From assembly GCF_027474825.1 (NCBI RefSeq), contig NZ_CP107030.1:1618529-1682528 (forward strand): DNA of 64,000 nt, written 5' to 3'. Positions 1 through 64,000 of this stretch are shown one piece after another. The notes beneath the pieces are model-generated. The model saw nothing but the letters and a program-made list of their open reading frames with translations. It was not told where the DNA came from and made no database searches. The first letter of the stretch is position 1. Each line of letters begins with the position of its first letter. The translations under genes and the position numbers were made by a program. The stretch is from Maribacter halichondriae (GTDB taxonomy: Bacteria; Bacteroidota; Bacteroidia; Flavobacteriales; Flavobacteriaceae).

Positions 1-42
1 TGCATTGCGCTTTTTTTAGGTCTTATATGTCAAAGGTAAATT

Positions 43-85
43 AAAAAAATTATCCATGCAGTACGGTTACCACATGGATAATTTT
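43..85 (-). terminator. Intrinsic terminator downstream of acpP
   Basis: A 13-bp perfect stem (46-58 with 73-85) closes a 14-nt loop and is followed, reading on the minus strand, by a run of U from the A tract at 43-49. It lies just past the acpP stop codon. It could attenuate transcription into the next gene leftward. Confidence 0.75.
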
Positions 86-110
86 GAAACGCGTTCAAGA
101 AAGCATAAAA

Positions 111-344
111 TTACTTCGCTTCTTCTATATAACTTATGGCCTGGCCAACAGTTGCGATGTTCTCAGCTTGATCGTCAGGGATTTGAATATCAAATTCTTT
201 CTCGAATTCCATGATCAACTCAACAGTATCCAATGAATCTGCCCCTAAGTCGTTGGTAAAGCTAGCTTCTGATACCACTTCGTTCTCATCAACTCCCAGT
301 TTATCAACAATGATAGCTTTAACTCTTGATGCAATGTCTGACAT
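111..344 (-). CDS. acpP: Acyl carrier protein
   Basis: This is the 77-residue carrier that shuttles acyl intermediates of fatty acid synthesis in the cytoplasm. The phosphopantetheine site is visible as [10 protein letters not shown], with the modified serine in DSL, and the protein is short and acidic as the family requires. The ATG at 344 gives the standard MSDIASRVK start. In flavobacteria acpP is normally followed by fabF. The last five bases of the window on this strand (5-1) read ATG-CA, compatible with a fabF start MQ or similar, but too short to annotate. The gene diverges from purN. A TAnnTTTG box lies about 35 bases upstream of the start. Confidence 0.97.
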
Positions 345-377
345 AATAATATTGGTTTTAAAAATTTAAATTGTTGG

Positions 378-385
378 CAAAAATA
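378..385 (-). promoter_or_regulatory. Candidate -7 box for acpP
   Basis: Reading on the minus strand the sequence is TATTTTTG, a match to the Bacteroidota -7 consensus TAnnTTTG, placed about 35 nt before the acpP start. I see no clean TTG at the -33 position, so support is partial. Confidence 0.45.
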
Positions 386-507
386 AAAAACTTTGGTTGA
401 ATAACACCATTTGTCGTTAAAATGTCAGTCAATTTAAGAAATTTAAACACAAACATGGTATTTTAGCCCCCAAATAATTCTTCTTCGGTAATCGTCTTTC
501 TCTTTGT

Positions 508-1101
508 ATGAAACGTATTGTACTTTTTGCCTCTGGTTCTGGATCTAATGTTGAAAACATAGTACGCTACTTTCATAACGAGCCGAACGTTACTATAGCC
601 GCTGTCTTGACTAACAAAAGGGATGCCAAAGTTTTGGAAAGATGCAACAATTTGAAAATCAATGGTCTATATTTCAATAGGAATGCCTTTTACACGACTG
701 ATTGTGTACTTGACATACTAAAAACATTCAATCCGGATTTAATTGTCCTCGCCGGATTTCTTTGGAAAATGCCGGAAAAGATCGTTCGTTCCTTTCCAGG
801 GAAAATCATTAACATCCATCCCGCGCTCTTACCAAAATATGGCGGCAAAGGCATGTATGGTAACCACGTGCATCAAGCCGTAAAAGATAGTGGGGATATC
901 GAAACCGGAATCACTATACATTACGTGAACGAAAATTATGATGAAGGGGCCATTATAGCACAAGAAAAAGTTGCCATCAAATCGAACGACTCCACTGAAA
1001 AGATAGCCGAAAAAGTTCATGCACTTGAATATGAACACTTTCCCAAGACGATTGCGAAGTTGTTGGGCCTCTCCATGGCCTCCCCGGAAACGCAGAAATA
1101 G
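508..1101 (+). CDS. purN: Phosphoribosylglycinamide formyltransferase
   Basis: PurN transfers a formyl group from 10-formyltetrahydrofolate to GAR, the third step of de novo purine synthesis. The 197-residue protein shows the N-terminal nucleotide-binding loop ASGSGSN, the catalytic segment IHPALLPKYGGKG, and later GNHVHQA and a conserved acidic stretch near the C-terminus. Length fits the family. It starts a purine-related group with purF, though a PfkB kinase and an RNase H lie in between and have their own promoter boxes. The ATG at 508 directly precedes the conserved KRIVLFASGSGSN segment. Confidence 0.96.
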   Translation: MKRIVLFASGSGSNVENIVRYFHNEPNVTIAAVLTNKRDAKVLERCNNLKINGLYFNRNAFYTTDCVLDILKTFNPDLIVLAGFLWKMPEKIVRSFPGKIINIHPALLPKYGGKGMYGNHVHQAVKDSGDIETGITIHYVNENYDEGAIIAQEKVAIKSNDSTEKIAEKVHALEYEHFPKTIAKLLGLSMASPETQK

Positions 1102-1109
1102 CGTTTCCG

Positions 1110-1129
1110 ACCCCTCCCAAGGAGGGGTA
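1110..1129. repeat. GC-rich hairpin CCCCTCC/GGAGGGG
   Basis: The sequence ACCCCTCC-CAA-GGAGGGGT forms an 8-bp stem with a tiny loop after the purN stop, without a clear U tract. Similar C/G-rich inverted arms sit in other gaps of this window (around 35785-35812 and 52547-52582), suggesting a dispersed intergenic palindrome rather than a gene-specific terminator. Confidence 0.5.
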
Positions 1130-1136
1130 AAAATGG

Positions 1137-1144
1137 TAGCTTTG
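1137..1144 (+). promoter_or_regulatory. Candidate -7 box for the RNase H gene
   Basis: TAGCTTTG matches TAnnTTTG exactly and sits 16 nt before the ATG at 1161. No convincing TTG is seen 19-20 bp upstream, where the GC hairpin lies. Confidence 0.5.
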
Positions 1145-1160
1145 ATATAACAATACTACT

Positions 1161-1796
1161 ATGGCCAAAAAAGAAAAGTTTTACACCGTCTGGAAAGGGA
1201 AAAGACCGGGAATTTATACCACTTGGGCTGATTGTAAGGCTGCAATAACCGGGCACAAAGGGGCCCAGTACAAATCGTTTTCAACGTTTGAGGCGGCCAA
1301 AAAGGCCTTCAATGGAAATTACGAAGATTACAAAGGGAAGAAAAAAGGCGAATCTTCCTTAACCCCCGAAGAACTTCTGAAATATGGTTCGCCGAATTAC
1401 CACTCCATTTCGGTAGATGCCGCATCAAGCGGAAACCCCGGGGTCATGGAATACCAAGGGGTCGATACCAAGACAAGTAAAAAATTGTTCCGACAAGGGC
1501 CTTTTCCTGAAGGCACCAATAATATCGGCGAGTTTTTGGCCATCGTACACGGACTAGCTTTTTTAAAAGAGCGAAATAGTGACCGCATCATCTATACCGA
1601 TTCTCGAACGGCCATGAGTTGGGTGCGCAAGAAGACCTGTAACACAAAACTCAAAGAGACTACAAAAAATAAGAAACTTTTTGATTTGGTGCGTCGCGCC
1701 TTGGATTGGTTGAACAAAAACAATTACAATACGCCAATCGTGAAATGGGAGACGAAAGCTTGGGGGGAGATTCCTGCTGATTTTGGGCGGAAATGA
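1161..1796 (+). CDS. rnhA: Ribonuclease HI with N-terminal viroplasmin domain
   Basis: This 211-residue enzyme should cleave the RNA strand of RNA-DNA hybrids. Residues about 1-50 (FYTVWKGKRPGIYTTW and KSFSTFEAAKKAF) form the caulimovirus viroplasmin-like hybrid-binding domain known from eukaryotic-type RNase H1. A linker leads to the catalytic RNase H fold from about residue 78. The carboxylates can be placed in ISVDAASSGNPG, NNIGEFLAI, IIYTDS and the C-terminal IPADFGRK. The gene follows purN by 59 bp and has its own promoter-like box. Two-domain organisation of this kind is common in Bacteroidota. Confidence 0.93.
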   Translation: MAKKEKFYTVWKGKRPGIYTTWADCKAAITGHKGAQYKSFSTFEAAKKAFNGNYEDYKGKKKGESSLTPEELLKYGSPNYHSISVDAASSGNPGVMEYQGVDTKTSKKLFRQGPFPEGTNNIGEFLAIVHGLAFLKERNSDRIIYTDSRTAMSWVRKKTCNTKLKETTKNKKLFDLVRRALDWLNKNNYNTPIVKWETKAWGEIPADFGRK

Positions 1797-1889
1797 ACGA
1801 TTTCTTATCCGTTTATCGTAAAAGTATTCCTCTGAACAATTTTTAATAACTTGATTTATTTACCGCTCACTAATCGGTGTTCAATATCG

Positions 1890-1897
1890 TATCTTTG
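1890..1897 (+). promoter_or_regulatory. -7 box of the PfkB kinase gene
   Basis: TATCTTTG followed by CACC is a textbook Bacteroidota -7 element with a likely start site just downstream. It lies inside the reading frame that would begin at 1877, which argues that translation starts at the ATG at 1919. Confidence 0.65.
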
Positions 1898-1918
1898 CAC
1901 CAAATTCAAACACATTTA

Positions 1919-2845
1919 ATGGGAAAATTGGTAATCGTAGGTACAGTCGCCTTTGACGAAATCGAAACTCCTTTCGGTAAAACGGATAAAATATTGGGCG
2001 GTGCCGCTACATTTATCGGTCTCGCCGCTTCACAGTTCGATGTGGATTCAGCAATCGTCTCGATTGTAGGCGAGGACATGGATCAAGAACATCTCGACCT
2101 TCTCGCCAGCAAGGGAATAGACTTATCAGGACTTGAAATCGTTAAAGGGGGTAAAACCTTTTATTGGAAAGGAAAATATCACAACGACCTGAACTCAAGG
2201 GATACCTTGGTGACCGAATTGAATACGTTGGCAGATTTCAATCCAGTTGTGCCCGATGCCTTTAAAGATGCCGATGTGGTCATGTTGGGCAATCTGCACC
2301 CAAGTACGCAGCTGAGTGTAATTAATCAAATGGAAAAACGACCAAAGCTCATTATACTCGATACGATGAACTTTTGGATGGACAATGCACTGCCTGAATT
2401 AATGGAAACCATAAAACATATCGATGTTATTGCCATCAATGATGAAGAAGCGCGCCAACTGACAGGGGAATATTCTTTGGTCAAGGCCGCTGAAAAAATA
2501 CAGACCATCGGGCCAAAATTCGTGGTTATCAAAAAGGGGGAGCATGGTGCCTTGTTGTTCCATAAGGACAATGTGTTTTTTGCCCCGGCATTACCGTTGG
2601 AAGAAGTTTTTGACCCCACCGGAGCAGGGGACACCTTCGCCGGGGGTTTCGCAGGCTATATTGCCGCAACCGGAAATACGACATTCAATGGTTTGAAAAA
2701 CGCCGTTATACATGGTTCAAATCTAGCCTCCTTTAGTGTTGAACGCTTTGGCACAGAACGTATGCAAGATTTAGATAGGGCCGAGGTCAATAAAAGGTTG
2801 CACCAGTTTAAGACCCTGACCCAATTCGATATTGAATTAAAATAA
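1919..2845 (+). CDS. PfkB-family carbohydrate or nucleoside kinase
   Basis: This 308-residue ribokinase-fold protein phosphorylates a sugar or nucleoside that the sequence does not identify. The N-terminal sheet GKLVIVGTVAFDEI, the GG substrate motif in KILGGAATFIGLAA, and the C-terminal signature DPTGAGDTFAGGFAGY with the catalytic aspartate are all present. The ATG at 1919 is preferred over the upstream one at 1877 because a -7 box at 1890-1897 lies between them and the family begins at MGKLVIVG. A terminator follows. The gene sits between purN and purF, so a nucleoside substrate is possible, but that is inference. Confidence 0.9.
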   Translation: MGKLVIVGTVAFDEIETPFGKTDKILGGAATFIGLAASQFDVDSAIVSIVGEDMDQEHLDLLASKGIDLSGLEIVKGGKTFYWKGKYHNDLNSRDTLVTELNTLADFNPVVPDAFKDADVVMLGNLHPSTQLSVINQMEKRPKLIILDTMNFWMDNALPELMETIKHIDVIAINDEEARQLTGEYSLVKAAEKIQTIGPKFVVIKKGEHGALLFHKDNVFFAPALPLEEVFDPTGAGDTFAGGFAGYIAATGNTTFNGLKNAVIHGSNLASFSVERFGTERMQDLDRAEVNKRLHQFKTLTQFDIELK

Positions 2846-2854
2846 GTTAAATGT

Positions 2855-2877
2855 GCCCTGAATTTCAGGGCTTTTTT
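2855..2877 (+). terminator. Intrinsic terminator after the PfkB gene
   Basis: GCCCTGAA pairs with TTCAGGGC and is followed by six T. It lies in the 46-bp gap before purF, implying that purF needs readthrough or its own promoter. Confidence 0.8.
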
Positions 2878-2891
2878 AATAGCTTTATATA

Positions 2892-4790
2892 ATGAGTGAT
2901 GCCATTAAACATGAATGCGGTATATCGGTAATACGATTGTTAAAACCCTTGGAATACTATAAGAAAAAGTATGGTACGGCTTTTTATGGTGTCAACAAGA
3001 TGTACCTTATGATGGAGAAACAACACAACCGTGGCCAAGACGGTGCGGGTTTCGCCAGCATCAAGTTGGATATGGCTCCTGGGGAACGTTTTATGAGCCG
3101 TGTACGCTCTATAGAACAGCAGCCTATTCAAGATATTTTCGCACAGATCAATGACCGGATAAACACCACTTTGAAAGAGCATCCCGAATATGTGAACGAT
3201 GTTGCTCTTCAGAAAAAACACATTCCTTATATAGGCGAGGTTTTACTAGGTCATGTGAGATATGGCACCTTCGGCAAAAACAGTATGGAGAGCGTACACC
3301 CGTTTCTTCGTCAGAACAATTGGATGCACCGAAACCTTATCGTTGCCGGAAACTTCAACATGACCAATGTCCATGAGCTTTTCGACAACCTAATACAATT
3401 AGGACAGCATCCTAAGGATATGGTCGATACGGTGACCGTCATGGAAAAAATAGGCCATTTTCTAGACGATGCCGTTGCAAAACTCTACAAGAAGATTAAA
3501 AAAGAAGGATATACCAAACAAGAGGCATCCCCTCTTATTGCCGAACGTATCAAAGTTTCAAAAATACTAAGAAGAGCAGCCAAGAATTTTGATGGAGGCT
3601 ATGCCATGGCAGGCCTATTTGGCCACGGAGATGCCTTTGTGCTTCGTGATCCTTCCGGCATCCGACCCGCATATTACTATCAAGATGACGAGGTCGTGGT
3701 AATGGCTTCGGAAAGACCTGCGATCCAAACCGTATTCAATGTTAAATATGAGGAGGTCAAGGAACTGGATCCCGGCCATGCCATCATTGTCAAAAAGAAC
3801 GGAGACGTTTTCCTTGAGGAAATATTGGAACCTAGGGAGCGTAAGGCCTGTTCTTTTGAGCGTATTTATTTTTCTAGGGGAAGTGACCAAGAAATCTACC
3901 AAGAGCGAAAAGAATTAGGGAAGCTGATCTTCCCCCAAATATTGGAATCCATAAATCATGATATCAAGAATACGGTCTTTTCCTATATTCCGAATACGGC
4001 CGAGACTTCGTTCTACGGTATGGTCAAAGAGGCCCAAAACTATTTGAACAAAAAGAAAGAAGAACAGATTCTTACCATTGGGGCAAAGATTACCAGCAAG
4101 GAACTTCACGAGATCTTGGAGATTCGCCCTAGAATCGAAAAAGTCGCCATAAAGGATGCCAAGCTAAGAACCTTTATAACGCAAGACAGTAGTAGAGACG
4201 ATTTGGTAGCGCATGTTTATGACATCTCATACGGATCTGTTGAAAAAGGTGACAATCTCGTCATTATTGACGATAGTATAGTTAGGGGAACCACATTGAA
4301 AAAGAGTATTTTAAGAATTCTGGATAGACTTTCCCCAAGCAAAATAATAGTGGTTTCTTCTGCACCCCAGATCCGTTACCCAGATTGCTATGGTATAGAC
4401 ATGGCCAAGCTTGAGGATTTTATAGCCTTTAAGGCAGCACTAGCCTTACACCAAGAACGTCTGACCATGAATTTGGTCGATGACATCTATGAAAAGTGTT
4501 TACAACAGGTCGATACCAAAGATCAAGATGTTATCAACTATGTCAAGGAGTTCTATGCGCCTTTTACAGCTGAAGAAATTTCCCAGAAAATTGGCGAACT
4601 CTTGAGTCCCAATGATATTAAGGCCGAAGTTCAAATCATCTATCAAACCGTCGAAAATTTACATCTTGCTTGCCCTAAAAATCTTGGTGATTGGTATTTT
4701 ACAGGAGATTACCCCACTCCTGGTGGAAATCGAGTCGTAAACCGGGCATTTATCAACTTTTTTGAGGGCAAAAATGAAAGGGCCTATTGA
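2892..4790 (+). CDS. purF: Amidophosphoribosyltransferase, long form
   Basis: PurF transfers glutamine-derived ammonia to PRPP, the committed step of purine synthesis. Cys9 (MSDAIKHEC-G) is the expected N-terminal nucleophile of the glutaminase domain after processing, and HNRGQDGAG follows. The PRPP loop is VIIDDSIVRGTTL near residue 455. At 632 residues it is about 125 longer than the E. coli enzyme. The extra length includes an insert in the glutaminase half and a C-terminal extension ending in FEGKNERAY, a form I recognise as usual in flavobacteria. It is 46 bp downstream of the kinase gene and behind its terminator. Confidence 0.95.
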   Translation: MSDAIKHECGISVIRLLKPLEYYKKKYGTAFYGVNKMYLMMEKQHNRGQDGAGFASIKLDMAPGERFMSRVRSIEQQPIQDIFAQINDRINTTLKEHPEYVNDVALQKKHIPYIGEVLLGHVRYGTFGKNSMESVHPFLRQNNWMHRNLIVAGNFNMTNVHELFDNLIQLGQHPKDMVDTVTVMEKIGHFLDDAVAKLYKKIKKEGYTKQEASPLIAERIKVSKILRRAAKNFDGGYAMAGLFGHGDAFVLRDPSGIRPAYYYQDDEVVVMASERPAIQTVFNVKYEEVKELDPGHAIIVKKNGDVFLEEILEPRERKACSFERIYFSRGSDQEIYQERKELGKLIFPQILESINHDIKNTVFSYIPNTAETSFYGMVKEAQNYLNKKKEEQILTIGAKITSKELHEILEIRPRIEKVAIKDAKLRTFITQDSSRDDLVAHVYDISYGSVEKGDNLVIIDDSIVRGTTLKKSILRILDRLSPSKIIVVSSAPQIRYPDCYGIDMAKLEDFIAFKAALALHQERLTMNLVDDIYEKCLQQVDTKDQDVINYVKEFYAPFTAEEISQKIGELLSPNDIKAEVQIIYQTVENLHLACPKNLGDWYFTGDYPTPGGNRVVNRAFINFFEGKNERAY

Positions 4791-4797
4791 GATTAAA

Positions 4798-4835
4798 TAT
4801 CGATGAAATACAACATTTTATGTAGTTCGTCGATA
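4798..4835 (+). other. Stable hairpin in the purF 3' region
   Basis: TATCGATGAA (4798-4807) pairs with TTCGTCGATA (4826-4835), with one G:U pair. Inside it TACA pairs with TGTA. There is no U tract, so it is not a standard terminator. It begins 8 nt after the purF stop and is followed by a second small palindrome, CGATA-AA-TATCG at 4831-4842. It may stabilise the mRNA 3' end. Confidence 0.45.
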
Positions 4836-4866
4836 AATATCGTTGTTCATCGGTATTATAGCCTCT

Positions 4867-4896
4867 TTGGCGATCCGCCCGACTATTTTAGACTTG
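4867..4896 (+). promoter_or_regulatory. Promoter of small RNA copy 1
   Basis: TTG at 4867-4869 and TAGACTTG at 4889-4896 are separated by 19 bp, the spacing expected for the Bacteroidota primary sigma factor. The -7 box has one mismatch to TAnnTTTG. The RNA core begins directly after it. Confidence 0.6.
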
Positions 4897-4967
4897 CCAT
4901 AGCATAAGTAGGTTAAGTTCATGGTAAGATTTGGGGCAAAAAAGGTGGAGACTTCTCCACCTTTTTT
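4897..4967 (+). ncRNA. Tandem small RNA, copy 1
   Basis: This copy consists of a ~40-nt core that opens with CCATAGCATAAGTAGG and closes with ATGGTAAGATTTGGGG, then a terminator stem GGTGGAGA/TCTCCACC and six T. The core is almost identical in four places between purF and sodA. The flanking spacers share no similarity. CCAT at the start can pair with ATGG near the end of the core. The combination of promoter box, conserved core and terminator argues for a discrete ~70-nt transcript. I do not recognise the family; a check against Rfam flavobacterial motifs such as Flavo-1 would settle whether it is known. Confidence 0.75.
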
Positions 4968-5108
4968 ATTTGGACACAGGGCCATCTCTTTTTTTGATTA
5001 AAGCTAAAATACTATAGGTCTCTTACTTTACATTTTCATTCATTAAGTCACTTCACCCTATTTATGGACCTTTTAACAAAGATGTTTTACCAGCGTATAA
5101 GCTAGCAG

Positions 5109-5116
5109 TATATTTG
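5109..5116 (+). promoter_or_regulatory. -7 box of small RNA copy 2
   Basis: TATATTTG is an exact TAnnTTTG match; a TTTT at 5085-5088 lies 20 bp upstream at the -33 position. The copy 2 core begins five bases further on. Confidence 0.6.
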
Positions 5117-5121
5117 GAGAA

Positions 5122-5190
5122 CCATAGCATAAGTAGGTTAAGTTCATGGTAAGATTTGGGGAAAAAGGCGGAGCATTGCTCCGCCTTTTT
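5122..5190 (+). ncRNA. Tandem small RNA, copy 2
   Basis: The core is identical to copy 1 over its first 40 bases. The terminator stem is GGCGGAGC/GCTCCGCC, so both arms differ from copy 1 in a base-pair-preserving way, followed by five T. Copies 2 and 3 share a GAGAA leader between the -7 box and the core that copies 1 and 4 lack. Confidence 0.75.
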
Positions 5191-5507
5191 ATTTATCATG
5201 AATTCCACAAACCCCATTCTTTGAACTTTTAATGCTGTTGAACTCATCCTGAGTCATTATTTTACCTGTTGGCGCTAGATAACAAGTAGACCCTTTTTTC
5301 AACTACTACTATTTTTAGGTAATGATAGTGTCGAAGAAAACGATGATACTGATTTTCTAAGCTATATTCTCAATACTATATGTATTCTATTCGCTTGACA
5401 TTGTATCATTTTTCTGTACGCTTTATAGGACAATAACCTTGAAAACGCACTTTAACCGTATATATGGATTTTCGTCTAAAACATTTCTCCATAGCCCTTT
5501 GAAGGTC

Positions 5508-5515
5508 TATTTTTG
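5508..5515 (+). promoter_or_regulatory. -7 box of small RNA copy 3
   Basis: TATTTTTG is an exact TAnnTTTG match followed by the same GAGAA leader as copy 2. The -33 position 20 bp upstream has TTT rather than TTG. Confidence 0.55.
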
Positions 5516-5520
5516 GAGAA

Positions 5521-5590
5521 CCATAGCATAAGTAGGTTAAGTTCATGGTAAGATTTGGGGAAAAAGGCGGAGCAATGCTCCGCCTTTTTT
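5521..5590 (+). ncRNA. Tandem small RNA, copy 3
   Basis: This is the same core and the same terminator stem sequence as copy 2, differing only in the loop (AA against AT), and it ends in six T. The 330-bp spacer between copies 2 and 3 contains no credible gene. Confidence 0.75.
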
Positions 5591-5727
5591 ATTTGCGTGA
5601 AACCCAAGCATTTAACAAGGTTAACCCCACTTCTTGCTTTCTTTAGGGCTTTTATTTATACCCAAACACTATTAAAATTTCTTAAAATTTCTTTTTTATT
5701 TCCCACAATACCAGTAATTTAGTATTG

Positions 5728-5798
5728 CCATAGCATAAGTAGGTTAAGTTTATGGTAAGATTTGGGACGAAAAGGGTGGAGACTTCTCCGCCCTTTTC
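5728..5798 (+). ncRNA. Tandem small RNA, copy 4
   Basis: The core differs from the others by one base (GTTTATGG for GTTCATGG) outside the CCAT/ATGG pairing. The terminator GGGTGGAGA/TCTCCGCCC keeps all nine pairs, one as G:U. The -7 box is TAGTATTG at 5720-5727, directly abutting the core as in copy 1. Confidence 0.72.
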
Positions 5799-5813
5799 TA
5801 TTTTAAGAAACCA

Positions 5814-5850
5814 TAAAAAAACCTCCCTCTTTTACAAGGGAGGTTTTTTT
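5814..5850. terminator. Bidirectional terminator between the small RNAs and sodA
   Basis: ACCTCCCT (5821-5828) pairs with AGGGAGGT (5837-5844). The stem is flanked by an A tract on the left and a T tract on the right, so it can act on both strands. It ends 17 bp before the sodA stop codon. Confidence 0.8.
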
Positions 5851-5867
5851 ATACTATGTGTATTTGC

Positions 5868-6476
5868 TTATTTGCCGGCCGCATAAAGCTCGGCAACCTT
5901 ATCCCAATTGATAACATTGAAAAACGCGTTCACATAATCAGGGCGTCTGTTTTGATAGTTCAGATAATAGGCATGCTCCCAAACATCCAACCCTAAAATT
6001 GGGTGACCTCCGCAGCCTGTATTCGGCATCAACGAATTATCTTGGTTGGGCGTAGAACAAATATCTACTTTACCCCCTGGGTGCACACATAACCATGCCC
6101 AGCCCGATCCAAATCTCGACCCGGCCGCTGCACTGAATTTCTCCTTAAACGTTTCGAAAGACCCAAAAGCATGGTTGATGGCGTCGGCCAATTCTCCTGA
6201 AGGAGTTCCGCCACCATTGGGAGACATTACTTCCCAAAACAATTTATGGTTGTAGAACCCGCCCCCGTTATTACGGACAGCACTGTTCGACATGTCAAGA
6301 TTCTTTAATATATCTTCGATGGTCTTTCCTTCAAGATCCGTGCCTTCGATAGCCGCGTTCAATTTTGTGGTATAGCCATTATGATGTTTGGTATGGTGAA
6401 TCTCCATGGTGCGGGCATCGATATGTGGTTCCAGTGCATCATAGGCATAGGGTAATTTAGGTAGTTCAAAAGCCAT
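5868..6476 (-). CDS. sodA: Superoxide dismutase, Fe/Mn family
   Basis: The 202-residue cytoplasmic enzyme dismutates superoxide. The four metal ligands can be placed: His27 in EIHHTKHH, a histidine in [11 protein letters not shown], and Asp and His in [15 protein letters not shown] and NYQNRRPDY are also family signatures. Metal preference (Fe, Mn or cambialistic) cannot be decided by eye. The gene is alone on the minus strand, diverges from the helicase gene and has a TAnnTTTG box upstream. Confidence 0.96.
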
Positions 6477-6510
6477 TTTATAGTGTTTTTAGATTAATAA
6501 TTATGTTCCT

Positions 6511-6518
6511 CAAATTTA
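6511..6518 (-). promoter_or_regulatory. Candidate -7 box for sodA
   Basis: On the minus strand the sequence is TAAATTTG, a full TAnnTTTG match 34 nt before the sodA ATG. A second match, TATCTTTG, lies about 15 nt further upstream. Neither has a clear TTG at -33. Confidence 0.45.
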
Positions 6519-6582
6519 CGGATTTTAACAAAGATAATGCACTAATTATTTGTTAAGAACTCTGATAGAATCCGTAATTTGC

Positions 6583-9500
6583 GTGAAAAAGCACGTGCAA
6601 GACGCACCCTTTAAAATCTACAGTGCATCCGCCGGGTCTGGCAAGACCTATACGCTGGCAAAAGAGTATCTGAAAATAGCCCTATCATCACGAATTGGGT
6701 ACCGTCAGATTTTGGCCATCACTTTTACGAACAAGGCGGTCAATGAGATGAAGTACCGTATTTTGAACAGTCTGTACAACTTTAGCCAGACCTCGGTGCC
6801 AGCGGAAGCGCAAACCATGTTCGATGAAATTTGTACCGAACTTCAAATCGATACCTCAATTTTAAAGCAAAGGGCCGGTCAAACCTTAAAAAGCATACTT
6901 CACAATTATGCTTTTTTTGATGTCTCGACCATTGATAAGTTCACCCATAGACTTATCAGAACTTTTGCACGTGACTTAAAGCTTCCCCAAAATTTTGAAG
7001 TTGTATTGGACACCGACCTGTTAATGGATGAAGCCGTATCAAGGTTGATAGACAAGGCCGGCTCCGATGAAAAATTGACCAGAATATTGATCGACTTTGC
7101 TCTCGAAAAAATTGATGATAGCAAAAGCTGGGATGTCGCCTATGACCTCAACCAAATCGGAAAATTACTCTTCAATGAGAACCACGCGCCCCATATTAAA
7201 AAGTTGGAAGACAAGGGTCTCGATGATTTTTTGGGAATAAGGCGCCATATTCGCTCACGTATCGATGACGCATCAGAGGGGTTGACATCCGATGCGTCCA
7301 AATCCCTTAAGCTCATTGAAGAAAACGGATTGGATTTCAGTGATTTCACTGCCAGTTATTTCCCAAAGTTTATGGTAAAGATTCAAGCCGGTGAATTCAA
7401 CATCGATTTTAACGCTGCTTGGAAGCAAAATTTTGAGACAAAACCCCTGTATAATAAATCATGTGCCGAGGGTACTAAATCTGTTCTTGATGAACTGCAT
7501 CCAGAACTTATTATCCTTTTTAATAAACTAAAAACAGGTCATAGAGAGCTTTCCTTTTTAAATAATGTCTATGGCAACTTGGTTCCATTAACGGTTTTGA
7601 ACGCCATACAACAAGAAGTAAAAGCCATTCAATCGGACCGTGACCAACTTTCGATATCAGAATTCAATACCTTAATTTCCAAAGAAATCAAAGATCAGCC
7701 GGCCCCTTTTATCTATGAACGGCTAGGTGAAAAATATCGGCATTATTTTATTGACGAATTTCAAGATACCTCGGGTATGCAATGGAACAATCTGATGCCT
7801 TTGGTAAGCAATGCTTTGGAAAGCGAAGATGTAAACGGGGAAAGAGGAACTCTATTCTTGGTAGGAGATGCCAAGCAAGCCATTTACCGATGGCGCGGCG
7901 GCAGGGCCGAACAATTTCTGAACTTGGTCAATTCGGCCACCAATCCTTTTGTCGTGCCGCCGACTATAGCACCTTTACCGAAAAATTATCGTAGCTATAG
8001 TGAAATAGTGGCATTCAATAATGATTTCTTTTCAAGTACCAGTCCGTTTTTGAACAATGAAATTTATGAGACCTTATTTATTGAAGGTAATAAACAGGCC
8101 CATACCGAAAAACAAGGCGGTGTCGTCGAAATCACATTTATAGCTCCAAGTGAAGAAAACCCAAAAGATGGCCTTTATTGTACCGAAGTGTTAAAGACAA
8201 TTGAAACGGTACGTAAGAAAAAGTATCGACTCGAGGATATCACGATTCTAGTACGCGATAACAAACATGGTATTTTGTTGGCCGATTTTCTGACCCAAAT
8301 GGGCATTGGGGTAATATCGTCCGATTCGTTATTGATACAGAGCAGCCCCGAAGTTCGCTTTTTAATTGATTTGCTGCATTTCAGCGTACAGCCCGATGAT
8401 TTGGAGAGTAGCTATAGCCTATTGAACTATTTGTCACCCACTGAAAAACAAAAACATGAATTCATTCATAAGAACCTTAGGGAAGTTTCAAAGTTTTTAC
8501 TGAATGAATATCAATTCGATCTTCAAAAGTTTAAAAAGAATTCAGTCTACGATGGGTTGGAATATGCCATTCGGCTTTTTAAATTGGCAAACCATTCAGA
8601 TGCCTACCTTTCTTTTTTCATGGATACCGTTTTTGAAGTAGAACAAAAAGAGGGGGCCGGAGCACGTACATTTTTATCCTATTGGGAGAAGAAAAAAGAC
8701 CGATTGGGCATCATAGCCCCCGAAAATGTGGATGCCGTTCGTATCATGTCTATCCACAAAGCGAAGGGACTCGAATTTCGGATAGTCATTTTTCCCTACG
8801 CCAATGCCTACATTTACAAAGAAATAAATCCAAAATTATGGTTGCCCGTTAATGCTAAGTCCTTTATGGGATTTGATGAGGTCTTATTAAATAAAAAACA
8901 GGAAGTGTTGAATTATGGCCCCGAGGCGGCGGAAATTTATGATGATGAGCAACATCGGCTTGAACTCGACGCCTACAATGTACTTTATGTGGCGCTTACC
9001 AGGGCCATACAAGGGCTTTATATCATAACCGAAAAGGACGTATTAAAAAATGGCGAACCAAAACTGGATTATTATTCAGGGCTTTTTATTCATTATCTTA
9101 AGGAAATTGGGCTGTGGCAGGAAGATAGAAAATCATATTCCTTTGGTTCTTTGGTCGATTTAGAAGGAGTTGGGGCCATCAGCCCGCAAGAACCCATCTC
9201 TTATGGATATTCTTTCAAAGAGCGGCCCAGCTTTAAAATTTTGGCCCAATCTGAAAACCTTTGGGATTCGACAACGGAAAGTGCACGAATACGAGGTAAT
9301 TTAATTCATTATATCTTAGGCTTATTGGAAAGTGTTGAAGATGTGCCCAAGGCCATAATGACTTTGAAAAAAAATGGAGATGTGGCCCCTGACGAGATAG
9401 AATACGTGACGACCAAGATCAATGAAGTTGTAGAACATCCCATACTGGCAAAATATTATGCCAAAAACAATGAAGTGCTGAACGAGCGGGGCATCCTGAC

Positions 9501-9705
9501 TAAGGAAGGTACTTTATTGCGGCCCGACAGAATTATCCTGAACGGAAGATCAGCAACCCTGATCGATTATAAAACAGGAAAGAAAAATCCCAAATACCAT
9601 GAACAACTATACTTCTATTCGGACACGTTGACCGAAATGGGGTATGTTGTAGAAAACAAGATCATTGTATATATTAATGAGACCATAACTCCAGAATTCA
9701 TTTAG
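6583..9705 (+). CDS. UvrD/RecB-type helicase-nuclease (AddA-like)
   Basis: This is a superfamily 1 DNA helicase with a C-terminal nuclease, expected to process double-strand breaks together with the AddB-like protein encoded 2.8 kb downstream. Visible motifs include Walker [17 protein letters not shown], Walker [15 protein letters not shown], motif [19 protein letters not shown], motif [18 protein letters not shown], motif [11 protein letters not shown], and the PD-(D/E)XK nuclease core LRPDRI...[10 protein letters not shown] near the end. The frame is open from a TTG at 6550. The family begins close to [14 protein letters not shown], so the GTG at 6583 is the likelier start. kbl follows after 13 bp. 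Confidence 0.9.
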
Positions 9706-9718
9706 AACCATAAAAACT

Positions 9719-10912
9719 ATGTACGGTAAAATCAAAGAACATTTACAAAACGAGCTGACCGCCATAAAAAATGACGGACTTTACAAATCGGAACGCATCA
9801 TTACCTCCCCACAAGATGCGGTCATCAAAATCTCAACTGGCCAAGAGGTCATTAACTTCTGCGCCAATAATTATCTAGGGCTATCGTCTCACCCTGAAGT
9901 TATCCAAGCGGCCAAAGATACTATGGACACCCATGGCTTTGGCATGTCTTCGGTACGTTTCATTTGCGGCACACAAGACATACACAAAGAGCTGGAACAA
10001 AAAATCGCAGATTTCTACGGTACGGAAGATACCATATTATATGCCGCGGCCTTCGATGCCAATGGCGGCGTTTTTGAACCTTTATTTTCGACCGAAGACG
10101 CCATCATTTCAGATTCGTTGAACCATGCATCGATTATAGACGGGGTTCGCTTGTGCAAGGCTAAAAGATATAGATATGCCAATAGTGATATGGCCGATCT
10201 TGAAAAACAGCTTCAGCAAGCAAATACCGAAGGGGCGCGATTTAAGATCATTGTGACCGACGGTGTCTTTTCTATGGATGGTCTTGTCGCTCCGCTGGAT
10301 GCTATATGTGACTTGGCAGACAAATACGATGCCCTTGTCATGATCGATGAATGCCATGCCACAGGTTTTATAGGGAAAACCGGTAGAGGAACCTTAGAGG
10401 AAAAAGGCGTCATGGGTCGCATCGATATTATTACAGGCACCTTGGGGAAAGCCCTTGGGGGCGCCATGGGCGGTTATACCACTGGAAAGAAGGAGATTAT
10501 AGAAATTCTCCGGCAAAGATCCAGGCCCTATTTATTCTCAAATTCCTTGGCACCGTCAATTGTGGGTGCCTCGATCAAGGTATTTGACATGCTCAAAACG
10601 GACACCTCACTTCGCGACCGCCTTCAAGAAAATACCGAATATTTTAAAAAGGGAATGAAAGAGGCCGGTTTTGATATCATCGATGGCGATTCGGCCATTG
10701 TACCCGTTATGTTGTACGATGCCAAGCTATCGCAGAAAATGGCCGATAGACTTTTGGAAAAAGGAATCTATGTTATCGGATTCTTTTATCCAGTAGTGCC
10801 CAAAGACAAGGCTCGAATACGGGTGCAACTATCGGCAGCTCATAAAACCGAACATTTAGACAAGGCTATCAATGCATTTATCGAAGTCGGAAAAGAACTA
10901 AAAATCGTTTAA
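9719..10912 (+). CDS. kbl: Glycine C-acetyltransferase (2-amino-3-ketobutyrate CoA ligase)
   Basis: Kbl is a PLP enzyme that splits 2-amino-3-ketobutyrate with CoA into glycine and acetyl-CoA in threonine breakdown. The 397-residue length is exact for the family. The Schiff-base lysine is Lys244 in [14 protein letters not shown], and the PLP-contacting segments [12 protein letters not shown] and [15 protein letters not shown] are present. Its usual partner threonine dehydrogenase (tdh) is not in this window. It begins 13 bp after the helicase gene, so the two may be co-transcribed. Confidence 0.95.
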
Positions 10913-10960
10913 ACGGCCTATTTGTTCTATGAAATACGTTAAAAAAAATATAAGATTGTT

Positions 10961-10991
10961 TTTGTTAATAATATTTAACAACTTACATTTG
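10961..10991 (+). promoter_or_regulatory. Strong promoter of the OmpA-family gene
   Basis: TTTG at 10961-10964 and TACATTTG at 10984-10991 are separated by exactly 19 bp, a full match to the Bacteroidota consensus, followed by CACC. This fits an abundant outer membrane protein. Confidence 0.8.
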
Positions 10992-11025
10992 CACCTAATA
11001 AACACTTAAACTTAAAATTTTGAAC

Positions 11026-12366
11026 ATGAAACATCTTAGCAAATTATTGGTTGTTGCCTTACTTATGGTGGGCTTTAACAACATACAAGCGCAAGACGAG
11101 AATAACCCTTGGCAAGTTAGTTTTGGAGCCAATGCCATAGACGTATATCCAACTGGGGATGTTAGTTCTTTTGGTAATGAACTTTTTAATGTATCCGATC
11201 ACTGGAACATTCTTCCTTCTATTTCTTATGTTGGCGTTTCCAAGAGCGTAGGCAGTGGTTTTTCTATCGGAGCAAGAGGATCTTTAAACAAGATTAGCAA
11301 ATTAGGCGATGTTGCTGTCGACGATCTTTCGCATTATGCAATAGATGGTACTATTAAATACAACTTTTTGAAAGAAACCGTTGTCGATCCTTTCGTGGAA
11401 ATCGGTGGTGGTTATACTTGGGTAGATGAAATCGGTGCCGGTACCGTAAATGGTGGTGTTGGTGTTAATTTCTGGTTTTCCGATAATCTAGGTCTTACCC
11501 TTCAAATGAACTATAAGCATGCTTTCGAGGATTACGGCGTTAAGCACTGGCAACATTTGGCCGGTATCGCTGTTAAATTTGGTGGAACCGATACCGATGG
11601 TGACGGAATCTACGACAGGGATGATGCTTGTCCAGAAGTAGCTGGTCTAGAAGCTTTCAACGGTTGCCCAGATGCTGATGGCGATGGTATTGAAGATAGC
11701 AAAGATAGCTGTCCTAACGAAGCCGGTTCAAAAGAAATGAACGGTTGCCCAGATGCTGACGGTGACGGTGTTGCCGATAAAGATGATGCTTGTCCTAATG
11801 AAGCTGGTCTTGCCGCTTTAGGCGGATGTCCTGATGCTGACGGTGACGGTGTTGCCGATAAAGATGATGAGTGTCCTAACGAAGCAGGTCCTGCCGAAAA
11901 CAAAGGATGCCCATGGCCAGACAAAGACAGCGATGGTGTATTGGACAAAGATGACCAATGTCCAGATGTTGCTGGTACTGTAGCTAACGCAGGTTGCCCA
12001 GAAGTAACTGAAGAAGTTCAGAAACAATTGAACGACTACGCAAGAACTATCTTGTTTGACACTGGTAAATCAACTATTAAAGCTGAATCTACTTCGGTAA
12101 TGGTAGATATCATTACGATCTTGAAAGAATACCCAACTGCCAAGTTCTCCGTTGATGGTCATACTGACAGTCAGGGTGGTGCTAAGACCAATCAAGCACT
12201 TTCTGAAGCGAGAGCGCTTTCAGTAAAAGATTTCTTGGTAGAAAAAGGAATCGATGAATTCAGATTGTCAGCTGCAGGTTATGGTGAGGATAAGCCAATC
12301 GCACCTAACAACACAAGAGCTGGTAGAGCTCAAAACCGAAGGGTTGAAATCAACTTAGTAAAATAA
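11026..12366 (+). CDS. OmpA-family outer membrane protein with TSP3 repeats
   Basis: The 446-residue protein has a signal peptide ([17 protein letters not shown], cleavage near IQAQ-DEN) and a predicted beta-barrel over about residues 20-185. Five calcium-binding thrombospondin type 3 repeats of the DxDGDGxxDxxDxCP type follow over about 190-325. The C-terminal peptidoglycan-binding OmpA domain contains [18 protein letters not shown] and [11 protein letters not shown]. It should anchor the outer membrane to the cell wall. The ATG at 11026 is used rather than the TTG at 11020. A near-perfect promoter and a strong terminator frame it as a single-gene unit. Confidence 0.94.
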
Positions 12367-12387
12367 GATTTTAAAATTCTAGAATAG

Positions 12388-12417
12388 AAAAGCTCCGCAA
12401 ATGCGGAGCTTTTTTTT
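12388..12417 (+). terminator. Intrinsic terminator of the OmpA-family gene
   Basis: AAAGCTCCGCA pairs with TGCGGAGCTTT around a two-base centre and is followed by a run of T. Confidence 0.85.
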
Positions 12418-12483
12418 GCCTTGTCCTCACGAATTCTTAAAGATGCACTTGCCCGTTGCTAGCTTTAATATGTACATTTAAAC

Positions 12484-15231
12484 ATGCAAAGTTTTATCGC
12501 TGAAATTGTCGACGAAGTTCTGAAAAAAGAGGGTTCCATCGAAGACCTGGTCTTTGTGCTTCCCAGCAAACGGGCCGGTACTTTTCTTCGAAATGCAATT
12601 GCGAAAAAGGCTAATAGAACCCTCTACGTTCCAGAAATTTATAGCATCGAAGATTTTGTAGAGAAAGTTTCGGGTCTTGCCTATGCCTCGAACACAAAAC
12701 TTGTATTCGAACTTTACCAAACCTATCTTAAAAATACGTCTGGTGAAAAAGAAAGCTTTTTTTCTTTTTCAAAGTGGGGCCAGACCTTGTTACAAGACTT
12801 TAATGAAATCGATAGGCATCTGGTAGACCCAAAAGCGATATTTGGTAATCTCGCAGCTGTACAAGAGATAGGTCATTGGTCACTACGGACTCAAAAGACC
12901 GAAATGATGGAGAATTACCTTCGTTTTTGGAACAATATCGAAAGTATCTACAATGGTTTTTTGCAAAGTCTGACAACACAAGGCCTTGGTTATCAAGGAT
13001 TGGTCTATAAAAAGGCCTGTGCCAATCTAGAAACCTATCAGACCAACTATGGCAACAAGCATATTTTTATTGGTTTCAATGCCCTTAATGCTGCGGAAAG
13101 TCAACTGATACAGAAAATGTTGGCTTCGTCAAAAGCGGAAATTTATTGGGATATCGATTCCTATTTTTTAACCGACCCGATTCATGATGCCGGATATTTC
13201 ATTCGAGAATACCAAAAAAAATGGCCTTATCTGCGAGCCAACCCACTACAAGGTGTGAGTAACCATTATGAAAAAGAAAAAGACATTCAAATCGTTGGGG
13301 TACCCAAGAACATTTCACAGGCAAAATATGTCGGGCACCTTTTGAAAAATCTATGCGATACAGATAATGAAGTGCTATCAAATGCCGCCTTGGTCCTTGG
13401 CGATGAAAATCTGCTGAATCCCATACTGAATTCCATTCCAGAAGAAATAGAAACGGTGAACATAACGATGGGGTATCCGTTACAAAAAACAATTTTGGCA
13501 GGACTGTTCGACCAGTTTTTTAATCTCTATATCAATGTAGGCCAACAAGGGTGGTACCATCGCAATGTACTAGAATTTCTGTCGCACCCTTATGTACATA
13601 AAATATTGGATGATTCTCAAGAAAATTTCTCCGATCAAATAAGTACGGCCATTAAGAAGAACAATATAACCTACCTAAATGCAAGAAAAATAAATAGTAT
13701 TGCCCAAGAAGAACATCCCTATGTAAAATTATTATTTTTCGACAAGGAGTTTACAACTAAGGACTTTATAAAGAAATGCCTCTGTCTAATTCAGGTTCTC
13801 AAAACAAAATTTTCCGACTCTACCTCAGATTTGGAACTTGGACATCTTTATCGGTTTTATAAAATCTTCAATCAAATATCCGATTTGCTCGAAGACTACG
13901 ATTTCATAACGGATATAAAATCACTTCACAGTTTGTACAGCGAAATTCTAGCCTCCGAGACCCTTGATTTTCAAGGAGACCCGTTGGAAGGACTACAAAT
14001 TATGGGAATGTTGGAAAGCCGCAACCTTGATTTTGAGACCGTCATTATCACTTCGGTAAACGAGGGCATACTTCCTTCCGGAAAATCGAACAATTCTTTT
14101 ATTCCCTTTGATTTAAAAACCTACTTCGGCCTACCTACCTACAAAGAGAAAGATGCAGTTTATACTTACCATTTTTATCGGCTTTTGCAACGTGCCAAGA
14201 ACATTTACATTCTTTACAATACAGAACCTGACGCCTTGGAAGGTGGAGAAAAGAGTAGGTTAATAACCCAAATGTTGACCGATGAAAGAATCTCAAAGAA
14301 TATTCATGAAAAAATTGCAGCTCCTGAAATAAGGCCAATAACGAAAAACTTAGCTGTAGTCTTCAAAGATACCCATGCCTTAGGTTTAATCGAGAAACAC
14401 GCCTCCAATGGTTTTTCTCCTTCCTCTCTGAGTAGTTATATCAGAAATCCTATTGACTTCTATAAACAAAGCCTTTTGGGCATCGAAGACACCTTGACGG
14501 TCGAAGAAACCGTTGCCGCCAATACATTTGGTACCATTGTTCACAATACCCTCGAAGACTTATATACTCCTTTGATAGGAGAACGACTTTCCAAGGAAAA
14601 TCTAATGCCCTTAAAACTCAAAATTAAGGGTTTGGTAAAACATCATTTCGTAAAAAGTTATTTTGAGGGAGACCCGACCAAGGGTAAGAACCTTATTGCA
14701 TACCACGTTATCGTTAGGTATTTGGAAAATTTCATCGATATGGAAATCGAGGAAGCCCAGAACCACAACATCAAAATAATAGGGTTAGAAGAAAAATTAA
14801 AACTTCGATTGGATATTCCAGAAATTGGGTTTCCTACTTATTTAAAGGGGAAACTTGACCGTATCGACGAAAAAGATGGTATTCTACGAATCATTGACTA
14901 CAAAACCGGAAAAGTAGAGCCCAAAAATGTGACCGTTTCAGATTGGGAAGACCTTATTATGGACTATGAGTATAGCAAAGCATTTCAGTTGTTATGCTAC
15001 ACGTTCATGTACCAATCGGAAAACAACACCGATAAAACGCAAGCAGGAATTATTACTTTCAAAAATCTCTACGGAGGATTTCAAAAACTGACTCTCAGAA
15101 ACCTCAACGGCAAAAAGGGAAAATATCACTTGATCGAACCGGAGACTTTACTTCAATTTCAAGGAGTACTTAAAAATTTGGTTTTGGAAATATGTGATAT
15201 CGACATTCCCTTTACCGAGAAAGAGGTTTGA
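12484..15231 (+). CDS. AddB-like PD-(D/E)XK nuclease / helicase-fold protein
   Basis: The 915-residue protein resembles the AddB/RexB partner of AddA-type helicase-nucleases. The N-terminus carries a degenerate helicase region (VFVLPSKRAGTFLRNAI in place of a Walker A). The C-terminus holds a PD-(D/E)XK nuclease domain with TFGTIVHNTLEDLY, LKGKLDRID and ILRIIDYKTGKVEP. It lies on the same strand as the AddA-like gene but is separated from it by kbl and the OmpA-family gene, an unusual layout since addA and addB are normally adjacent. Its stop codon directly abuts the stop of the convergent SDR gene with no bases between. Confidence 0.82.
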   Translation: MQSFIAEIVDEVLKKEGSIEDLVFVLPSKRAGTFLRNAIAKKANRTLYVPEIYSIEDFVEKVSGLAYASNTKLVFELYQTYLKNTSGEKESFFSFSKWGQTLLQDFNEIDRHLVDPKAIFGNLAAVQEIGHWSLRTQKTEMMENYLRFWNNIESIYNGFLQSLTTQGLGYQGLVYKKACANLETYQTNYGNKHIFIGFNALNAAESQLIQKMLASSKAEIYWDIDSYFLTDPIHDAGYFIREYQKKWPYLRANPLQGVSNHYEKEKDIQIVGVPKNISQAKYVGHLLKNLCDTDNEVLSNAALVLGDENLLNPILNSIPEEIETVNITMGYPLQKTILAGLFDQFFNLYINVGQQGWYHRNVLEFLSHPYVHKILDDSQENFSDQISTAIKKNNITYLNARKINSIAQEEHPYVKLLFFDKEFTTKDFIKKCLCLIQVLKTKFSDSTSDLELGHLYRFYKIFNQISDLLEDYDFITDIKSLHSLYSEILASETLDFQGDPLEGLQIMGMLESRNLDFETVIITSVNEGILPSGKSNNSFIPFDLKTYFGLPTYKEKDAVYTYHFYRLLQRAKNIYILYNTEPDALEGGEKSRLITQMLTDERISKNIHEKIAAPEIRPITKNLAVVFKDTHALGLIEKHASNGFSPSSLSSYIRNPIDFYKQSLLGIEDTLTVEETVAANTFGTIVHNTLEDLYTPLIGERLSKENLMPLKLKIKGLVKHHFVKSYFEGDPTKGKNLIAYHVIVRYLENFIDMEIEEAQNHNIKIIGLEEKLKLRLDIPEIGFPTYLKGKLDRIDEKDGILRIIDYKTGKVEPKNVTVSDWEDLIMDYEYSKAFQLLCYTFMYQSENNTDKTQAGIITFKNLYGGFQKLTLRNLNGKKGKYHLIEPETLLQFQGVLKNLVLEICDIDIPFTEKEV

Positions 15232-15942
15232 TTATTTTTTATCCGGCCGACTCGGTCTTACCTCGATTTTGCTGGGCAATGTTCTCGGATGCATTTTTAA
15301 TAGATCCAATACCAATTCCCCAATATCTTCAGGCTGTATTTTCCAAGCATCTTTCTCGTCAGGCTCGTTACCGTTAAAGTGTGTGGCAACAGATCCCGGC
15401 ATAATAGTAGATACTTTGATATCATACTTTCGCAAATCAAGCATGGCGGCCTGCGTAAAACCAACCACCCCAAATTTTGTGGCATTATAGCCCGCACCTG
15501 AAGCGAAAAAATTGGTACCTGCCAAACTGGCCAAGGTCATATAATATCCTTTCGATTTCTTTAGGGCCTCGACGGAAGCTTTCAACGTATGGAATACGCC
15601 ATTGAGGTTGGTGTTAATCATTTGGTGCCACTGTTCATCCGACATTTGATCAATGGGCGCAAAATGGCCCACTCCGGCATTGGCCAAGACCACATCAAGT
15701 TGACCCCAGGTATCCAGTATTTTTTCTATGGCGGCTTTTTCATCCGAAAGCTTCGTGACGTCAGATTCCAAAGCCAATACATTTTGTGAGTCTCCCAAAT
15801 ATTGTGCTGCTTGCTCGGTGGTTTTCAAAGTCCTACCGCTTATTGCCACCCGCATTCCTGCTTTCAACAACTTTTCTGCAACACCGAAGCCTATTCCCTT
15901 TGAGCCCCCGGTGATATAGGCTACTTTATTTTTTAAATCCAT
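15232..15942 (-). CDS. Short-chain dehydrogenase/reductase
   Basis: The 236-residue NAD(P)-dependent oxidoreductase of the classical SDR family has the Rossmann glycine motif TGGSKGIGFG near the N-terminus, the NAGVG segment, and a catalytic Ser-Tyr-Lys set (S in TLASLAG and YNATK). It resembles 3-oxoacyl-ACP reductase-like SDRs, but the substrate is not readable from sequence. It stands alone on the minus strand. Confidence 0.9.
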   Translation of the reverse strand: MDLKNKVAYITGGSKGIGFGVAEKLLKAGMRVAISGRTLKTTEQAAQYLGDSQNVLALESDVTKLSDEKAAIEKILDTWGQLDVVLANAGVGHFAPIDQMSDEQWHQMINTNLNGVFHTLKASVEALKKSKGYYMTLASLAGTNFFASGAGYNATKFGVVGFTQAAMLDLRKYDIKVSTIMPGSVATHFNGNEPDEKDAWKIQPEDIGELVLDLLKMHPRTLPSKIEVRPSRPDKK

Positions 15943-16013
15943 ATTGTATCGTTTTCCATAAATGTAATAGTCTCATATCTCAAAGTCAATCTGAAGATGT
16001 TATTGTTTTGCTA

Positions 16014-16047
16014 AAAACAAAAAACCATCCGTCGTTTGGCGGATGGT
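16014..16047 (-). terminator. Terminator after tRNA-Ala
   Basis: On the minus strand AACCATCCG pairs with CGGATGGTT around an 8-nt loop and is followed by a U-rich run. It begins five bases after the tRNA 3' end. Confidence 0.8.
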
Positions 16048-16051
16048 TCTT

Positions 16052-16126
<75 letters not shown>

Positions 16127-16177
16127 GACTTTGAGAGGGTCAAAGGAAATACTTTTTGAGAACCTATCAAAATGAAA

Positions 16178-16978
16178 TCAATCTTTCTTAACACTGAGCA
16201 CCAATACAGGAATCTTAGAAGAAAATTCCGATTTAGGTATGGTGTTCTTTTCCCAAAGATTTTTAAAGAACCCTCTTTTTCTTCTGAAAACACACAACAA
16301 GTCAGGCTGTTGTGACTGAAAATGTTCCAAAACCCCTAAATAGGTAGTAGGAGCCTCGGTCAATGTCAATTGTGAACTTATATCCATCAAGGCCGTATTG
16401 ATCTTCAAATCATCATCGGAATAACCTGGGGTTTTGACCAATAAGAGATTGACCTTAGCACCGAATTTATTTTTAATGGCGACGAGGGGGTCAAGTATAC
16501 GATTCCGTTTCAAAACGCCTGATTTAAATGCCGTCAATATGGTTTTAAGCGGTTTTAAGGTCGTACCCCTTGGAATTATCAACGTCGGAATATCGGTTCG
16601 CTTGATAATTCTACCCGAGGTATGGCCCAAAAACAATTCTTCGGTAATTTCATTGCTCCGAGGGGCGATGATGATCAAATCGATTCCCAATTCTTTATCG
16701 ATCTGTTTTAGTCCATCGATCAAATCGCCATTATAGGTCGCTACTTTGAGATTTAGTCCTTTCGTATCGACTTTGTCCATAATCTCCTTGACCCGTTCTT
16801 TACTACTTTCTGTTATGGTTTCTTCGGTGTTCTTTAAACTTCTGCCCGCTCCTATGGAAGCCGTGAAAACCTCCATTACATAAATTTGCGCAGAAAATTC
16901 AACGGCAAAATCCACCGCATACTGTAACGTATTATGATTGTCAGGGGAAGTGCCTATGGGAACCAATATATTTTTCAT
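16178..16978 (-). CDS. Universal stress protein, two-domain
   Basis: This 266-residue UspA-family protein begins MKNILVPIGTSPDNHNTL. The first domain ends with an ATP-binding type motif, GHTSGRIIKRTDIPTLIIP; the second, from about residue 145, is degenerate and lacks that loop. Such tandem proteins are common in Bacteroidota and respond to stress by an unknown mechanism. It diverges from the GNAT gene over a 53-bp gap. Confidence 0.9.
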   Translation of the reverse strand: MKNILVPIGTSPDNHNTLQYAVDFAVEFSAQIYVMEVFTASIGAGRSLKNTEETITESSKERVKEIMDKVDTKGLNLKVATYNGDLIDGLKQIDKELGIDLIIIAPRSNEITEELFLGHTSGRIIKRTDIPTLIIPRGTTLKPLKTILTAFKSGVLKRNRILDPLVAIKNKFGAKVNLLLVKTPGYSDDDLKINTALMDISSQLTLTEAPTTYLGVLEHFQSQQPDLLCVFRRKRGFFKNLWEKNTIPKSEFSSKIPVLVLSVKKD

Positions 16979-17031
16979 GACAAGGAATTATAGTTAATAC
17001 TCTAAATTTACAATTAAATTGAAACCGATTC

Positions 17032-17532
17032 ATGATTCGACGTGCAAAGATATCGGAAATTACCGACATTCTTACCATTACCAAGGCCTGTGCGGACTAC
17101 ATGTCTCAAAACGGAATTCTACAATGGAACGAGCATTACCCCTCTAAATTTGCCTTTCAGACCGACATAGAACGCAATGAACTGTTTGTTCTTGAACTGG
17201 AAGGAAAAGTTATCGGTACCATCGTGATTTCGACATTTATGGATGAAGAATATTACCCGATCGAATGGCTGACGAAAAACGACAACAATGTTTATATACA
17301 CAGACTTTCCGTCCATCCGAAGTTTCAGGGTCAGGGATATGCACAAAAATTGATGGATTTTGCCGAAAAACATGCCAAAGAAAAGGGATATACATCGGTG
17401 CGGTTGGATACTTTTAGCCAGAACAAACGAAACCAACGATTTTATGAAAAACGGGGCTATAAAAAATTGGGTGATATATTCTTTCCCAAACAAAGCGAGT
17501 ATCCGTTTCACTGCTATGAACTGGTGTTTTAA
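17032..17532 (+). CDS. GNAT-family N-acetyltransferase
   Basis: The 166-residue acetyl-CoA-dependent acyltransferase has the pyrophosphate-binding loop in LSVHPKFQGQGYAQKLM and the C-terminal RNQRFYEKRGYKKLG of the fold. The acceptor substrate is unknown. The MATE gene begins 11 bp downstream, so the pair is probably co-transcribed. Confidence 0.92.
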   Translation: MIRRAKISEITDILTITKACADYMSQNGILQWNEHYPSKFAFQTDIERNELFVLELEGKVIGTIVISTFMDEEYYPIEWLTKNDNNVYIHRLSVHPKFQGQGYAQKLMDFAEKHAKEKGYTSVRLDTFSQNKRNQRFYEKRGYKKLGDIFFPKQSEYPFHCYELVF

Positions 17533-17543
17533 CCTCATTTGTT

Positions 17544-18878
17544 TTGAAAACTGCCATTAATTTTAAAACCATCAACAAACTGGCCATTCCTGCAACCATA
17601 GCAGGTATTGCCGAACCACTGTTGTCGATAACCGATACCGCTATCGTCGGTAACATTCCCGTTGACGGATTGGAATCTTTGGCCGCAGCGGGCATTGTAG
17701 GTTCTTTTCTGTCTATGCTCATTTGGATCTTGGGCCAGACCCGTAGCGCCATCTCCGCCATTATTTCCCAATATCTCGGAGCCGGTCGTTTGGAAAAGGT
17801 GAAGTCTTTACCAGCACAAGCGATCTTTCTGAATATTGGCCTTAGCGTATTCATATTACTTTCGACCGTATTCGTGGTTCGGGAAATTTTCGAACTGTTG
17901 AACGCATCTGGAAAAATATTGGAATACTGCATCTCGTATTACAACATCAGGGTTTGGGGGTTTCCCTTGACACTGTTCGTCTTTGCGGTCATGGGTGTTT
18001 TCAGGGGACTTCAAAATACGTATTGGCCTATGCTTATCGCTATCGTAGGTGCGGTCTTGAACGTCATTCTCGATTTTATTTTGGTTTATGGCGTAGAGGG
18101 ACTTATAGAACCCATGTATCTCGAAGGCGCAGCTTGGGCGAGTCTTATTTCACAAGCCATAATGGCGATTCTAGCCTTTGTACTTCTAATTACCAAAACG
18201 GATATAAGTCTGAAACTAAGACTTCCCATTCATGCCGAACTGAGTCGATTGGTAGTTATGAGTTTGAATTTATTTGTCCGGGCCTTGGCGTTGAACGTTG
18301 CCCTTATATTGGCTGTCCGCGAGGCTACGGCCTTGGGAGATAAATATATCGGTGCGCATACCATCGCTATTAATCTCTGGTTGTTTGCCGCATTCTTTAT
18401 CGATGGCTACGGGGCTGCCGGAAACATTATGGGAGGAAGACTTCTAGGCGCCAAAGACTACAACGGGTTATGGAAACTTGCCAAAAAAATTATTCTTTAT
18501 GGTATTTTGGTAAGTCTAGTACTCGTTGTTTTCGGTTTTATGTTCTATCGCCCTATCGGCAGGTTATTTTCAAATGAAATACCGGTGCTTGAAACATTTT
18601 ACATGATATTTTTTATTGTTATTCTTGGGTTGCCCATGAATACATTGGCCTTCGTGTTCGATGGTCTGTTCAAGGGACTCGGGGAAATGAAGTATTTGAG
18701 AAACGTATTGCTCTCCGCAACCATTCTAGGTTTTGTTCCGACACTATTTTTAGGAAAGTTTATGGGATGGGGCTTGTATGGAATATGGATTGCCTTCACC
18801 GTATGGATGTTCATTAGAGGTGGGGCATTGGTCTGGAAATTCAGAAGAAAGTTTCGACCGCTGTTACAAAACGTTTAA
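17544..18878 (+). CDS. MATE-family efflux transporter
   Basis: The 444-residue protein has about twelve hydrophobic segments and the MATE N-terminal signature LAIPATIAGIAEPLLSITDT; a second half-repeat starts near LSRLVVMSLNLFVRALAL. It should export drugs or metabolites in exchange for Na+ or H+. The start is a TTG (17544) reading KTAINFKTINKLAIP; no ATG is available close by. It overlaps neither neighbour, and the enoyl-CoA hydratase gene follows after 21 bp. Confidence 0.92.
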   Translation: MKTAINFKTINKLAIPATIAGIAEPLLSITDTAIVGNIPVDGLESLAAAGIVGSFLSMLIWILGQTRSAISAIISQYLGAGRLEKVKSLPAQAIFLNIGLSVFILLSTVFVVREIFELLNASGKILEYCISYYNIRVWGFPLTLFVFAVMGVFRGLQNTYWPMLIAIVGAVLNVILDFILVYGVEGLIEPMYLEGAAWASLISQAIMAILAFVLLITKTDISLKLRLPIHAELSRLVVMSLNLFVRALALNVALILAVREATALGDKYIGAHTIAINLWLFAAFFIDGYGAAGNIMGGRLLGAKDYNGLWKLAKKIILYGILVSLVLVVFGFMFYRPIGRLFSNEIPVLETFYMIFFIVILGLPMNTLAFVFDGLFKGLGEMKYLRNVLLSATILGFVPTLFLGKFMGWGLYGIWIAFTVWMFIRGGALVWKFRRKFRPLLQNV

Positions 18879-18899
18879 TTTTGGGCAAAACAAGCAGCC

Positions 18900-19667
18900 A
18901 TGGGCACAACTAGGGAAAACGGAAGTTTATATACCAAAATCGAAAATAGGGTGGCGACGGTGGAATTCGGACATCCTGCGAGCAATTCCTTCGTGGCAGA
19001 ACTCCTGAATCGACTGACCCATGAACTAAACAGTTTGTCGGCAAACGGTGAAGTATCGGTCATTATCTTAAAATCGGAAGGGGATCGGGCATTTTGTGCA
19101 GGTGCTTCCTTTGATGAACTGATGGCCGTTTCAAATCTAGAGGAAGGAAAAATATTTTTTAGTGGCTTTGCAAATGTCATCAATGCCATGCGAACCTGTT
19201 CAAAAGTGATTATTGGACGTGTGCACGGAAAAGCTGTTGGCGGCGGTGTCGGACTCGCAGCGGCATGCGACTATGTTTTTGCTTCCGTAGATGCCTCCAT
19301 ACGCCTATCGGAATTGACCATCGGTATCGCCCCTCTCGTTATAGCACCCGCAGTCGAACGTAAAATCGGAACTGCGGCACTTTCAGAATTATCGCTCTCC
19401 CCGACCGAATGGCATAATGCCTATTGGGCCAAGGAAAAAGGACTGTATGCCAAGGTTTTTGATAACACGGAAGAACTGGATAAGGAAATCGATTTTTTTA
19501 CACAAAAATTGGCATCCTATAATCCTGAGGCTTTGGTAGCTTTGAAAAAAATACTTTGGCAAGGAACCGAACATTGGGATGCCCTCCTGACAGAGCGAGC
19601 AGCTATTACAGGAACTCTAGTGCTTTCCGAGTTTACAAAAAATGCATTGACGAAGTTTAAAAAATAA
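18900..19667 (+). CDS. Enoyl-CoA hydratase/isomerase family protein
   Basis: The 255-residue crotonase-fold protein has the two oxyanion-hole segments FCAGASFDEL and KAVGGGVGLAAACDY, and an acidic residue at the catalytic position in RLSELTIGIAP. It should act on an acyl-CoA, as a hydratase or isomerase. The second catalytic glutamate is less obvious (SPTEWHNAY). It lies close behind the MATE gene. Confidence 0.88.
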   Translation: MGTTRENGSLYTKIENRVATVEFGHPASNSFVAELLNRLTHELNSLSANGEVSVIILKSEGDRAFCAGASFDELMAVSNLEEGKIFFSGFANVINAMRTCSKVIIGRVHGKAVGGGVGLAAACDYVFASVDASIRLSELTIGIAPLVIAPAVERKIGTAALSELSLSPTEWHNAYWAKEKGLYAKVFDNTEELDKEIDFFTQKLASYNPEALVALKKILWQGTEHWDALLTERAAITGTLVLSEFTKNALTKFKK

Positions 19668-19709
19668 TATAATTCCACTCACTTCGTTACATATCTAAAT
19701 CGATTCATT

Positions 19710-19823
19710 ATGGATATTCTCAACTTCTTGAACGGAGACCTCATCTTCCCTATTTTGGCATTTGTAGTGGTGGTGGTCTATTTCGTAAATAGAGTGCGGG
19801 TTCGAAAGAAATTTAAGCGTTGA
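19710..19823 (+). CDS. 37-residue single-pass membrane miniprotein
   Basis: The frame ATG to TGA encodes a 37-residue peptide with an N-terminal polar stretch (MDILNFLNGD), one transmembrane segment (LIFPILAFVVVVVYFV) and a basic tail (NRVRVRKKFKR). The positive-inside pattern and codon quality look genuine. It lies 42 bp after the enoyl-CoA hydratase gene and 61 bp before the metallohydrolase. I do not recognise a family. Confidence 0.55.
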   Translation: MDILNFLNGDLIFPILAFVVVVVYFVNRVRVRKKFKR

Positions 19824-19884
19824 CCCAAAACAGGCTATATCTTATAATGCGTACCTTTGTCCCGCAGCCTTATCAATAGGTACC

Positions 19885-21100
19885 ATGATAATCTTCAAAA
19901 TAAAAAATATCTCCACTTTATTGGTGCTAATCGTACTAGTTGCTTGCAAGGAACGGAAATCGATAGGAGAAAATGAACGGCCTCAAAAGTGGTTTAAAGG
20001 GAACCTACATACCCACTCATATTGGAGCGATGGGGATGAATTTCCGGAAGTCATCTTAGATTGGTACAAGACTGAAGGATATAATTTTGTCGCCCTATCG
20101 GACCACAACACCTTGGCAGAAGGAGAAAAATGGATTACCATAAAAGAAAATGAACTATATCAAAATGCCTTTAAAACCTATCTCGATACCTATGGAGAGG
20201 ATTGGGTAGTGCATAAAAGTGATTCGGGCAAGACCATGGTCAAATTAAAGACTTTTGAAGAATATAGGGGGCTTGCCGAAGAAAACGGAAAATTTCTGGT
20301 CATAGAATCGGAAGAAATAACCGACAAATTTGAAGACCATCACTTGCATATGAACGCCACTAATATCCAAAAAAATAGACCCTCAAGGTGGCACCAGTGT
20401 GGCCAATGTACTGCAAAATAATATTGACCAGGTGCTGAAACAACGTGAAGAAACCGGAGTTGCGATTATGCCTCATATCAACCATCCAAACTTCTTCTAT
20501 GCCGTAAGCCTTGAAGATATGATGGCATTGAACGGAGAGCGCTTTTTCGAAGTTTATAATGGTCATCCCATGGTCCATAACTTGGGTGATTCCATTCATA
20601 TTTCAACAGAAGAAATGTGGGACTTGATCAACATTTCATATCTTGAGAAGAAGAAGCCCATTATGTATGGTCTAGCGACCGATGACTCGCACCACTACCA
20701 TCAAAAAGACAGTAAATGGAGTAATGCGGGCCGAGGTTGGGTAATGGTTCAAGCTGATACGCTTTCGGCCATCTCTTTGATCGATGCCATGGAAAATGGA
20801 AAGTTCTATTCGACTACTGGTGTCGAACTAAAAAAAATAAATTTTGAAGATGATATCCTTACGGTAGCCGTCGATGAGGAAGCGGGTGTTTCGTATACCA
20901 TTGCTTTTATGGGAAGCAAAGTCGAGGGCTCAGAGCCAGAAATATTCAGTACTACCGAAGGAACAACGGCAAGCTTTAAGATGAACGATGAAATCTTGTT
21001 CTTGCGATGCAAGGTAACCTCTTCGAAATTACAGGATAACCCAGTGGAGGGGATACTGTATGAAATGGCATGGACCCAACCTCTGGTAAATAAACCATAA
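19885..21100 (+). CDS. PHP/CehA-type metallohydrolase lipoprotein, frameshifted
   Basis: The gene encodes a predicted lipoprotein (signal LLVLIVLVAC with the lipobox cysteine) followed by a PHP-like phosphoesterase fold: GNLHTHSYWSDGD, ALSDHNTLAEG, EDHHLHMNATN, then PHINHPNF and TDDSHHYH, all metal-ligand type histidine/aspartate motifs. The frame breaks at a run of seven A (20369-20375). With six A the protein would read through as a 404-residue product (NIQK-IDPQGGTSVANVL). Here one base is extra, whereas most breaks in this window lose one. It may be an assembly error, a real pseudogene, or rescued by transcriptional slippage on the A7 run. Confidence 0.85.
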
Positions 21101-21128
21101 AACAATCACACCTTTCAATAACCCTCAC

Positions 21129-21578
21129 ATGTCCAAAATCAGAATTACCAAACAGTTTACCTTCGAAACAGGGCACGCCTTATATGGCTATGATGGCAAA
21201 TGCCGCAACGTTCACGGGCACAGCTATAAACTTTCCGTGACCGTAATCGGAAAACCTATTGCCGATGCCACGCATGTAAAACTAGGCATGGTTATCGACT
21301 TTGGGGATTTGAAGAAAATAGTCAAGGAAGAAATCGTCGATCCGTTCGATCATGCCACCGTATTCAACAAGAACACACCCCACGTAGATTTGGCGAAAGA
21401 GTTAATGGACCGCGGGCATAAGGTAATCTTGGCCGATTATCAACCTACAAGCGAAAATATGGTCATTGATTTTTCGGAAAAAATAAAAGCTCGGTTGCCA
21501 AAGAATATTCAGCTGCATTCATTGAAACTACGCGAAACCGAAACCGCTTTTGCCGAATGGTTCGCCATGGATAACTAG
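21129..21578 (+). CDS. queD: 6-carboxytetrahydropterin synthase / PTPS family
   Basis: The 149-residue protein belongs to the QueD/6-pyruvoyl-tetrahydropterin synthase family. Zinc ligands are visible as FETGHAL and NVHGHSY, with a cysteine in DGKCRNVHGH, and the C-terminal LKLRETETAFAEW holds the conserved glutamate. QueD makes the preQ0 precursor for queuosine; a biopterin role cannot be excluded without other pathway genes. lpxH follows 41 bp downstream. Confidence 0.9.
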   Translation: MSKIRITKQFTFETGHALYGYDGKCRNVHGHSYKLSVTVIGKPIADATHVKLGMVIDFGDLKKIVKEEIVDPFDHATVFNKNTPHVDLAKELMDRGHKVILADYQPTSENMVIDFSEKIKARLPKNIQLHSLKLRETETAFAEWFAMDN

Positions 21579-21619
21579 CCCTTATCTCCCAAAAGGGGAA
21601 TTATTATCTTTATACCCAA

Positions 21620-22389
21620 ATGACGACCATCACTATTCCATCGGGCAAAAAGTCTACTTCGCCAGTGACAACCACTTGGGCGCCCCAACTATGGAAGCTA
21701 GTAAACCGCGCGAAAAAAAATTCGTGGCATGGCTTGATGAAATCAAGAAAGATGCCGCTGCCATATTTCTCTTGGGGGACCTCTTCGATTTTTGGATGGA
21801 ATATAAAACCGTAGTCCCTAAAGGATTTACCCGTACCTTGGGCAAACTAGCGGAAATCTCCGATTCTGGCATTCCCATCTATTACTTTGTCGGCAATCAC
21901 GACCTTTGGATGAACGGCTATTTTGAGGAAGAACTCAACATTTCGGTATTTCACAAACCCCAGCAGTACGAAATCAATGGGGTTTCCTTTTTTATCGGTC
22001 ACGGCGACGGACTCGGGCCACATGACAAGGGCTACAAGCGTATGAAAAAGGTTTTTACAAACCCAGCGGCGAAATGGTTTTTCCGTTGGTTGCACCCCGA
22101 TTGGGGCGTGCGTTTAGCGCAATATTTTTCGGTAAAGAACAAGTTGATCTCAGGCGATGAGGATGCTAAATTCTTGGGCGAGGACAAGGAATGGCTTGTG
22201 CAATATGCCAAACGAAAACTCGAAACCCGACACTACGACCATTTTATTTTCGGGCACCGGCATCTTCCCTTGGAAATCGATTTGAACCAGAAATCAAAAT
22301 ATACCAACCTCGGTGACTGGATCAATTACTACACCTATGCCGTTTTTGATGGTGAAAAAATATACCTAAAAAATTACGAGGTCAATTAG
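21620..22389 (+). CDS. lpxH: UDP-2,3-diacylglucosamine diphosphatase, frameshifted at codon 11
   Basis: LpxH releases UMP in lipid A synthesis at the inner membrane. Metallophosphoesterase motifs are clear: ASDNHLGAPT, LLGDLFDFWMEY, VGNHDLWMNGY, FIGHGDGLGPHD, and FGHRHLPLEI. The true start is the ATG at 21620 (MTTITIPSGKK), because homologues begin this way and continue KVYFASDNHLG. The A run at 21647-21651 is one base short, throwing the first 11 codons out of frame. Restored, the product is 256 residues. The frame upstream in phase with the body (from 21550) is an artefact of this break. The C-terminus overlaps the convergent MFS gene by 8 bp. Confidence 0.88.
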
Positions 22390-23640
22390 TCGCCTCGTGT
22401 TCCTCAATATCCTTTTGTAAATCCAGTTTCCGGAATGTTGGCGATACAAATGCCGTTATGCCGACGGTCAACAAGGTCATCGTTCCCCCGAAAACCACGG
22501 CGGTAACCGTGCCCATCAATTTGGCGGTCGCTCCACTTTCAAACGCCCCCAACTCATTGGATGATCCAACGAACATCGAATTGACGGAAGCTACCCTACC
22601 TCGCATATGATCCGGAGTCTTCAATTGCAATATGGTCTGGCGAATGATCATTGAAATACCATCCAAAGCTCCACTAAAAAATAAAGCTACAACGGATATC
22701 CAAAAGGAAGTGGACAAGCCGAACACGATGATACAGATACCGAATCCGAATACGGCCCATAATAGTTTTTTGCCGGCCATTTTGTGCAGCGGAAATCGGG
22801 TAGAGGCCAACATCATAATCGCGGCACCGACCGCCGGAGCCGCCCTAAGCACTCCGAAGCCCTCTGCCCCGACGTGTAGAATATCTTGTGCATATATGGG
22901 AAGTAGGGCTACCGCCCCACCAAAAAGCACGGCAATCATATCCAAAGTCAATGCGCCGAATATGGCTTTGGTGCTAAAAACAAATCTTAAACCCTCCCTT
23001 AAACTCTGAAGAATCGGTTCGCCCAATTTGGGATTTAATATGGGTTTTCGGGGGATTTGTAATAATCCGATCAGCGCAATAACAGAAAAACCGACAATAA
23101 CGCACATCGACCAATGCACCCCAATCCAGCTAATTGAAAAACCGGCCAATGCAGGACCCAAAACAGAAGCCAGTTGCCAAGTGGTACTACTCCATGTCGC
23201 AGCGTTCGGATATATTTTCTTGGGAACGATCAAAGCGATCAACGAGAAAATGGTAGGCCCCAAAAATGCCCTGACGATGCCTCCTAAAAAACGAGCGCGT
23301 AGATGCCGTATAGAATACTTTTCGAGGACAAACTTTCGGACAGCGATGGCACACTCAAAACAAACAGGCCAAGGCTAATAATGGAAAAACCCAATATACA
23401 CTTGACCAAAAGGTTTCTTTTCTCTTTTTGATCTACAAAATGTCCGGCGAACAAAGCCGTAGAAACTGCCGGAATGACTTCCATGAGTCCAATGATTCCT
23501 AATGACAAAGGATCCTTGGTCAAGGAATAAACCTGCCACTCGATAACGATAAATTGCATCGACCATGCAAAGACCATCGCAAAGCGGACCCCGAGAAAAA
23601 GATTGAATTCCTTAAAACGTAGCGCGGCGTATGGATCCAT
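22382..23640 (-). CDS. MFS transporter (DHA-like), frameshifted
   Basis: Two frames together form one 419-residue major facilitator protein. The N-terminal third runs to YGIYALVF and the rest resumes with LGGIVRAFLGPTIFSLIAL. The join is the A run at 23286-23291 (T on the coding strand), one base short. About twelve hydrophobic helices are visible. The sequence resembles the Bacteroidota group of MFS proteins annotated as enterobactin- or drug-type exporters; the substrate is unknown. The start codon overlaps the recJ stop in a TAATG, so translation is coupled to recJ. Confidence 0.85.
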
Positions 23641-25328
23641 TATCTTACATCACGAAGCTTTAGTTGCAGACTAACGTTCCCTTGCCATTCATTTTCAACC
23701 AATGAAAAAACAGTGTCGAATGATTTTCCGTTCTTTACTAGACCCAGCTTACCTCCAAGATTAAAACCGATTGCCCCAATAGGCGTACTCCCGTTTTGAG
23801 TGACCGAAAGTTTCAGATGTTTGCCATCTTCCCCTACTCCTTTGGCGTAGCCCGTGTCCCTCAATTTCTCGGCCATAAAAATCGGAGTCATATTGCCAGG
23901 GCCAAAGGGAGCAAACTGGTTGATGATTCGCATTAGTTTTGGAGTAATATCCCTCAATTCTATTTGTGCATCGATGCTAATCTCAGGAGTCAACAAATTA
24001 GGGTCGATACTCTCGGAAACAACTTTTTCGAACTGTTTTTTGAAGGTTTCGTATTGCGATTCCATGAGGGTCAATCCGGCTGCATACTTATGTCCTCCGA
24101 ATTGTTCGATACAATCCGCACAGCCTTGTAAAGCATTATAGACATCAAACCCTTTTACGGATCGTGCCGAGGCCGCCAATTTATCGCCACTTTTAGTAAA
24201 GACCAAGGTCGGGCGATAATAGGTTTCGGTCAGGCGAGAGGCGACGATTCCGATAACGCCTTTGTGCCAGGTATCCTTATAGACCACAGAGGTAAACCCT
24301 TCTTTTTCATTATTGGCCTCGATCTGCAACAATGCTTCTTGGGTTATTTCCCTGTCCAGTTCCCTACGATCATAATTGAATTTTGCGATTTGGGCCGCAA
24401 ATTCGACAGCCTGTTCATAATCCGTTTCGGTAAGCAAGTTGACGGCATGCTGTCCATGTTTCATACGACCGGCAGCGTTGATACGTGGCGCAATGATAAA
24501 AACCACATCGGTAATCGTCAGCTTTGTTTTTTTTATTTGATTGATAATCGCCCTAAAACCGATTCTCGGATTGGAATTTATCACTTCTAATCCGTGATAG
24601 GCCAACGCCCGGTTCTCACCGGTCATGGGAACGATATCAGCACCAATGGCGGTAGCTACCAAATCAAGATAGGGAATCAAGTCTTCGATTGTTTCTCCTC
24701 GTTTTGATGCTAGGGCCTGTATTAATTTGAAACCCACTCCACAACCGCATAACTCATCATAGGGATAGTCGCAATCATCTCTTTTCGGGTCAAGTACGGC
24801 AACCGCTTCGGGTAAATTTTTTCCAGGTCGATGGTGGTCACAAATAATAAAATCGATGTTCTTTTCTTTGGCATACGATATTTTCTCTATGGCCTTAACT
24901 CCGCAATCCAGAGCAATAATCAATGAAAAACCATTGTCTTCGGCAAAATCTATGCCTTGATATGAAACCCCATATCCTTCATTGTATCGATCAGGAATAT
25001 AGGTGGCAACGTTTGGGTAATAGCTTAATAAATAGGAAGATACCAGTGCCACAGCCGTAGTTCCATCGACATCATAATCACCGAAAATCAGAATATTTTC
25101 GTTTTTGGAAATCGCATCTTCAATGCGTTCGACTGCAACATCCATATCTTTCATCAGAAAAGGATCATGCAAGTCTGAAAGTTGAGGGCGGAAGAATTTT
25201 TTGGCCTCTTCGTAGGTCGTTATTCCTCGCTGTAATAGAAGTTGCGCCACTAAATCGTCTACATTTAGCTCATTAGCCAATGCTTTGATTTGGTTTTCTT
25301 CAGGTTTGGCTTTAATTGTCCAGCGCAT
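23640..25328 (-). CDS. recJ: Single-stranded-DNA exonuclease RecJ
   Basis: RecJ degrades ssDNA 5' to 3' in recombination and mismatch repair. The 562-residue protein shows the DHH-family motifs: FGDYDVDGTTA, DCGVK, DHHRPGK, and a C-terminal DHHA1-type segment with GGHKYAAGLTL. Length is typical for the family. It is followed in TAATG overlap by the MFS gene on the same strand. Confidence 0.96.
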   Translation of the reverse strand: MRWTIKAKPEENQIKALANELNVDDLVAQLLLQRGITTYEEAKKFFRPQLSDLHDPFLMKDMDVAVERIEDAISKNENILIFGDYDVDGTTAVALVSSYLLSYYPNVATYIPDRYNEGYGVSYQGIDFAEDNGFSLIIALDCGVKAIEKISYAKEKNIDFIICDHHRPGKNLPEAVAVLDPKRDDCDYPYDELCGCGVGFKLIQALASKRGETIEDLIPYLDLVATAIGADIVPMTGENRALAYHGLEVINSNPRIGFRAIINQIKKTKLTITDVVFIIAPRINAAGRMKHGQHAVNLLTETDYEQAVEFAAQIAKFNYDRRELDREITQEALLQIEANNEKEGFTSVVYKDTWHKGVIGIVASRLTETYYRPTLVFTKSGDKLAASARSVKGFDVYNALQGCADCIEQFGGHKYAAGLTLMESQYETFKKQFEKVVSESIDPNLLTPEISIDAQIELRDITPKLMRIINQFAPFGPGNMTPIFMAEKLRDTGYAKGVGEDGKHLKLSVTQNGSTPIGAIGFNLGGKLGLVKNGKSFDTVFSLVENEWQGNVSLQLKLRDVR

Positions 25329-25396
25329 GGTTAGTTTTCTATAATTTAGCTCCCCACTTTAGAAAAAGAGGGGAAATTCAACTTGTTGAATGGGGA

Positions 25397-25533
25397 GTTT
25401 GAACCGCAAACTTGCTCAGGTAACAATACATTTTCCAGACCCAAAATAGTAAGGTGCCAACCCAAACTATCGTATCAATGGACTTTATAATTGCAATACG
25501 CAATTGACGCGTGAGCAGGTTTGCGGGTCAAAC
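25397..25533. repeat. Imperfect long inverted repeat (22-bp arms) between recJ and OsmC genes
   Basis: Bases 25397-25418 and the reverse complement of 25512-25533 agree at 19 of 22 positions (GTTTGAACCGCAAACTTGCTCA against GTTTGACCCGCAAACCTGCTCA by eye). The arms enclose ~93 bp without an ORF. Outside lie further palindromes: CCGCC-GGA-GGCGG and CCTCCCTTC-GTCT-GAAGGGAGG to the right. The whole 260-bp gap 25329-25591 is noncoding and rich in such structure, resembling a small non-autonomous element or a composite of REP-like units. Confidence 0.6.
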
Positions 25534-25591
25534 CCTCTGTCCGCCGGAGGCGGGCACCTCCCTTCGTCTGAAGGGAGGAACGTTCTAGCTT

Positions 25592-26020
25592 TTAGCTATA
25601 ATGAAACTTGGTACTGATTGTCAACTCGGCAAACCTTCTGAACATCTCCATAACCCCACAATATTTTTCTACCGACAGATCAACGGCCCGTTGTAGCTTT
25701 TTCTCATCGAGATTGTTGCCATGAAAATGATATTCTATGACTACGGAATCATAGTATTTTGGATGCTCGTCGGTCAAATTTGCAATGGTTTCAATAGTAA
25801 ATTCATCGACCTCCAACTTCATTTTCTTGATAAGTGAGGCTACATCCAAACCTGAACAACCTGCTAAACCTGAAAGCATAAGAGCCTTGGGCCGTAGCCC
25901 TTTGCCTTCGCCACCGTCATCGGGACCTGCATCGATGGTCAAATTCAATCCAGATGGATTATTACTTTCAAAGGCCATATTGCCGAGCCATTTGGTCGTG
26001 ATATGATTTGTAGTACCCAT
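25592..26020 (-). CDS. OsmC-family peroxiredoxin-like protein
   Basis: The 142-residue OsmC/Ohr-fold protein carries the two redox cysteines in LAGCSGLDV and EKYCGVMEMF, expected to reduce organic hydroperoxides. Length and the PKALMLSGLAGC helix fit the OsmC subfamily found in Bacteroidota. It stands alone on the minus strand, bordered by repeats on both sides. Confidence 0.92.
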   Translation of the reverse strand: MGTTNHITTKWLGNMAFESNNPSGLNLTIDAGPDDGGEGKGLRPKALMLSGLAGCSGLDVASLIKKMKLEVDEFTIETIANLTDEHPKYYDSVVIEYHFHGNNLDEKKLQRAVDLSVEKYCGVMEMFRRFAELTISTKFHYS

Positions 26021-26064
26021 AAATTTTCGTTTCTTGTGTACTCACAAAAATACAATAATCTAAT

Positions 26065-26127
26065 CTGTCATTTCGAGCGCAGTCGAGAACTTTTGAAAAC
26101 GCATCTCGACTGCGCTCGATTTGACAG
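26065..26127. repeat. REP-like palindrome
   Basis: Arms 26065-26088 and 26104-26127 are 24 nt each and inverted, with two mismatched positions. The arm contains TTCGAGCGCAGTCGAGA, a sequence type I recognise as a very common extragenic palindrome in Bacteroidota genomes. The loop is 15 nt. It separates the divergent OsmC and AhpD-like genes. Confidence 0.75.
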
Positions 26128-26147
26128 GAACATAAAAACCCTCTTAG

Positions 26148-26750
26148 ATGCCCTTAGTAAACCCTCTTGACCCAAGCCATAGTTTGGAAACCGCAGAACT
26201 TGCCAAATTCTTTAATGAGACCCTGGGCTTTTGCCCAAATTCGGTATTGACCATGCAACATCGGCCGGCCATTTCAAAAGCTTTTATCAACCTCAATAAG
26301 GCGGTAATGTCAAACGAAGGTCGCGTGACCTCGGCCCTTAAACGTATGATTGCCTGGGTCAGTAGCAACGCCACCGGATGTCGCTATTGTCAAGCCCATG
26401 CCATTCGCGCCGCGGAACGCTACGGAGCCGAACAAGAGCAACTTGATAATATTTGGGAGTACCGCACCCACCCCGCCTTTTCAGAAGCGGAACGCGCCGC
26501 CCTTGATTTTTCATTGCTTGCCTCTCAAGTGCCGAATGGCGTAAATGCCGAAATCAAGGAACGACTTTACAAATATTGGAATGAAGGCGAAGTCGTGGAA
26601 ATGCTAGGCGTTATCTCTTTGTTCGGATACCTCAACCGCTGGAACGATTCCATGGGGACCTCCATTGAAGATGGGGCCGTGGAAAGCGCGGACCAATATC
26701 TAGGGAAACATGGCTGGGAGAAGGGGAAGCATGATGGGTCGAAGTATTAG
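26148..26750 (+). CDS. AhpD-like carboxymuconolactone decarboxylase family protein
   Basis: The 200-residue all-helical protein has the redox motif CRYCQAHAIRAAERYG, the CxxC-x-H pattern of AhpD-type alkylhydroperoxidases. A related second helix bundle (EVVEMLGVISLFGYLNRW) is typical of the longer CMD proteins. It probably acts in peroxide metabolism, which fits its position next to an OsmC protein, but the substrate is not known. Confidence 0.88.
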   Translation: MPLVNPLDPSHSLETAELAKFFNETLGFCPNSVLTMQHRPAISKAFINLNKAVMSNEGRVTSALKRMIAWVSSNATGCRYCQAHAIRAAERYGAEQEQLDNIWEYRTHPAFSEAERAALDFSLLASQVPNGVNAEIKERLYKYWNEGEVVEMLGVISLFGYLNRWNDSMGTSIEDGAVESADQYLGKHGWEKGKHDGSKY

Positions 26751-26883
26751 TTGATAGTTGTTGGTTGATTGTACTGTCACTTCGAGGCTGCCTATAAGGC
26801 AGGCAGGGAGAGTCGTGAATTTGGTCTGCATAATCTAACTCAGAGCATAGTAGTGATGCAATTGCACTCGGCATGACATTCAT

Positions 26884-28011
26884 TCAAACCAAAAACCTCT
26901 CTAACAACCAAATCGTCAACATCCCCCAGAACGTACCTGAGGCCATACTCAAAATGGCAAGTACGATGGCATGGGGCATCCATTTTATTTCGTAGGCAGC
27001 GGTAACCGCCGGGGCGGTGGCAATTCCGCCAACATTAGCCATACTCGCTATAGGAACCCAAGCCATGTTGACATTCAATAATTTGGCGACGAATACCATA
27101 AATACAAAGTGACCCAATAGCCACACGATCAAAAACCCTAAGAAAGAGGTATTAAAACCGAGGGTTGCGAATTGTAGTTTTAGACCTAATACGGCCATGA
27201 CCACGATAATCAATATTCCACCTATTTTTAAGGCGAAGCCATAATTCCATTTGGGGATGAAATTACTGATGACCAATCCTATAATGGAGAGAATAACTAC
27301 TTTACCAATAAAACTTTCAAGAACCGCATTGCTCAATACAGCAATCCCCAATAAAAGCAAGGCACACCACCAAGGGGAAACCTTCTTTTCAGTATCAGTT
27401 CTCATTTCTTCGGGCATAGCGGTATCGGTTATCTTGAACATTGTATTTAAAGTGCCACTACCTTTGATACTCTGGAACATTAAAATAGTCCAGACGTTGA
27501 CTAGAATATTATCCATCACCAAAACAGATAAAAAGATGTTTTCAGGGCATTCGACCAATTCTTTGAGTACAAGTTGGCTTGTGCTTCCCCCGATCCAACT
27601 GCCAACGATGGGCGGAATGCCTTTCCAATATCCCTCGGCGACCAGGGTTCTCGAAATCAATTCGGTATCCAAAAGGCCCAATCCCAATACTACCGGAAAC
27701 ACGGCAATAAAAAACGATCCGGCAGCAAACAACAGTATCGGTTTCCATCCGATAGATTTCAACTGTTTCAATGATAAACTGCTCATGACCGCAATAATGG
27801 CCAAGGGTATAAAATAGGATTTACTGTATTCATGAATATCGGCTTGGGAGTAATCGACATTAAATACATAGGAAATAATCGCAGGAATAATATAGGCCAA
27901 TAGAATGGCGGGCACCCAATCGAAAAGTGATTTGACATGTCGGTTCTCCCATCGATCAAGAAAGTAAACCGCGATTACCGTAAAGAGGGAGATGAGCCAT
28001 GGTGCTACCAT
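26884..28011 (-). CDS. DUF819 family integral membrane protein
   Basis: The 375-residue protein has about ten transmembrane segments and the features of the DUF819 (YjcL-like) family: GIPPIVGSWIGGSTSQ in the middle and PIASMANVGGIATAPAVTAAY near the C-terminus, glycine-rich elements like those of sodium-coupled carriers. A transport role is likely but unproven. It is followed on the same strand by nothing and preceded by rsmI 37 bp upstream, so it may be in the rsmI transcript. Confidence 0.88.
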   Translation of the reverse strand: MVAPWLISLFTVIAVYFLDRWENRHVKSLFDWVPAILLAYIIPAIISYVFNVDYSQADIHEYSKSYFIPLAIIAVMSSLSLKQLKSIGWKPILLFAAGSFFIAVFPVVLGLGLLDTELISRTLVAEGYWKGIPPIVGSWIGGSTSQLVLKELVECPENIFLSVLVMDNILVNVWTILMFQSIKGSGTLNTMFKITDTAMPEEMRTDTEKKVSPWWCALLLLGIAVLSNAVLESFIGKVVILSIIGLVISNFIPKWNYGFALKIGGILIIVVMAVLGLKLQFATLGFNTSFLGFLIVWLLGHFVFMVFVAKLLNVNMAWVPIASMANVGGIATAPAVTAAYEIKWMPHAIVLAILSMASGTFWGMLTIWLLERFLV

Positions 28012-28048
28012 GGGGTTAATTTAGGTTTTTTAGAAATATGGAACGTAA

Positions 28049-28720
28049 TTATTTCTTTCCCGCCACGACAATCACAATTTCGCCTTTCGGTGGCTTTTCA
28101 GAAAAATGTTCCAAAACTTCCAAAGCACTTCCACGAATGGTTTCTTCGTATAGTTTTGAGAGTTCCCTTGAAACGGAAACCGGTCTTTCGGCACCAAAAT
28201 ATTCCACAAAATTTGCCAGCGTTTTCACGAGTTTATGGGGTGATTCGTAAAAAATCATCGTCCGGGTTTCCCCGGCCAAGAATTTCAATCGCGTCTGACG
28301 CCCTTTTTTTACAGGAAGAAATCCCTCGAAAACAAACTTATCGTTCGGCAATCCGCTATTGACCAAAGCTGGAACAAAAGCCGTAGCACCAGGGAGACAA
28401 TCGACCTCGATACCGTTCTCGACACAGGCACGGGTCAATAAAAATCCAGGGTCTGAAATTGCGGGGGTGCCGGCATCTGAAATCAAGGCAATATCACTTC
28501 CGGACTGGATTTTCTTCACGATTCCATCGACCATTCTATGCTCGTTATGCATGTGATGGGATTGCATCGGGGTGGTAATTTCAAAATGCTGTAAAAGCTT
28601 CCCGCTGGTCCGCGTGTCTTCAGCCAAGATAAGATCGGCCTCCTTCAGAATGCGTATGGCCCTCAAGGTCATGTCTTCTAGATTGCCTATCGGCGTAGGA
28701 ACCAAGTATAATTTTCCCAT
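28049..28720 (-). CDS. rsmI: 16S rRNA 2'-O-methyltransferase (C1402)
   Basis: RsmI methylates the ribose of C1402 in the decoding centre. The 223-residue protein begins MGKLYLVPTPIGNLEDMTLRA and has LAEDTRTSGKLL, ISDAGTPAISDPG and the family's LPGATAFVPAL. The frame is open further upstream to 28822, but the ATG at 28720 gives the canonical start. It begins 8 bp after the DoxX-like gene. Confidence 0.95.
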   Translation of the reverse strand: MGKLYLVPTPIGNLEDMTLRAIRILKEADLILAEDTRTSGKLLQHFEITTPMQSHHMHNEHRMVDGIVKKIQSGSDIALISDAGTPAISDPGFLLTRACVENGIEVDCLPGATAFVPALVNSGLPNDKFVFEGFLPVKKGRQTRLKFLAGETRTMIFYESPHKLVKTLANFVEYFGAERPVSVSRELSKLYEETIRGSALEVLEHFSEKPPKGEIVIVVAGKK

Positions 28721-28728
28721 AAAACAAT

Positions 28729-29085
28729 TTAAGGCCGGACGGTCTTTCCGAGAAAATAAGAAATCATTAAAACCACAATCGCAACAATGGGCAGTATATG
28801 CCCGCCATCTTTGGCGACCCAATGTGCCGTAAATGCCAGCACAAAGTCAAAGAAAAACCCGGCATAGGCCCACTCTTTCAACCATTTTGAGAAATTGCCC
28901 CATATCGCGACCAAGCCCAGAATTTTAGCGATCGCCAACGGATACACCAAATACTTCGGATAATCCAAGGCTTCGAAAAAACCTTGTACGGTCTCATAGT
29001 TCAAGAAATACATTTGAATGGAAAACAGCATGATCGCGGTCAATATTCCAGTGGCTATCCAATAGGTTATTTTTCTTGCTTTCAT
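28729..29085 (-). CDS. DoxX-like membrane protein
   Basis: The 118-residue protein has four transmembrane segments and the DoxX-like pattern (KITYWIATGILTAIMLFS; YPKYLVYPLAIAKILG; FDFVLAFTAHW). The start at 29085 is chosen because it opens with MKARKITYW; the frame upstream is open but not plausible. Function in the family is poorly known. It precedes rsmI by 8 bp on the same strand. Confidence 0.85.
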   Translation of the reverse strand: MKARKITYWIATGILTAIMLFSIQMYFLNYETVQGFFEALDYPKYLVYPLAIAKILGLVAIWGNFSKWLKEWAYAGFFFDFVLAFTAHWVAKDGGHILPIVAIVVLMISYFLGKTVRP

Positions 29086-29170
29086 TCTAATATTGCTGTG
29101 GTGAATAAAGATAGCAAAATAAAAGACCCCACTCTTATAGCAGGGTCTCAATCATATTATAATAAGAATC

Positions 29171-29860
29171 TTATGAAAACCTTCGTTCTATCAAATCCAT
29201 AAATCGGAGCTCATATTCTTCCTTCCCTTCCCAATTATTATAGTCGGGTTTGACCATATTGTTGATAAATGAAATAGAACGCTCTTCGGTATCTATGGTG
29301 TTCAGTTGCGATAGCACGCGATTGTAATCCTCTGCACTACCATTAAACAGGTGTTTTACAAAGGCCAGACGATTATTAAGATCGACCTTGATATGCTTGG
29401 CACTCAACTTGTCATTGAGCGATTTTGGTTTAACTTCCTTTTTCGTCCCATTTTCTGAACTTGGCATGAAAAGCTCCTTGTCATTCTTCATGTATTCAGG
29501 TTTACCCAAGAACTCTTCCAAAACCGAATCAACCGGATTATCGTTAGACATTTCGGGCAACATATCCTTTATGGTATCTATGCCCGGGGTCATGATATCT
29601 TCTTCATGCGGATTGCTCTCAGGCACCGATGAATTTGCACTTAGCACGGCATTTGCCATTTTTTCGAATTTAGCGGCGATGACATTTTTAGAGACATCGA
29701 TTTCAATATCGTGCAGTTTCTCTTCGATGAACTTCAACACCGCGAGTTTTTCATAGAGCCCCTTAGCCGTCTCGTACAAATCGGAAATGTCATCCGAATC
29801 TCTCGAAGTGATAATATCGGTAGACAATTTTCGCAACTCCTCTTTTAGTTTCTTCTTCAT
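29171..29860 (-). CDS. Conserved flavobacterial hypothetical protein
   Basis: The 229-residue soluble protein has no signal peptide and no motif I can assign. It is acidic and helical, with a coiled-coil-prone N-terminal region (MKKKLKEELRKLSTDI to about residue 75), a low-complexity middle and a C-terminal domain containing KHIKVDLNNRLAFVKHLF and DLIERRFS. I recognise the pattern as a protein often found near tdk in flavobacteria, divergent from it as here. Confidence 0.8.
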   Translation of the reverse strand: MKKKLKEELRKLSTDIITSRDSDDISDLYETAKGLYEKLAVLKFIEEKLHDIEIDVSKNVIAAKFEKMANAVLSANSSVPESNPHEEDIMTPGIDTIKDMLPEMSNDNPVDSVLEEFLGKPEYMKNDKELFMPSSENGTKKEVKPKSLNDKLSAKHIKVDLNNRLAFVKHLFNGSAEDYNRVLSQLNTIDTEERSISFINNMVKPDYNNWEGKEEYELRFMDLIERRFS

Positions 29861-29964
29861 GGCTTTTATTTTAAGCTAAAGCAAAAGGTGTACCTTTTTT
29901 ACTAATTTTAAGGCTCCCTATTATAGGAACGAAAAAACACCCTATTTTCGTCTAAAATTACAAA

Positions 29965-30610
29965 ATGTTTCTCGAAAACACCGTTAATCATAAGGAACAG
30001 TTTGGCTGGATAGAAGTTATCTGCGGCTCGATGTTCTCTGGCAAGACCGAGGAACTCATCCGACGCCTGAAGCGTGCCCAGTTTGCCAAACAGAAAGTCG
30101 AGATCTTCAAGCCGATGGTCGATACACGGTACGATGAAGATAAGGTCGTATCACACGACTCGAACGAGATTCGCTCTACGGCCGTGCCCGCGGCGGCCAA
30201 CATACGTATTTTAGGAGACACCTGCGATGTCGTCGGTATCGATGAAGCCCAGTTTTTCGATGATGAGATCGTAACGGTCTGTAACGACCTGGCCAATAAA
30301 GGTGTACGGGTCGTTGTGGCCGGATTGGACATGGATTTTAAGGGGAAACCCCTTTGGGCCGATGCCTGCGTTGATGGCTACGGCCGAATACGTTACTAAG
30401 GTGCATGCTATCTGCACCCGCACAGGAAATTTGGCAAACTATAGTTTTCGTAAATCGAGCAATGATAATTTGGTGCTACTAGGTGAAACTGAAGAATATG
30501 AACCGCTCAGTAGGGCTGCGTTCTACAAGGCCATGCTGAAAGAACGTGTTAAGGAAATCAATGTCGAAGCTGAAGAAATCTCCTCAAAAACAAAACGTTC
30601 CAATGCGTAA
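29965..30610 (+). CDS. tdk: Thymidine kinase, frameshifted
   Basis: Tdk phosphorylates thymidine in the salvage pathway. The P-loop [14 protein letters not shown], the DEAQFF Walker B segment and [10 protein letters not shown] are visible, followed by [11 protein letters not shown] near the end. The frame breaks around 30342-30348: the run reads GGGGAAACCCC and one base (a G or an A) is extra. Corrected, the protein is 214 residues, normal for the family. The two-cysteine zinc site is reduced, a feature seen in other Bacteroidota. Its stop overlaps the alr start by 8 bp. Confidence 0.88.
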
Positions 30611-31712
30611 AGCCCACGAGACCGTTCTAGAAATCGACCTGAACGCACTTGAACATAATTATCGATTTTTAAAATCACAATTGCGCCCGGAGACCAAGTT
30701 TCTTGCGGTGGTCAAAGCGTTCGCCTACGGCTCCGATGCCCCACGAATAGCACAGAAACTGGAAACCTTGGGTGTCGATTATTTTGCCGTTGCTTATGTT
30801 TCAGAAGGAATTGCATTGCGCAAGGCGGGAATAACCCTTCCTATATTGGTACTCCATCCGTTGCCTGTTCATTTTGAAAGCTTGATCGATAATTGTCTGG
30901 AACCCAGTTTGTATTCCCCAAAAGTTTTAAGGGATTTTTTGGAAGTGGCGCAAAAGAAAAATCAGAAGAACTATCCGGTACATATCAAGTTCAATACAGG
31001 ATTGAACCGTCTGGGCTTCTGGGAAAACGATGTGGATTTTATCACTGAAACATTGAATGAAAGGGAAGAAATAAAGGTCGTTTCCATCTTTTCGCACTTG
31101 GCCGCCTCCGAAGACCTTAAGGAAGCACCCTTCACTTACCGTCAAATCGAAATTTTTGAAAAAATTGCGGAAGAAGTAACCGAAAAATTGAAGCATGCCC
31201 CATTTAAGCACTTATTGAACACTTCGGGAATCATAAATTACCGTAATGCGCAATACGATATGGTGCGAAGTGGCATCGGCCTATATGGTTTCGGAAACGA
31301 TAGAATTGTAGATGCAGATCTTAGGCCTGTGGTGACCTTAAAAACGGTCATCTCCCAAATTCATAAAATAGAACCGGGGGAAACCGTCGGCTATAATCGG
31401 GCCTTTACCTCGACAGAATATCGTAAAACGGCCACTTTGCCTATTGGCCATGCCGATGGTATCGGTAGGCAATATGGCAAGGGAAAGACTTTTGTACATG
31501 TAAAAGGGCAATTGGCTCTGATTATAGGAAATGTTTGTATGGACATGATTATGATAGACGTAACCGGCATCGATTGTGCGGCAGGAGATGAGGTCATCAT
31601 TTTTGGAGAAAATCCGACTGCTGAGTCTTTTGCGGCATCGGCAAATACCATTTCGTATGAATTGCTGACCGGAATTTCACAGCGCGTGAAACGCCAATAT
31701 ATGGGTAGATGA
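30603..31712 (+). CDS. alr: Alanine racemase
   Basis: Alr supplies D-alanine for peptidoglycan. The 369-residue PLP enzyme has Lys38 in FLAVVKAFAYGS for the cofactor and the second catalytic tyrosine region GYNRAFTSTEYRKTATLPIGHADG; NVCMDMIMIDV is also diagnostic. The ATG at 30603, overlapping the end of tdk by 8 bp, is preferred to the more upstream in-frame ATG at 30546, which would lie inside tdk. Translational coupling to tdk is likely. Confidence 0.95.
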   Translation: MRKAHETVLEIDLNALEHNYRFLKSQLRPETKFLAVVKAFAYGSDAPRIAQKLETLGVDYFAVAYVSEGIALRKAGITLPILVLHPLPVHFESLIDNCLEPSLYSPKVLRDFLEVAQKKNQKNYPVHIKFNTGLNRLGFWENDVDFITETLNEREEIKVVSIFSHLAASEDLKEAPFTYRQIEIFEKIAEEVTEKLKHAPFKHLLNTSGIINYRNAQYDMVRSGIGLYGFGNDRIVDADLRPVVTLKTVISQIHKIEPGETVGYNRAFTSTEYRKTATLPIGHADGIGRQYGKGKTFVHVKGQLALIIGNVCMDMIMIDVTGIDCAAGDEVIIFGENPTAESFAASANTISYELLTGISQRVKRQYMGR

Positions 31713-31797
31713 AATAAGTTTTTAACATATTGTTATGAATTGGTTTTTTCACTATATTGCAGTTCACTAAACTATTAACACTAAAAAACACTACATC

Positions 31798-32199
31798 ATG
31801 TTAAAAGAATTTAAGAATTTCATTATGACGGGCAATGTCATAGACTTTGCCGTCGCGGTTATCTTGGCGGGTGCTATGGGTCTTGTCATTAATGGCTTTG
31901 TAGCCGATATCATTATGCCAATCGTGGGCCACTTTGCAGGCGGGGTCGATTTTGCCAATTTAAAAGTTGTGCTTACCGAAGGCGTAGGTGTAGAAGGCGC
32001 CGAAGGTTATGTTGCCGAAAATGCCATTCGTTGGGGTGCTTGGGTCAATACCATTGTAAACTTATTAATCGTCGGTTTTGTAATGTTCCTTATCGTTAAG
32101 GCCTATAACAAAACAAAAGCTCCTGTTGAGGAAGCTCCTCCAGCAGGTCCAACAGCAGAAGAATTGCTTGCCGAAATTCGTGATGCCCTAAAAAAATAG
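31798..32199 (+). CDS. mscL: Large-conductance mechanosensitive channel
   Basis: MscL opens as an emergency valve on hypo-osmotic shock. The 133-residue protein has the amphipathic N-terminal helix MLKEFKNFIMTGNVIDFAVAV, the pore helix ILAGAMGLVINGFVADIIMP, a periplasmic loop and the second helix TIVNLLIVGFVMFLIV, ending in a charged cytoplasmic helix. Length fits. The 286-bp region downstream holds a terminator and the asd promoter. Confidence 0.95.
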   Translation: MLKEFKNFIMTGNVIDFAVAVILAGAMGLVINGFVADIIMPIVGHFAGGVDFANLKVVLTEGVGVEGAEGYVAENAIRWGAWVNTIVNLLIVGFVMFLIVKAYNKTKAPVEEAPPAGPTAEELLAEIRDALKK

Positions 32200-32256
32200 A
32201 TTACAGAATTAAGCCTAATTAAGAATTAGGTAAACCGCTGCACTATAATAAATAAA

Positions 32257-32285
32257 CCCCTGCCTATTGGCGGGGGTACTTTTTT
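32257..32285 (+). terminator. Terminator after mscL
   Basis: CCCCTGCC pairs with GGCGGGGG around TATT (one G:U pair) and is followed by a T run. A weaker palindrome CCTAATT/AATTAGG lies at about 32213-32230. Confidence 0.75.
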
Positions 32286-32434
32286 GGACTCATTTGGCAT
32301 ACTGAGCGCTTTCGAAGGGTTGGCAATACCTTGGCATATTGCAGTTCAATTGCGCCTGTGGTGATAGTTGGTCAATTATAGAATGTGTCAAATAAAACAT
32401 TTTGTTATATTTTTAATATTCTATTCGATTTATA

Positions 32435-32465
32435 TTGTCGGATAAACCCCATTGATCTACCTTTG
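32435..32465 (+). promoter_or_regulatory. asd promoter
   Basis: TTG at 32435-32437 and TACCTTTG at 32458-32465 are 20 bp apart, an excellent match to the Bacteroidota primary promoter, 20 nt before the asd ATG. Confidence 0.75.
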
Positions 32466-32485
32466 CCGCCTAATAAAAATTCAAT

Positions 32486-33475
32486 ATGAAAGTAGCGGTT
32501 GTAGGTGCCACCGGTATGGTAGGCGAAGTCATGTTACGTATTCTGGCCGAACGGAATTTCCCGATTTCGGAACTGTTATTGGTCGCCTCCGAACGGTCTG
32601 TAGGCAAGAAATTGTTTTTTAAGGAGGAGGAATATACCATAATCGGTCTTCCAGATGCCGTTGAAGAACGACCCGATATTGCCATCTTCTCCGCAGGAGG
32701 CGATACCTCCTTGGAATGGGCACCAAAATTTGCCGAAGTCGGCACCACGGTCATCGATAACTCTTCGGCCTGGCGCATGGATCCCGATAAGAAACTGGTA
32801 GTGCCAGAAATCAATGCACATCAATTGACGAAAAATGATAAAATCATTGCCAACCCAAATTGTTCCACAATACAGATGGTCATGGCATTGGCACCTTTGC
32901 ATAAAAAATATAAAATGAAGCGAGTGGTGGTCTCTACATACCAATCGGTATCTGGTACCGGAGTGAAAGCCGTGCGTCAATTGGAAAATGAAATCGCCGG
33001 TATTCAAGGCGAGATGGCCTACCCCTATCCCATCAGTAGAAATGCCTTACCACATTGCGATGTCTTTATGGAAAATGGCTATACCAAAGAAGAAATGAAA
33101 TTGGCCCGAGAACCGCAGAAAATATTCGATGATCGAACTTTTTCGGTCACCGCGACCGCGGTTCGTATTCCCACCGCAGGCGGACATTCGGAATCGGTCA
33201 ATGTGGAGTTCGAAAATGATTTTGAACTGAACGAGGTTCGAAGACTTTTAAATGACACTGCGGGAGTAACCGTTCAGGATAATCCCGATACGAATACCTA
33301 CCCGATGCCGATATATGCCCATGATAAAGATGAGGTTTTTGTAGGACGTATCAGAAGGGATGAGACTCAAAGGAACACTTTGAACATGTGGATTGTTTCC
33401 GACAATCTGCGGAAAGGTGCGGCTACCAATGCGGTTCAGATTGCTGAATATTTGGTAGCGAAAGGGTTGGTTTGA
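32486..33475 (+). CDS. asd: Aspartate-semialdehyde dehydrogenase
   Basis: Asd reduces aspartyl phosphate to the semialdehyde, feeding lysine, threonine, methionine and diaminopimelate. The 329-residue protein has the NADP loop VVGATGMVGEVM, catalytic Cys126 in NPNCSTIQMV, and SGTGVKAVRQLENE; a later histidine is in TAGGHSESVNVEF. It has its own promoter and terminator and so appears monocistronic. Confidence 0.96.
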   Translation: MKVAVVGATGMVGEVMLRILAERNFPISELLLVASERSVGKKLFFKEEEYTIIGLPDAVEERPDIAIFSAGGDTSLEWAPKFAEVGTTVIDNSSAWRMDPDKKLVVPEINAHQLTKNDKIIANPNCSTIQMVMALAPLHKKYKMKRVVVSTYQSVSGTGVKAVRQLENEIAGIQGEMAYPYPISRNALPHCDVFMENGYTKEEMKLAREPQKIFDDRTFSVTATAVRIPTAGGHSESVNVEFENDFELNEVRRLLNDTAGVTVQDNPDTNTYPMPIYAHDKDEVFVGRIRRDETQRNTLNMWIVSDNLRKGAATNAVQIAEYLVAKGLV

Positions 33476-33494
33476 TATGTATTCCAAAAATGTT

Positions 33495-33531
33495 AAAACC
33501 TTCAAAACAAAGCCGTTTTGAAGGTTTTTTT
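33495..33531 (+). terminator. asd terminator
   Basis: AAAACCTTCAAAAC pairs with GTTTTGAAGGTTTT around AAAGCC and continues into a T run. Confidence 0.85.
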
Positions 33532-33568
33532 ATGGTATTTTTAGCCTCCATCAAACAGCCAATTCAAC

Positions 33569-35725
33569 ATGAAAAAAATATTCTTTCTTCCCATTATTGT
33601 ACTTTCAATTGTATCCTGTAAAACCGAAACCAAAAACGAACCGATATCCGTGAACTACCCTATTACTGCAAAAGCCGATTCCTTTGATACTTATTTTGGT
33701 ACCGAAATCAAAGACCCCTACCGTTGGCTGGAAGATGATCGAAGTGACGAGACCGAAGCTTGGGTAAAGGAGCAGAACAAGACCACGTTCGGATATTTGG
33801 AAAACATTCCCTATCGCGACGCGTTGAAAAATCGCCTCGAAAAGCTGTGGAACTATGAAAAGCTGGGTACTCCCTTCAAAGAGGGCGATTATACCTATTT
33901 CTATAAGAATGATGGATTGCAGAACCAATTTGTGGTCTATCGCCGAAAAGAGGATGGCGACCCTGAAGTGTTTTTGGACCCGAACAAATTTTCCGATGAT
34001 GGCACGACTTCTCTGGCCGGACTCAGTTTTACCAAAGACGGCTCGTTAGCGGGCTATCTGATTTCAGAAGGAGGCAGTGACTGGCGAAAGGCGATTATCA
34101 TAAATGCAGAAACCAAGGAAATCGTTGAGGACACCTTGGTCGATATCAAGTTTAGCGGCATTTCATGGAAAAGGAATGATGGGTTTTATTATTCCAGTTA
34201 CGACAAACCGGAAGGAAGCGAACTTTCGGCAAAAACAGATCAGCACAAGGTCTATTACCATAAATTGGGCACCGACCAAAAGGAAGATAAACTGATTTAT
34301 GGCGGAAGACCCGACGAAAAACATCGTTATATCGGTGTTAGCGTGACCGAAGACCAACACTATATGGTACTTTCCGCGTCAACCTCTACATCGGGAAACA
34401 AACTTTTTATTCAAGATTTGACCGACCCGAACGGGCTATTGGTTCCTATTGTCAACGATACGAAATCCGATAATTACATTATCGAGAATGTCGATTCTAA
34501 ACTATATATCGTTACCGATAGGGATGCACCGAACAAGCGGATAGTAACGGTAGATGCCGCTAACCCGACTCCTGAAAATTGGGTCGATTTTATTGCAGAG
34601 ACCGAAAATGTGCTCTCCCCGAATACTGGTGGCGGATATTTCTTTGCGGAATACATGGTCGATGCGATTTCGAAAGTCCTTCAATATGATTACGAAGGAA
34701 AATTGGTGCGCGAAGTGAAATTACCAGGTTTGGGGAGCGCAAGTGGTTTTGGCGGAAAAAAAGAAGACAAGGAATTTTACTTCTACTTTACCAATTACAA
34801 CACGCCAGGATCATCCTATAAATTCAATGTTGAAACAGGGGAATACGACTTGTATTGGAAACCCGAAATTGATTTCAATACCGATGATTATGAATCGAAT
34901 CAAATTTTTTATACTTCAAAGGATGGCACAAAAATACCGATGATCATCACCCATAAAAAAGGTTTGGAGAAAAACAGTAAAAATCCGACCATTCTTTACG
35001 GGTACGGTGGATTTAACATCAGTCTGACTCCCAATTTCAACATTGCCAACGCGGTATGGATGGAACAGGGCGGTATCTATGCCGTACCCAATCTCAGAGG
35101 GGGTGGCGAATACGGTAAAAAATGGCACGAGGCCGGCATCAAGACCAAAAAACAAAATGTTTTTGATGATTTTATCGCGGCGGCGGAATACCTGATCAAA
35201 GAGAACTATACCTCATCCGACAATCTCGCGATTCGAGGTGGCAGTAACGGTGGACTTCTAGTCGGCGCGACCATGACACAACGTCCAGACTTGATGAAAG
35301 TCGCCCTGCCGGCCGTAGGGGTAATGGACATGCTTCGTTACCACAAATTTACCGCAGGGGCAGGATGGGCTTATGACTATGGCACCTCCGAGGAAAGCAA
35401 GGAAATGTTCGAATACCTAAAAGAATATTCCCCGGTACACAATATAAAGGAAGGAACGGCCTATCCCGCGACATTGGTTACTACCGGAGACCATGACGAT
35501 CGCGTGGTACCCGCACATAGTTTTAAGTTTGCCGCGGAGTTGCAGGAAAAACAGGAGGGCGAAAATCCCACTTTGATTCGGATTGAAACGAATGCGGGCC
35601 ACGGTGCGGGAAAGCCGACCAGTAAAATCATTGAGGAATATGCCGATGTTTTCGGGTTCACCCTCTATAATATGGGCTATGATACATTACCTAACAAATC
35701 GGTATTGAAAGAATTTAAAGATTGA
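33569..35725 (+). CDS. Prolyl oligopeptidase, S9A family lipoprotein
   Basis: The 718-residue serine peptidase cleaves short peptides after proline. It carries a lipoprotein signal (LPIIVLSIVSC), then a seven-bladed propeller over about 60-430 and an alpha/beta hydrolase domain. The catalytic triad can be placed in GGSNGGLLVG (Ser), DHDDRVVPAH (Asp) and NAGHGAGKPT (His). Lipidation suggests action at the envelope, on peptides entering the periplasm. A terminator follows. Confidence 0.94.
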   Translation: MKKIFFLPIIVLSIVSCKTETKNEPISVNYPITAKADSFDTYFGTEIKDPYRWLEDDRSDETEAWVKEQNKTTFGYLENIPYRDALKNRLEKLWNYEKLGTPFKEGDYTYFYKNDGLQNQFVVYRRKEDGDPEVFLDPNKFSDDGTTSLAGLSFTKDGSLAGYLISEGGSDWRKAIIINAETKEIVEDTLVDIKFSGISWKRNDGFYYSSYDKPEGSELSAKTDQHKVYYHKLGTDQKEDKLIYGGRPDEKHRYIGVSVTEDQHYMVLSASTSTSGNKLFIQDLTDPNGLLVPIVNDTKSDNYIIENVDSKLYIVTDRDAPNKRIVTVDAANPTPENWVDFIAETENVLSPNTGGGYFFAEYMVDAISKVLQYDYEGKLVREVKLPGLGSASGFGGKKEDKEFYFYFTNYNTPGSSYKFNVETGEYDLYWKPEIDFNTDDYESNQIFYTSKDGTKIPMIITHKKGLEKNSKNPTILYGYGGFNISLTPNFNIANAVWMEQGGIYAVPNLRGGGEYGKKWHEAGIKTKKQNVFDDFIAAAEYLIKENYTSSDNLAIRGGSNGGLLVGATMTQRPDLMKVALPAVGVMDMLRYHKFTAGAGWAYDYGTSEESKEMFEYLKEYSPVHNIKEGTAYPATLVTTGDHDDRVVPAHSFKFAAELQEKQEGENPTLIRIETNAGHGAGKPTSKIIEEYADVFGFTLYNMGYDTLPNKSVLKEFKD

Positions 35726-35745
35726 CCAATCAATAATTTTGGCTA

Positions 35746-35777
35746 AAATCCGTTTCATAACTGAGACGGATTTTTTT
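35746..35777 (+). terminator. Terminator after the prolyl oligopeptidase gene
   Basis: AAATCCGTTTC pairs with GAGACGGATTT around ATAACT (one G:U) and continues into seven T. Confidence 0.85.
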
Positions 35778-35866
35778 GGCCTCTCCCCAGCCCTCTCCGG
35801 AAGGAGAGGAAGCCAATCAGTCGGTTTATCCAAATAGACAAGAACATTAACCCTTCATCTTCGAGA

Positions 35867-36841
35867 ATGCTACAAGTCGATCATGTTTCCTTTGCCTATG
35901 ACAAGAAACCCGTATTGGATGACATAAACCTGAAAGTAGCCAAAGGCGAACATGTTGCGATTATCGGCGAAAGTGGATGTGGTAAAAGCACCCTTCTAAA
36001 AATCATCTATGGCCTGCTCCATATCAAAGTCGGTGAAGTCTATTGGGATGAAAATCAGGTACTCGGTCCACTCTACAACTTAGTTCCTGGTGAACCTTAT
36101 ATGAAATATCTGGCGCAAGACTTTGACCTGATGCCGTTTACTACCGTCTACGAAAACGTCAGCGAGCATCTTTCCGTTCTGGAACCTGACTTCTTGAAAG
36201 AACGTACGGCCGAACTTTTGCAAATGATCGAGATGACCGAATTTTCCAAGACTAAGGTCAAAAATCTCAGCGGAGGGCAGCAACAACGGGTAGCCTTGGC
36301 CAGAGTACTCGCTCAAAGACCAGACGTACTTCTACTCGACGAGCCCTTCAGCCATATCGATAATTTCAGGAAGAACAGTTTACGGCGAAATCTTTTCGCA
36401 TTTCTCAAAAACAAAGGAATTACAGTACTCACGGCTACCCATGACCATAACGACATGCTTCCGTTTGCTGACAGGGTAGTCGTTTTAAAAGACACCAAAA
36501 TCATTGCCAAAGACACACCGAAGAATCTTTTCGAACATCCTAAAGATCTTTACATTGCTTCACTGTTTGGCGAGGCCAATAAGATTCCCATTAACATTGT
36601 AAAGACCTATGCCGATACGAAAAGGCGCATCATCGTTTACGCACATGAATTCAAGGTCTCCGAAAAATCAGGGCTTGAGGTTACCGTTAAGGGTTCTTAT
36701 TATATGGGTGGACACTACATGATCGTTGGCACCTACGAAGAACAAAACATCTATTTTAACCATCATACCGCCATTGAAGAGGGCAAAGAAGTTTTTCTTA
36801 ATATTGCCTTGGAGGTCATCAATCAAAGGCTGAACATTTAA
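35867..36841 (+). CDS. ABC transporter ATP-binding protein
   Basis: The 324-residue ATPase has Walker A GESGCGKSTLL (residues 34-44), signature LSGGQQQRVALARVL, Walker B DVLLLDEPFSHID and the switch histidine in TATHDHNDM. After about residue 230 there is an extra C-terminal domain (RRIIVYAHEFKVSEKSGLEV and later), resembling the regulatory or TOBE-like domains of PotA-type ATPases. No permease or binding protein gene is adjacent, so its partners must be encoded elsewhere. arfB follows 4 bp downstream. Confidence 0.88.
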   Translation: MLQVDHVSFAYDKKPVLDDINLKVAKGEHVAIIGESGCGKSTLLKIIYGLLHIKVGEVYWDENQVLGPLYNLVPGEPYMKYLAQDFDLMPFTTVYENVSEHLSVLEPDFLKERTAELLQMIEMTEFSKTKVKNLSGGQQQRVALARVLAQRPDVLLLDEPFSHIDNFRKNSLRRNLFAFLKNKGITVLTATHDHNDMLPFADRVVVLKDTKIIAKDTPKNLFEHPKDLYIASLFGEANKIPINIVKTYADTKRRIIVYAHEFKVSEKSGLEVTVKGSYYMGGHYMIVGTYEEQNIYFNHHTAIEEGKEVFLNIALEVINQRLNI

Positions 36842-36845
36842 AATC

Positions 36846-37249
36846 GTGGATAAGGAAAGGGTACTTCAAGAACTTCAATTCAAGGCTGTACGGAGCAGCG
36901 GTGCCGGTGGGCAACATGTGAACAAAGTATCCACAAAAATCGAGCTTTCTTTTAATCTTGAAAATTCAAACGCCCTGACCGAACAAGAGAGGGCAAGGCT
37001 TCTTTTAAAGTTGGGAAATCGGCTTACCAAAGAAAATGTTTTGCTGCTACAATGTGATGAAAGTCGCAGTCAGCACAAGAACAAAGAACTGGTCATCAAA
37101 CGTTTGTTCGAAATTCTGGAAAATGCTTTGAAAATCCCTAAAAAAGAAGAAAGACCAAGCCTAAAAGATCGGCTATCGAGAAGCGTTTGAAATCCAAAAA
37201 GAAAAATGCTGAAAAGAAAGTACGAAGAGGAAAACCGAATCTTGATTAG
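36846..37249 (+). CDS. arfB: Alternative ribosome-rescue factor B, frameshifted near the C-terminus
   Basis: ArfB (YaeJ) hydrolyses peptidyl-tRNA on ribosomes stalled without a stop codon. The GGQ motif is in SSGAGGQHVNKVSTKIEL, and CDESRSQHKNKELV is diagnostic. The start is a GTG. The frame breaks at the A run 37140-37145, one base short. Restored, the protein has 134 residues and gains the expected basic tail (KRRKTKPKRSAIEKR and RRGKPNLD) that reaches into the mRNA channel; as read it stops early at 37190. Confidence 0.85.
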
Positions 37250-37264
37250 GGTGTTTTTTTGAAA

Positions 37265-38020
37265 CTACCGTTCCTTTAAGGTTTTCAGATACTTTGCACA
37301 CCCAATAGGGTCGTCCGTATTAATAAACTCTATGCCCAAAAGTGATAATGTTTTCCATGCGGTTTCAGAATCGGGCGTAGCCCAAAACCGGAAAGGCTTG
37401 CCCATTGCGTTCGCCTTTTTTATAACAAAAGAAATTTTATCGATATCTTCTAATTGCAATTGTCCTTCACCGTTCCAAAGTGACAATTTTCTAAAACTCA
37501 AACTTACCAGTGCGATTTTTTCCAGAATAGATGGATCGCTAATCTCATCCAAACTTTGATAATCAAAATGAATAAAATCAGGATAGTTGTCATATTCAGT
37601 TGGTTTGGGCCGATTTCCAGAAATCACGATAGAGACATCATTGTTCTTTGTTATGGTGGGATAATCTTTCAACACCCGTATTATAGTTTCTAAAGTGGCA
37701 TAAGGTTCCGACTTAATGTCGATTAACAGTTGGATGGGTAGGTCTTTGATAAAATTCCTATCTATACTCCTTTGAAGTGGATCCAAGTATAGATTTCTGA
37801 GATTTCTTAATGTATCGATTTCCATAATCGTATGTGCCACGAACAACTCATTGTCTTCTAGAAATACGTCGGCCTCGATAGAGCTGGCTCCAGAAGAAAA
37901 AGCATTCCAAAAAGGAATATTTTGCAGATAATCATTATGAGAATGAATCCGAAAATCATGGCTGTTTTGCGCAACTACGTTATTTGCGATCAATACAAGA
38001 AAAAACAACCATTTCTTCAT
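37265..38020 (-). CDS. Secreted PI-PLC/glycerophosphodiester phosphodiesterase-like protein
   Basis: The 251-residue protein has a signal peptide (MKKWLFFLVLIANNVVAQ) and the phosphodiesterase opening IHSHNDYLQNIPFWNAF with SIEADVFLEDNELFVAH, which supplies metal and acid-base residues of the TIM barrel. LLIDIKSEP and FWATPDSE complete the pattern. It probably cleaves a phosphodiester lipid head group in the periplasm. The ATG at 38020 is preferred; the longer open frame to 38119 lacks a signal-like N-terminus. Confidence 0.86.
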   Translation of the reverse strand: MKKWLFFLVLIANNVVAQNSHDFRIHSHNDYLQNIPFWNAFSSGASSIEADVFLEDNELFVAHTIMEIDTLRNLRNLYLDPLQRSIDRNFIKDLPIQLLIDIKSEPYATLETIIRVLKDYPTITKNNDVSIVISGNRPKPTEYDNYPDFIHFDYQSLDEISDPSILEKIALVSLSFRKLSLWNGEGQLQLEDIDKISFVIKKANAMGKPFRFWATPDSETAWKTLSLLGIEFINTDDPIGCAKYLKTLKER

Positions 38021-38127
38021 AAGAATCTTTTTGCCAAAACAATATAAGCATTTAACGAGGTACACCAATTCATTACCAAAAAAACCGAGACTAACCAGCC
38101 TGTACGGACGGGGAGTCAAACTAAACT

Positions 38128-38174
38128 AACTCAAACTTGGCGTACAAATCGTACTTCGGTTTATGTTTTGAGTT
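38128..38174. repeat. Inverted repeat in the gap between the GDPD and phosphatase genes
   Basis: AACTCAAA (38128-38135) pairs with TTTGAGTT (38167-38174). A smaller stem GTAC-AAATC-GTAC lies inside. No U tract is present in either direction, so a role as operator or RNA structure is open. Confidence 0.35.
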
Positions 38175-38210
38175 AAGCCAATATCAATATACCATGACCA
38201 AAACTCCAAC

Positions 38211-39308
38211 TCATTGTGATATCAGGTCAAGTGGTTTGCCATGGGCTTTTGATGCATCCGGTTTAAGGCCCAAGGTCATTAAAATCGTTGGGGCGATTTG
38301 GTTGCTGTATAATTGTTTATTGATATCGATTTCGCCCTTTGGCGAAATATCCTTTCCGAAAGCTACGAGCCATACTTGTCCGGCGTTTTTAACATCACTG
38401 CCATGACCCGTCCATGTTTTCAGGGGTTCTGTGCCCCTTCCATGATCTGTGGTAATTATAAATATGGTTTTGTTCTTATAAAATGTATCCTGTTGGGTAT
38501 AATCCCAAAGTTGTTTTATCAGGGCGTCGGTATTGTTAGCAGCCTTTAAATACGCTTCATAATCCCCATCATGGGCGAAATCATCCGTTTCTCCATAGGA
38601 GATATATACTAATTCGGGATGGGCCTTTTTCATGTACTCCAACGCGTAGTGATGTGTAAAGGCATCAAGCCGGACAGTACCCCAAGGACTTGGTACTTTC
38701 GGCTGCAACTCGTTCAAGAATTTTTCACGCTCCGTTAAACTGTTTCCGGTTGCCAATTCGAAGCCCGCATTAACAGGTACTCCTGAACGCTCTTCGTTCA
38801 CGATGTACGGAAAAACATCCCAACTGCCAAAGGCTGCTATTTTGCCTTTATATCTCGCGTCATTGTTGGCAATTTCCAAAATAGTCTTATTCGGATTGGG
38901 AATTTTATCGTTGCTATCGATTCGAGCATCATCTGCCTTTCCTGTCAAGATTTCATTATAACCCGGATACGAGAACCACATTTGGTTCGTCAAATCTACC
39001 TTGCTGCCCAAGTTGCGGTTGCCATATATTTGGCCCATTTTAGAAACTTCTTTCCAGACAAAGGGCATCAGAGCTTCCCTTCTATCTTTTGGGTTTTCCC
39101 TCCAAAAGCGTTCTTTTAAATCGGTAGTGTCATGAACGTATTCTTTGTTGGTTACAAGTAGCGGGTCGGCCCCAGAAAAGAGTTCTTGCCAACGAAGACC
39201 ATCCAAGGTAATTAATACCACTTTCGGAGTTTCGGCATCTTGAGCCCAGGTTAGATGACTGCCAAGGTATAGCACCATCACAAATGCAGTTATGCTGATT
39301 TTATTCAT
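38211..39308 (-). CDS. Secreted alkaline phosphatase superfamily / phosphodiesterase-like protein
   Basis: The 365-residue exported protein (signal ending HLTWAQ-DAE) belongs to the alkaline phosphatase/sulfatase superfamily. Metal-site elements are VLITLDGLRWQELF, SYGETDDFAHDGDYEAY, and TTDHGRG with WTGHGSD. The nucleophile position is probably the serine of WFSYPGYNEIL. Related proteins are annotated as alkaline phosphatase family or nucleotide phosphodiesterases; the substrate is unknown. It lies 190 bp upstream, in transcription order, of the GDPD gene and both may release phosphate from organic sources. Confidence 0.88.
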   Translation of the reverse strand: MNKISITAFVMVLYLGSHLTWAQDAETPKVVLITLDGLRWQELFSGADPLLVTNKEYVHDTTDLKERFWRENPKDRREALMPFVWKEVSKMGQIYGNRNLGSKVDLTNQMWFSYPGYNEILTGKADDARIDSNDKIPNPNKTILEIANNDARYKGKIAAFGSWDVFPYIVNEERSGVPVNAGFELATGNSLTEREKFLNELQPKVPSPWGTVRLDAFTHHYALEYMKKAHPELVYISYGETDDFAHDGDYEAYLKAANNTDALIKQLWDYTQQDTFYKNKTIFIITTDHGRGTEPLKTWTGHGSDVKNAGQVWLVAFGKDISPKGEIDINKQLYSNQIAPTILMTLGLKPDASKAHGKPLDLISQ

Positions 39309-39332
39309 GATATATTTTCTTTGTTCGGAAAA

Positions 39333-39791
39333 TTAGACAATTTCGTCAATATAAATTTCTTCCCCGTTGAAGTAAGCTACCTCTCCGACAGATTTTCCCA
39401 AAAGCATTTGCGCCATCGGGGTGCCCGTAGAGATACAGAATACCGAAGTCTTAATATCTCTAAATTCTCCGGCAGAAATACTTAGAAAATAATTTTGTTT
39501 GGAAGTATATACCAAACTGCCCAACCGGATACTATTAGTCGGTTCATCAATATTGATCTTGTTTAAAATACCGAACATTTTTTCGGCCTCAAAAAGTTGT
39601 TTGCCAAGTTTCTCACGTTCCAATTGAATCATGGCACGCCCCGTTTCGTGTTTGTCACCTGCACTACTTTTTGTTTCTGAAGACAAAGAATGTTGAAGTT
39701 CGATTATTTGCGAATTTATTCTAGCGATTCGCTGTTCAACATACGTGTGGCAAAATTGAAATAGTGATTTCTTCAAGACTTGGGTCGTCAT
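39333..39791 (-). CDS. GreA/GreB-like elongation factor domain protein
   Basis: The 152-residue protein has an N-terminal antiparallel coiled-coil-like part (residues about 15-75, including INSQIIELQHSL and MIQLEREKLGKQLFEAEK) and a C-terminal GreA/GreB FKBP-like domain with IRLGSLVYTSKQNYFLS, TGTPMAQMLLGKSVGEVAYF. The coiled-coil tip (SSAGDKHETGR) differs from the acidic tip of true Gre factors, so whether it stimulates RNA cleavage is uncertain. The lipoprotein gene ends 7 bp upstream of its start. Confidence 0.82.
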   Translation of the reverse strand: MTTQVLKKSLFQFCHTYVEQRIARINSQIIELQHSLSSETKSSAGDKHETGRAMIQLEREKLGKQLFEAEKMFGILNKINIDEPTNSIRLGSLVYTSKQNYFLSISAGEFRDIKTSVFCISTGTPMAQMLLGKSVGEVAYFNGEEIYIDEIV

Positions 39792-39798
39792 GTCCCGA

Positions 39799-40440
39799 CT
39801 ATTCTTCAAAATGGTAGAGATCTGCCAATTTGTATACCAAAAACCCAACGACGTTACCCACTCCCTGCCCGTTATGTAACATTCGTCTCACTTCGGCCGC
39901 ATGTTCAACCTTGAAAAAATCCAAGTCGTCCGTGCCAAATTCACTGAATATATTCCATGACTTGAGTCCCTCAAGCATTTTTCGATGCGCATAGTATCGT
40001 TTATTCACATCAGCTTCCTGTTTTCCGAAGGCTTTGCTCTCTTTTTCTTTCCCGACCTTGTTTTTGGCATTCCAGTTCAAATATTCACGCTCAAGACGAC
40101 TATCGGCCATTTCTGCCTCCGCTATAATCTTGGCATAGGCCCGATGGACCAAAAAATCATAGGTATCAGCAAACCCATCGTCGTACGCAATCTCCCCAAC
40201 AGAAGGGCCAGATGCTATCTCCATATCATCGGTACTCGCGTAAAAGTCCGTGTTTTCTGAAACCATTGGATTTTCCTTTCTTAAAGCTTCTTTCCAGGCA
40301 CTCGATTTGAGTACTTCTTTCCAGGCCTTTTCGTAGCGCACGGTATATGCCTCTTTTGAGGGGCCACAAGCCGTACCAAGTAGTAGCAGACCTGACAAGA
40401 TAATAGTATAGATAGTTGATTTTAGCGTATTTTTTCCCAT
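39799..40440 (-). CDS. Hypothetical lipoprotein
   Basis: The 213-residue protein has a lipoprotein signal (TIILSGLLLLGTAC) and then a charged, helical mature part rich in E, K and Y with no motif I recognise. The ATG at 40440 is chosen because the lipobox fits there; the frame upstream is open to 40557 without a plausible signal. It probably shares a transcript with the GreA/GreB-like gene 7 bp downstream. Confidence 0.78.
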   Translation of the reverse strand: MGKNTLKSTIYTIILSGLLLLGTACGPSKEAYTVRYEKAWKEVLKSSAWKEALRKENPMVSENTDFYASTDDMEIASGPSVGEIAYDDGFADTYDFLVHRAYAKIIAEAEMADSRLEREYLNWNAKNKVGKEKESKAFGKQEADVNKRYYAHRKMLEGLKSWNIFSEFGTDDLDFFKVEHAAEVRRMLHNGQGVGNVVGFLVYKLADLYHFEE

Positions 40441-40684
40441 CTTATTTTGTTTAGAATGTAAAAAATATGACCCTGACCATGTCATTGGCTTTGTCACAAA
40501 TTTTAATCTTCGATAAGTGGGGTTAAATTCTTTTGCGTGTGTTCTGTTAAGAACCAAAGCGCAGTTTCAAGCCGTTATAACTTGAACTTTTAGGGGGAAA
40601 CAATATAGGAAGAAATTAAAATAAAGAAAGAAGAAAACGGACAATAGTTATTAAAAATCGGACGAATCTTTATAAATGAACGTA

Positions 40685-41796
40685 CTATATCAGTTCTGCT
40701 AGTTCTTTTCCAACGGTAGTGCCAATGGCAATGCCCATGCCACCTAGTCGCACACCACAAAAAACGTTGTTGTAAAGTTGCTTTACAATAGGCCTTTTTG
40801 CTTTCCGACGCCCATAATACCGCTCCATCTGGTCTCTACTTCAAAAGGAGTATCGGGCAAGATTACTTCCTTTAGCAAATCTTCTAATCTGACTTGAATC
40901 AATTGGGTCTCCCCGAACACTGTTGTTTCTTCGCCTTTGAAGTCAAGGTTTCTACCACCGCCAAGAAGAATTCGCCCGTCGATATTCCTGAAATAATAGT
41001 ACCCTTCATCCAAATGAAAAGTTCCTTTGATACGTAAATTAGCAATTGGTTTGGTTATCAGTACCTGCGCCCGGGCCGGTTGTACATCTTGGTTCACTAG
41101 TTCTGAAGCAAATCCGTTCGTGGCAATAAAAAGCTTTTTGGTCTTAAAGTCGAATACGTTGGTTTTTATTGCTACTTGGTCTTCTAGGTCCGAAAATTCC
41201 TCGACAGTTACCGAATTTAAGATGTTGATGCTACAATCGCGTGTTTTTTGCAATAATATCTCCATGAGTTTCCCGGTATCCAACTGTCCCTCGAAAATAT
41301 GGGAAATGTAGTTCTCTTGGATTTTTCCAAACCCATTGCCATCGGGAGTTTTTTGGAAGGGAAAATCCCCAAAAACAGGTTTCAGTAGCTCATTAACATA
41401 TTTTAGCTGCCCAAGACACTTTTGGTAAAGTTCGCCATTTGATTGTAAGAACAGTTCATGACCACCATAACATTGAAAATCAATGTTGCCGTCATTAAGA
41501 TTTTGACGTAGCAGTTGAATGCCCTCCCATCTTTTCTTTACGAGCTGTATGACCTCCTCTTCAGAATGATTTTTTAAATCGGAAAGTATTTCAGAAATGC
41601 TTCCGAAACAAGCAAATCCAGCATTTTTGGTGCTCGCTCCCTGGGGAAGTATTCCTTTTTCCAGAACCAATATTTTGGCTTTCGGAAAGCGGCTTCTAAG
41701 CTTCAGGGCACAGTTTAAACCAACAATACCGCTTCCCACGATGGTGAAATCGACGTTGGAGAGCCAGGTCTTATATTCCCAATAACTTAGGTTCAT
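40685..41796 (-). CDS. FAD-dependent amino-acid oxidase-type oxidoreductase, frameshifted near the end
   Basis: The DAO-family flavoenzyme has the N-terminal dinucleotide-binding loop FTIVGSGIVGLNCALKL and LEKGILPQGASTKNAG. The expected C-terminal FAD-contacting segment, VFCGVRLGGMGIAIGTTV, is encoded in another frame just downstream. The break is the T run at 40795-40799 (A on the coding strand), one base short. Restored, the protein has 370 residues. The substrate is not known. The ATG follows 11 bp after the accC terminator, so expression probably needs readthrough or a promoter I cannot see. Confidence 0.86.
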
Positions 41797-41806
41797 ATTG
41801 AGTAAT

Positions 41807-41832
41807 AAAAACTCCAGCTCGATGGCTGGAGT
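41807..41832 (-). terminator. Terminator after accC
   Basis: On the minus strand ACTCCAGC pairs with GCTGGAGT around a 6-nt loop and is followed by UUUUU-rich sequence. It lies between accC and the FAD oxidoreductase gene. Confidence 0.75.
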
Positions 41833-41839
41833 CTATATT

Positions 41840-43192
41840 CTATTCTTCCGGCTGAGGATCCATTTTGAAATCCTCCATGAATTTAGTTGTGTAGTTACCT
41901 GCTAAATAATCGGGGTGGTCCATCAATTGCCTATGAAAGGGAATTGTGGTTTTTATTCCCTCGATTACAAATTCATCCAACGCACGTTTCATTTTATTGA
42001 TGGCCTCTTCACGTGTCTGTGCGGTCGTAATCAATTTGGCTATCATCGAATCATAATTCGGCGGTATGGTATACCCACTATAGACATGGGTGTCCATTCG
42101 TACACCGTGACCTCCGGGCGTATGGAGCGTCGTAATTTTTCCCGGGGAAGGCCTAAAGTTGTTGTAGGGATCTTCGGCATTGATCCTACACTCGATGGAG
42201 TGTAGTTTAGGCGTATAGTTCTTTCCAGAAATAGGTACGCCACCGGCAACCAAGATCTGCTCACGGATCAAGTCGTAATCTATTACCTGTTCGGTTATGG
42301 GATGTTCTACCTGAATTCGGGTATTCATCTCCATAAAATAGAACTTCCTATGTTTATCCACTAAAAACTCTATCGTGCCCGCACCCTCGTATTTTATATA
42401 CTCCGCAGCCTTTACAGCTGCTTTTCCCATCGCGTCGCGAAGCTTATCGGTCATAAACGGGGAAGGCGTCTCTTCGGTCAATTTCTGATGTCTTCGTTGA
42501 ATGGAACAGTCCCTCTCTGATAAGTGACAGGCTTTACCGTATTGATCCCCTACTACCTGAATCTCGATATGCCGGGGTTCTTCGATCAATTTTTCCATGT
42601 ACATGCCGCCATTGCCGAAGGCCGCTGATGCTTCTTTTACAGCACTATTATAAAGTTCCTCCATTTCTTCCTCTTTCCACACGGCGCGCATTCCCTTTCC
42701 ACCACCACCGGCAGTAGCTTTGATCATGACCGGATAGCCCATTTTCTTGGCTACCTTTTTGGCATCGGCGACGTCTTTTAACAGTCCGTCAGATCCAGGT
42801 ACACAGGGTACTCCTGCTGCTTTCATGGTAGCCTTGGCCGTGGCCTTATCTCCCATTTTATCAATTTGGTCGCCAGACGCCCCGATAAATTTGATGTCGT
42901 GTTCGGCACAAATTCTTGAGAACTTAGCGTTTTCAGAAAGAAAACCGTAGCCAGGGTGAATGGCATCGGCATTGGTAATCTCCGCCGCTGCAATAATATT
43001 GGGTATTTTAAGATAGGATTCACTACTGGCAGCAGGTCCGATACAGACCGCTTCATCGGCAAAACGAACGTGAAGGCTCTCTTCGTCTGCCTTTGAATAG
43101 ACCGCAACCGTTTTTATGCCCATCTCTTTGCATGTGCGGATTACACGTAATGCTATCTCACCTCGATTCGCAATCAATATTTTTTTGAACAT
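41840..43192 (-). CDS. accC: Acetyl-CoA carboxylase, biotin carboxylase subunit
   Basis: AccC carboxylates the biotin of AccB at the expense of ATP and bicarbonate. The 450-residue ATP-grasp protein begins [19 protein letters not shown], with the glycine-rich loop [14 protein letters not shown] and [15 protein letters not shown]. The ATG at 43192 gives the family start; the frame upstream to 43231 reads through GGAATTT repeats and is spurious. It lies 82 bp after accB, with a perfect 18-bp hairpin between. Confidence 0.96.
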
Positions 43193-43213
43193 AACTGTCT
43201 GAAATTCCAAGCT

Positions 43214-43258
43214 CCAAATTCCAAATTCCAAAAAAATAGCTTGGAATTTGGAATTTGG
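43214..43258. repeat. Perfect 18-bp hairpin of GGAATTT repeats between accB and accC
   Basis: Bases 43214-43231 and 43241-43258 are exact inverted copies made of TTGGAATTTGGAATTTGG, with a 9-nt loop. Tandem GGAATTT units of this sort recur in many flavobacterial genomes as intergenic repeats. Here the structure lies in the operon mRNA between the accB stop and the accC start. Confidence 0.75.
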
Positions 43259-43273
43259 AATTTGATTATTTAC

Positions 43274-43762
43274 TTAGGATGGATCTACCAAAAACAACGG
43301 TTGGTCAAACTCTACCGGAGAGGAATCTTCAACCAGAACCTTGACAATTTTACCGGACACCTCAGATTCTATGTCGTTGAACAACTTCATCGCCTCGATG
43401 ACACAAAGCACATCTCCCTTATTGATGTCGCTACCGACCTCGACGAACGACGGTTTATCTGGAGACGGTTTGCGATAGAATGTTCCGATGATGGGCGACT
43501 TGATGGTAATGTATTTTGAATCGTCATCTTTGGATTCTTTGGCCGATGCATCCGTTGCAGGACTTTCGGCTGTCTGAATCGGTGCCGCCGGAGCTACAGG
43601 AGCTTGTGCCATTGGAATCTGTTGTACGTACGTAGTTTCTGAATGGCTATCGCCTGAACCGGTCTTGATGGTAATCTTCAGATCTTCCATCTCCAATTTT
43701 ACCTCGCTTGCCCCTGATTTGGCCACAAACTTTATAAGGCTTTGAATGTCTTTAATATCCAT
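43274..43762 (-). CDS. accB: Acetyl-CoA carboxylase, biotin carboxyl carrier protein
   Basis: AccB carries the biotin moved between the carboxylase and transferase sites. The 162-residue protein has an N-terminal domain (MDIKDIQSLIKFVAKSG), an Ala/Pro-rich linker (about residues 40-75) and the C-terminal biotinyl domain with the modified lysine in VIEAMKLFNDIES. It follows fabH by 31 bp. Confidence 0.96.
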   Translation of the reverse strand: MDIKDIQSLIKFVAKSGASEVKLEMEDLKITIKTGSGDSHSETTYVQQIPMAQAPVAPAAPIQTAESPATDASAKESKDDDSKYITIKSPIIGTFYRKPSPDKPSFVEVGSDINKGDVLCVIEAMKLFNDIESEVSGKIVKVLVEDSSPVEFDQPLFLVDPS

Positions 43763-43793
43763 GGAATTTATTTTTGTTTAGCAATTGGTTCTC

Positions 43794-44792
43794 TTATTTT
43801 GAATAGGCCCATTTTAAATATATGGATCCCCAGGTAAACCCTCCTCCAAAGGCGGCAAATACCAGATTATCGCCTTTTTTGAGCTGGTCTTCATAGTCGT
43901 TCAACAATAGCGGAAGCGTGGCCGATGTTGTATTGCCGTACCGCTGAATGTTCATCATTACTTTATCGTTATCGAGGCCCATTCTTTTTGCCGTGGCATC
44001 GATGATACGTTTATTGGCCTGGTGCGGTACCAGCCAAGACACGTCGGTATCCTCTAAATTGTTACGCTCCATAATAGTTGCCGCAACTTCGGCCATGTTC
44101 GATACCGCAAATTTGAAAACCGTTCTTCCGTCTTGGTAAATAAAGTGTTTCCTTTCCTTAACGGTTTCAATGGATGCTGGCAACAAAGACCCACCTGCGT
44201 CCATACCTAAAAAAGGTCTCCCCGAGCCGTCGGCCCTGAGATATTCATCTTGTATACCCAAGCCCTCTTGATTAGGCTCGAAAAGTACGGCCCCCGCCCC
44301 ATCGCCGAAAATGATACAGGTCGTTCTGTCTGTATAATCGATGATCGATGACATTTTATCGGCCCCTATCAAAAGTATTTTTTTATATCTGCCCGACTCT
44401 ATAAATCCTGCCGCGGTCGACATACCGAAAAGAAAACTTGAACAAGCCGCTAAAAGATCATACGCAAAAGCATTTGTGGCCCCGATTTCCGATGCGACGA
44501 ATGCAGCGGTCGAAGCGACCATACTATCGGGCGTAGCTGTGGCAACAATGACTAAATCTATTTCCTTTGGATCGACACTGTGTTTTTCGAAAAGATTTTG
44601 GACCGCTTTGATCGCCAAATATGAACTACCGGAACCTTCTTCGGGTTTTAATATTCTTCTTTCCTTGATTCCGGTTCGTGAGGTAATCCATTCATCATTG
44701 GTCTCTACCATACCCTCCAACATTTTGTTGGTCAATACAAATTTCGGAACATAGGCCCCTACAGCGGTAATGGCTGCCGATAATTTCCCCAT
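43794..44792 (-). CDS. fabH: 3-oxoacyl-ACP synthase III
   Basis: FabH starts fatty acid synthesis by condensing acyl-CoA with malonyl-ACP. The 332-residue enzyme has the triad: Cys117 in DLLAACSSFLFG, His in WLVPHQANKRIID, Asn in QRYGNTTSAT. The ATG at 44792 gives MGKLSAAITAVGAYVP. The frame upstream is open to 44921 but not plausible. plsX, usual between rpmF and fabH in many bacteria, is absent here. A terminator-like hairpin lies between rpmF and fabH, so fabH may have its own promoter. Confidence 0.95.
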   Translation of the reverse strand: MGKLSAAITAVGAYVPKFVLTNKMLEGMVETNDEWITSRTGIKERRILKPEEGSGSSYLAIKAVQNLFEKHSVDPKEIDLVIVATATPDSMVASTAAFVASEIGATNAFAYDLLAACSSFLFGMSTAAGFIESGRYKKILLIGADKMSSIIDYTDRTTCIIFGDGAGAVLFEPNQEGLGIQDEYLRADGSGRPFLGMDAGGSLLPASIETVKERKHFIYQDGRTVFKFAVSNMAEVAATIMERNNLEDTDVSWLVPHQANKRIIDATAKRMGLDNDKVMMNIQRYGNTTSATLPLLLNDYEDQLKKGDNLVFAAFGGGFTWGSIYLKWAYSK

Positions 44793-44962
44793 TCTAAAGT
44801 TGATTTTAGACCAAAAAGCTTTTAAAAATGCTTCAAAAGTCGGGAAAATTAGTGATTTCTCAAGACTTTTTAATGAAAAACCCTTCTTTTTGGAGCATTT
44901 TGATTCTAACTTGATTGTCAAGTGGTAACTGGCCGTATTTTTTCGTTTACATTACCAAAAAG

Positions 44963-44994
44963 CAAAAAAAACTCCCACCTTTTACAGCGGGAGT
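44963..44994 (-). terminator. Terminator-like hairpin between rpmF and fabH
   Basis: On the minus strand ACTCCCGC pairs with GGTGGGAGT-type sequence (one G:U) and is followed by eight or nine U. It may reduce transcription from rpmF into fabH. Confidence 0.7.
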
Positions 44995-45016
44995 CGTATT
45001 TGATTTTATTTTTTAT

Positions 45017-45214
45017 CTATGCCTCAGCTTCCTCGGTCTTATCGATCAAGACCTGACCTTTATAATATAATTTCCCCTCGTGCCAATGTGCTCTGTGGTA
45101 CAAATGCATTTCGCCAGTAGTCGGGTCCGTTGCCAATGTAGGTGCTACGGCTTTATAGTGCGTTCTTCTTTTATCCCTTCTGGTCCTTGATATTTTTCTT
45201 TTAGGATGTGCCAT
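45017..45214 (-). CDS. rpmF: 50S ribosomal protein L32
   Basis: The 65-residue protein opens with [20 protein letters not shown], the L32 signature, and includes [18 protein letters not shown]. It has no cysteines, so it is the zinc-independent form. It begins 6 bp after DUF177, the usual pairing. Confidence 0.97.
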
Positions 45215-45220
45215 TGTAAA

Positions 45221-45751
45221 TTATTTATCCGTTAATAGTTTTTTTAAAGCATCCCATCGGGGATCATTATCTTCTTTATTTTCTCTTGATTCTTTTGGTT
45301 GTAGCGCCTTTAGCCTATCCAATACTTCCGATTGTAAAGTGCCATCGGCAATACCTGGGTGCACTCTTTTCTGCGGAACGGCCAAAACCAACATCTCGTA
45401 AACGTATTGTGCGATGTTAACCTGATGTTCGCCATGGGGAATAATCAATATTTCGTCGTCATCGTCATTGAAATCATCCCCAAATTTCACGACCAGTTGT
45501 AATTCAGCCTCGATTGGCTGATCATACGCTTCGCTCGAAATATCACAATTGACATTCACCGTGCCCTTGGCATGAAATTCCAATTCGAGCATCGTACTCG
45601 TCTTGTTCAATTGCACGTTCAAATCGATATTCGTATCATTGAACTCATCGTACCCAAAAGATTCAAAGAACTTGTTTTCGATTACGTAATCAAACTGGTG
45701 TTTTCCTTGCTTTAACCCTGAGAAAGGAATACTGTATTCCTTATGCTTCAT
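45221..45751 (-). CDS. DUF177 (YceD) family protein
   Basis: The 176-residue protein belongs to the YceD/DUF177 family, which sits with rpmF across bacteria and has been linked to 23S rRNA processing. Recognisable parts are VNVNCDISSEAYDQPI, where the usual CxxC pair is reduced to one cysteine, an acidic stretch GDDFNDDDDEILII, and a C-terminal NDPRWDALKKLL. It heads the DUF177-rpmF operon behind a strong promoter. Confidence 0.9.
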   Translation of the reverse strand: MKHKEYSIPFSGLKQGKHQFDYVIENKFFESFGYDEFNDTNIDLNVQLNKTSTMLELEFHAKGTVNVNCDISSEAYDQPIEAELQLVVKFGDDFNDDDDEILIIPHGEHQVNIAQYVYEMLVLAVPQKRVHPGIADGTLQSEVLDRLKALQPKESRENKEDNDPRWDALKKLLTDK

Positions 45752-45819
45752 CCTTTACAACACTAATTTAACATAAACACCATTTTAATAAGGCTTGCCA
45801 GCCGTCAAGAAGGCGGGTG

Positions 45820-45849
45820 CAAAGATACTATTATTTTGATAAATGCCAA
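45820..45849 (-). promoter_or_regulatory. Promoter of the DUF177-rpmF operon
   Basis: On the minus strand TTG (45849-45847) and TATCTTTG (45827-45820) are 19 bp apart, a full match to the Bacteroidota consensus, and CACC follows at the likely start site. Confidence 0.78.
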
Positions 45850-45919
45850 TTTATAGAAAGTAAAATAACAGTAGATGAATGAATTTACAAGATTGAAGCG
45901 CTATCTCAATTTACATCAA

Positions 45920-46965
45920 TTACCGCCTGACCCGTTGTTTCTGCAAAACGTTTTCGATCAGTTCTTTATATTCCTGCCTATTTCTAAAAATACTAAGTGC
46001 GGTAAATACGGCTTCTTTGAATGAACTATGATCCGCTTCTCCCTTTCCCGCAATTTCATAGGCCGTGCCATGATCAGGGAAGTTCGAACTTTTGAAAGGC
46101 CTGCTGTGAAATTCACCCCTTTGCCAAAAGACAGGGTCTTGAACGGAATCAGCCCTTGGTCGTGATAGGCCGCCAAAATCGCATCAAAATTCTTATAGGA
46201 GTCGGAACCGAAAAAACTATCCGCCGAATACGGTCCAAAGACCAAATGTCCGGCATCGGACATTTCTTTTATGACGGGCTTCAGAATTTCATCATCTTCT
46301 TTACCAATGACACCGTTATCGCCACTATGGGGGTTGATTCCCAAAAGGGCAACCTTAGGCCTTCGGATACCAAAATCCATCTCCAACGATTTTTCGATGG
46401 TACGTACTTTGGTGCGAATCAATATCGGATTAATGGCGGCAGGAGCATCTTTTACCGCAACATGATCCGTAAGCAATCCGATTTTCAGCCCATCGGTCAC
46501 CATGAACATCAAGCTTTCGCCTTCGAGTTCCTGTGCCAGATAATCGGTATGACCAGGGAATTTGAAATCATCGATCTGTATATTGTTTTTGTTGATGGGC
46601 GCAGTCACCAAGACATCTATTTCATCATTTTTTAAAGCTTTCACAGCTGCTTTTAAGGATTTCAGCGCATAACCTCCTGCTTCTTCCGTAACCTCTCCAA
46701 ACTGAATTTTCGGAACTTCCTTCCAGACGTTCACCACATTGACCTTGCCGTCCAAAGCACTTGAGGCTTCCTGCACCCCATTAAAGGGAATCTCTAGCCC
46801 AAACGTGTTCAACTGGTATGAAACTGTCTTATTCGAGGCAAAAATTACAGGGGTGCAAAAATCGAGCATACGAGAATCTTCAAAGGTCTTAAGGATGACT
46901 TCACATCCTATGCCGTTCAGGTCACCTACGGATATCCCCAGTTTTATTTTGGCATTTTCGTGCAT
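45920..46965 (-). CDS. pdxA: 4-hydroxythreonine-4-phosphate dehydrogenase, frameshifted near the end
   Basis: PdxA oxidises 4-phosphohydroxy-threonine in pyridoxal phosphate synthesis. Motifs include GISVGDLNGIGCEVI, TAPINKNNI, FPGHTDYLA, LLTDHVAVKDAP and NPHSGDNG. The frame breaks at the G run 46077-46079 (C on the coding strand), one base short. Restored, it continues SPDHGTAYEIAGKGEADHSS, the normal C-terminus, to a stop at 45920 for 348 residues. The ATG at 46965 is preferred over the GTG at 46989 because homologues begin near KIKLGISVGD. Confidence 0.88.
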
Positions 46966-47060
46966 TATATCTTTACCTTTGTAGCCCACTGAAATCGTTT
47001 TTGGCGATTTCGACTTTCCTTAAAAGGAAGGCCGCGGGGAACTAAATTAATCGATCAAAT

Positions 47061-47068
47061 TAAATTTG
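47061..47068 (+). promoter_or_regulatory. Candidate -7 box for ribE
   Basis: TAAATTTG matches TAnnTTTG exactly, 33 nt before the ribE ATG; the -33 region is not convincing. A palindrome TTCCTT-AA-AAGGAA lies further upstream near 47017-47031. Confidence 0.5.
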
Positions 47069-47101
47069 ACCGACCACAAAACTACTTAATTTAAATCGAA
47101 G

Positions 47102-47686
47102 ATGTTTACGGGAATCATTGAAACTTTGGGCGAGGTAGGCAAACTGAATCGTGAGGGCAGCAATCTTCACATAACTATAAAATCGACACTTGCCAACGAA
47201 CTGAAAATCGATCAGAGTGTAGCCCATAATGGAGTATGTCTCACCGTGGTTTCTTTGAATGGAAACACCTATACCGTGACGGCAATCGATGAGACCTTAC
47301 AAAAAACCAATCTAGGGAATCTTGCTGTTGGGGACAAGGTAAATCTAGAACGTGCGATGATTTTGGGAAGTCGTCTTGATGGCCATATCGTTCAAGGCCA
47401 TGTAGACCAGACCGGAACATGTACAAAAATCGAAGAAAAAGACGGAAGCTGGGTTTTCTATTTCGAATATGACGCCTCAAAAAATAACCCGACCATTGAA
47501 AAAGGGTCAATAACCATTGATGGAACCAGTTTGACGGTAGTCGATTCAGAAAAGCATGCGTTCAGTGTTGCCATAATTCCGTACACTTATGAACATACAC
47601 GATTTAATACCTATGAAGTGGGTTCAGTAGTAAATCTCGAATTCGATGTCATCGGTAAGTATGTGGCGAAACTCATGTCACACTGA
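47102..47686 (+). CDS. ribE: Riboflavin synthase, alpha chain
   Basis: The enzyme dismutates two 6,7-dimethyl-8-ribityllumazine molecules to riboflavin. The 194-residue protein is a tandem of two lumazine-binding domains: MFTGIIETLGEVGKL with VAHNGVCLTV, then GHIVQGHVDQTGTC with GTSLTVVDSEKHAFSVAII. No FMN riboswitch is evident upstream. It is convergent with the second ATP-grasp gene, with only 2 bp between stop codons. Confidence 0.95.
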   Translation: MFTGIIETLGEVGKLNREGSNLHITIKSTLANELKIDQSVAHNGVCLTVVSLNGNTYTVTAIDETLQKTNLGNLAVGDKVNLERAMILGSRLDGHIVQGHVDQTGTCTKIEEKDGSWVFYFEYDASKNNPTIEKGSITIDGTSLTVVDSEKHAFSVAIIPYTYEHTRFNTYEVGSVVNLEFDVIGKYVAKLMSH

Positions 47687-47688
47687 TA

Positions 47689-48883
47689 TTAATCTTCAAA
47701 AAAACTAATCGAAGAACCAATCCAAGTATCTTCGGTCAAATGTGAAACGTTAATGAGCCCACCTTTGCCCATACGGGTCAAATTGATTACCGGTTTAAGT
47801 TTGTTTTTTTCAGGATCCAAAACATAGAGAATTCGCAATTCAACTTTTGAATTTTTTTCTGAATTGGTTTTGATCAAGGGCGGTAGTTCACTTTACTTTG
47901 AAGCAAATAGTTTTGCTTGTCATCGATTTTATCCACAATCTCTTGGCTCGGATTAAGCTCGATACCTTGTCCCGCAAAGGAAAACAGGGGTTTTAGCACG
48001 AACTTGCTAAAATCCAAATCTTTTGGAACATCGTTTAAGTAATAGGATTTTGGAATGTATTCATGTTCAAGCATGGGCATAATACACTTTGAGACCATAA
48101 AGAACCAATCGGGGTGGGTGACCCAATCCACATCGACCTCATCAAAAAGGTTGAAGTTCGTTTTGATGTCCTTTAAGCGCTGCATGTCATCAAATATTAC
48201 ACGATTGTAAATGCGATGAATCGGAATTTTTTTGCCGTTCTTCTCGTAGAATAGTTTCGTGCCTTCCTTAATAACTTTTGTAATACAAACTACCTCGATA
48301 CCCAATTTCTCTTTCGTAGCCCAAAAATCGATTCTGGTCTTTTGTTTTTCAGGGAACAATTCCATCAAAATTGCATTTTCAGGATGCTCCTTTCCCAGTA
48401 TTATTTTATTTATCATTTCAAAATAACTGTCCTCGTCAAGGTTGTCCAAAAAATAATGGAACCCCTTTGACGAAAGGCCAGGATAATTTTTTAGAAATGC
48501 CTTCCCTAAAAAGGGCTGGTAGTACATTAATGAAGGAAACGCTTGAAGTTCAATGAGTTGAGGCGTAATATTGCCCTCTGAATCGTCACAGAGTCCAAAA
48601 TCGATTGCTAAGAAGTGAGGCTTCCCCAATGGGCTCGGCGACTGAAGATGCTTTGGCATGAATCGTTCACGTATGGCATCCATATCGAGCTTCCATATTT
48701 GATCAAGAATGCTTTCACAGGCATCGAAAACCTTTTTTTGATTTCCTTACTGATAAAAACAGGGGTTTCCGATATGCGAAAGGCGCAACGTTCGCCCAAG
48801 GTTCTTTCAATCTCGTTTTGGAGGTTTTCATAATACTCCTGTTTGAAATCAATGTTGAATGCCTCACGGACTTCCTTTATCAT
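47689..48883 (-). CDS. Atypical ATP-grasp-like ligase, frameshifted twice
   Basis: Three frame segments join into one 398-residue protein: MIKEVREAFNIDFKQEYY to FISKEIKK, then KVFDACESILDQIW to KVNYRP, then LIKTNSEKNSKVELR to the end. The joins are the T run 48733-48739 and the G run 47878-47880, each one base short. FVLKPLFSFAGQGIELNPS looks like the ATP-contacting lysine and glycine loop of an ATP-grasp fold, and VELRILYVL and TRMGKGGLINVSHL fit the metal-binding end. The fold is my inference; I do not recognise a named family. Its start overlaps the amidotransferase stop by 4 bp (ATGA), so the two are translationally coupled. Confidence 0.72.
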
Positions 48884-49716
48884 ACGGAGATTAATTTAGA
48901 TTGATCAATGGTGTCTGCCGCTTGTTGCAGAAAACGTGGAATTATAGTATGGTTCGTTTTCATGATCTTGTCATCGTCATCAAGATGCTCAATCATATCA
49001 AGATATTTCTTTTTGCCGTGTTTTTTTATAATCTGGGCACGTTTCTCCTCTTTACTGAAATGGCGTAACATGCCCTCTGCATCAGCTTCTGGGTGAAACT
49101 GTACGCCGAATATTTCATTGGAAAACCGAATGGCCATGACCGCCCGTTCCAAAGGTACATGAGGTCGCACCTTTTCTCTGCACAGCACTTTACCATCCAA
49201 AGTATCCAGTTTCCATTCTTGCGGACCAACGACTTGATAGTCGCGCGAATCGACGGCATAGAACGGATTATCAAGGCCTTCGAACAAGGTTTCACGTTCA
49301 CCGCTCAAAGTCTTATAAATAGGAAGAATACCGAAGGAAGTCGATCTTCTTTTTGTAACTCTTGCCAAATCCCAGTGCAGACAGGCCAATTGAAACGAAT
49401 GGCATATCAAGAATAAATGCTTTTTGTTCGGATGCGAAAGATTGTGTTTTAACAAATCGTCCAAAAGTCCGAAATATTTGGTTTCCCATACTTCCCCAGA
49501 AATCAGGGGAGACCCTGGCCCACCGGAAGATAGATAGATATCATAATCCTCAAGCCTTGGAACCTCTTCATTGACCCGGACTTCAAAAACATCATAATGT
49601 CCCTCGATTCCATCCTTTGCCAAAAATTCACCTGCCAACATTTTGATGCATCGCATACCCTCGTTGGGGTGGCCCGCATTCATATCCAATATTGCAATTT
49701 TGTAGGTATTTTGCAT
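48880..49716 (-). CDS. Class I glutamine amidotransferase-like protein
   Basis: The 278-residue protein has the class I triad: Cys105 in LFLICHSFQLACLHW, and His208 with Glu210 in FGVQFHPEADAEG; the glycine strand is SSGGPGSPL. It could supply ammonia from glutamine or act as a peptidase or amidase on gamma-glutamyl bonds. It lies in a run of ligase genes and overlaps the next gene by 4 bp. It carries an extra helical C-terminus of about 60 residues with QQAADTIDQSKL. Confidence 0.86.
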   Translation of the reverse strand: MQNTYKIAILDMNAGHPNEGMRCIKMLAGEFLAKDGIEGHYDVFEVRVNEEVPRLEDYDIYLSSGGPGSPLISGEVWETKYFGLLDDLLKHNLSHPNKKHLFLICHSFQLACLHWDLARVTKRRSTSFGILPIYKTLSGERETLFEGLDNPFYAVDSRDYQVVGPQEWKLDTLDGKVLCREKVRPHVPLERAVMAIRFSNEIFGVQFHPEADAEGMLRHFSKEEKRAQIIKKHGKKKYLDMIEHLDDDDKIMKTNHTIIPRFLQQAADTIDQSKLISV

Positions 49717-49732
49717 CTCCTTTTTTTATTCG

Positions 49733-49829
49733 TCATTGTGAGCGAAGCGAAGCGATCTTTTGAAAATTGTACAACAGTTCAATAAATTGTCACGCCCGCC
49801 TTTCTAAACTGGCAGGTTCGCAATGTCAT
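49733..49829. repeat. REP-like repeat pair in the gap between amidotransferase and ligase genes
   Basis: GTCATTGTGAGCGAAGCGAAGCGATC on the left and an inverted relative ending TTCGCAATGTCA on the right form an imperfect palindrome in the 172-bp gap. Sequences of the type CATTGCGAG...GAAGC are common extragenic repeats in Bacteroidota. Confidence 0.5.
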
Positions 49830-49888
49830 TTTCATAGTAACGCTCAGTAACAAAAAATAATATATTGATACCTGGGTAAAAAAATGGT

Positions 49889-50986
49889 CTAAAGTCCTTT
49901 AGCCGTTTGCTTTACAACATAATCCACAACTTGTTTCAAGTCGTTGGTTTCCTCAAAAACTTTCAATTGCCTATCGGCACCGGATCCTTGCTCCAGCATT
50001 TGATATACATAGCCCACTTCGGTGCGGCATCCGAGATCATCGACCACATCATCGATAAACTCCAACAACTCGTTAATGAGCGTCGCAAACGGAACTTCTT
50101 CCTCTTTTCCAAAATCGATAAGTTTGGCTTCCATACCCCAGCGCGCGGCACGCCATTTGTTCTCGTTGATCAAAATTCTACGATACGACCTGAAACTTTG
50201 GTTCATACGGTGCAATTTGCTCAACTTGGCAATGATACACTGCATCAAGGCCGCAATACAGATGACTTCGTCAACCGTCATGACCATATCGCAAACCCTG
50301 AATTCAACTGTAGGATAGAACGGGTGCAAACGAATGTCCCACCATATTTTCTTGCCATTGTCGATACATTGGGTCTTGACCAGCAATTCTACGAATTTAT
50401 CATACTCCGCTACACTGGCGAAATATGGCGGAATGCCCGTTCTCGGGAATTTATCGAAAATCTTTGATCTGAAGGATTTAAATCCCGTCTCACGACTTTC
50501 CCAAAATGGCGAGTTGGTAGAAAGTGCATACAAATGCGGCAGAAAATAACGCGCTGTATTCATGATATGCAGACCCTCCTCACGGTTTGGGATGCCTACA
50601 TGCACGTGCATTCCGAAAATCAGATTCGAACGGGCTACATCCTTCATTTCCGAAATCAATTGATCATACCTCGGGTTCGGGGTAATCAATTGCTCGCTCC
50701 AATGGGAAAAAGGATGCGTTCCTGAAGCGGCCACCTTCAGGTCCTCCTTGGCGGCAAGCTCGATAATCTGTTGTCTCAGATACGATACCTCATCACGGGC
50801 CTGGTTGATATTTTCGCAGATATTGGTGCCCATTTCGACCATCGACTGGTGCATTTCCTCTTTGATGCGTTCTTTCAGCACCACTTTACCCCCATCGATG
50901 ATTTTTGACATCTGGGAATGAAGCGTCAACGCATCGTTATCCAGAATTTGAAATTCCTCTTCTATTCCCAGTGTGAACTTGTGCAT
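49889..50986 (-). CDS. Carboxylate-amine ligase, COG2170 (YbdK/GCS2) family
   Basis: The 365-residue enzyme is related to glutamate-cysteine ligase of the GCS2 type, forming an amide bond between a carboxylate and an amine with ATP. It starts MHKFTLGIEEEFQIL, the diagnostic GIEEEF motif, and has GMHVHVGIPNRE, HPFYPTVEFRVCDM and NKWRAARWG. E. coli YbdK has weak glutamate-cysteine ligase activity; the true substrates here are unknown. It lies 28 bp downstream of the ATP-grasp gene with the basic tail. Confidence 0.92.
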   Translation of the reverse strand: MHKFTLGIEEEFQILDNDALTLHSQMSKIIDGGKVVLKERIKEEMHQSMVEMGTNICENINQARDEVSYLRQQIIELAAKEDLKVAASGTHPFSHWSEQLITPNPRYDQLISEMKDVARSNLIFGMHVHVGIPNREEGLHIMNTARYFLPHLYALSTNSPFWESRETGFKSFRSKIFDKFPRTGIPPYFASVAEYDKFVELLVKTQCIDNGKKIWWDIRLHPFYPTVEFRVCDMVMTVDEVICIAALMQCIIAKLSKLHRMNQSFRSYRRILINENKWRAARWGMEAKLIDFGKEEEVPFATLINELLEFIDDVVDDLGCRTEVGYVYQMLEQGSGADRQLKVFEETNDLKQVVDYVVKQTAKGL

Positions 50987-51014
50987 ATCGGTCGTTTCGA
51001 TTTATACAATTTTT

Positions 51015-52445
51015 CTATTTTGATTTTTTAGGCGTGCTTTTTGCCTTCGCCGCAGGTTTATTCGTTTTCTTAGTCGTAGCTTTTGCTTTTGTCGCTGCCT
51101 TTTTGACTGCTGCAGACTTGGTTTTAACCGTCGTCTTGGTAGCGACTTTTGATTTGGCCGCAGCCTTTTTCACTGCTGTTGTTTTGGGCTTCGCAGCAGC
51201 TTTGGTCGTTACCTTGGCCTTGGCCGGGGCTTTCTTCACGACGGTCGGCTTGGATGCAGTTTTAGGTTTTACTGCAGTTTTAACCGGGGTTCTTTTTGCA
51301 CCTGTCAGCTTAGACGTAGTTTTGGCAGTAGCCTTCTTCTTTGTTGCCGGTTTCGCTTTTGGCGTGGCCTTCTTAGCCTGCTTTGGTGTGGCCGTAGTAG
51401 TTGCTTTTTTCGAAGCTGCGGGTTCTTTGATAACCGATTTCTTAGCTTGGGCCGCAGTCTTTAAAGGTACTTTGCTAGTGACCTTTTTTGGTGGGGAAAC
51501 AACATTTTGAACAAAAGTGCCCCACGAAGTATTATTTTGGCCTGCCTTATGCGCATTTGCTTTTTCAATGGCATATTTGGCGGAATGCTCAACAATCCAA
51601 TCAAAATTGGCCTGACCTACTGAATTGATATCCGCATCGGGCGCAGGGTTACAGAAATCGATGGCATAGGGTACCCCATCACGAACGGCAAATTCAACGG
51701 TGTTGAAATCGTAGCCAAGGGCCTTGCACAACTTTAATGTATAGTCGTGAACCGTTTTCAACAGTTTCTTAAGCTCTGCTCCCTTGGTTTGCGGTTGCGC
51801 TACGTAACGCTCGTGAAATGCATTTCGAGGCTCATAGGGCATAATATGCACATACTTTTGTCCCAAACAATATACGCGGAAATAGTCGTCAAAAACGATT
51901 TCTTCCTGAAGCATCATGACTAACTGTTCGGTTTCACCATGTTTTGCAAAAAGGTCATCCGGGTTATCTACACGATAAACGCTTTTCCATCCACCTCCTG
52001 AATGCGGTTTCATATAGGCAGGAAATCCGATGTAGTTGAAGATGTACTCCCAATCCAAAGGATCTTTCAGATTACGGAACGATTTCTCGGTAGTGTCGTC
52101 TGGACGATGGTGCGATGGCAAAAGAACGGTCTTGGGTACCGGAACACCCACCTCCAAAGCCAAACAGTTGTTAAAGAACTTTTCATCGGCACTCCACCAA
52201 AATGGATTGTTGATGACCGCCGTACCCTTTAAAGCTGCATTTTTCAAATATGCGCGATAAAAAGGTACTTCTTGCGAAATACGGTCAAAGATGACATGAT
52301 AGCCATAATCGATACCTTGCTGTACCTTATCAATTTGAACGGCTTCGGCAACTACTTTGCCTTTTCCCAATTCGTTTACCTTGTCGATAAAGGCCCATGG
52401 GAAGGTGTCTTCCATTCCGAATAGTATTCCAACTTTTTTTGTCAT
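51015..52445 (-). CDS. ATP-grasp ligase with histone-H1-like lysine/alanine-rich tail
   Basis: Residues about 1-310 form an ATP-grasp-type domain (KKVGILFGMEDTFPWAFID, NPFWWSADEKFFNN, YMKPHSGGGWKSVY, LQEEIVFDDYFRVY, NTVEFAVRDGVPYAIDFCNP), the last with metal-binding acidic residues. Residues about 315-476 are a low-complexity tail of K, A, T, P in repeats like KKAAAKSK and TKAKATTKK, resembling bacterial histone-H1-like or AlgP-type DNA-binding tails. The same frame continues without a break, so the fusion is encoded, not a frame error. The tail could bind nucleic acid, membranes or a polyanion. It lies between the esterase and the COG2170 ligase in the operon. Confidence 0.88.
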   Translation of the reverse strand: MTKKVGILFGMEDTFPWAFIDKVNELGKGKVVAEAVQIDKVQQGIDYGYHVIFDRISQEVPFYRAYLKNAALKGTAVINNPFWWSADEKFFNNCLALEVGVPVPKTVLLPSHHRPDDTTEKSFRNLKDPLDWEYIFNYIGFPAYMKPHSGGGWKSVYRVDNPDDLFAKHGETEQLVMMLQEEIVFDDYFRVYCLGQKYVHIMPYEPRNAFHERYVAQPQTKGAELKKLLKTVHDYTLKLCKALGYDFNTVEFAVRDGVPYAIDFCNPAPDADINSVGQANFDWIVEHSAKYAIEKANAHKAGQNNTSWGTFVQNVVSPPKKVTSKVPLKTAAQAKKSVIKEPAASKKATTTATPKQAKKATPKAKPATKKKATAKTTSKLTGAKRTPVKTAVKPKTASKPTVVKKAPAKAKVTTKAAAKPKTTAVKKAAAKSKVATKTTVKTKSAAVKKAATKAKATTKKTNKPAAKAKSTPKKSK

Positions 52446-52591
52446 GATAAATTATGTTTTATTTTCATTCCCGTGCAGACGGGAATCTGTTTATTGATTT
52501 TATAAGGTTCTTTATTATTGTGCTAAAATAAAATTAGGCCTGCGCAAAACACCTCCCTCAATCCCTCCTTATTAGGAGGGAAGAATATTAG

Positions 52592-53301
52592 TCAAAAATA
52601 CTTCCCGATATATTCTGGAAACATCATTTTCCACAAGGGCCAATCGTGTTCCGCCCATTTTTTTCGTCATACCAATGGGCAATTCCTTTGGCGTTTAAAA
52701 TGCCCGACATGTGCTTGTTCTTGTCAAGACATATATCCCATTCCGAAGTACCCAGCACAATATTCATGTGATGGAACTTCCATCCTTCCTCATTTTGCAT
52801 GTATTCATTGGGACAGTTGAAATAGATCCGCATATCATCGGAAAGTGGTGTCATGTTACGAATGTCAAACGCGGCACTCATGGCAAAAAGGTGCGATACC
52901 ACATCCGGAAATCTAAAAGCTGTATTTGAAGCATGAAATCCTCCAAAACTAACTCCGGCGGTCGCGATGCGATGTGTGTTGCATTCTTGTTGGATATACG
53001 GAATCAGTTCATCCTTTAAAAACTGCATATACAGTTCATAGTTATGGATCTTGATTTCCGAATTCATGTTGTCATCGTAAAATGACATCATGTCAATGGT
53101 CTCTACGTTATAGAGTTTAATGCGCCCTTCTTCAACAAATGGCATGACCGAATCTACCAATCCGAAATCGGTATTCTGGGTATATTGCCCTCCCGAAGAC
53201 GGAAACATCAGTATCGGGTGCCCCCAATGCCCGGTAATCTCAAGATTGATGTTCTTGCTTAAGATGTTCGAATAATATTGCCTGTGTTCTACTTTGGCCA
53301 T
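52592..53301 (-). CDS. Esterase-family alpha/beta hydrolase, frameshifted at the C-terminus
   Basis: This is a putative esterase (esterase D / PF00756-like) beginning MAKVEHRQYYSNILSKN. The nucleophile is Ser118 in TAGVSFGGFHASN. The frame breaks at the T run 52658-52664 (A on the coding strand), one base short; restored, it reads WYDEKKWAEHDWPLWKMMFP to a stop at 52592, 236 residues. HDWPLWK carries the likely catalytic histidine, so the frame as given would lose the active site. It is the first gene of the leftward ligase cluster. Confidence 0.86.
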
Positions 53302-53429
53302 GTTCCTTTAAAAATACTTTAAAATGATTAACAATCAACCGATTAAGGGCGGCAAAATTAATTTATTTTATGACATGCCAAACAATTATTTTAGGTATTC
53401 GTTATACTTGCACATTCTTACAGAAAAAT

Positions 53430-54256
53430 ATGCCATTTCAAATCGATATTGTAAGCCTAAAAGGGAGTTTCAGGTCTGTGCATTTGGGCAGAAAAGTGCA
53501 TTTTCGACTGGTTGCGCCATCCGAGTACAAGGAAGCCCAAAAAAGGTATCCCGTGCTAATGATGAACGACGGACAAGATTATGCGGCGATGCAATTGGAA
53601 CGTGCCTTGACAAACGCTTTTTCTGATAAAAGTATCACTCCTTTTATATATGTTGGCATCGAGTGCAATCAAGACCGTATGTACGAATACGGCACAGCAT
53701 CTTCACCAGATTATAAAAAGAGGGGGGCAAGGCGTTACCATATTCCAAGTTCATAATCGAGGAGTTCATTCCGTTTTTAAAAGGAGAATTCAAGGTTTCG
53801 CTTGAAGGATTCGATTGGATCTATTGCGGAATGTCATTGGGTGGATTATCGGCCTTTGACATCGCCTACAACCATCCGCTGTTCTTCGGAAAAATCGGAG
53901 TTTTCAGTGGATCATTCTGGTGGCGCAAAAAAGCCTACGTAAAGAAGGATATCGCCGATAGAAGCCGGATCATCTTGGACGTGATTAAAAACGGAACTCC
54001 CCCGAAACACCTAAAATTCTGGCTTCAGACCGGCACCGAGGATGAGACCGCAGACCGGAACAATAATGGCATCATCGATGCCATCGATGATACTTTGGAC
54101 GTGATAAAAGAACTTCAGTTAAAAGGGTATTCCTATCCGGGTGATATCACCTATGTTGAAATTGAAGGAGGCAAACATGATTTGCCTACTTGGGCCATTA
54201 TATTTCCAGATTTCTTGAAGTGGGCCTTTAATTCATCCTCTAATCTCTCTAAATAA
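53430..54256 (+). CDS. Second esterase-family alpha/beta hydrolase, frameshifted
   Basis: The restored protein has 275 residues. It begins MPFQIDIVSLKGSFRSVHLG, with YPVLMMNDGQDY early, the nucleophile in IYCGMSLGGLSAFD, and a C-terminal GGKHDLPTW supplying the histidine. The frame breaks at the G run 53722-53727, one base short; with seven G it reads RGGKALPYSKFIIEEFIP. It diverges from the other esterase over a 128-bp gap with a TATACTTG box at 53403-53410. It probably serves the same pathway. Confidence 0.85.
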
Positions 54257-54293
54257 GATTGAAAAGCTAATGGTTTTATAAGAGGGTCTTGCG

Positions 54294-54923
54294 CTAATTC
54301 TTTACCGTTTCTTGGTTTTCCTTCCACTTATTATAAAATTGGACTATTTCTGAGGGAGTTTTAAACTCTTTGTTCGCAATTTTTTGAGCTAAGGGAGGGC
54401 AATCTGAAAAGAACTTGGCCAGGTTCTTTCTCTTTAGGCCTAAAACTCCTTGGTTGACCCTAACCAAAGAAGGGTTATCCTCTTTTTTAAAATAAGCTAT
54501 GTAATCGATATAGCCAGAGTCAGCATCTTCAAACTCCCAATGATAGTGGGTCAAGAAACCCTTCTCAACTACCTTTAAAAAAACAGGCTCCCCATAGCCC
54601 TGAACAGAGGCGTAGTTTTGTGAGAAAAAATCCCCAGAATCGGTTATCCAAACACTCTCAAAAACACTTTGTCCCTTATTGTAAGCTAAAATTTGTTTGG
54701 GGCCATATTTACGCTTTTTCTTTTCTCCTTTAAATTTTATTTTTTTATAAAGACTCCCGAACGGGTGCGGTTTTCTGTCCATCAGGGCTCCGAAAAGCGT
54801 ATCGTTATTGTTTAAGACAACATAGCCCTCTTCAAAATGTTTTTGCCCCAACGATAAAATGGGAATGCAGAAAAGAACAATAAAAAATGGTAAAAAAATT
54901 ATGGTCTTTATAAGGTTTGTCAT
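54294..54923 (-). CDS. Hypothetical secreted protein
   Basis: The 209-residue protein begins with a signal peptide (MTNLIKTIIFLPFFIVLFCIPILSLGQ) and continues with beta-rich sequence typical of Bacteroidota periplasmic proteins (GYVVLNNNDTLFG; KRKYGPKQILAYNKG; VRVNQGVLGLKRKNLAKFF). I do not recognise a family name. It begins 2 bp after the end of the acyltransferase gene on the same strand. Confidence 0.78.
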   Translation of the reverse strand: MTNLIKTIIFLPFFIVLFCIPILSLGQKHFEEGYVVLNNNDTLFGALMDRKPHPFGSLYKKIKFKGEKKKRKYGPKQILAYNKGQSVFESVWITDSGDFFSQNYASVQGYGEPVFLKVVEKGFLTHYHWEFEDADSGYIDYIAYFKKEDNPSLVRVNQGVLGLKRKNLAKFFSDCPPLAQKIANKEFKTPSEIVQFYNKWKENQETVKN

Positions 54924-54925
54924 GT

Positions 54926-56014
54926 TTATACCTTGAAGAATATCTTCCTCCGGTACAAGAAATATGCCAAAAGACAATAAAAGGCGACGACAGACAACCC
55001 ATATAACAATGATGAGAGTTGCATCGATAAAAAGTCATGAACATATACGGTATCGAAAAGCCAACCATGCAATGATTGATCTTCCTTTATCTTAATCATC
55101 CCCATAATCTTACTGATGAAACTGGATAGAAAATAGAGAATAATGGCATTTGCCCCAGCGTACCTGAAAATGCTTCCAAATTTTATTTTTTGTACATCGG
55201 TCAGATAATAAATCAATGCCAAGACTAGATTGGCCCATCCTGCCGTTACCAACACGAAACTACTGGTCCATAAGGCCTTGTTGATGGGAAAAATAATATC
55301 CCATAAATGACCTATAATCAATAGTGAGCCTCCAAGACCCATCAAAATAGTTGCTTTCTTCGGTTGCTTCGAAGTCAAGATCAGTCCCGTAAAAATTCCT
55401 AGTATTGAACTACAAATTGCCGGCAACGTACTTAGCAGTCCTTCAGGGTCGTAGTCGGCTTTGTAATTGTGGGTTCCGAAAACTTTTACATCCAACCAGT
55501 TGGCCAAATTATTCGGGGCGCGTTCGAGAGTTGATTCCATTCCCTCGACGGGAACAAAACCCATAAGTAGCCAATAGCCTATCAAAATTGCCGCACATAT
55601 ACCGATGAGGGTTTTCCATTTAAAGTTTATAAATAGGATGGATGCGAAGAAAAATACTACTCCGATACGTTGCAAGACTCCGGGAAAACGAATGTTCTCA
55701 AAGTCTTTGATAAAAGGAAAAGTTAGTGTAAATGCCCCAAGAAATAGGCCCAAACCAATCAATTTCAGCGTTCGGACGATTATCTTTTTATAGGTTCCAG
55801 CATTGGTAGGCTTATTTTTATAGGAAAAAACAATAGACGTGCCTACGATGAATAAAAAGAAGGGAAACACCAGGTCGGTGGGTGTATAACCGTGCCATTC
55901 GGCATGTAGAAAGGGCGCATATACAGCGGACCACGTGCCTGGGGTATTCACCAAAATCATCAGAACAATGGTCGCTCCCCTAAAAATATCAACGGAAAGG
56001 ATTCTTTCTTTCAT
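54926..56014 (-). CDS. NagX-like heparan-alpha-glucosaminide N-acetyltransferase homologue
   Basis: The 362-residue polytopic protein starts MKERILSVDIFRGATIVLMILVN, the DIFRG motif of the family (DUF1624/DUF5009), and has HAEWHGYTPTDLVFPFFLFIVG. About ten transmembrane segments follow. In other Bacteroidota the relative NagX sits in amino-sugar use. Its substrate here is unproven, but the adjacent sodium:solute symporter makes a sugar link plausible. Confidence 0.86.
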   Translation of the reverse strand: MKERILSVDIFRGATIVLMILVNTPGTWSAVYAPFLHAEWHGYTPTDLVFPFFLFIVGTSIVFSYKNKPTNAGTYKKIIVRTLKLIGLGLFLGAFTLTFPFIKDFENIRFPGVLQRIGVVFFFASILFINFKWKTLIGICAAILIGYWLLMGFVPVEGMESTLERAPNNLANWLDVKVFGTHNYKADYDPEGLLSTLPAICSSILGIFTGLILTSKQPKKATILMGLGGSLLIIGHLWDIIFPINKALWTSSFVLVTAGWANLVLALIYYLTDVQKIKFGSIFRYAGANAIILYFLSSFISKIMGMIKIKEDQSLHGWLFDTVYVHDFLSMQLSSLLYGLSVVAFYCLLAYFLYRRKIFFKV

Positions 56015-56179
56015 GAGTTGGGTTATTGAGTTATTCGGTTACTAAATACAATGTTGATGAATATTTGTTTTCGACTTGAACTATCTAGACAGGATCTCAT
56101 CTATAAACATTATGTTTCACAAATTTTTGATATTGAATTTGCGCTTGAACCTACCTCCCGGCAGGCAGGCTTAAACTTT

Positions 56180-57991
56180 TTAGAGAATATGGTCTTTCAT
56201 TCGGTTCCATGCTTTCATCAATAAGAAGCCCGAGACCACTGCAATACCGGTCAATATCATTGCTTGCGTTGTCCTTCCATAAATCCAATAACCAGTAGCG
56301 AACATCATAGAATAAACTAGAACAACTCCTAAAAGCATGGCTGTAATTCCAGAAGGAACGCTCCACTTTTCATTTGTGGTCACAATTTCCACATTGTCGA
56401 TTTTAGCTTCTTCGACCACTTTGGCCCATCCTGGGCCACCTGGCTGTATTTTGCGATAAAAACTCCTCAATACTTCCTTTGATTCGGGTTGGGTCATAAA
56501 GGTTGCCGTCAACCATATAATGGTCGTAACAATCATAATAAAAGGGAGTTCGGCCCAGTCAGGAAATAAGCCGTTCTCGATACCGAAAAGAATTTCCTTT
56601 AATGATGTAGTGGCAATCAAAATCGAAAGAATACCTGAAGCAAACATGGCTGAAATCTCTGTCCATGCATTGATACGCCACCAAAACCACCGTAGAATAA
56701 ATATCAGACCTGTACCGACCCCGAACGATATCAACAGTTTAAAAACCTCCTCCGCATTTTGCAAGGCCAATGCTAAAATCGCACTTAAAACCATAAGTAC
56801 GACTGTCGATAATCTACCAACCGCCACCATTTGCTTTTCAGTCGCATTCGGATTGACCTGTTGCTTGTAAAAATCAAATACCATATAAGATGAACCCCAA
56901 TTCAGCTGTGTAGAAATTGTACTCATATAAGCTGCTACAAGCGAGGCCAAGACTACTCCTAAAAGGCCGCTTGGCAGTTTGGTCAACATTGCCGAATACG
57001 CCAAATCATGACCTAATTTGTCGGCGGGTACGTTCGGAAAAGCCGCCGAAATACTAGCAATATCGGGATAAACCACCAAAGATGCCAGTGCTACCAAAAT
57101 CCAAGGCCATGGGCGTAGCGCATAGTGCATAATGTTGAAAAAGAAAGTTGCTCCGATAGCATGGTTCTCGTTTTTTGCTGCCAACATTCGTTGCGCAATA
57201 TAACCTCCGCCGCCCGGTTCTCCGCCTGGATACCAACTGGCCCACCATTGAACGGCCAATGGAATGACCAAAATCGTAATGAACAATTTTTTATCGCTGA
57301 AATCAGGCAAGATATCCATTTTCGATTTTACCAAATCATTTTCGATAATAGCCTGTATTCCGCCTACTTCGGGCAAGTTTACCAAATAAAAAGCTGCACC
57401 GATTGCCCCTGCCATGGCTACGAAAAACAATAGAAAATCGGTATAGACTACACCTTTGAATCCACCCAAGGCACTGAAGACGACGGTAATAAGACCAGCG
57501 CCTATTATCGTTTCCAAGGGTTCTAGTCCAAGCATGACCCCTCCTATCTTTATGGCCGCGAGATTTACCGCAGACATGGTAATCACATTGAAAAGAACGC
57601 CTAAATAAACGGCACGAAATTTTCTCAAAAAACGAGCGGGCTTTCCCCCGTAACGCAATTCGTAAAACTCCAAATCAGTTTTGACATTAGACTTCCGCCA
57701 AAGTTTAGCATAAACAAAAACCGTGAGCATACCCGTAAGAAGAAAACACCACCAACCCCAGTTGCCCGAAACACCTGTTGTTCTGACCAAATCGGTTACC
57801 AAATTCGGCGTATCAGTAGAAAAGGTGGTTGCCACCATAGAAAGACCCAATAACCACCAAGGCATTGTTCTTCCGGATAGAAAAAACTCGTTGGAGTCTT
57901 TGCCCGATTTTTTAGAAACATAGATTCCAATCCCTAAAACGATTGCGAAAAATACAATGATAAAGCTATAATCGAGCGTACTGAGTTCCAT
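56180..57991 (-). CDS. Sodium:solute symporter family protein
   Basis: The 603-residue protein has about fourteen transmembrane segments in the SSS (LeuT-fold) pattern, with FFLSGRTMPWWLLGLSMVATTFSTDTPNL near the N-terminus and a long C-terminal part. Sugar-type transporters of this family are frequent in marine flavobacteria. The solute is unknown. It diverges from the TauE/SafE gene and lies 165 bp upstream of the NagX-like gene. Confidence 0.9.
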   Translation of the reverse strand: MELSTLDYSFIIVFFAIVLGIGIYVSKKSGKDSNEFFLSGRTMPWWLLGLSMVATTFSTDTPNLVTDLVRTTGVSGNWGWWCFLLTGMLTVFVYAKLWRKSNVKTDLEFYELRYGGKPARFLRKFRAVYLGVLFNVITMSAVNLAAIKIGGVMLGLEPLETIIGAGLITVVFSALGGFKGVVYTDFLLFFVAMAGAIGAAFYLVNLPEVGGIQAIIENDLVKSKMDILPDFSDKKLFITILVIPLAVQWWASWYPGGEPGGGGYIAQRMLAAKNENHAIGATFFFNIMHYALRPWPWILVALASLVVYPDIASISAAFPNVPADKLGHDLAYSAMLTKLPSGLLGVVLASLVAAYMSTISTQLNWGSSYMVFDFYKQQVNPNATEKQMVAVGRLSTVVLMVLSAILALALQNAEEVFKLLISFGVGTGLIFILRWFWWRINAWTEISAMFASGILSILIATTSLKEILFGIENGLFPDWAELPFIMIVTTIIWLTATFMTQPESKEVLRSFYRKIQPGGPGWAKVVEEAKIDNVEIVTTNEKWSVPSGITAMLLGVVLVYSMMFATGYWIYGRTTQAMILTGIAVVSGFLLMKAWNRMKDHIL

Positions 57992-58034
57992 AGGTCGGGT
58001 GTTGGTGGATGGCTAAAGATAAAATTTTTTAAGA

Positions 58035-58042
58035 TACATTTG
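58035..58042 (+). promoter_or_regulatory. -7 box for the TauE/SafE gene
   Basis: TACATTTG is an exact TAnnTTTG match 25 nt before the TTG start at 58067. No clear TTG lies at the -33 position. Confidence 0.5.
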
Positions 58043-58066
58043 TCCATTGTTCGCTAAACATACCTC

Positions 58067-58822
58067 TTGCTCGTATCGATAACTTCTGAAATATCATTGA
58101 CCGCATGGTCCATTGCCTCTACGGCCGCTTTTGTTTTAGGGATTTCGAAAGCGGGAGTAAAGGGAATCGCTATCATCATAGTTACCTTAATGGCGTTGGC
58201 ATTCGGAGCAAAGGAGTCTACGGGTTTGATCGTACCCTTGTTGGTAGTTGGCGATATCTTTGCCGTCATTTACTACAACCGTCACGCACAATGGAAATAT
58301 ATTCTACGTTTTTTACCCTGGATGATGGGGGGTGTTCTCATTGGAGTACTTATTGGAAAAGATCTCGACGAAGAAACGTTCAAAATAGGAATGGCCATTA
58401 TAATTCTTGGCAGCGTCATCATGATGTATTGGTGGGACAAAAGAAAATCAAAGGCAGTGCCTACCCATTGGAGCTTTGCCGGATTCATGGGCATCATGGC
58501 CGGAATTACCACCATGGTCGGCAATTTGGCAGGAGCCTTTTCAAATATTTTCTTTTTGGCGATGCGCCTTCCTAAGAATGAATTCATAGGCACTGCGGCC
58601 TGGCTCTTTTTTATCATAAATATTTTCAAACTCCCTTTTCATATTTGGTCATGGGGTACAATAACTCCTGAAACGCTTCTTATTAATTTGAAACTTGTGC
58701 CAGGGATTTTAATCGGTCTGTTCGTGGGAGTTCGTTTGGTCAAAATCATCAAAGAGGATTTTTACAGAAAAATGATATTGGTCTTGACCGCAGTAGGGGC
58801 TATCTTGATTCTTTTTAGGTAG
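58067..58822 (+). CDS. TauE/SafE family permease
   Basis: The 251-residue protein has about eight transmembrane helices in the TauE/SafE (DUF81) pattern, with two half-repeats beginning FVLGISKAGVKGIAIIIV and FMGIMAGITTMVGNLAG. It is predicted to export small anions such as sulfite or sulfonates, though most members are uncharacterised. The start is a TTG and the earliest position consistent with the -7 box. A stretch with no gene except one doubtful peptide follows to 59300. Confidence 0.86.
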   Translation: MLVSITSEISLTAWSIASTAAFVLGISKAGVKGIAIIIVTLMALAFGAKESTGLIVPLLVVGDIFAVIYYNRHAQWKYILRFLPWMMGGVLIGVLIGKDLDEETFKIGMAIIILGSVIMMYWWDKRKSKAVPTHWSFAGFMGIMAGITTMVGNLAGAFSNIFFLAMRLPKNEFIGTAAWLFFIINIFKLPFHIWSWGTITPETLLINLKLVPGILIGLFVGVRLVKIIKEDFYRKMILVLTAVGAILILFR

Positions 58823-58925
58823 TGTTTTCGAACAAAAAAGGACACTTTGAAAAAATTCAAAATGCCCTTCGGGGGAACTAACTTAAAAAATCAATCTACT
58901 CTGATCTCCATTATTTTTTTAAACG

Positions 58926-59012
58926 CTAATGAGACGATTCCAAGACTATTTTTGCAATAAAGAACAACGCAATCAGAACGACCAGAATTGCTACGGATTT
59001 TCTCATATTCAT
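58926..59012 (-). CDS. 28-residue hydrophobic peptide (possible)
   Basis: The frame MNMRKSVAILVVLIALFFIA-KIVLESSH on the minus strand encodes a single transmembrane segment with a basic start. It is too short to weigh by codon use. No TAnnTTTG box is obvious upstream. It may be a real membrane miniprotein or chance. Confidence 0.35.
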   Translation of the reverse strand: MNMRKSVAILVVLIALFFIAKIVLESSH

Positions 59013-59113
59013 AATCTATTTTTTAAAATAGAACATCGGTAGATAAGGGTTAAGTCTATAGTTTATGCATTTCGAAGTTCTCCTAAAACCCGGTCTGCAC
59101 TTCAGTTTTTATC

Positions 59114-59141
59114 AAAAAGCCCTGACGAATCAGGGCTTTTT
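59114..59141. terminator. Bidirectional terminator
   Basis: AAAAAGCCCTGA pairs with TCAGGGCTTTTT around a CGAA loop, with A and T flanks allowing activity on both strands. It lies in a stretch of about 480 bp (58823-59302) in which I see only this and one possible miniprotein. Confidence 0.8.
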
Positions 59142-59376
59142 ATCCGACCCAACGATTAAAATTCATTTTCACCTTGTTCTATTTAAAGGTGTGCTTTCTT
59201 TAATTCCGCAGGCTCCACTGCGATATTGAATTTCAAAAAGCGAATTCAACTGTTAGACCGATGTCGGACAACATACATGGTTAGTGCTGGTATAGCCCTA
59301 TCTTACTTTTTCTTTTCACTGATCTCAAAACTGGCGGCGAAACGATTTTTGTTTTCTGAATCATGTTTCTTTTTTT

Positions 59377-59580
59377 TTAATTCTTGCCCAATTGATTTTT
59401 TGTGCTCTCCAATGATGCGGCATAGAATCTGTTCCACATCGCCTTTATCAGTTCAGGCCTATAAAAAGTTCTCTTATCATACAAAAAAGCCGGTAAAATG
59501 ACGTAAAGGGTAATTAGAAAAACGATTAGACTAATACCGAAAAAAATCTTTACTATCAACGTACTATCGACACCACTCAT
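59377..59580 (-). CDS. Small membrane protein, possibly frame-truncated
   Basis: The 67-residue protein MSGVDSTLIVKIFFGISLIV... has one long hydrophobic segment and a polar C-terminus (RPELIKAMWNRFYAAS). The T run at 59396-59401 may be one base short. If so the protein would continue SIGQELKKKKHDSENKNRFA to a stop at 59303, 92 residues with a lysine-rich tail. The extension is plausible but unproven. I do not recognise a family. Confidence 0.5.
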   Translation of the reverse strand: MSGVDSTLIVKIFFGISLIVFLITLYVILPAFLYDKRTFYRPELIKAMWNRFYAASLESTKNQLGKN

Positions 59581-59845
59581 TTTAGCTACATGTCATTTTT
59601 AAAGGTTTGGTTATAAGGAATTCAAAGTTCGTTTTTCGTAGCAACCCTTAAAACTAAGAAGTGATGGATAAGTTGAAAGAAAAGATTTTGAACGAAAAAT
59701 AAAGTGCCGATAAAGTGTACATTTTTATCGATGAAATGCACTTTTATGGGCTTTTTCTTACTTTATAATTTTATCTGTTCGTTAAAAAATATCGATTTGA
59801 AAAAGTTTTTAGAAGATGAACGGGTCATGAAGCAAGAACCCATTC

Positions 59846-61371
59846 TTATTTTAACATGCGAAATATGGTCTTTAGCAGGTCTTCTTTTTCAAAAGGTTTG
59901 GTCACTACTTCGTTCATACCGGAATTGCGATATGTTTGCACCTGTTCAGGGAACGCGTTGGCCGTTAGACCGATAACAGGAATGCGTTTTATGTTCTTGA
60001 AAGGAAAATCCCTAATAAGGCTTGTGAGATGGTCTCCTGAAACATTGGGCAAATCAATATCCATTAAAACAAGATCGTAAGGGTTGTTGACCAATTCTTT
60101 CATAACATCCGCTCCGTCGTTCAGCATCTCAACCTGAAAAAACCCAACATCTATCAACATCTTTAAAATCACCGTCTGAATATGTTCGTCGTCTTCCACC
60201 ACTAGAAGGCGAAATTTATCACTATTCTTTTGATCCTCTCGGGCACAAACACACTTGCATTATCCATATGCTCTGCGGGAAAGGTTTGTAAAGGAAACCG
60301 TAAAAGAAGGTCAAAGTAAAAAACAGAGCCCTCGCCAACCGTTGAATTCAGTCTTATCTTACTTCCCATAAGTTTAAGCAAGCCCTTTACGATCGCCAAA
60401 CCAAGACCGGACCCATTTGCTTTGTTTTCAGTGTTTAATTGCGTGAAACTTTCAAAAATAGTATCGAAAGATTCTTGTGGAATGCCATTTGCCGTATCGG
60501 AAACTTCAAAACGAAGGCTTACCTTGTTCGCCCATTTCTGGTTGAATACTATGGATAGTTTAATATTGCCCTTCGTCGTATACTTAATAGCATTGTCAAG
60601 TAAATTGGTCAACACTTGATATATTCGCAACCTGTCTCCTTCTACAAATTCAGGAACCTTCTCATCTAAATGACAATAGAAATCAAGGTTTTTCTTCTTG
60701 GCTTTCGTTTTATAGGTAAATTCTAGGAGCTTAAATAACTTCGCTAGACTAAAAAGCTTCTGCTGTAACTCTAGTCTACCTGACCCGATGGAGCTTATAT
60801 TAAGTATATCTTCAAGCATCAAACTTAAATTTGAATTCGAATGCTTTAGAAAGTCCAACATTTTTCGCTGTTCACCGTTCAGTGAAGTAGTAGCCAATAT
60901 ATCTGAAATAGCCATGATGCCCGTCAAAGGGCTTCTGAGTTCATGGCTGAAATTCTGAATAAAACTATTTTTGAATCGCTCTCTTTCTTCAAGTTCTTGA
61001 TTCTTGATAACGGTCAACTCGGTCTTTATTATAGACTCGTTACGTGACTGGGCAACACTTTGATAGGAGTCATAATGTTCAGAAAGATCATCGATTATCA
61101 GAAGAAATCCTTCGTCTTTCTTTATCATCGTTATATCGGTAATAAGAGATGTTTTTTCAATTCTTAGATGGATGCAAAAGAACTTGAACACTTCGTCAGA
61201 ACTTTCAAGCAATGAAGATACACTTTCGAAAAAAGGATGTTCTTCTGATAGCTTAGAACCTGCTATTAATGGGAAAAGAGTCTGATCACTTTCGACAATA
61301 GTATCATCGTAGTCCACAAAGATGAACTGTACCTTATGGTCTCTATATTGCCGGCGATATTTTTCAAGCAT
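59846..61371 (-). CDS. Hybrid histidine kinase (PAS-HisKA-HATPase-REC), frameshifted
   Basis: The restored 508-residue protein lacks transmembrane segments. Residues about 10-100 look like a PAS domain (VQFIFVDYDDTIVESDQTLF). The phosphoacceptor is His143 in NFSHELRSPLTGIMA. The ATPase has NLLDNAIKYTTKG and GSGLGLAIVKGLLKL, with DTANGIP in place of the usual DTGxGI. A receiver domain follows, with the acidic pair in VVEDDEHI and the phospho-aspartate in DLVLMDIDLPNVSG. Kinase and receiver are in different frames because the T run at 60228-60231 is one base short. Its ATG overlaps the GTPase stop by 8 bp, so the input may come from that GTPase. Confidence 0.85.
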
Positions 61372-61861
61372 GGTTATGTAAAAGAGTTGCCATTTTATGA
61401 AAGAGTTCTTCGACAGATTCGCCGGTCTTGGCACTGGAAAGAAAATCGGAATTGATATTGTTTTCCTTTAAAATGGAATTCAAGTCCGTCAAATCGACCA
61501 AATCGACCTTATTACCCACAACGATAAGCGGAACATCGGGTAGTTTCTCAGTAGTTATCTTCAGGTCATCGTTCAAATTCTGAAAGGTCGAAGGGCGCGT
61601 AACGTCAAAAACGAATACGGCGCCATGTGTTCCCAATAAATATGAACTTCGGATGGTTTTTATATCGTCCGTTCCCTCCAAATCCCAAAGAATGAGGGAA
61701 ATATTCTTTCCAACAGAAATTTCGACTACTTTCTTGGTAATATGAACCCCAATCGTAACCTTATAGTTATCAGAAAAGCTATTGCTTACGAATCTTCGGA
61801 TCAAGGAAGTCTTTCCAACACCAAAATGACCCAGGATGACAATTTTTTTAGATTCTTGCAT
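61364..61861 (-). CDS. Ras/Rab-like small GTPase
   Basis: The 165-residue protein has all the G motifs: P-loop GHFGVGKTS (residues 11-19), switch I Thr36 in YKVTIGVHI, G3 WDLEGTDD (Asp60, Gly63), NKVD (117-120) and SSAK (142-145). The glutamine that stimulates hydrolysis in Ras (DTAGQ) is threonine here (DLEGT), so it probably needs a partner to hydrolyse GTP. There is no C-terminal prenylation cysteine. It overlaps the longin-like gene upstream and the hybrid kinase downstream, so all are in one operon. Confidence 0.9.
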   Translation of the reverse strand: MQESKKIVILGHFGVGKTSLIRRFVSNSFSDNYKVTIGVHITKKVVEISVGKNISLILWDLEGTDDIKTIRSSYLLGTHGAVFVFDVTRPSTFQNLNDDLKITTEKLPDVPLIVVGNKVDLVDLTDLNSILKENNINSDFLSSAKTGESVEELFHKMATLLHNHA

Positions 61862-62699
61862 TGCCGAAACTTTGTGCCAATTCCCGTTCCAACGTATCCC
61901 TTCTGACGGGAATGATCTTTTTCTCCGCATTCAAGGTGTCAAAGACAAGGTCTAAATTCATGGCCATATATCGGTGGTAGAAATCAAAAATAATATCCTG
62001 TAGTTTGTTTTTCGAGCTCAGGGAATAATTACCCGATATTGCCACGGCAATATAATGGGTCACAAAACTCTGAATATGAATCTGGTACAATTCATATTCG
62101 ATAAGTTCCAGATTTTGATCTTTCTGCTCAAAAGCATCTTCTACAAAAGATTTAATAGCCGTGAACATGCCCGAGATCATTTCTTCATCGATAGTTTTCG
62201 ATTTTACGTACCCCGCCTTTAAAATACCCGAATCTTTTTCTATTAAAAAAACCTGTTCGATTTTCGCCGATGACAGTTCGTCCATCATAAGTTGGTCTTC
62301 ACTCTTGCTCGAAAAGATGGATTTGAATTTGCGTTTCCAACTTTTAAGAAAGCCTAATTGCCCATCTATTTTTTCGGAAAGTAATTTCATTTCCTGCGCC
62401 ACATACTTTTTGACCATCTTGCCCAAAACTGGATATAAGGCGTCAACAACTTCATCTTTGTGATTCTTTATTTCTTCCTTTAAAGTAGCGGTAATTGTAG
62501 GCCCCAAGGTCTGTGGAATACTTTTGGCAAATTCCGCTAGTTGGTGTTCGATGAGCGGATCGACCTTTTTGGAAAGTTGTTTCTTCTTGTTGACCGTACG
62601 TTCAAGCATATCGACCCGCTTGGATATTCTTTCTTCGAATTCACGGTCATCAGTGAATAGAATATCCTTTAAGATCTCAATCTTGTCCTTCTCGTTCAT
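61848..62699 (-). CDS. Longin/roadblock-like protein related to the N-terminus of OmpA-type envelope proteins
   Basis: The 283-residue protein has a helical N-terminal part (EERISKRVDMLERTV; SIPQTLGPTITATLKEEI; ALYPVLGKMVKKYV). A later domain contains IEQVFLIEKDSGILKAGYV and ISGMFTAIKSFVEDAF. That pattern, VFLI(x)3-SG...SGM-TAI(x)2-F, is the one found in the cytoplasmic N-terminal region of some OmpA-annotated proteins next to Rab-like GTPases. The peptidoglycan-binding OmpA domain is absent. It may act as GTPase scaffold or regulator. The ATG at 62699 is preferred to the TTG at 62714. It overlaps the GTPase gene by 14 bp. Confidence 0.78.
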   Translation of the reverse strand: MNEKDKIEILKDILFTDDREFEERISKRVDMLERTVNKKKQLSKKVDPLIEHQLAEFAKSIPQTLGPTITATLKEEIKNHKDEVVDALYPVLGKMVKKYVAQEMKLLSEKIDGQLGFLKSWKRKFKSIFSSKSEDQLMMDELSSAKIEQVFLIEKDSGILKAGYVKSKTIDEEMISGMFTAIKSFVEDAFEQKDQNLELIEYELYQIHIQSFVTHYIAVAISGNYSLSSKNKLQDIIFDFYHRYMAMNLDLVFDTLNAEKKIIPVRRDTLERELAQSFGNARI

Positions 62700-62719
62700 C
62701 AGGGGAATTTTCAATCGGA

Positions 62720-63079
62720 TTATTTTTTACCAACTTTCTCGCCAAGTTCGACAAGCAATTTCCCCAGCATCTTTTTGTTTACGGCATCTTCTTCAAGATT
62801 CTCGATTCTGTTTTCAAGATTCTTTTCTACTTCTGTAATACGGATATTGGTATCCGTTGCAATATTGTCAATGGCGATGTTCAGATCGTTTCTTACCTGT
62901 TCGACCAAGTCTTCCAAGACTTTTTTCTTGTCAAGAATATCTTTTTTGAGTACTTCGAACTCAGAATCATAGGCTTCAATGGTCTCGCCAAATATCAAAT
63001 TCTTTATGGTCTCGATCTTTGAAGTCGTACTCTCGACTTTGCCATTCAATTTAAATACGGTTTGGTCGTTCTTTGACAT
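62720..63079 (-). CDS. Coiled-coil hypothetical protein, first gene of the GTPase operon
   Basis: The 119-residue protein is almost entirely heptad-like helix (VESTTSKIETIKNLIFG; EDLVEQVRNDLNIAID; EVEKNLENRIENLEED). It has no signal or membrane segment. It lies 20 bp before the start of the longin-like gene and heads the presumed operon. It may be an oligomerisation or tethering factor. Confidence 0.78.
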   Translation of the reverse strand: MSKNDQTVFKLNGKVESTTSKIETIKNLIFGETIEAYDSEFEVLKKDILDKKKVLEDLVEQVRNDLNIAIDNIATDTNIRITEVEKNLENRIENLEEDAVNKKMLGKLLVELGEKVGKK

Positions 63080-63132
63080 AACACCTAATTTTAAAAAGGT
63101 TGAACTGCACTATTCGTCCGTTTATCTAAGGT

Positions 63133-63150
63133 TGTGTTTTTAAAAACACA
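63133..63150. promoter_or_regulatory. 18-bp perfect palindrome upstream of the GTPase operon
   Basis: TGTGTTTTT-AAAAACACA is its own reverse complement and lies 54 bp upstream of the first ATG of the operon. The size and symmetry fit an operator for a dimeric regulator. There is no sign of it elsewhere in the window. Confidence 0.4.
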
Positions 63151-63432
63151 CAAATAATCAACATGGCCACTTTCGATACGCGGTCGTTAAAATGCACATT
63201 GCTATTTTTACTGCTTGGCCAAAATCCCCGCGTAGAGGGCTAATGTACAACATTTTAGGAACTAAATTCAACAATCAGCGCAATTTTACGGCACTTCGAG
63301 ATTACTTCCATGGATGTTAAAAAGTACTTTTGATTGTCGTTTTTCCATTTTCCGTGGCTTTGCTCGACAATGAAAAATGGGCGGGCCGTGAATTGCTCAT
63401 GAAATATCGATGAAGATTTGTCTTAATTTCAT

Positions 63433-63474
63433 AAAAAAACCAGTAGCCACCGATGATAAGGTGATTACTGGGTT
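63433..63474 (-). terminator. Terminator of the D-lactate dehydrogenase-type gene
   Basis: On the minus strand AACCCAGTA...CACC pairs with GGTG...TACTGGTT around TTATCATC, with small internal mismatches, and is followed by seven U. It lies about 120 bp beyond the stop codon. The remaining gap (63080-63595) shows no credible gene. Confidence 0.7.
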
Positions 63475-63595
63475 ACGTTTTACCGTACTTGTTCTGGAAT
63501 TCTATTACCAGACTGGAATAGGAATGTGTACATCCAACTTTAAGGGTTGAAAATTTAGCTGAAACAACCATGAAATATCAGGTGCGCAACTCGAA

Positions 63596-64000
63596 TCAAA
63601 AAATCAAGGTTTCATAGCCCAATTCATTTTCGCATTTGCGACCTTCTTCCCAACAATCCAGGTTTTCAAATGTCGTCTTTGCAATATTGCGCATGGCTTC
63701 ATCGGTCATAAATGCTTGATGTGGGGTAAGCAACACATTTGAAAATGACAACAACCTTTTCAATTGACCATCTTTGATTCCGTCATCTGAATGATCTTTA
63801 AAAAAGATGCCTTTTTCCTTTTCATAGACATCGGTACAGTAGCCTCCAAGATTTTCTTCCTCCAAAACCTTGATCAATTCTTTGGTATGGACGATAGCAC
63901 CTCGGGAAGTATTTATCAGAATAGCATTTTGCTTCATCAAAGCTAGCTTTTCGGCGTTGATCAAATAGTGGTTTTCGTAAGTAAGTGGTATATGCAAGCT
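63596..64000 (-). CDS. D-2-hydroxyacid dehydrogenase (D-lactate dehydrogenase type), partial
   Basis: This is the C-terminal 134 residues of an NAD-dependent D-2-hydroxyacid dehydrogenase; the start lies beyond the window. The reading begins with SLHIPLTYENHYLIN, then the NAD-domain signature INTSRGAIVHTKEL, CTDVYEKEKGIFFKD and the catalytic histidine in LLTPHQAFMTDEA. The long loop with DHSDDG is typical of LdhA-type enzymes, which reduce pyruvate or related keto acids. Confidence 0.92.
   Translation of the reverse strand, partial: SLHIPLTYENHYLINAEKLALMKQNAILINTSRGAIVHTKELIKVLEEENLGGYCTDVYEKEKGIFFKDHSDDGIKDGQLKRLLSFSNVLLTPHQAFMTDEAMRNIAKTTFENLDCWEEGRKCENELGYETLIF

Follow-up and report, generated by a model that had tools for sequence, protein, structure and literature searches.

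A putative multicopy small RNA between purF and sodA in Flavobacteriaceae, with predicted translation-start targets and antisense partners

A 39-nt sequence occurs four times between two convergent genes in the window analyzed here, a 64,000-nt stretch of the Maribacter halichondriae genome, and the question raised by this locus is whether the repeats are RNA genes and, if they are, what such RNAs would act upon. The reading that we favor, at a probability of roughly 0.77, is that they encode a multicopy, trans-acting small RNA (sRNA) of the Flavobacteriaceae, which would block translation initiation and be titrated by antisense partners. The array lies between an upstream gene at 2892-4790 on the plus strand and a convergent downstream gene at 5868-6476 on the minus strand, both conserved neighbors recognized by open reading frame and tblastn synteny, which we take to be purF and sodA from the names given in the first-pass annotation. 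The core copies begin at 4897, 5122, 5521 and 5728 on the plus strand, with aligned start-to-start spacings of 225, 399 and 207. Copies 1-3 are identical and copy 4 differs by one C-to-T change, in keeping with the earlier description of a core of about 40 nt in three identical copies and one with a single change. A search of the window's own 4.53-Mb genome that allowed up to 3 mismatches returned no further core copy, and no match at all to the reversed control pattern.

Each unit of approximately 72 nt, at 4897-4969, 5121-5194, 5520-5593 and 5728-5802 on the plus strand, folds into three parts: a 5' hairpin that CCAT/ATGG closes, a linker that stays open around AAGATTTGGGG, and a strong terminator hairpin, which lies at 4938-4967, 5162-5190, 5561-5589 and 5769-5798 in copies 1 to 4, respectively. 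The folding z-scores of the four units range from -3.4 to -5.7, with 0 of 200 shuffles of each folding as well, and the previously proposed self-closure of the core through CCAT/ATGG held for all four. The claim that every copy has its own terminator held likewise, based on an inverted repeat and then a T-rich run 3' of each copy, with only copies 2 and 4 being flagged by a simple terminator scanner. A scan for sigma-70-type promoters returned 6 matches against 3.8 expected, which is uninformative either way for this phylum. What is expected of a multicopy sRNA, namely several near-identical units each with a promoter and a terminator, is met, with both of these elements judged by sequence only. 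No two-sided pair change was found in the hairpin within the alignment because the core is nearly invariant. The terminator drawn by RNAalifold on alignment A1 was wrong owing to gaps and was discarded; the covariance model still finds the family.

The sRNA was matched by this covariance model in 121 of 149 genomes, taken as one genome per genus of the window's family, which was inferred from the named loci to be the Flavobacteriaceae. BLAST with one unit matched 27 of 60 genomes, the window's own included, all of the same family as the window; the draw also contained 23 genomes from other families, none of which was matched. An order-wide draw gave 17 positives among 148 genomes, all Flavobacteriaceae, with at least 4 genomes of that family negative. 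At least 118 stretches with the sRNA were recovered by a scan of named genomes, spanning genera that include Zobellia, Maribacter, Flavobacterium, Aquimarina, Winogradskyella, Robiginitalea and Formosa. By tblastn synteny, purF lies upstream and sodA downstream in 81 of the 118 named loci, while in the remainder one or both genes were unseen, often since the stretch ended. Across 119 loci including the window, we counted one copy at 58 loci, two at 24, three at 19, four at 12, five at 5 and six at 1, all of which are lower bounds set by the limits of the stretches and the exact pattern used. When 15 weak-scoring matches were read, 13 proved to be clear diverged members, in which the closing stem is retained and the linker only slightly altered; the loop is kept in 12 of these 13 (L231 is the exception). 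The matches L232 and L233 were unconvincing as members, the latter coming from the one other-family genome that was matched under looser filters (E 0.03) and not being member-like. Apparent extra copies outside the main array were seen in G007, G008, G009, G016, G026, G119 and G145; those on another contig may reflect an assembly break.

The absence of the core from all related genomes would have refuted the first-pass annotation; the core was looked for and is present, and the suggestion of selection on the transcript is supported by the core in 121 of 149 genera, the shared purF-sodA gap and the promoter types kept by position. Because the core is conserved, the gap is shared and the promoter types hold their positions across genera, we consider it likely that the four units are separate small transcription units under selection, an inference made from sequence alone and without transcript data. 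As a separate observation, fragments corresponding to the 3' half of the core, the half that ends GGTAAGATTTGGG, border a long conserved hairpin at G000:C1:361046, 1062357 and 3191632 and at L169 and L184-L187. These fragments sit near genes that by eye are relaxase-, integrase- or HipA-like; one has a tRNA in its vicinity and another a tmRNA some 1.5 kb away. Such sites are possibly the end of a mobile element or an att-like site.

The four copies do not share a single promoter type. A TAnnTTTG-like box had been claimed before every copy, and this held in part: it fits copies 2 (TATATTTG, 5109-5116) and 3 (TATTTTTG, 5508-5515), both on the plus strand, whereas the corresponding -7-like box is TATTTTAG in copy 1 (4884-4891, plus strand), with similar boxes before first copies elsewhere, and TAATTTAG in copy 4. 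Farther upstream on the plus strand, copies 1 to 3 each carry a tandem operator of two boxes. That of copy 1 (4825-4856) consists of GTTCGTCGATAA at 4825-4836 and GTTCATCGGTAT at 4845-4856, 20 bp apart (score 21.2, match start 4821); that of copy 2 (5051-5082) has boxes at 5051-5062 and 5071-5082 (score 19.5, match start 5047); and that of copy 3 (5450-5481) has boxes at 5450-5461 and 5470-5481 (score 28.1, match start 5446). The highest score of the operator matrix among 588,000 shuffled positions was 20.4, which exceeds that of copy 2. Copy 4 is preceded instead by a distinct promoter, designated class C, at 5690-5723 on the plus strand, which contains CACAATACCAGTAATTTAGT.

Both arrangements recur among the 238 copies for which 130 upstream bases were available; 38 belong to class C and 200 do not. 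The class C promoter with CACAATACCAGTAATTTAGT precedes its 38 copies at 37 of 119 loci, all of them multicopy arrays, and 37 of the 38 copies are last in their array, the remaining one being next to last (L086). A box TTYRTC.AA lies at approximately -51 from the core in 181 of the 200 other copies; a second box was sought 15-27 bp farther upstream, and the best one lies at exactly 20 bp in 162 of these 181, at 21 bp in 12 and elsewhere in 6, and is absent in 1. Since there are two promoter types, with class C kept for the last copy, near-identical RNAs likely are read out under two separate inputs, though no transcript data support this as yet. As larger arrays keep a different promoter for their last copy, the additive action mentioned earlier for multicopy sRNAs of other bacteria probably does not apply here in its simple form. 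In some first copies (e.g., L109 and L132), the proximal box region is a perfect palindrome, TTTCATCGATGAAA, and a second binding mode is conceivable. The window also contains an operator-like match on the minus strand at 389-426 (score 16.9), upstream of an acyl-carrier-protein-like open reading frame at 111-344; about 0.4 such matches are expected by chance. A scan of five genomes with an operator pattern was noisy (27 matches versus 18 for the control in the window's own genome), yet it led to the locus, L285, with which the account of predicted targets begins.

At L285, in the window's own genome, an operator (score 19.0) accompanies complements to both the linker and the loop of the sRNA at a start codon. 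A strict two-part pattern, built after this locus had been seen, gave 23 matches in the 149 genomes, L285 itself among them, against 6 for the reversed control (binomial 0.002), and these fall in 19 of 149 genera. Seven of the 23 sites are in partner RNAs: two in non-coding units and five in microprotein-type units, although for one of these five, L290/L343, no open reading frame was read. Among the 16 mRNA sites, 14 have, at -30 to +10 nt, the start of an open reading frame no shorter than 60 aa, which is true of 2.5% of random positions taken from these loci; of the remaining two, one belongs to a short open reading frame (L280) and one to an open reading frame whose likely start was missed by the caller (L295). 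Most of the products begin, by eye, like signal-peptide or lipoprotein precursors, and the domains found comprise T9SS sorting, CAP, DUF5060 and cadherin-like/beta-helix domains, while several products, including that of L285, have no domain match. Homologous targets recur across genera by blastp (L277/L296, 46% identity; L284/L289, 44%; L279/L286, 32%; L275/L337, 43%), as does the set L288/L295/L334, in which L288 and L295 share 61% identity over 215 aa. Operators on the same strand precede targets only at L285, L288 and L291. The purine-rich single strand described earlier is not the only likely pairing part, because the loop AAGUAGGUUAA and the linker GAUUUGGGG both have matched target sites.

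A relaxed pattern applied to 20 array-rich genomes found 38 sites outside the arrays versus 3 for the control. Sorted by reading, or in two cases by the printed match alone, these comprise 20 start-codon sites (TTG starts and one at +36 included), one site in a non-coding partner and 17 that look like coding or unrelated sequence. A receiver-containing, kinase-like target with a TTG start is present in G000, G013, G020 and G145, its N-terminus being conserved from the TTG, and the same type appears, by printed match alone, in G001 and G002. The kinase-like target L332 (G154) had been grouped with L328; blastp did not support this (E 0.72) and the grouping was dropped. A one-part search of the window's own genome (13-mer, one mismatch) was too blunt, giving 14 matches versus 5 for the control, of which the 8 exact matches are the array, the antisense RNA and the mobile-linked fragments, leaving 6 one-mismatch sites against 5.

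The predicted antisense RNA of the window's own genome, traced from a weak match elsewhere in that genome, corresponds to a separate unit on the other strand at G000:C1:515205-515336 and belongs to what we term partner 1. This apparently non-coding unit is built from a conserved upstream box, a -7-like box, approximately 35 nt complementary to the sRNA core and a terminator. Its sequence model matched 24 of 149 genomes at E<=1e-3, of which 19, including the window's own, were kept at E<=1e-10; the weak matches were set aside, many being merely the reverse complement of sRNA arrays, and one of them (7e-4) is in the sRNA-negative genome G035. Duplex energies range from -28.2 to -46.5 kcal/mol for sites in 18 of the 19 loci (none was obtained from L203), and five sites (L198, L204, L205, L208 and L209; -28.2 to -31.5 kcal/mol) fall short of the -32.1 that marks the best 0.1% of random windows. 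One genome carries partner 1 in four tandem copies. All 19 partner 1 genera have at least 3 sRNA copies, a number also reached in 20 of the 102 other sRNA-positive genera. A separate unit complementary to the sRNA seed, which is what a QrrX-like sponge requires, is thus present in 19 genera at E<=1e-10, and partner 1 is best read as a sponge for the sRNA, with both its transcription and the sponging being inferred. L281 (G145), L292 (G003) and L268 (G028) show yet another RNA type, the third, which is non-coding and combines sites complementary to the linker with a AACCTACTT site and a terminator; its operator is a weak match at L281 (13.7) and a box seen by eye only at L292 and L268.

Partner 2 is a unit that adjoins genes which, named by eye from their translations, encode a CoA-transferase-like protein and an ABC transporter. 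The model of this unit matched 70 of 149 genomes, 54 of them at E<=1e-10, and the unit contains one or more sRNA-complementary sites, together with an operator of the sRNA-promoter kind in 5 of 5 units scored. The RNA was initially regarded as a multi-site decoy, an idea dropped after reading of the frames revealed a conserved open reading frame for a microprotein of about 41 aa (read in 37 of 42 genera examined), and it is therefore taken as an mRNA that may also titrate. The microprotein had no Pfam match (one sequence scanned) and no NCBIfam match (two scanned). Its C-terminal part has pS 0.60 and pN 0.16, whereas the sRNA-pairing part has pS 0.25 over the same 196 sequence pairs; for all 666 pairs, pS is 0.67 and 0.35, respectively. 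These pairs are not independent. We infer that the C-terminal part evolves as protein; its helix is amphipathic with no clear membrane span. In G008, the local sRNA and the microprotein start region form 27 contiguous pairs (-48.8 kcal/mol), and the best pairing in G016 and G159 is -32 to -36 kcal/mol. The diverged local sRNA of G017 reaches only -27.4 with its own microprotein mRNA, compared to -35 to -38 kcal/mol for the usual sRNA, which speaks against tight co-evolution there. The microprotein mRNA may be a strong target, a titrator or both.

Taken over the family, a strong match to either partner occurs in 73 of 121 sRNA-bearing genera and in 0 of 28 without the sRNA (Fisher 4e-10), though we acknowledge that this test ignores phylogeny among the genera and that the E cut was our choice. 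The two kinds never co-occur among strong matches (G111 combines a strong partner 1 match with a weak partner 2 match), and 48 of the 121 sRNA-bearing genera have no strong match to either. The form of the linker mostly matches that of the partner, GGTAAGATTTGGG occurring with CCCAAATCTT and GGTAGATTTGGG with CCCAAATCTA; this correspondence could represent a single change in one clade.

The protein that binds the tandem operator may be a LytTR-type response regulator, but there are no binding data and we lean slightly against this assignment. The arrangement expected of such an operator, tandem direct repeats upstream of a promoter, is met, with the 20-bp period in 162 of 181 copies, and is like that of HdrR, AgrA and other LytTR operators, whose repeats also lie just upstream of the promoter. 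LytTR-family 9-bp repeats are mostly 12 bp apart, with a minority at 11 or 13 (PMC6193735), so the 20-bp period fits a minority spacing, the majority being 21; the LRS-like repeats of Bacteroides are 11 bp with 11 bp between (PMC6193735). The box sequence is unlike the LytTR boxes tabulated in PMC6193735. It may be similar to the AlgR box. A candidate LytTR regulator, approximately 95% identical among three genomes (L397, L400 and L404), sits behind a matching operator in L397 (score 17.3), while in L400 and L404 the boxes were seen by eye only (score <10). Among 30 LytTR loci, 4 matches above 10 is about what shuffles give, and one shuffled position beat the 17.3 of L397. Between the sRNA and this candidate's 5' UTR, the pairing energy (-17.0 to -18.3 kcal/mol) is near the random median (-15.9), and a site farther upstream (-24.7 to -26.0 kcal/mol) falls within the best 5% and outside the best 1%; neither is claimed.

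These observations can be assembled into a proposed mechanism. The elements of the circuit that are shown are its sequence, conservation, synteny, complementarity, operator spacing and start-codon enrichment. Each unit would make an RNA of approximately 72 nt, with a single-stranded linker between its 5' hairpin and its terminator. Target mRNAs would present, around their start codons, a two-part site, CCCAAAUC...AACCUACUU, to which the loop AAGUAGGUUAA and linker GAUUUGGGG would pair, thereby hindering translation initiation; the targets would chiefly encode secreted proteins, lipoproteins and surface proteins exported by type IX secretion. In the array-rich clade, to which the window's own genome belongs, partner 1 would soak up the sRNA through up to about 35 complementary nt; elsewhere in the family, this place would be taken by partner 2, a microprotein mRNA that is complementary to the sRNA in its start region. 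Most sRNA promoters, the examined microprotein promoters and a few targets would be joined by the tandem operator of 20-bp period, with the last copy of larger arrays answering to another input. Transcription, repression, sponging and the identity of the regulator remain inferred, there being no RNA-seq, Northern or protein data. Deletion of Rfp18, another flavobacterial sRNA, lowered target mRNA (PMC9723704), and repression is therefore not the sole possible sign. A bolder reading, which we raise only as a possibility, is that one response regulator drives both a surface-protein-repressing multicopy sRNA and its antisense partner family-wide, with a bifunctional microprotein mRNA titrating the sRNA in many genera and a non-coding sponge replacing it in the array-rich clade, in four tandem copies in one genome.

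Other explanations can be considered. The sRNA might chiefly control the microprotein, as a switch or in the manner of a type I toxin-antitoxin system, with the secreted-protein sites being secondary. This is favored by strong partner 2 matches in 54 genera, all with the sRNA, by the very long start-codon complementarity in some of these, such as G008, and by the operator type shared in the five units scored. However, the partner 2 model has no strong match in the window's own genome or in the 19 partner 1 genera (that of G111 is weak), yet all 19 carry at least three sRNA copies; moreover, the amphipathic helix lacks a clear membrane span, there are no toxicity data, and homologous secreted-protein targets recur between genera. 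We regard this alternative as unlikely. Less likely still is that the units are protein-binding decoys, as RNAs like CsrB and 6S are, with incidental mRNA complementarity. A near-invariant core, several copies and a short, unpaired, purine-rich linker would suit such a role, but two-part sites enriched at start codons and antisense RNAs that co-occur with the sRNA family would be unexpected for a pure protein decoy. Finally, the repeats could be a DNA element, such as an attachment or replication site, rather than RNA genes, a view to which the core 3'-half fragments beside mobile-element-like genes elsewhere in the genus Maribacter lend some weight; it is all but excluded by promoter types, terminators and hairpin being conserved together with synteny.

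The favored reading, a translation-blocking sRNA titrated by antisense partners, bears on a family that depends on secreted and surface proteins, and the sRNA is present in most of the genera tested. Flavobacteriaceae degrade much marine polysaccharide. The first-pass annotation left the function as unknown, and there is now a testable proposal of translation-start targets and antisense partners; since the sRNA comes with predicted targets, a predicted antagonist, a conserved microprotein and a predicted operator, the whole circuit can be tested in laboratory strains that are harmless. The Rfam search that had been suggested gave no family at gathering score in the array region, and a permissive threshold yielded 95 weak matches, the best of them terminator-like (STnc40, sraA and others) and none at gathering score. 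The open-licence PubMed Central literature searched held no title or abstract start naming this sRNA, and one experimental sRNA study in Flavobacteriaceae.

The closest parallels are with three known systems. FopS and GibS of Bacteroides thetaiotaomicron are multicopy sRNAs of approximately 65-70 nt that pair with translation starts, mainly of outer-membrane SusC-like mRNAs (PMC11697453). The array sRNA scores far below membership of either family (19.8 versus a gathering score of 56 bits for FopS, RF04319, and 21.2 versus 115 for GibS, RF04182), though it resembles FopS in being multicopy and in the same phylum, and its predicted sites, judged by sequence with no binding assay, lie at start codons of secreted and surface proteins. 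Binding by the RRM protein RbpB is a further mark of FopS and GibS. The seed of FopS is near its 5' end, whereas both the hairpin loop and the linker of the array sRNA have matched sites, and the array sRNA differs further in having its copies in one tandem array and in the antisense partner RNAs found. In Flavobacterium psychrophilum, deletion of Rfp18 changed the mRNA of two secreted metalloproteases, with an adhesin as a further predicted target (PMC9723704), and in this it is likewise an sRNA of a related genus linked to secreted proteins. Rfp18, however, is described as having three stem-loops and pairing through the third, an architecture not met by the one hairpin and terminator of the array sRNA, and the main text of PMC9723704 makes no mention of purF or sodA. 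Qrr1-4 of Vibrio cholerae are inactivated by QrrX, an antisense RNA that has a gene of its own, a terminator at its end and a conserved promoter element (PMC9732341), and this pairing of a multicopy sRNA with an antisense sponge would be mirrored by the array sRNA and partner 1. QrrX was found through Hfq, whereas the array sRNA is not known to involve Hfq, and, unlike QrrX, the second partner of the array sRNA encodes a protein. What appears to be new here, as inferred from sequence alone, is the combination of two promoter types, two antisense partners and two-part target sites at start codons.
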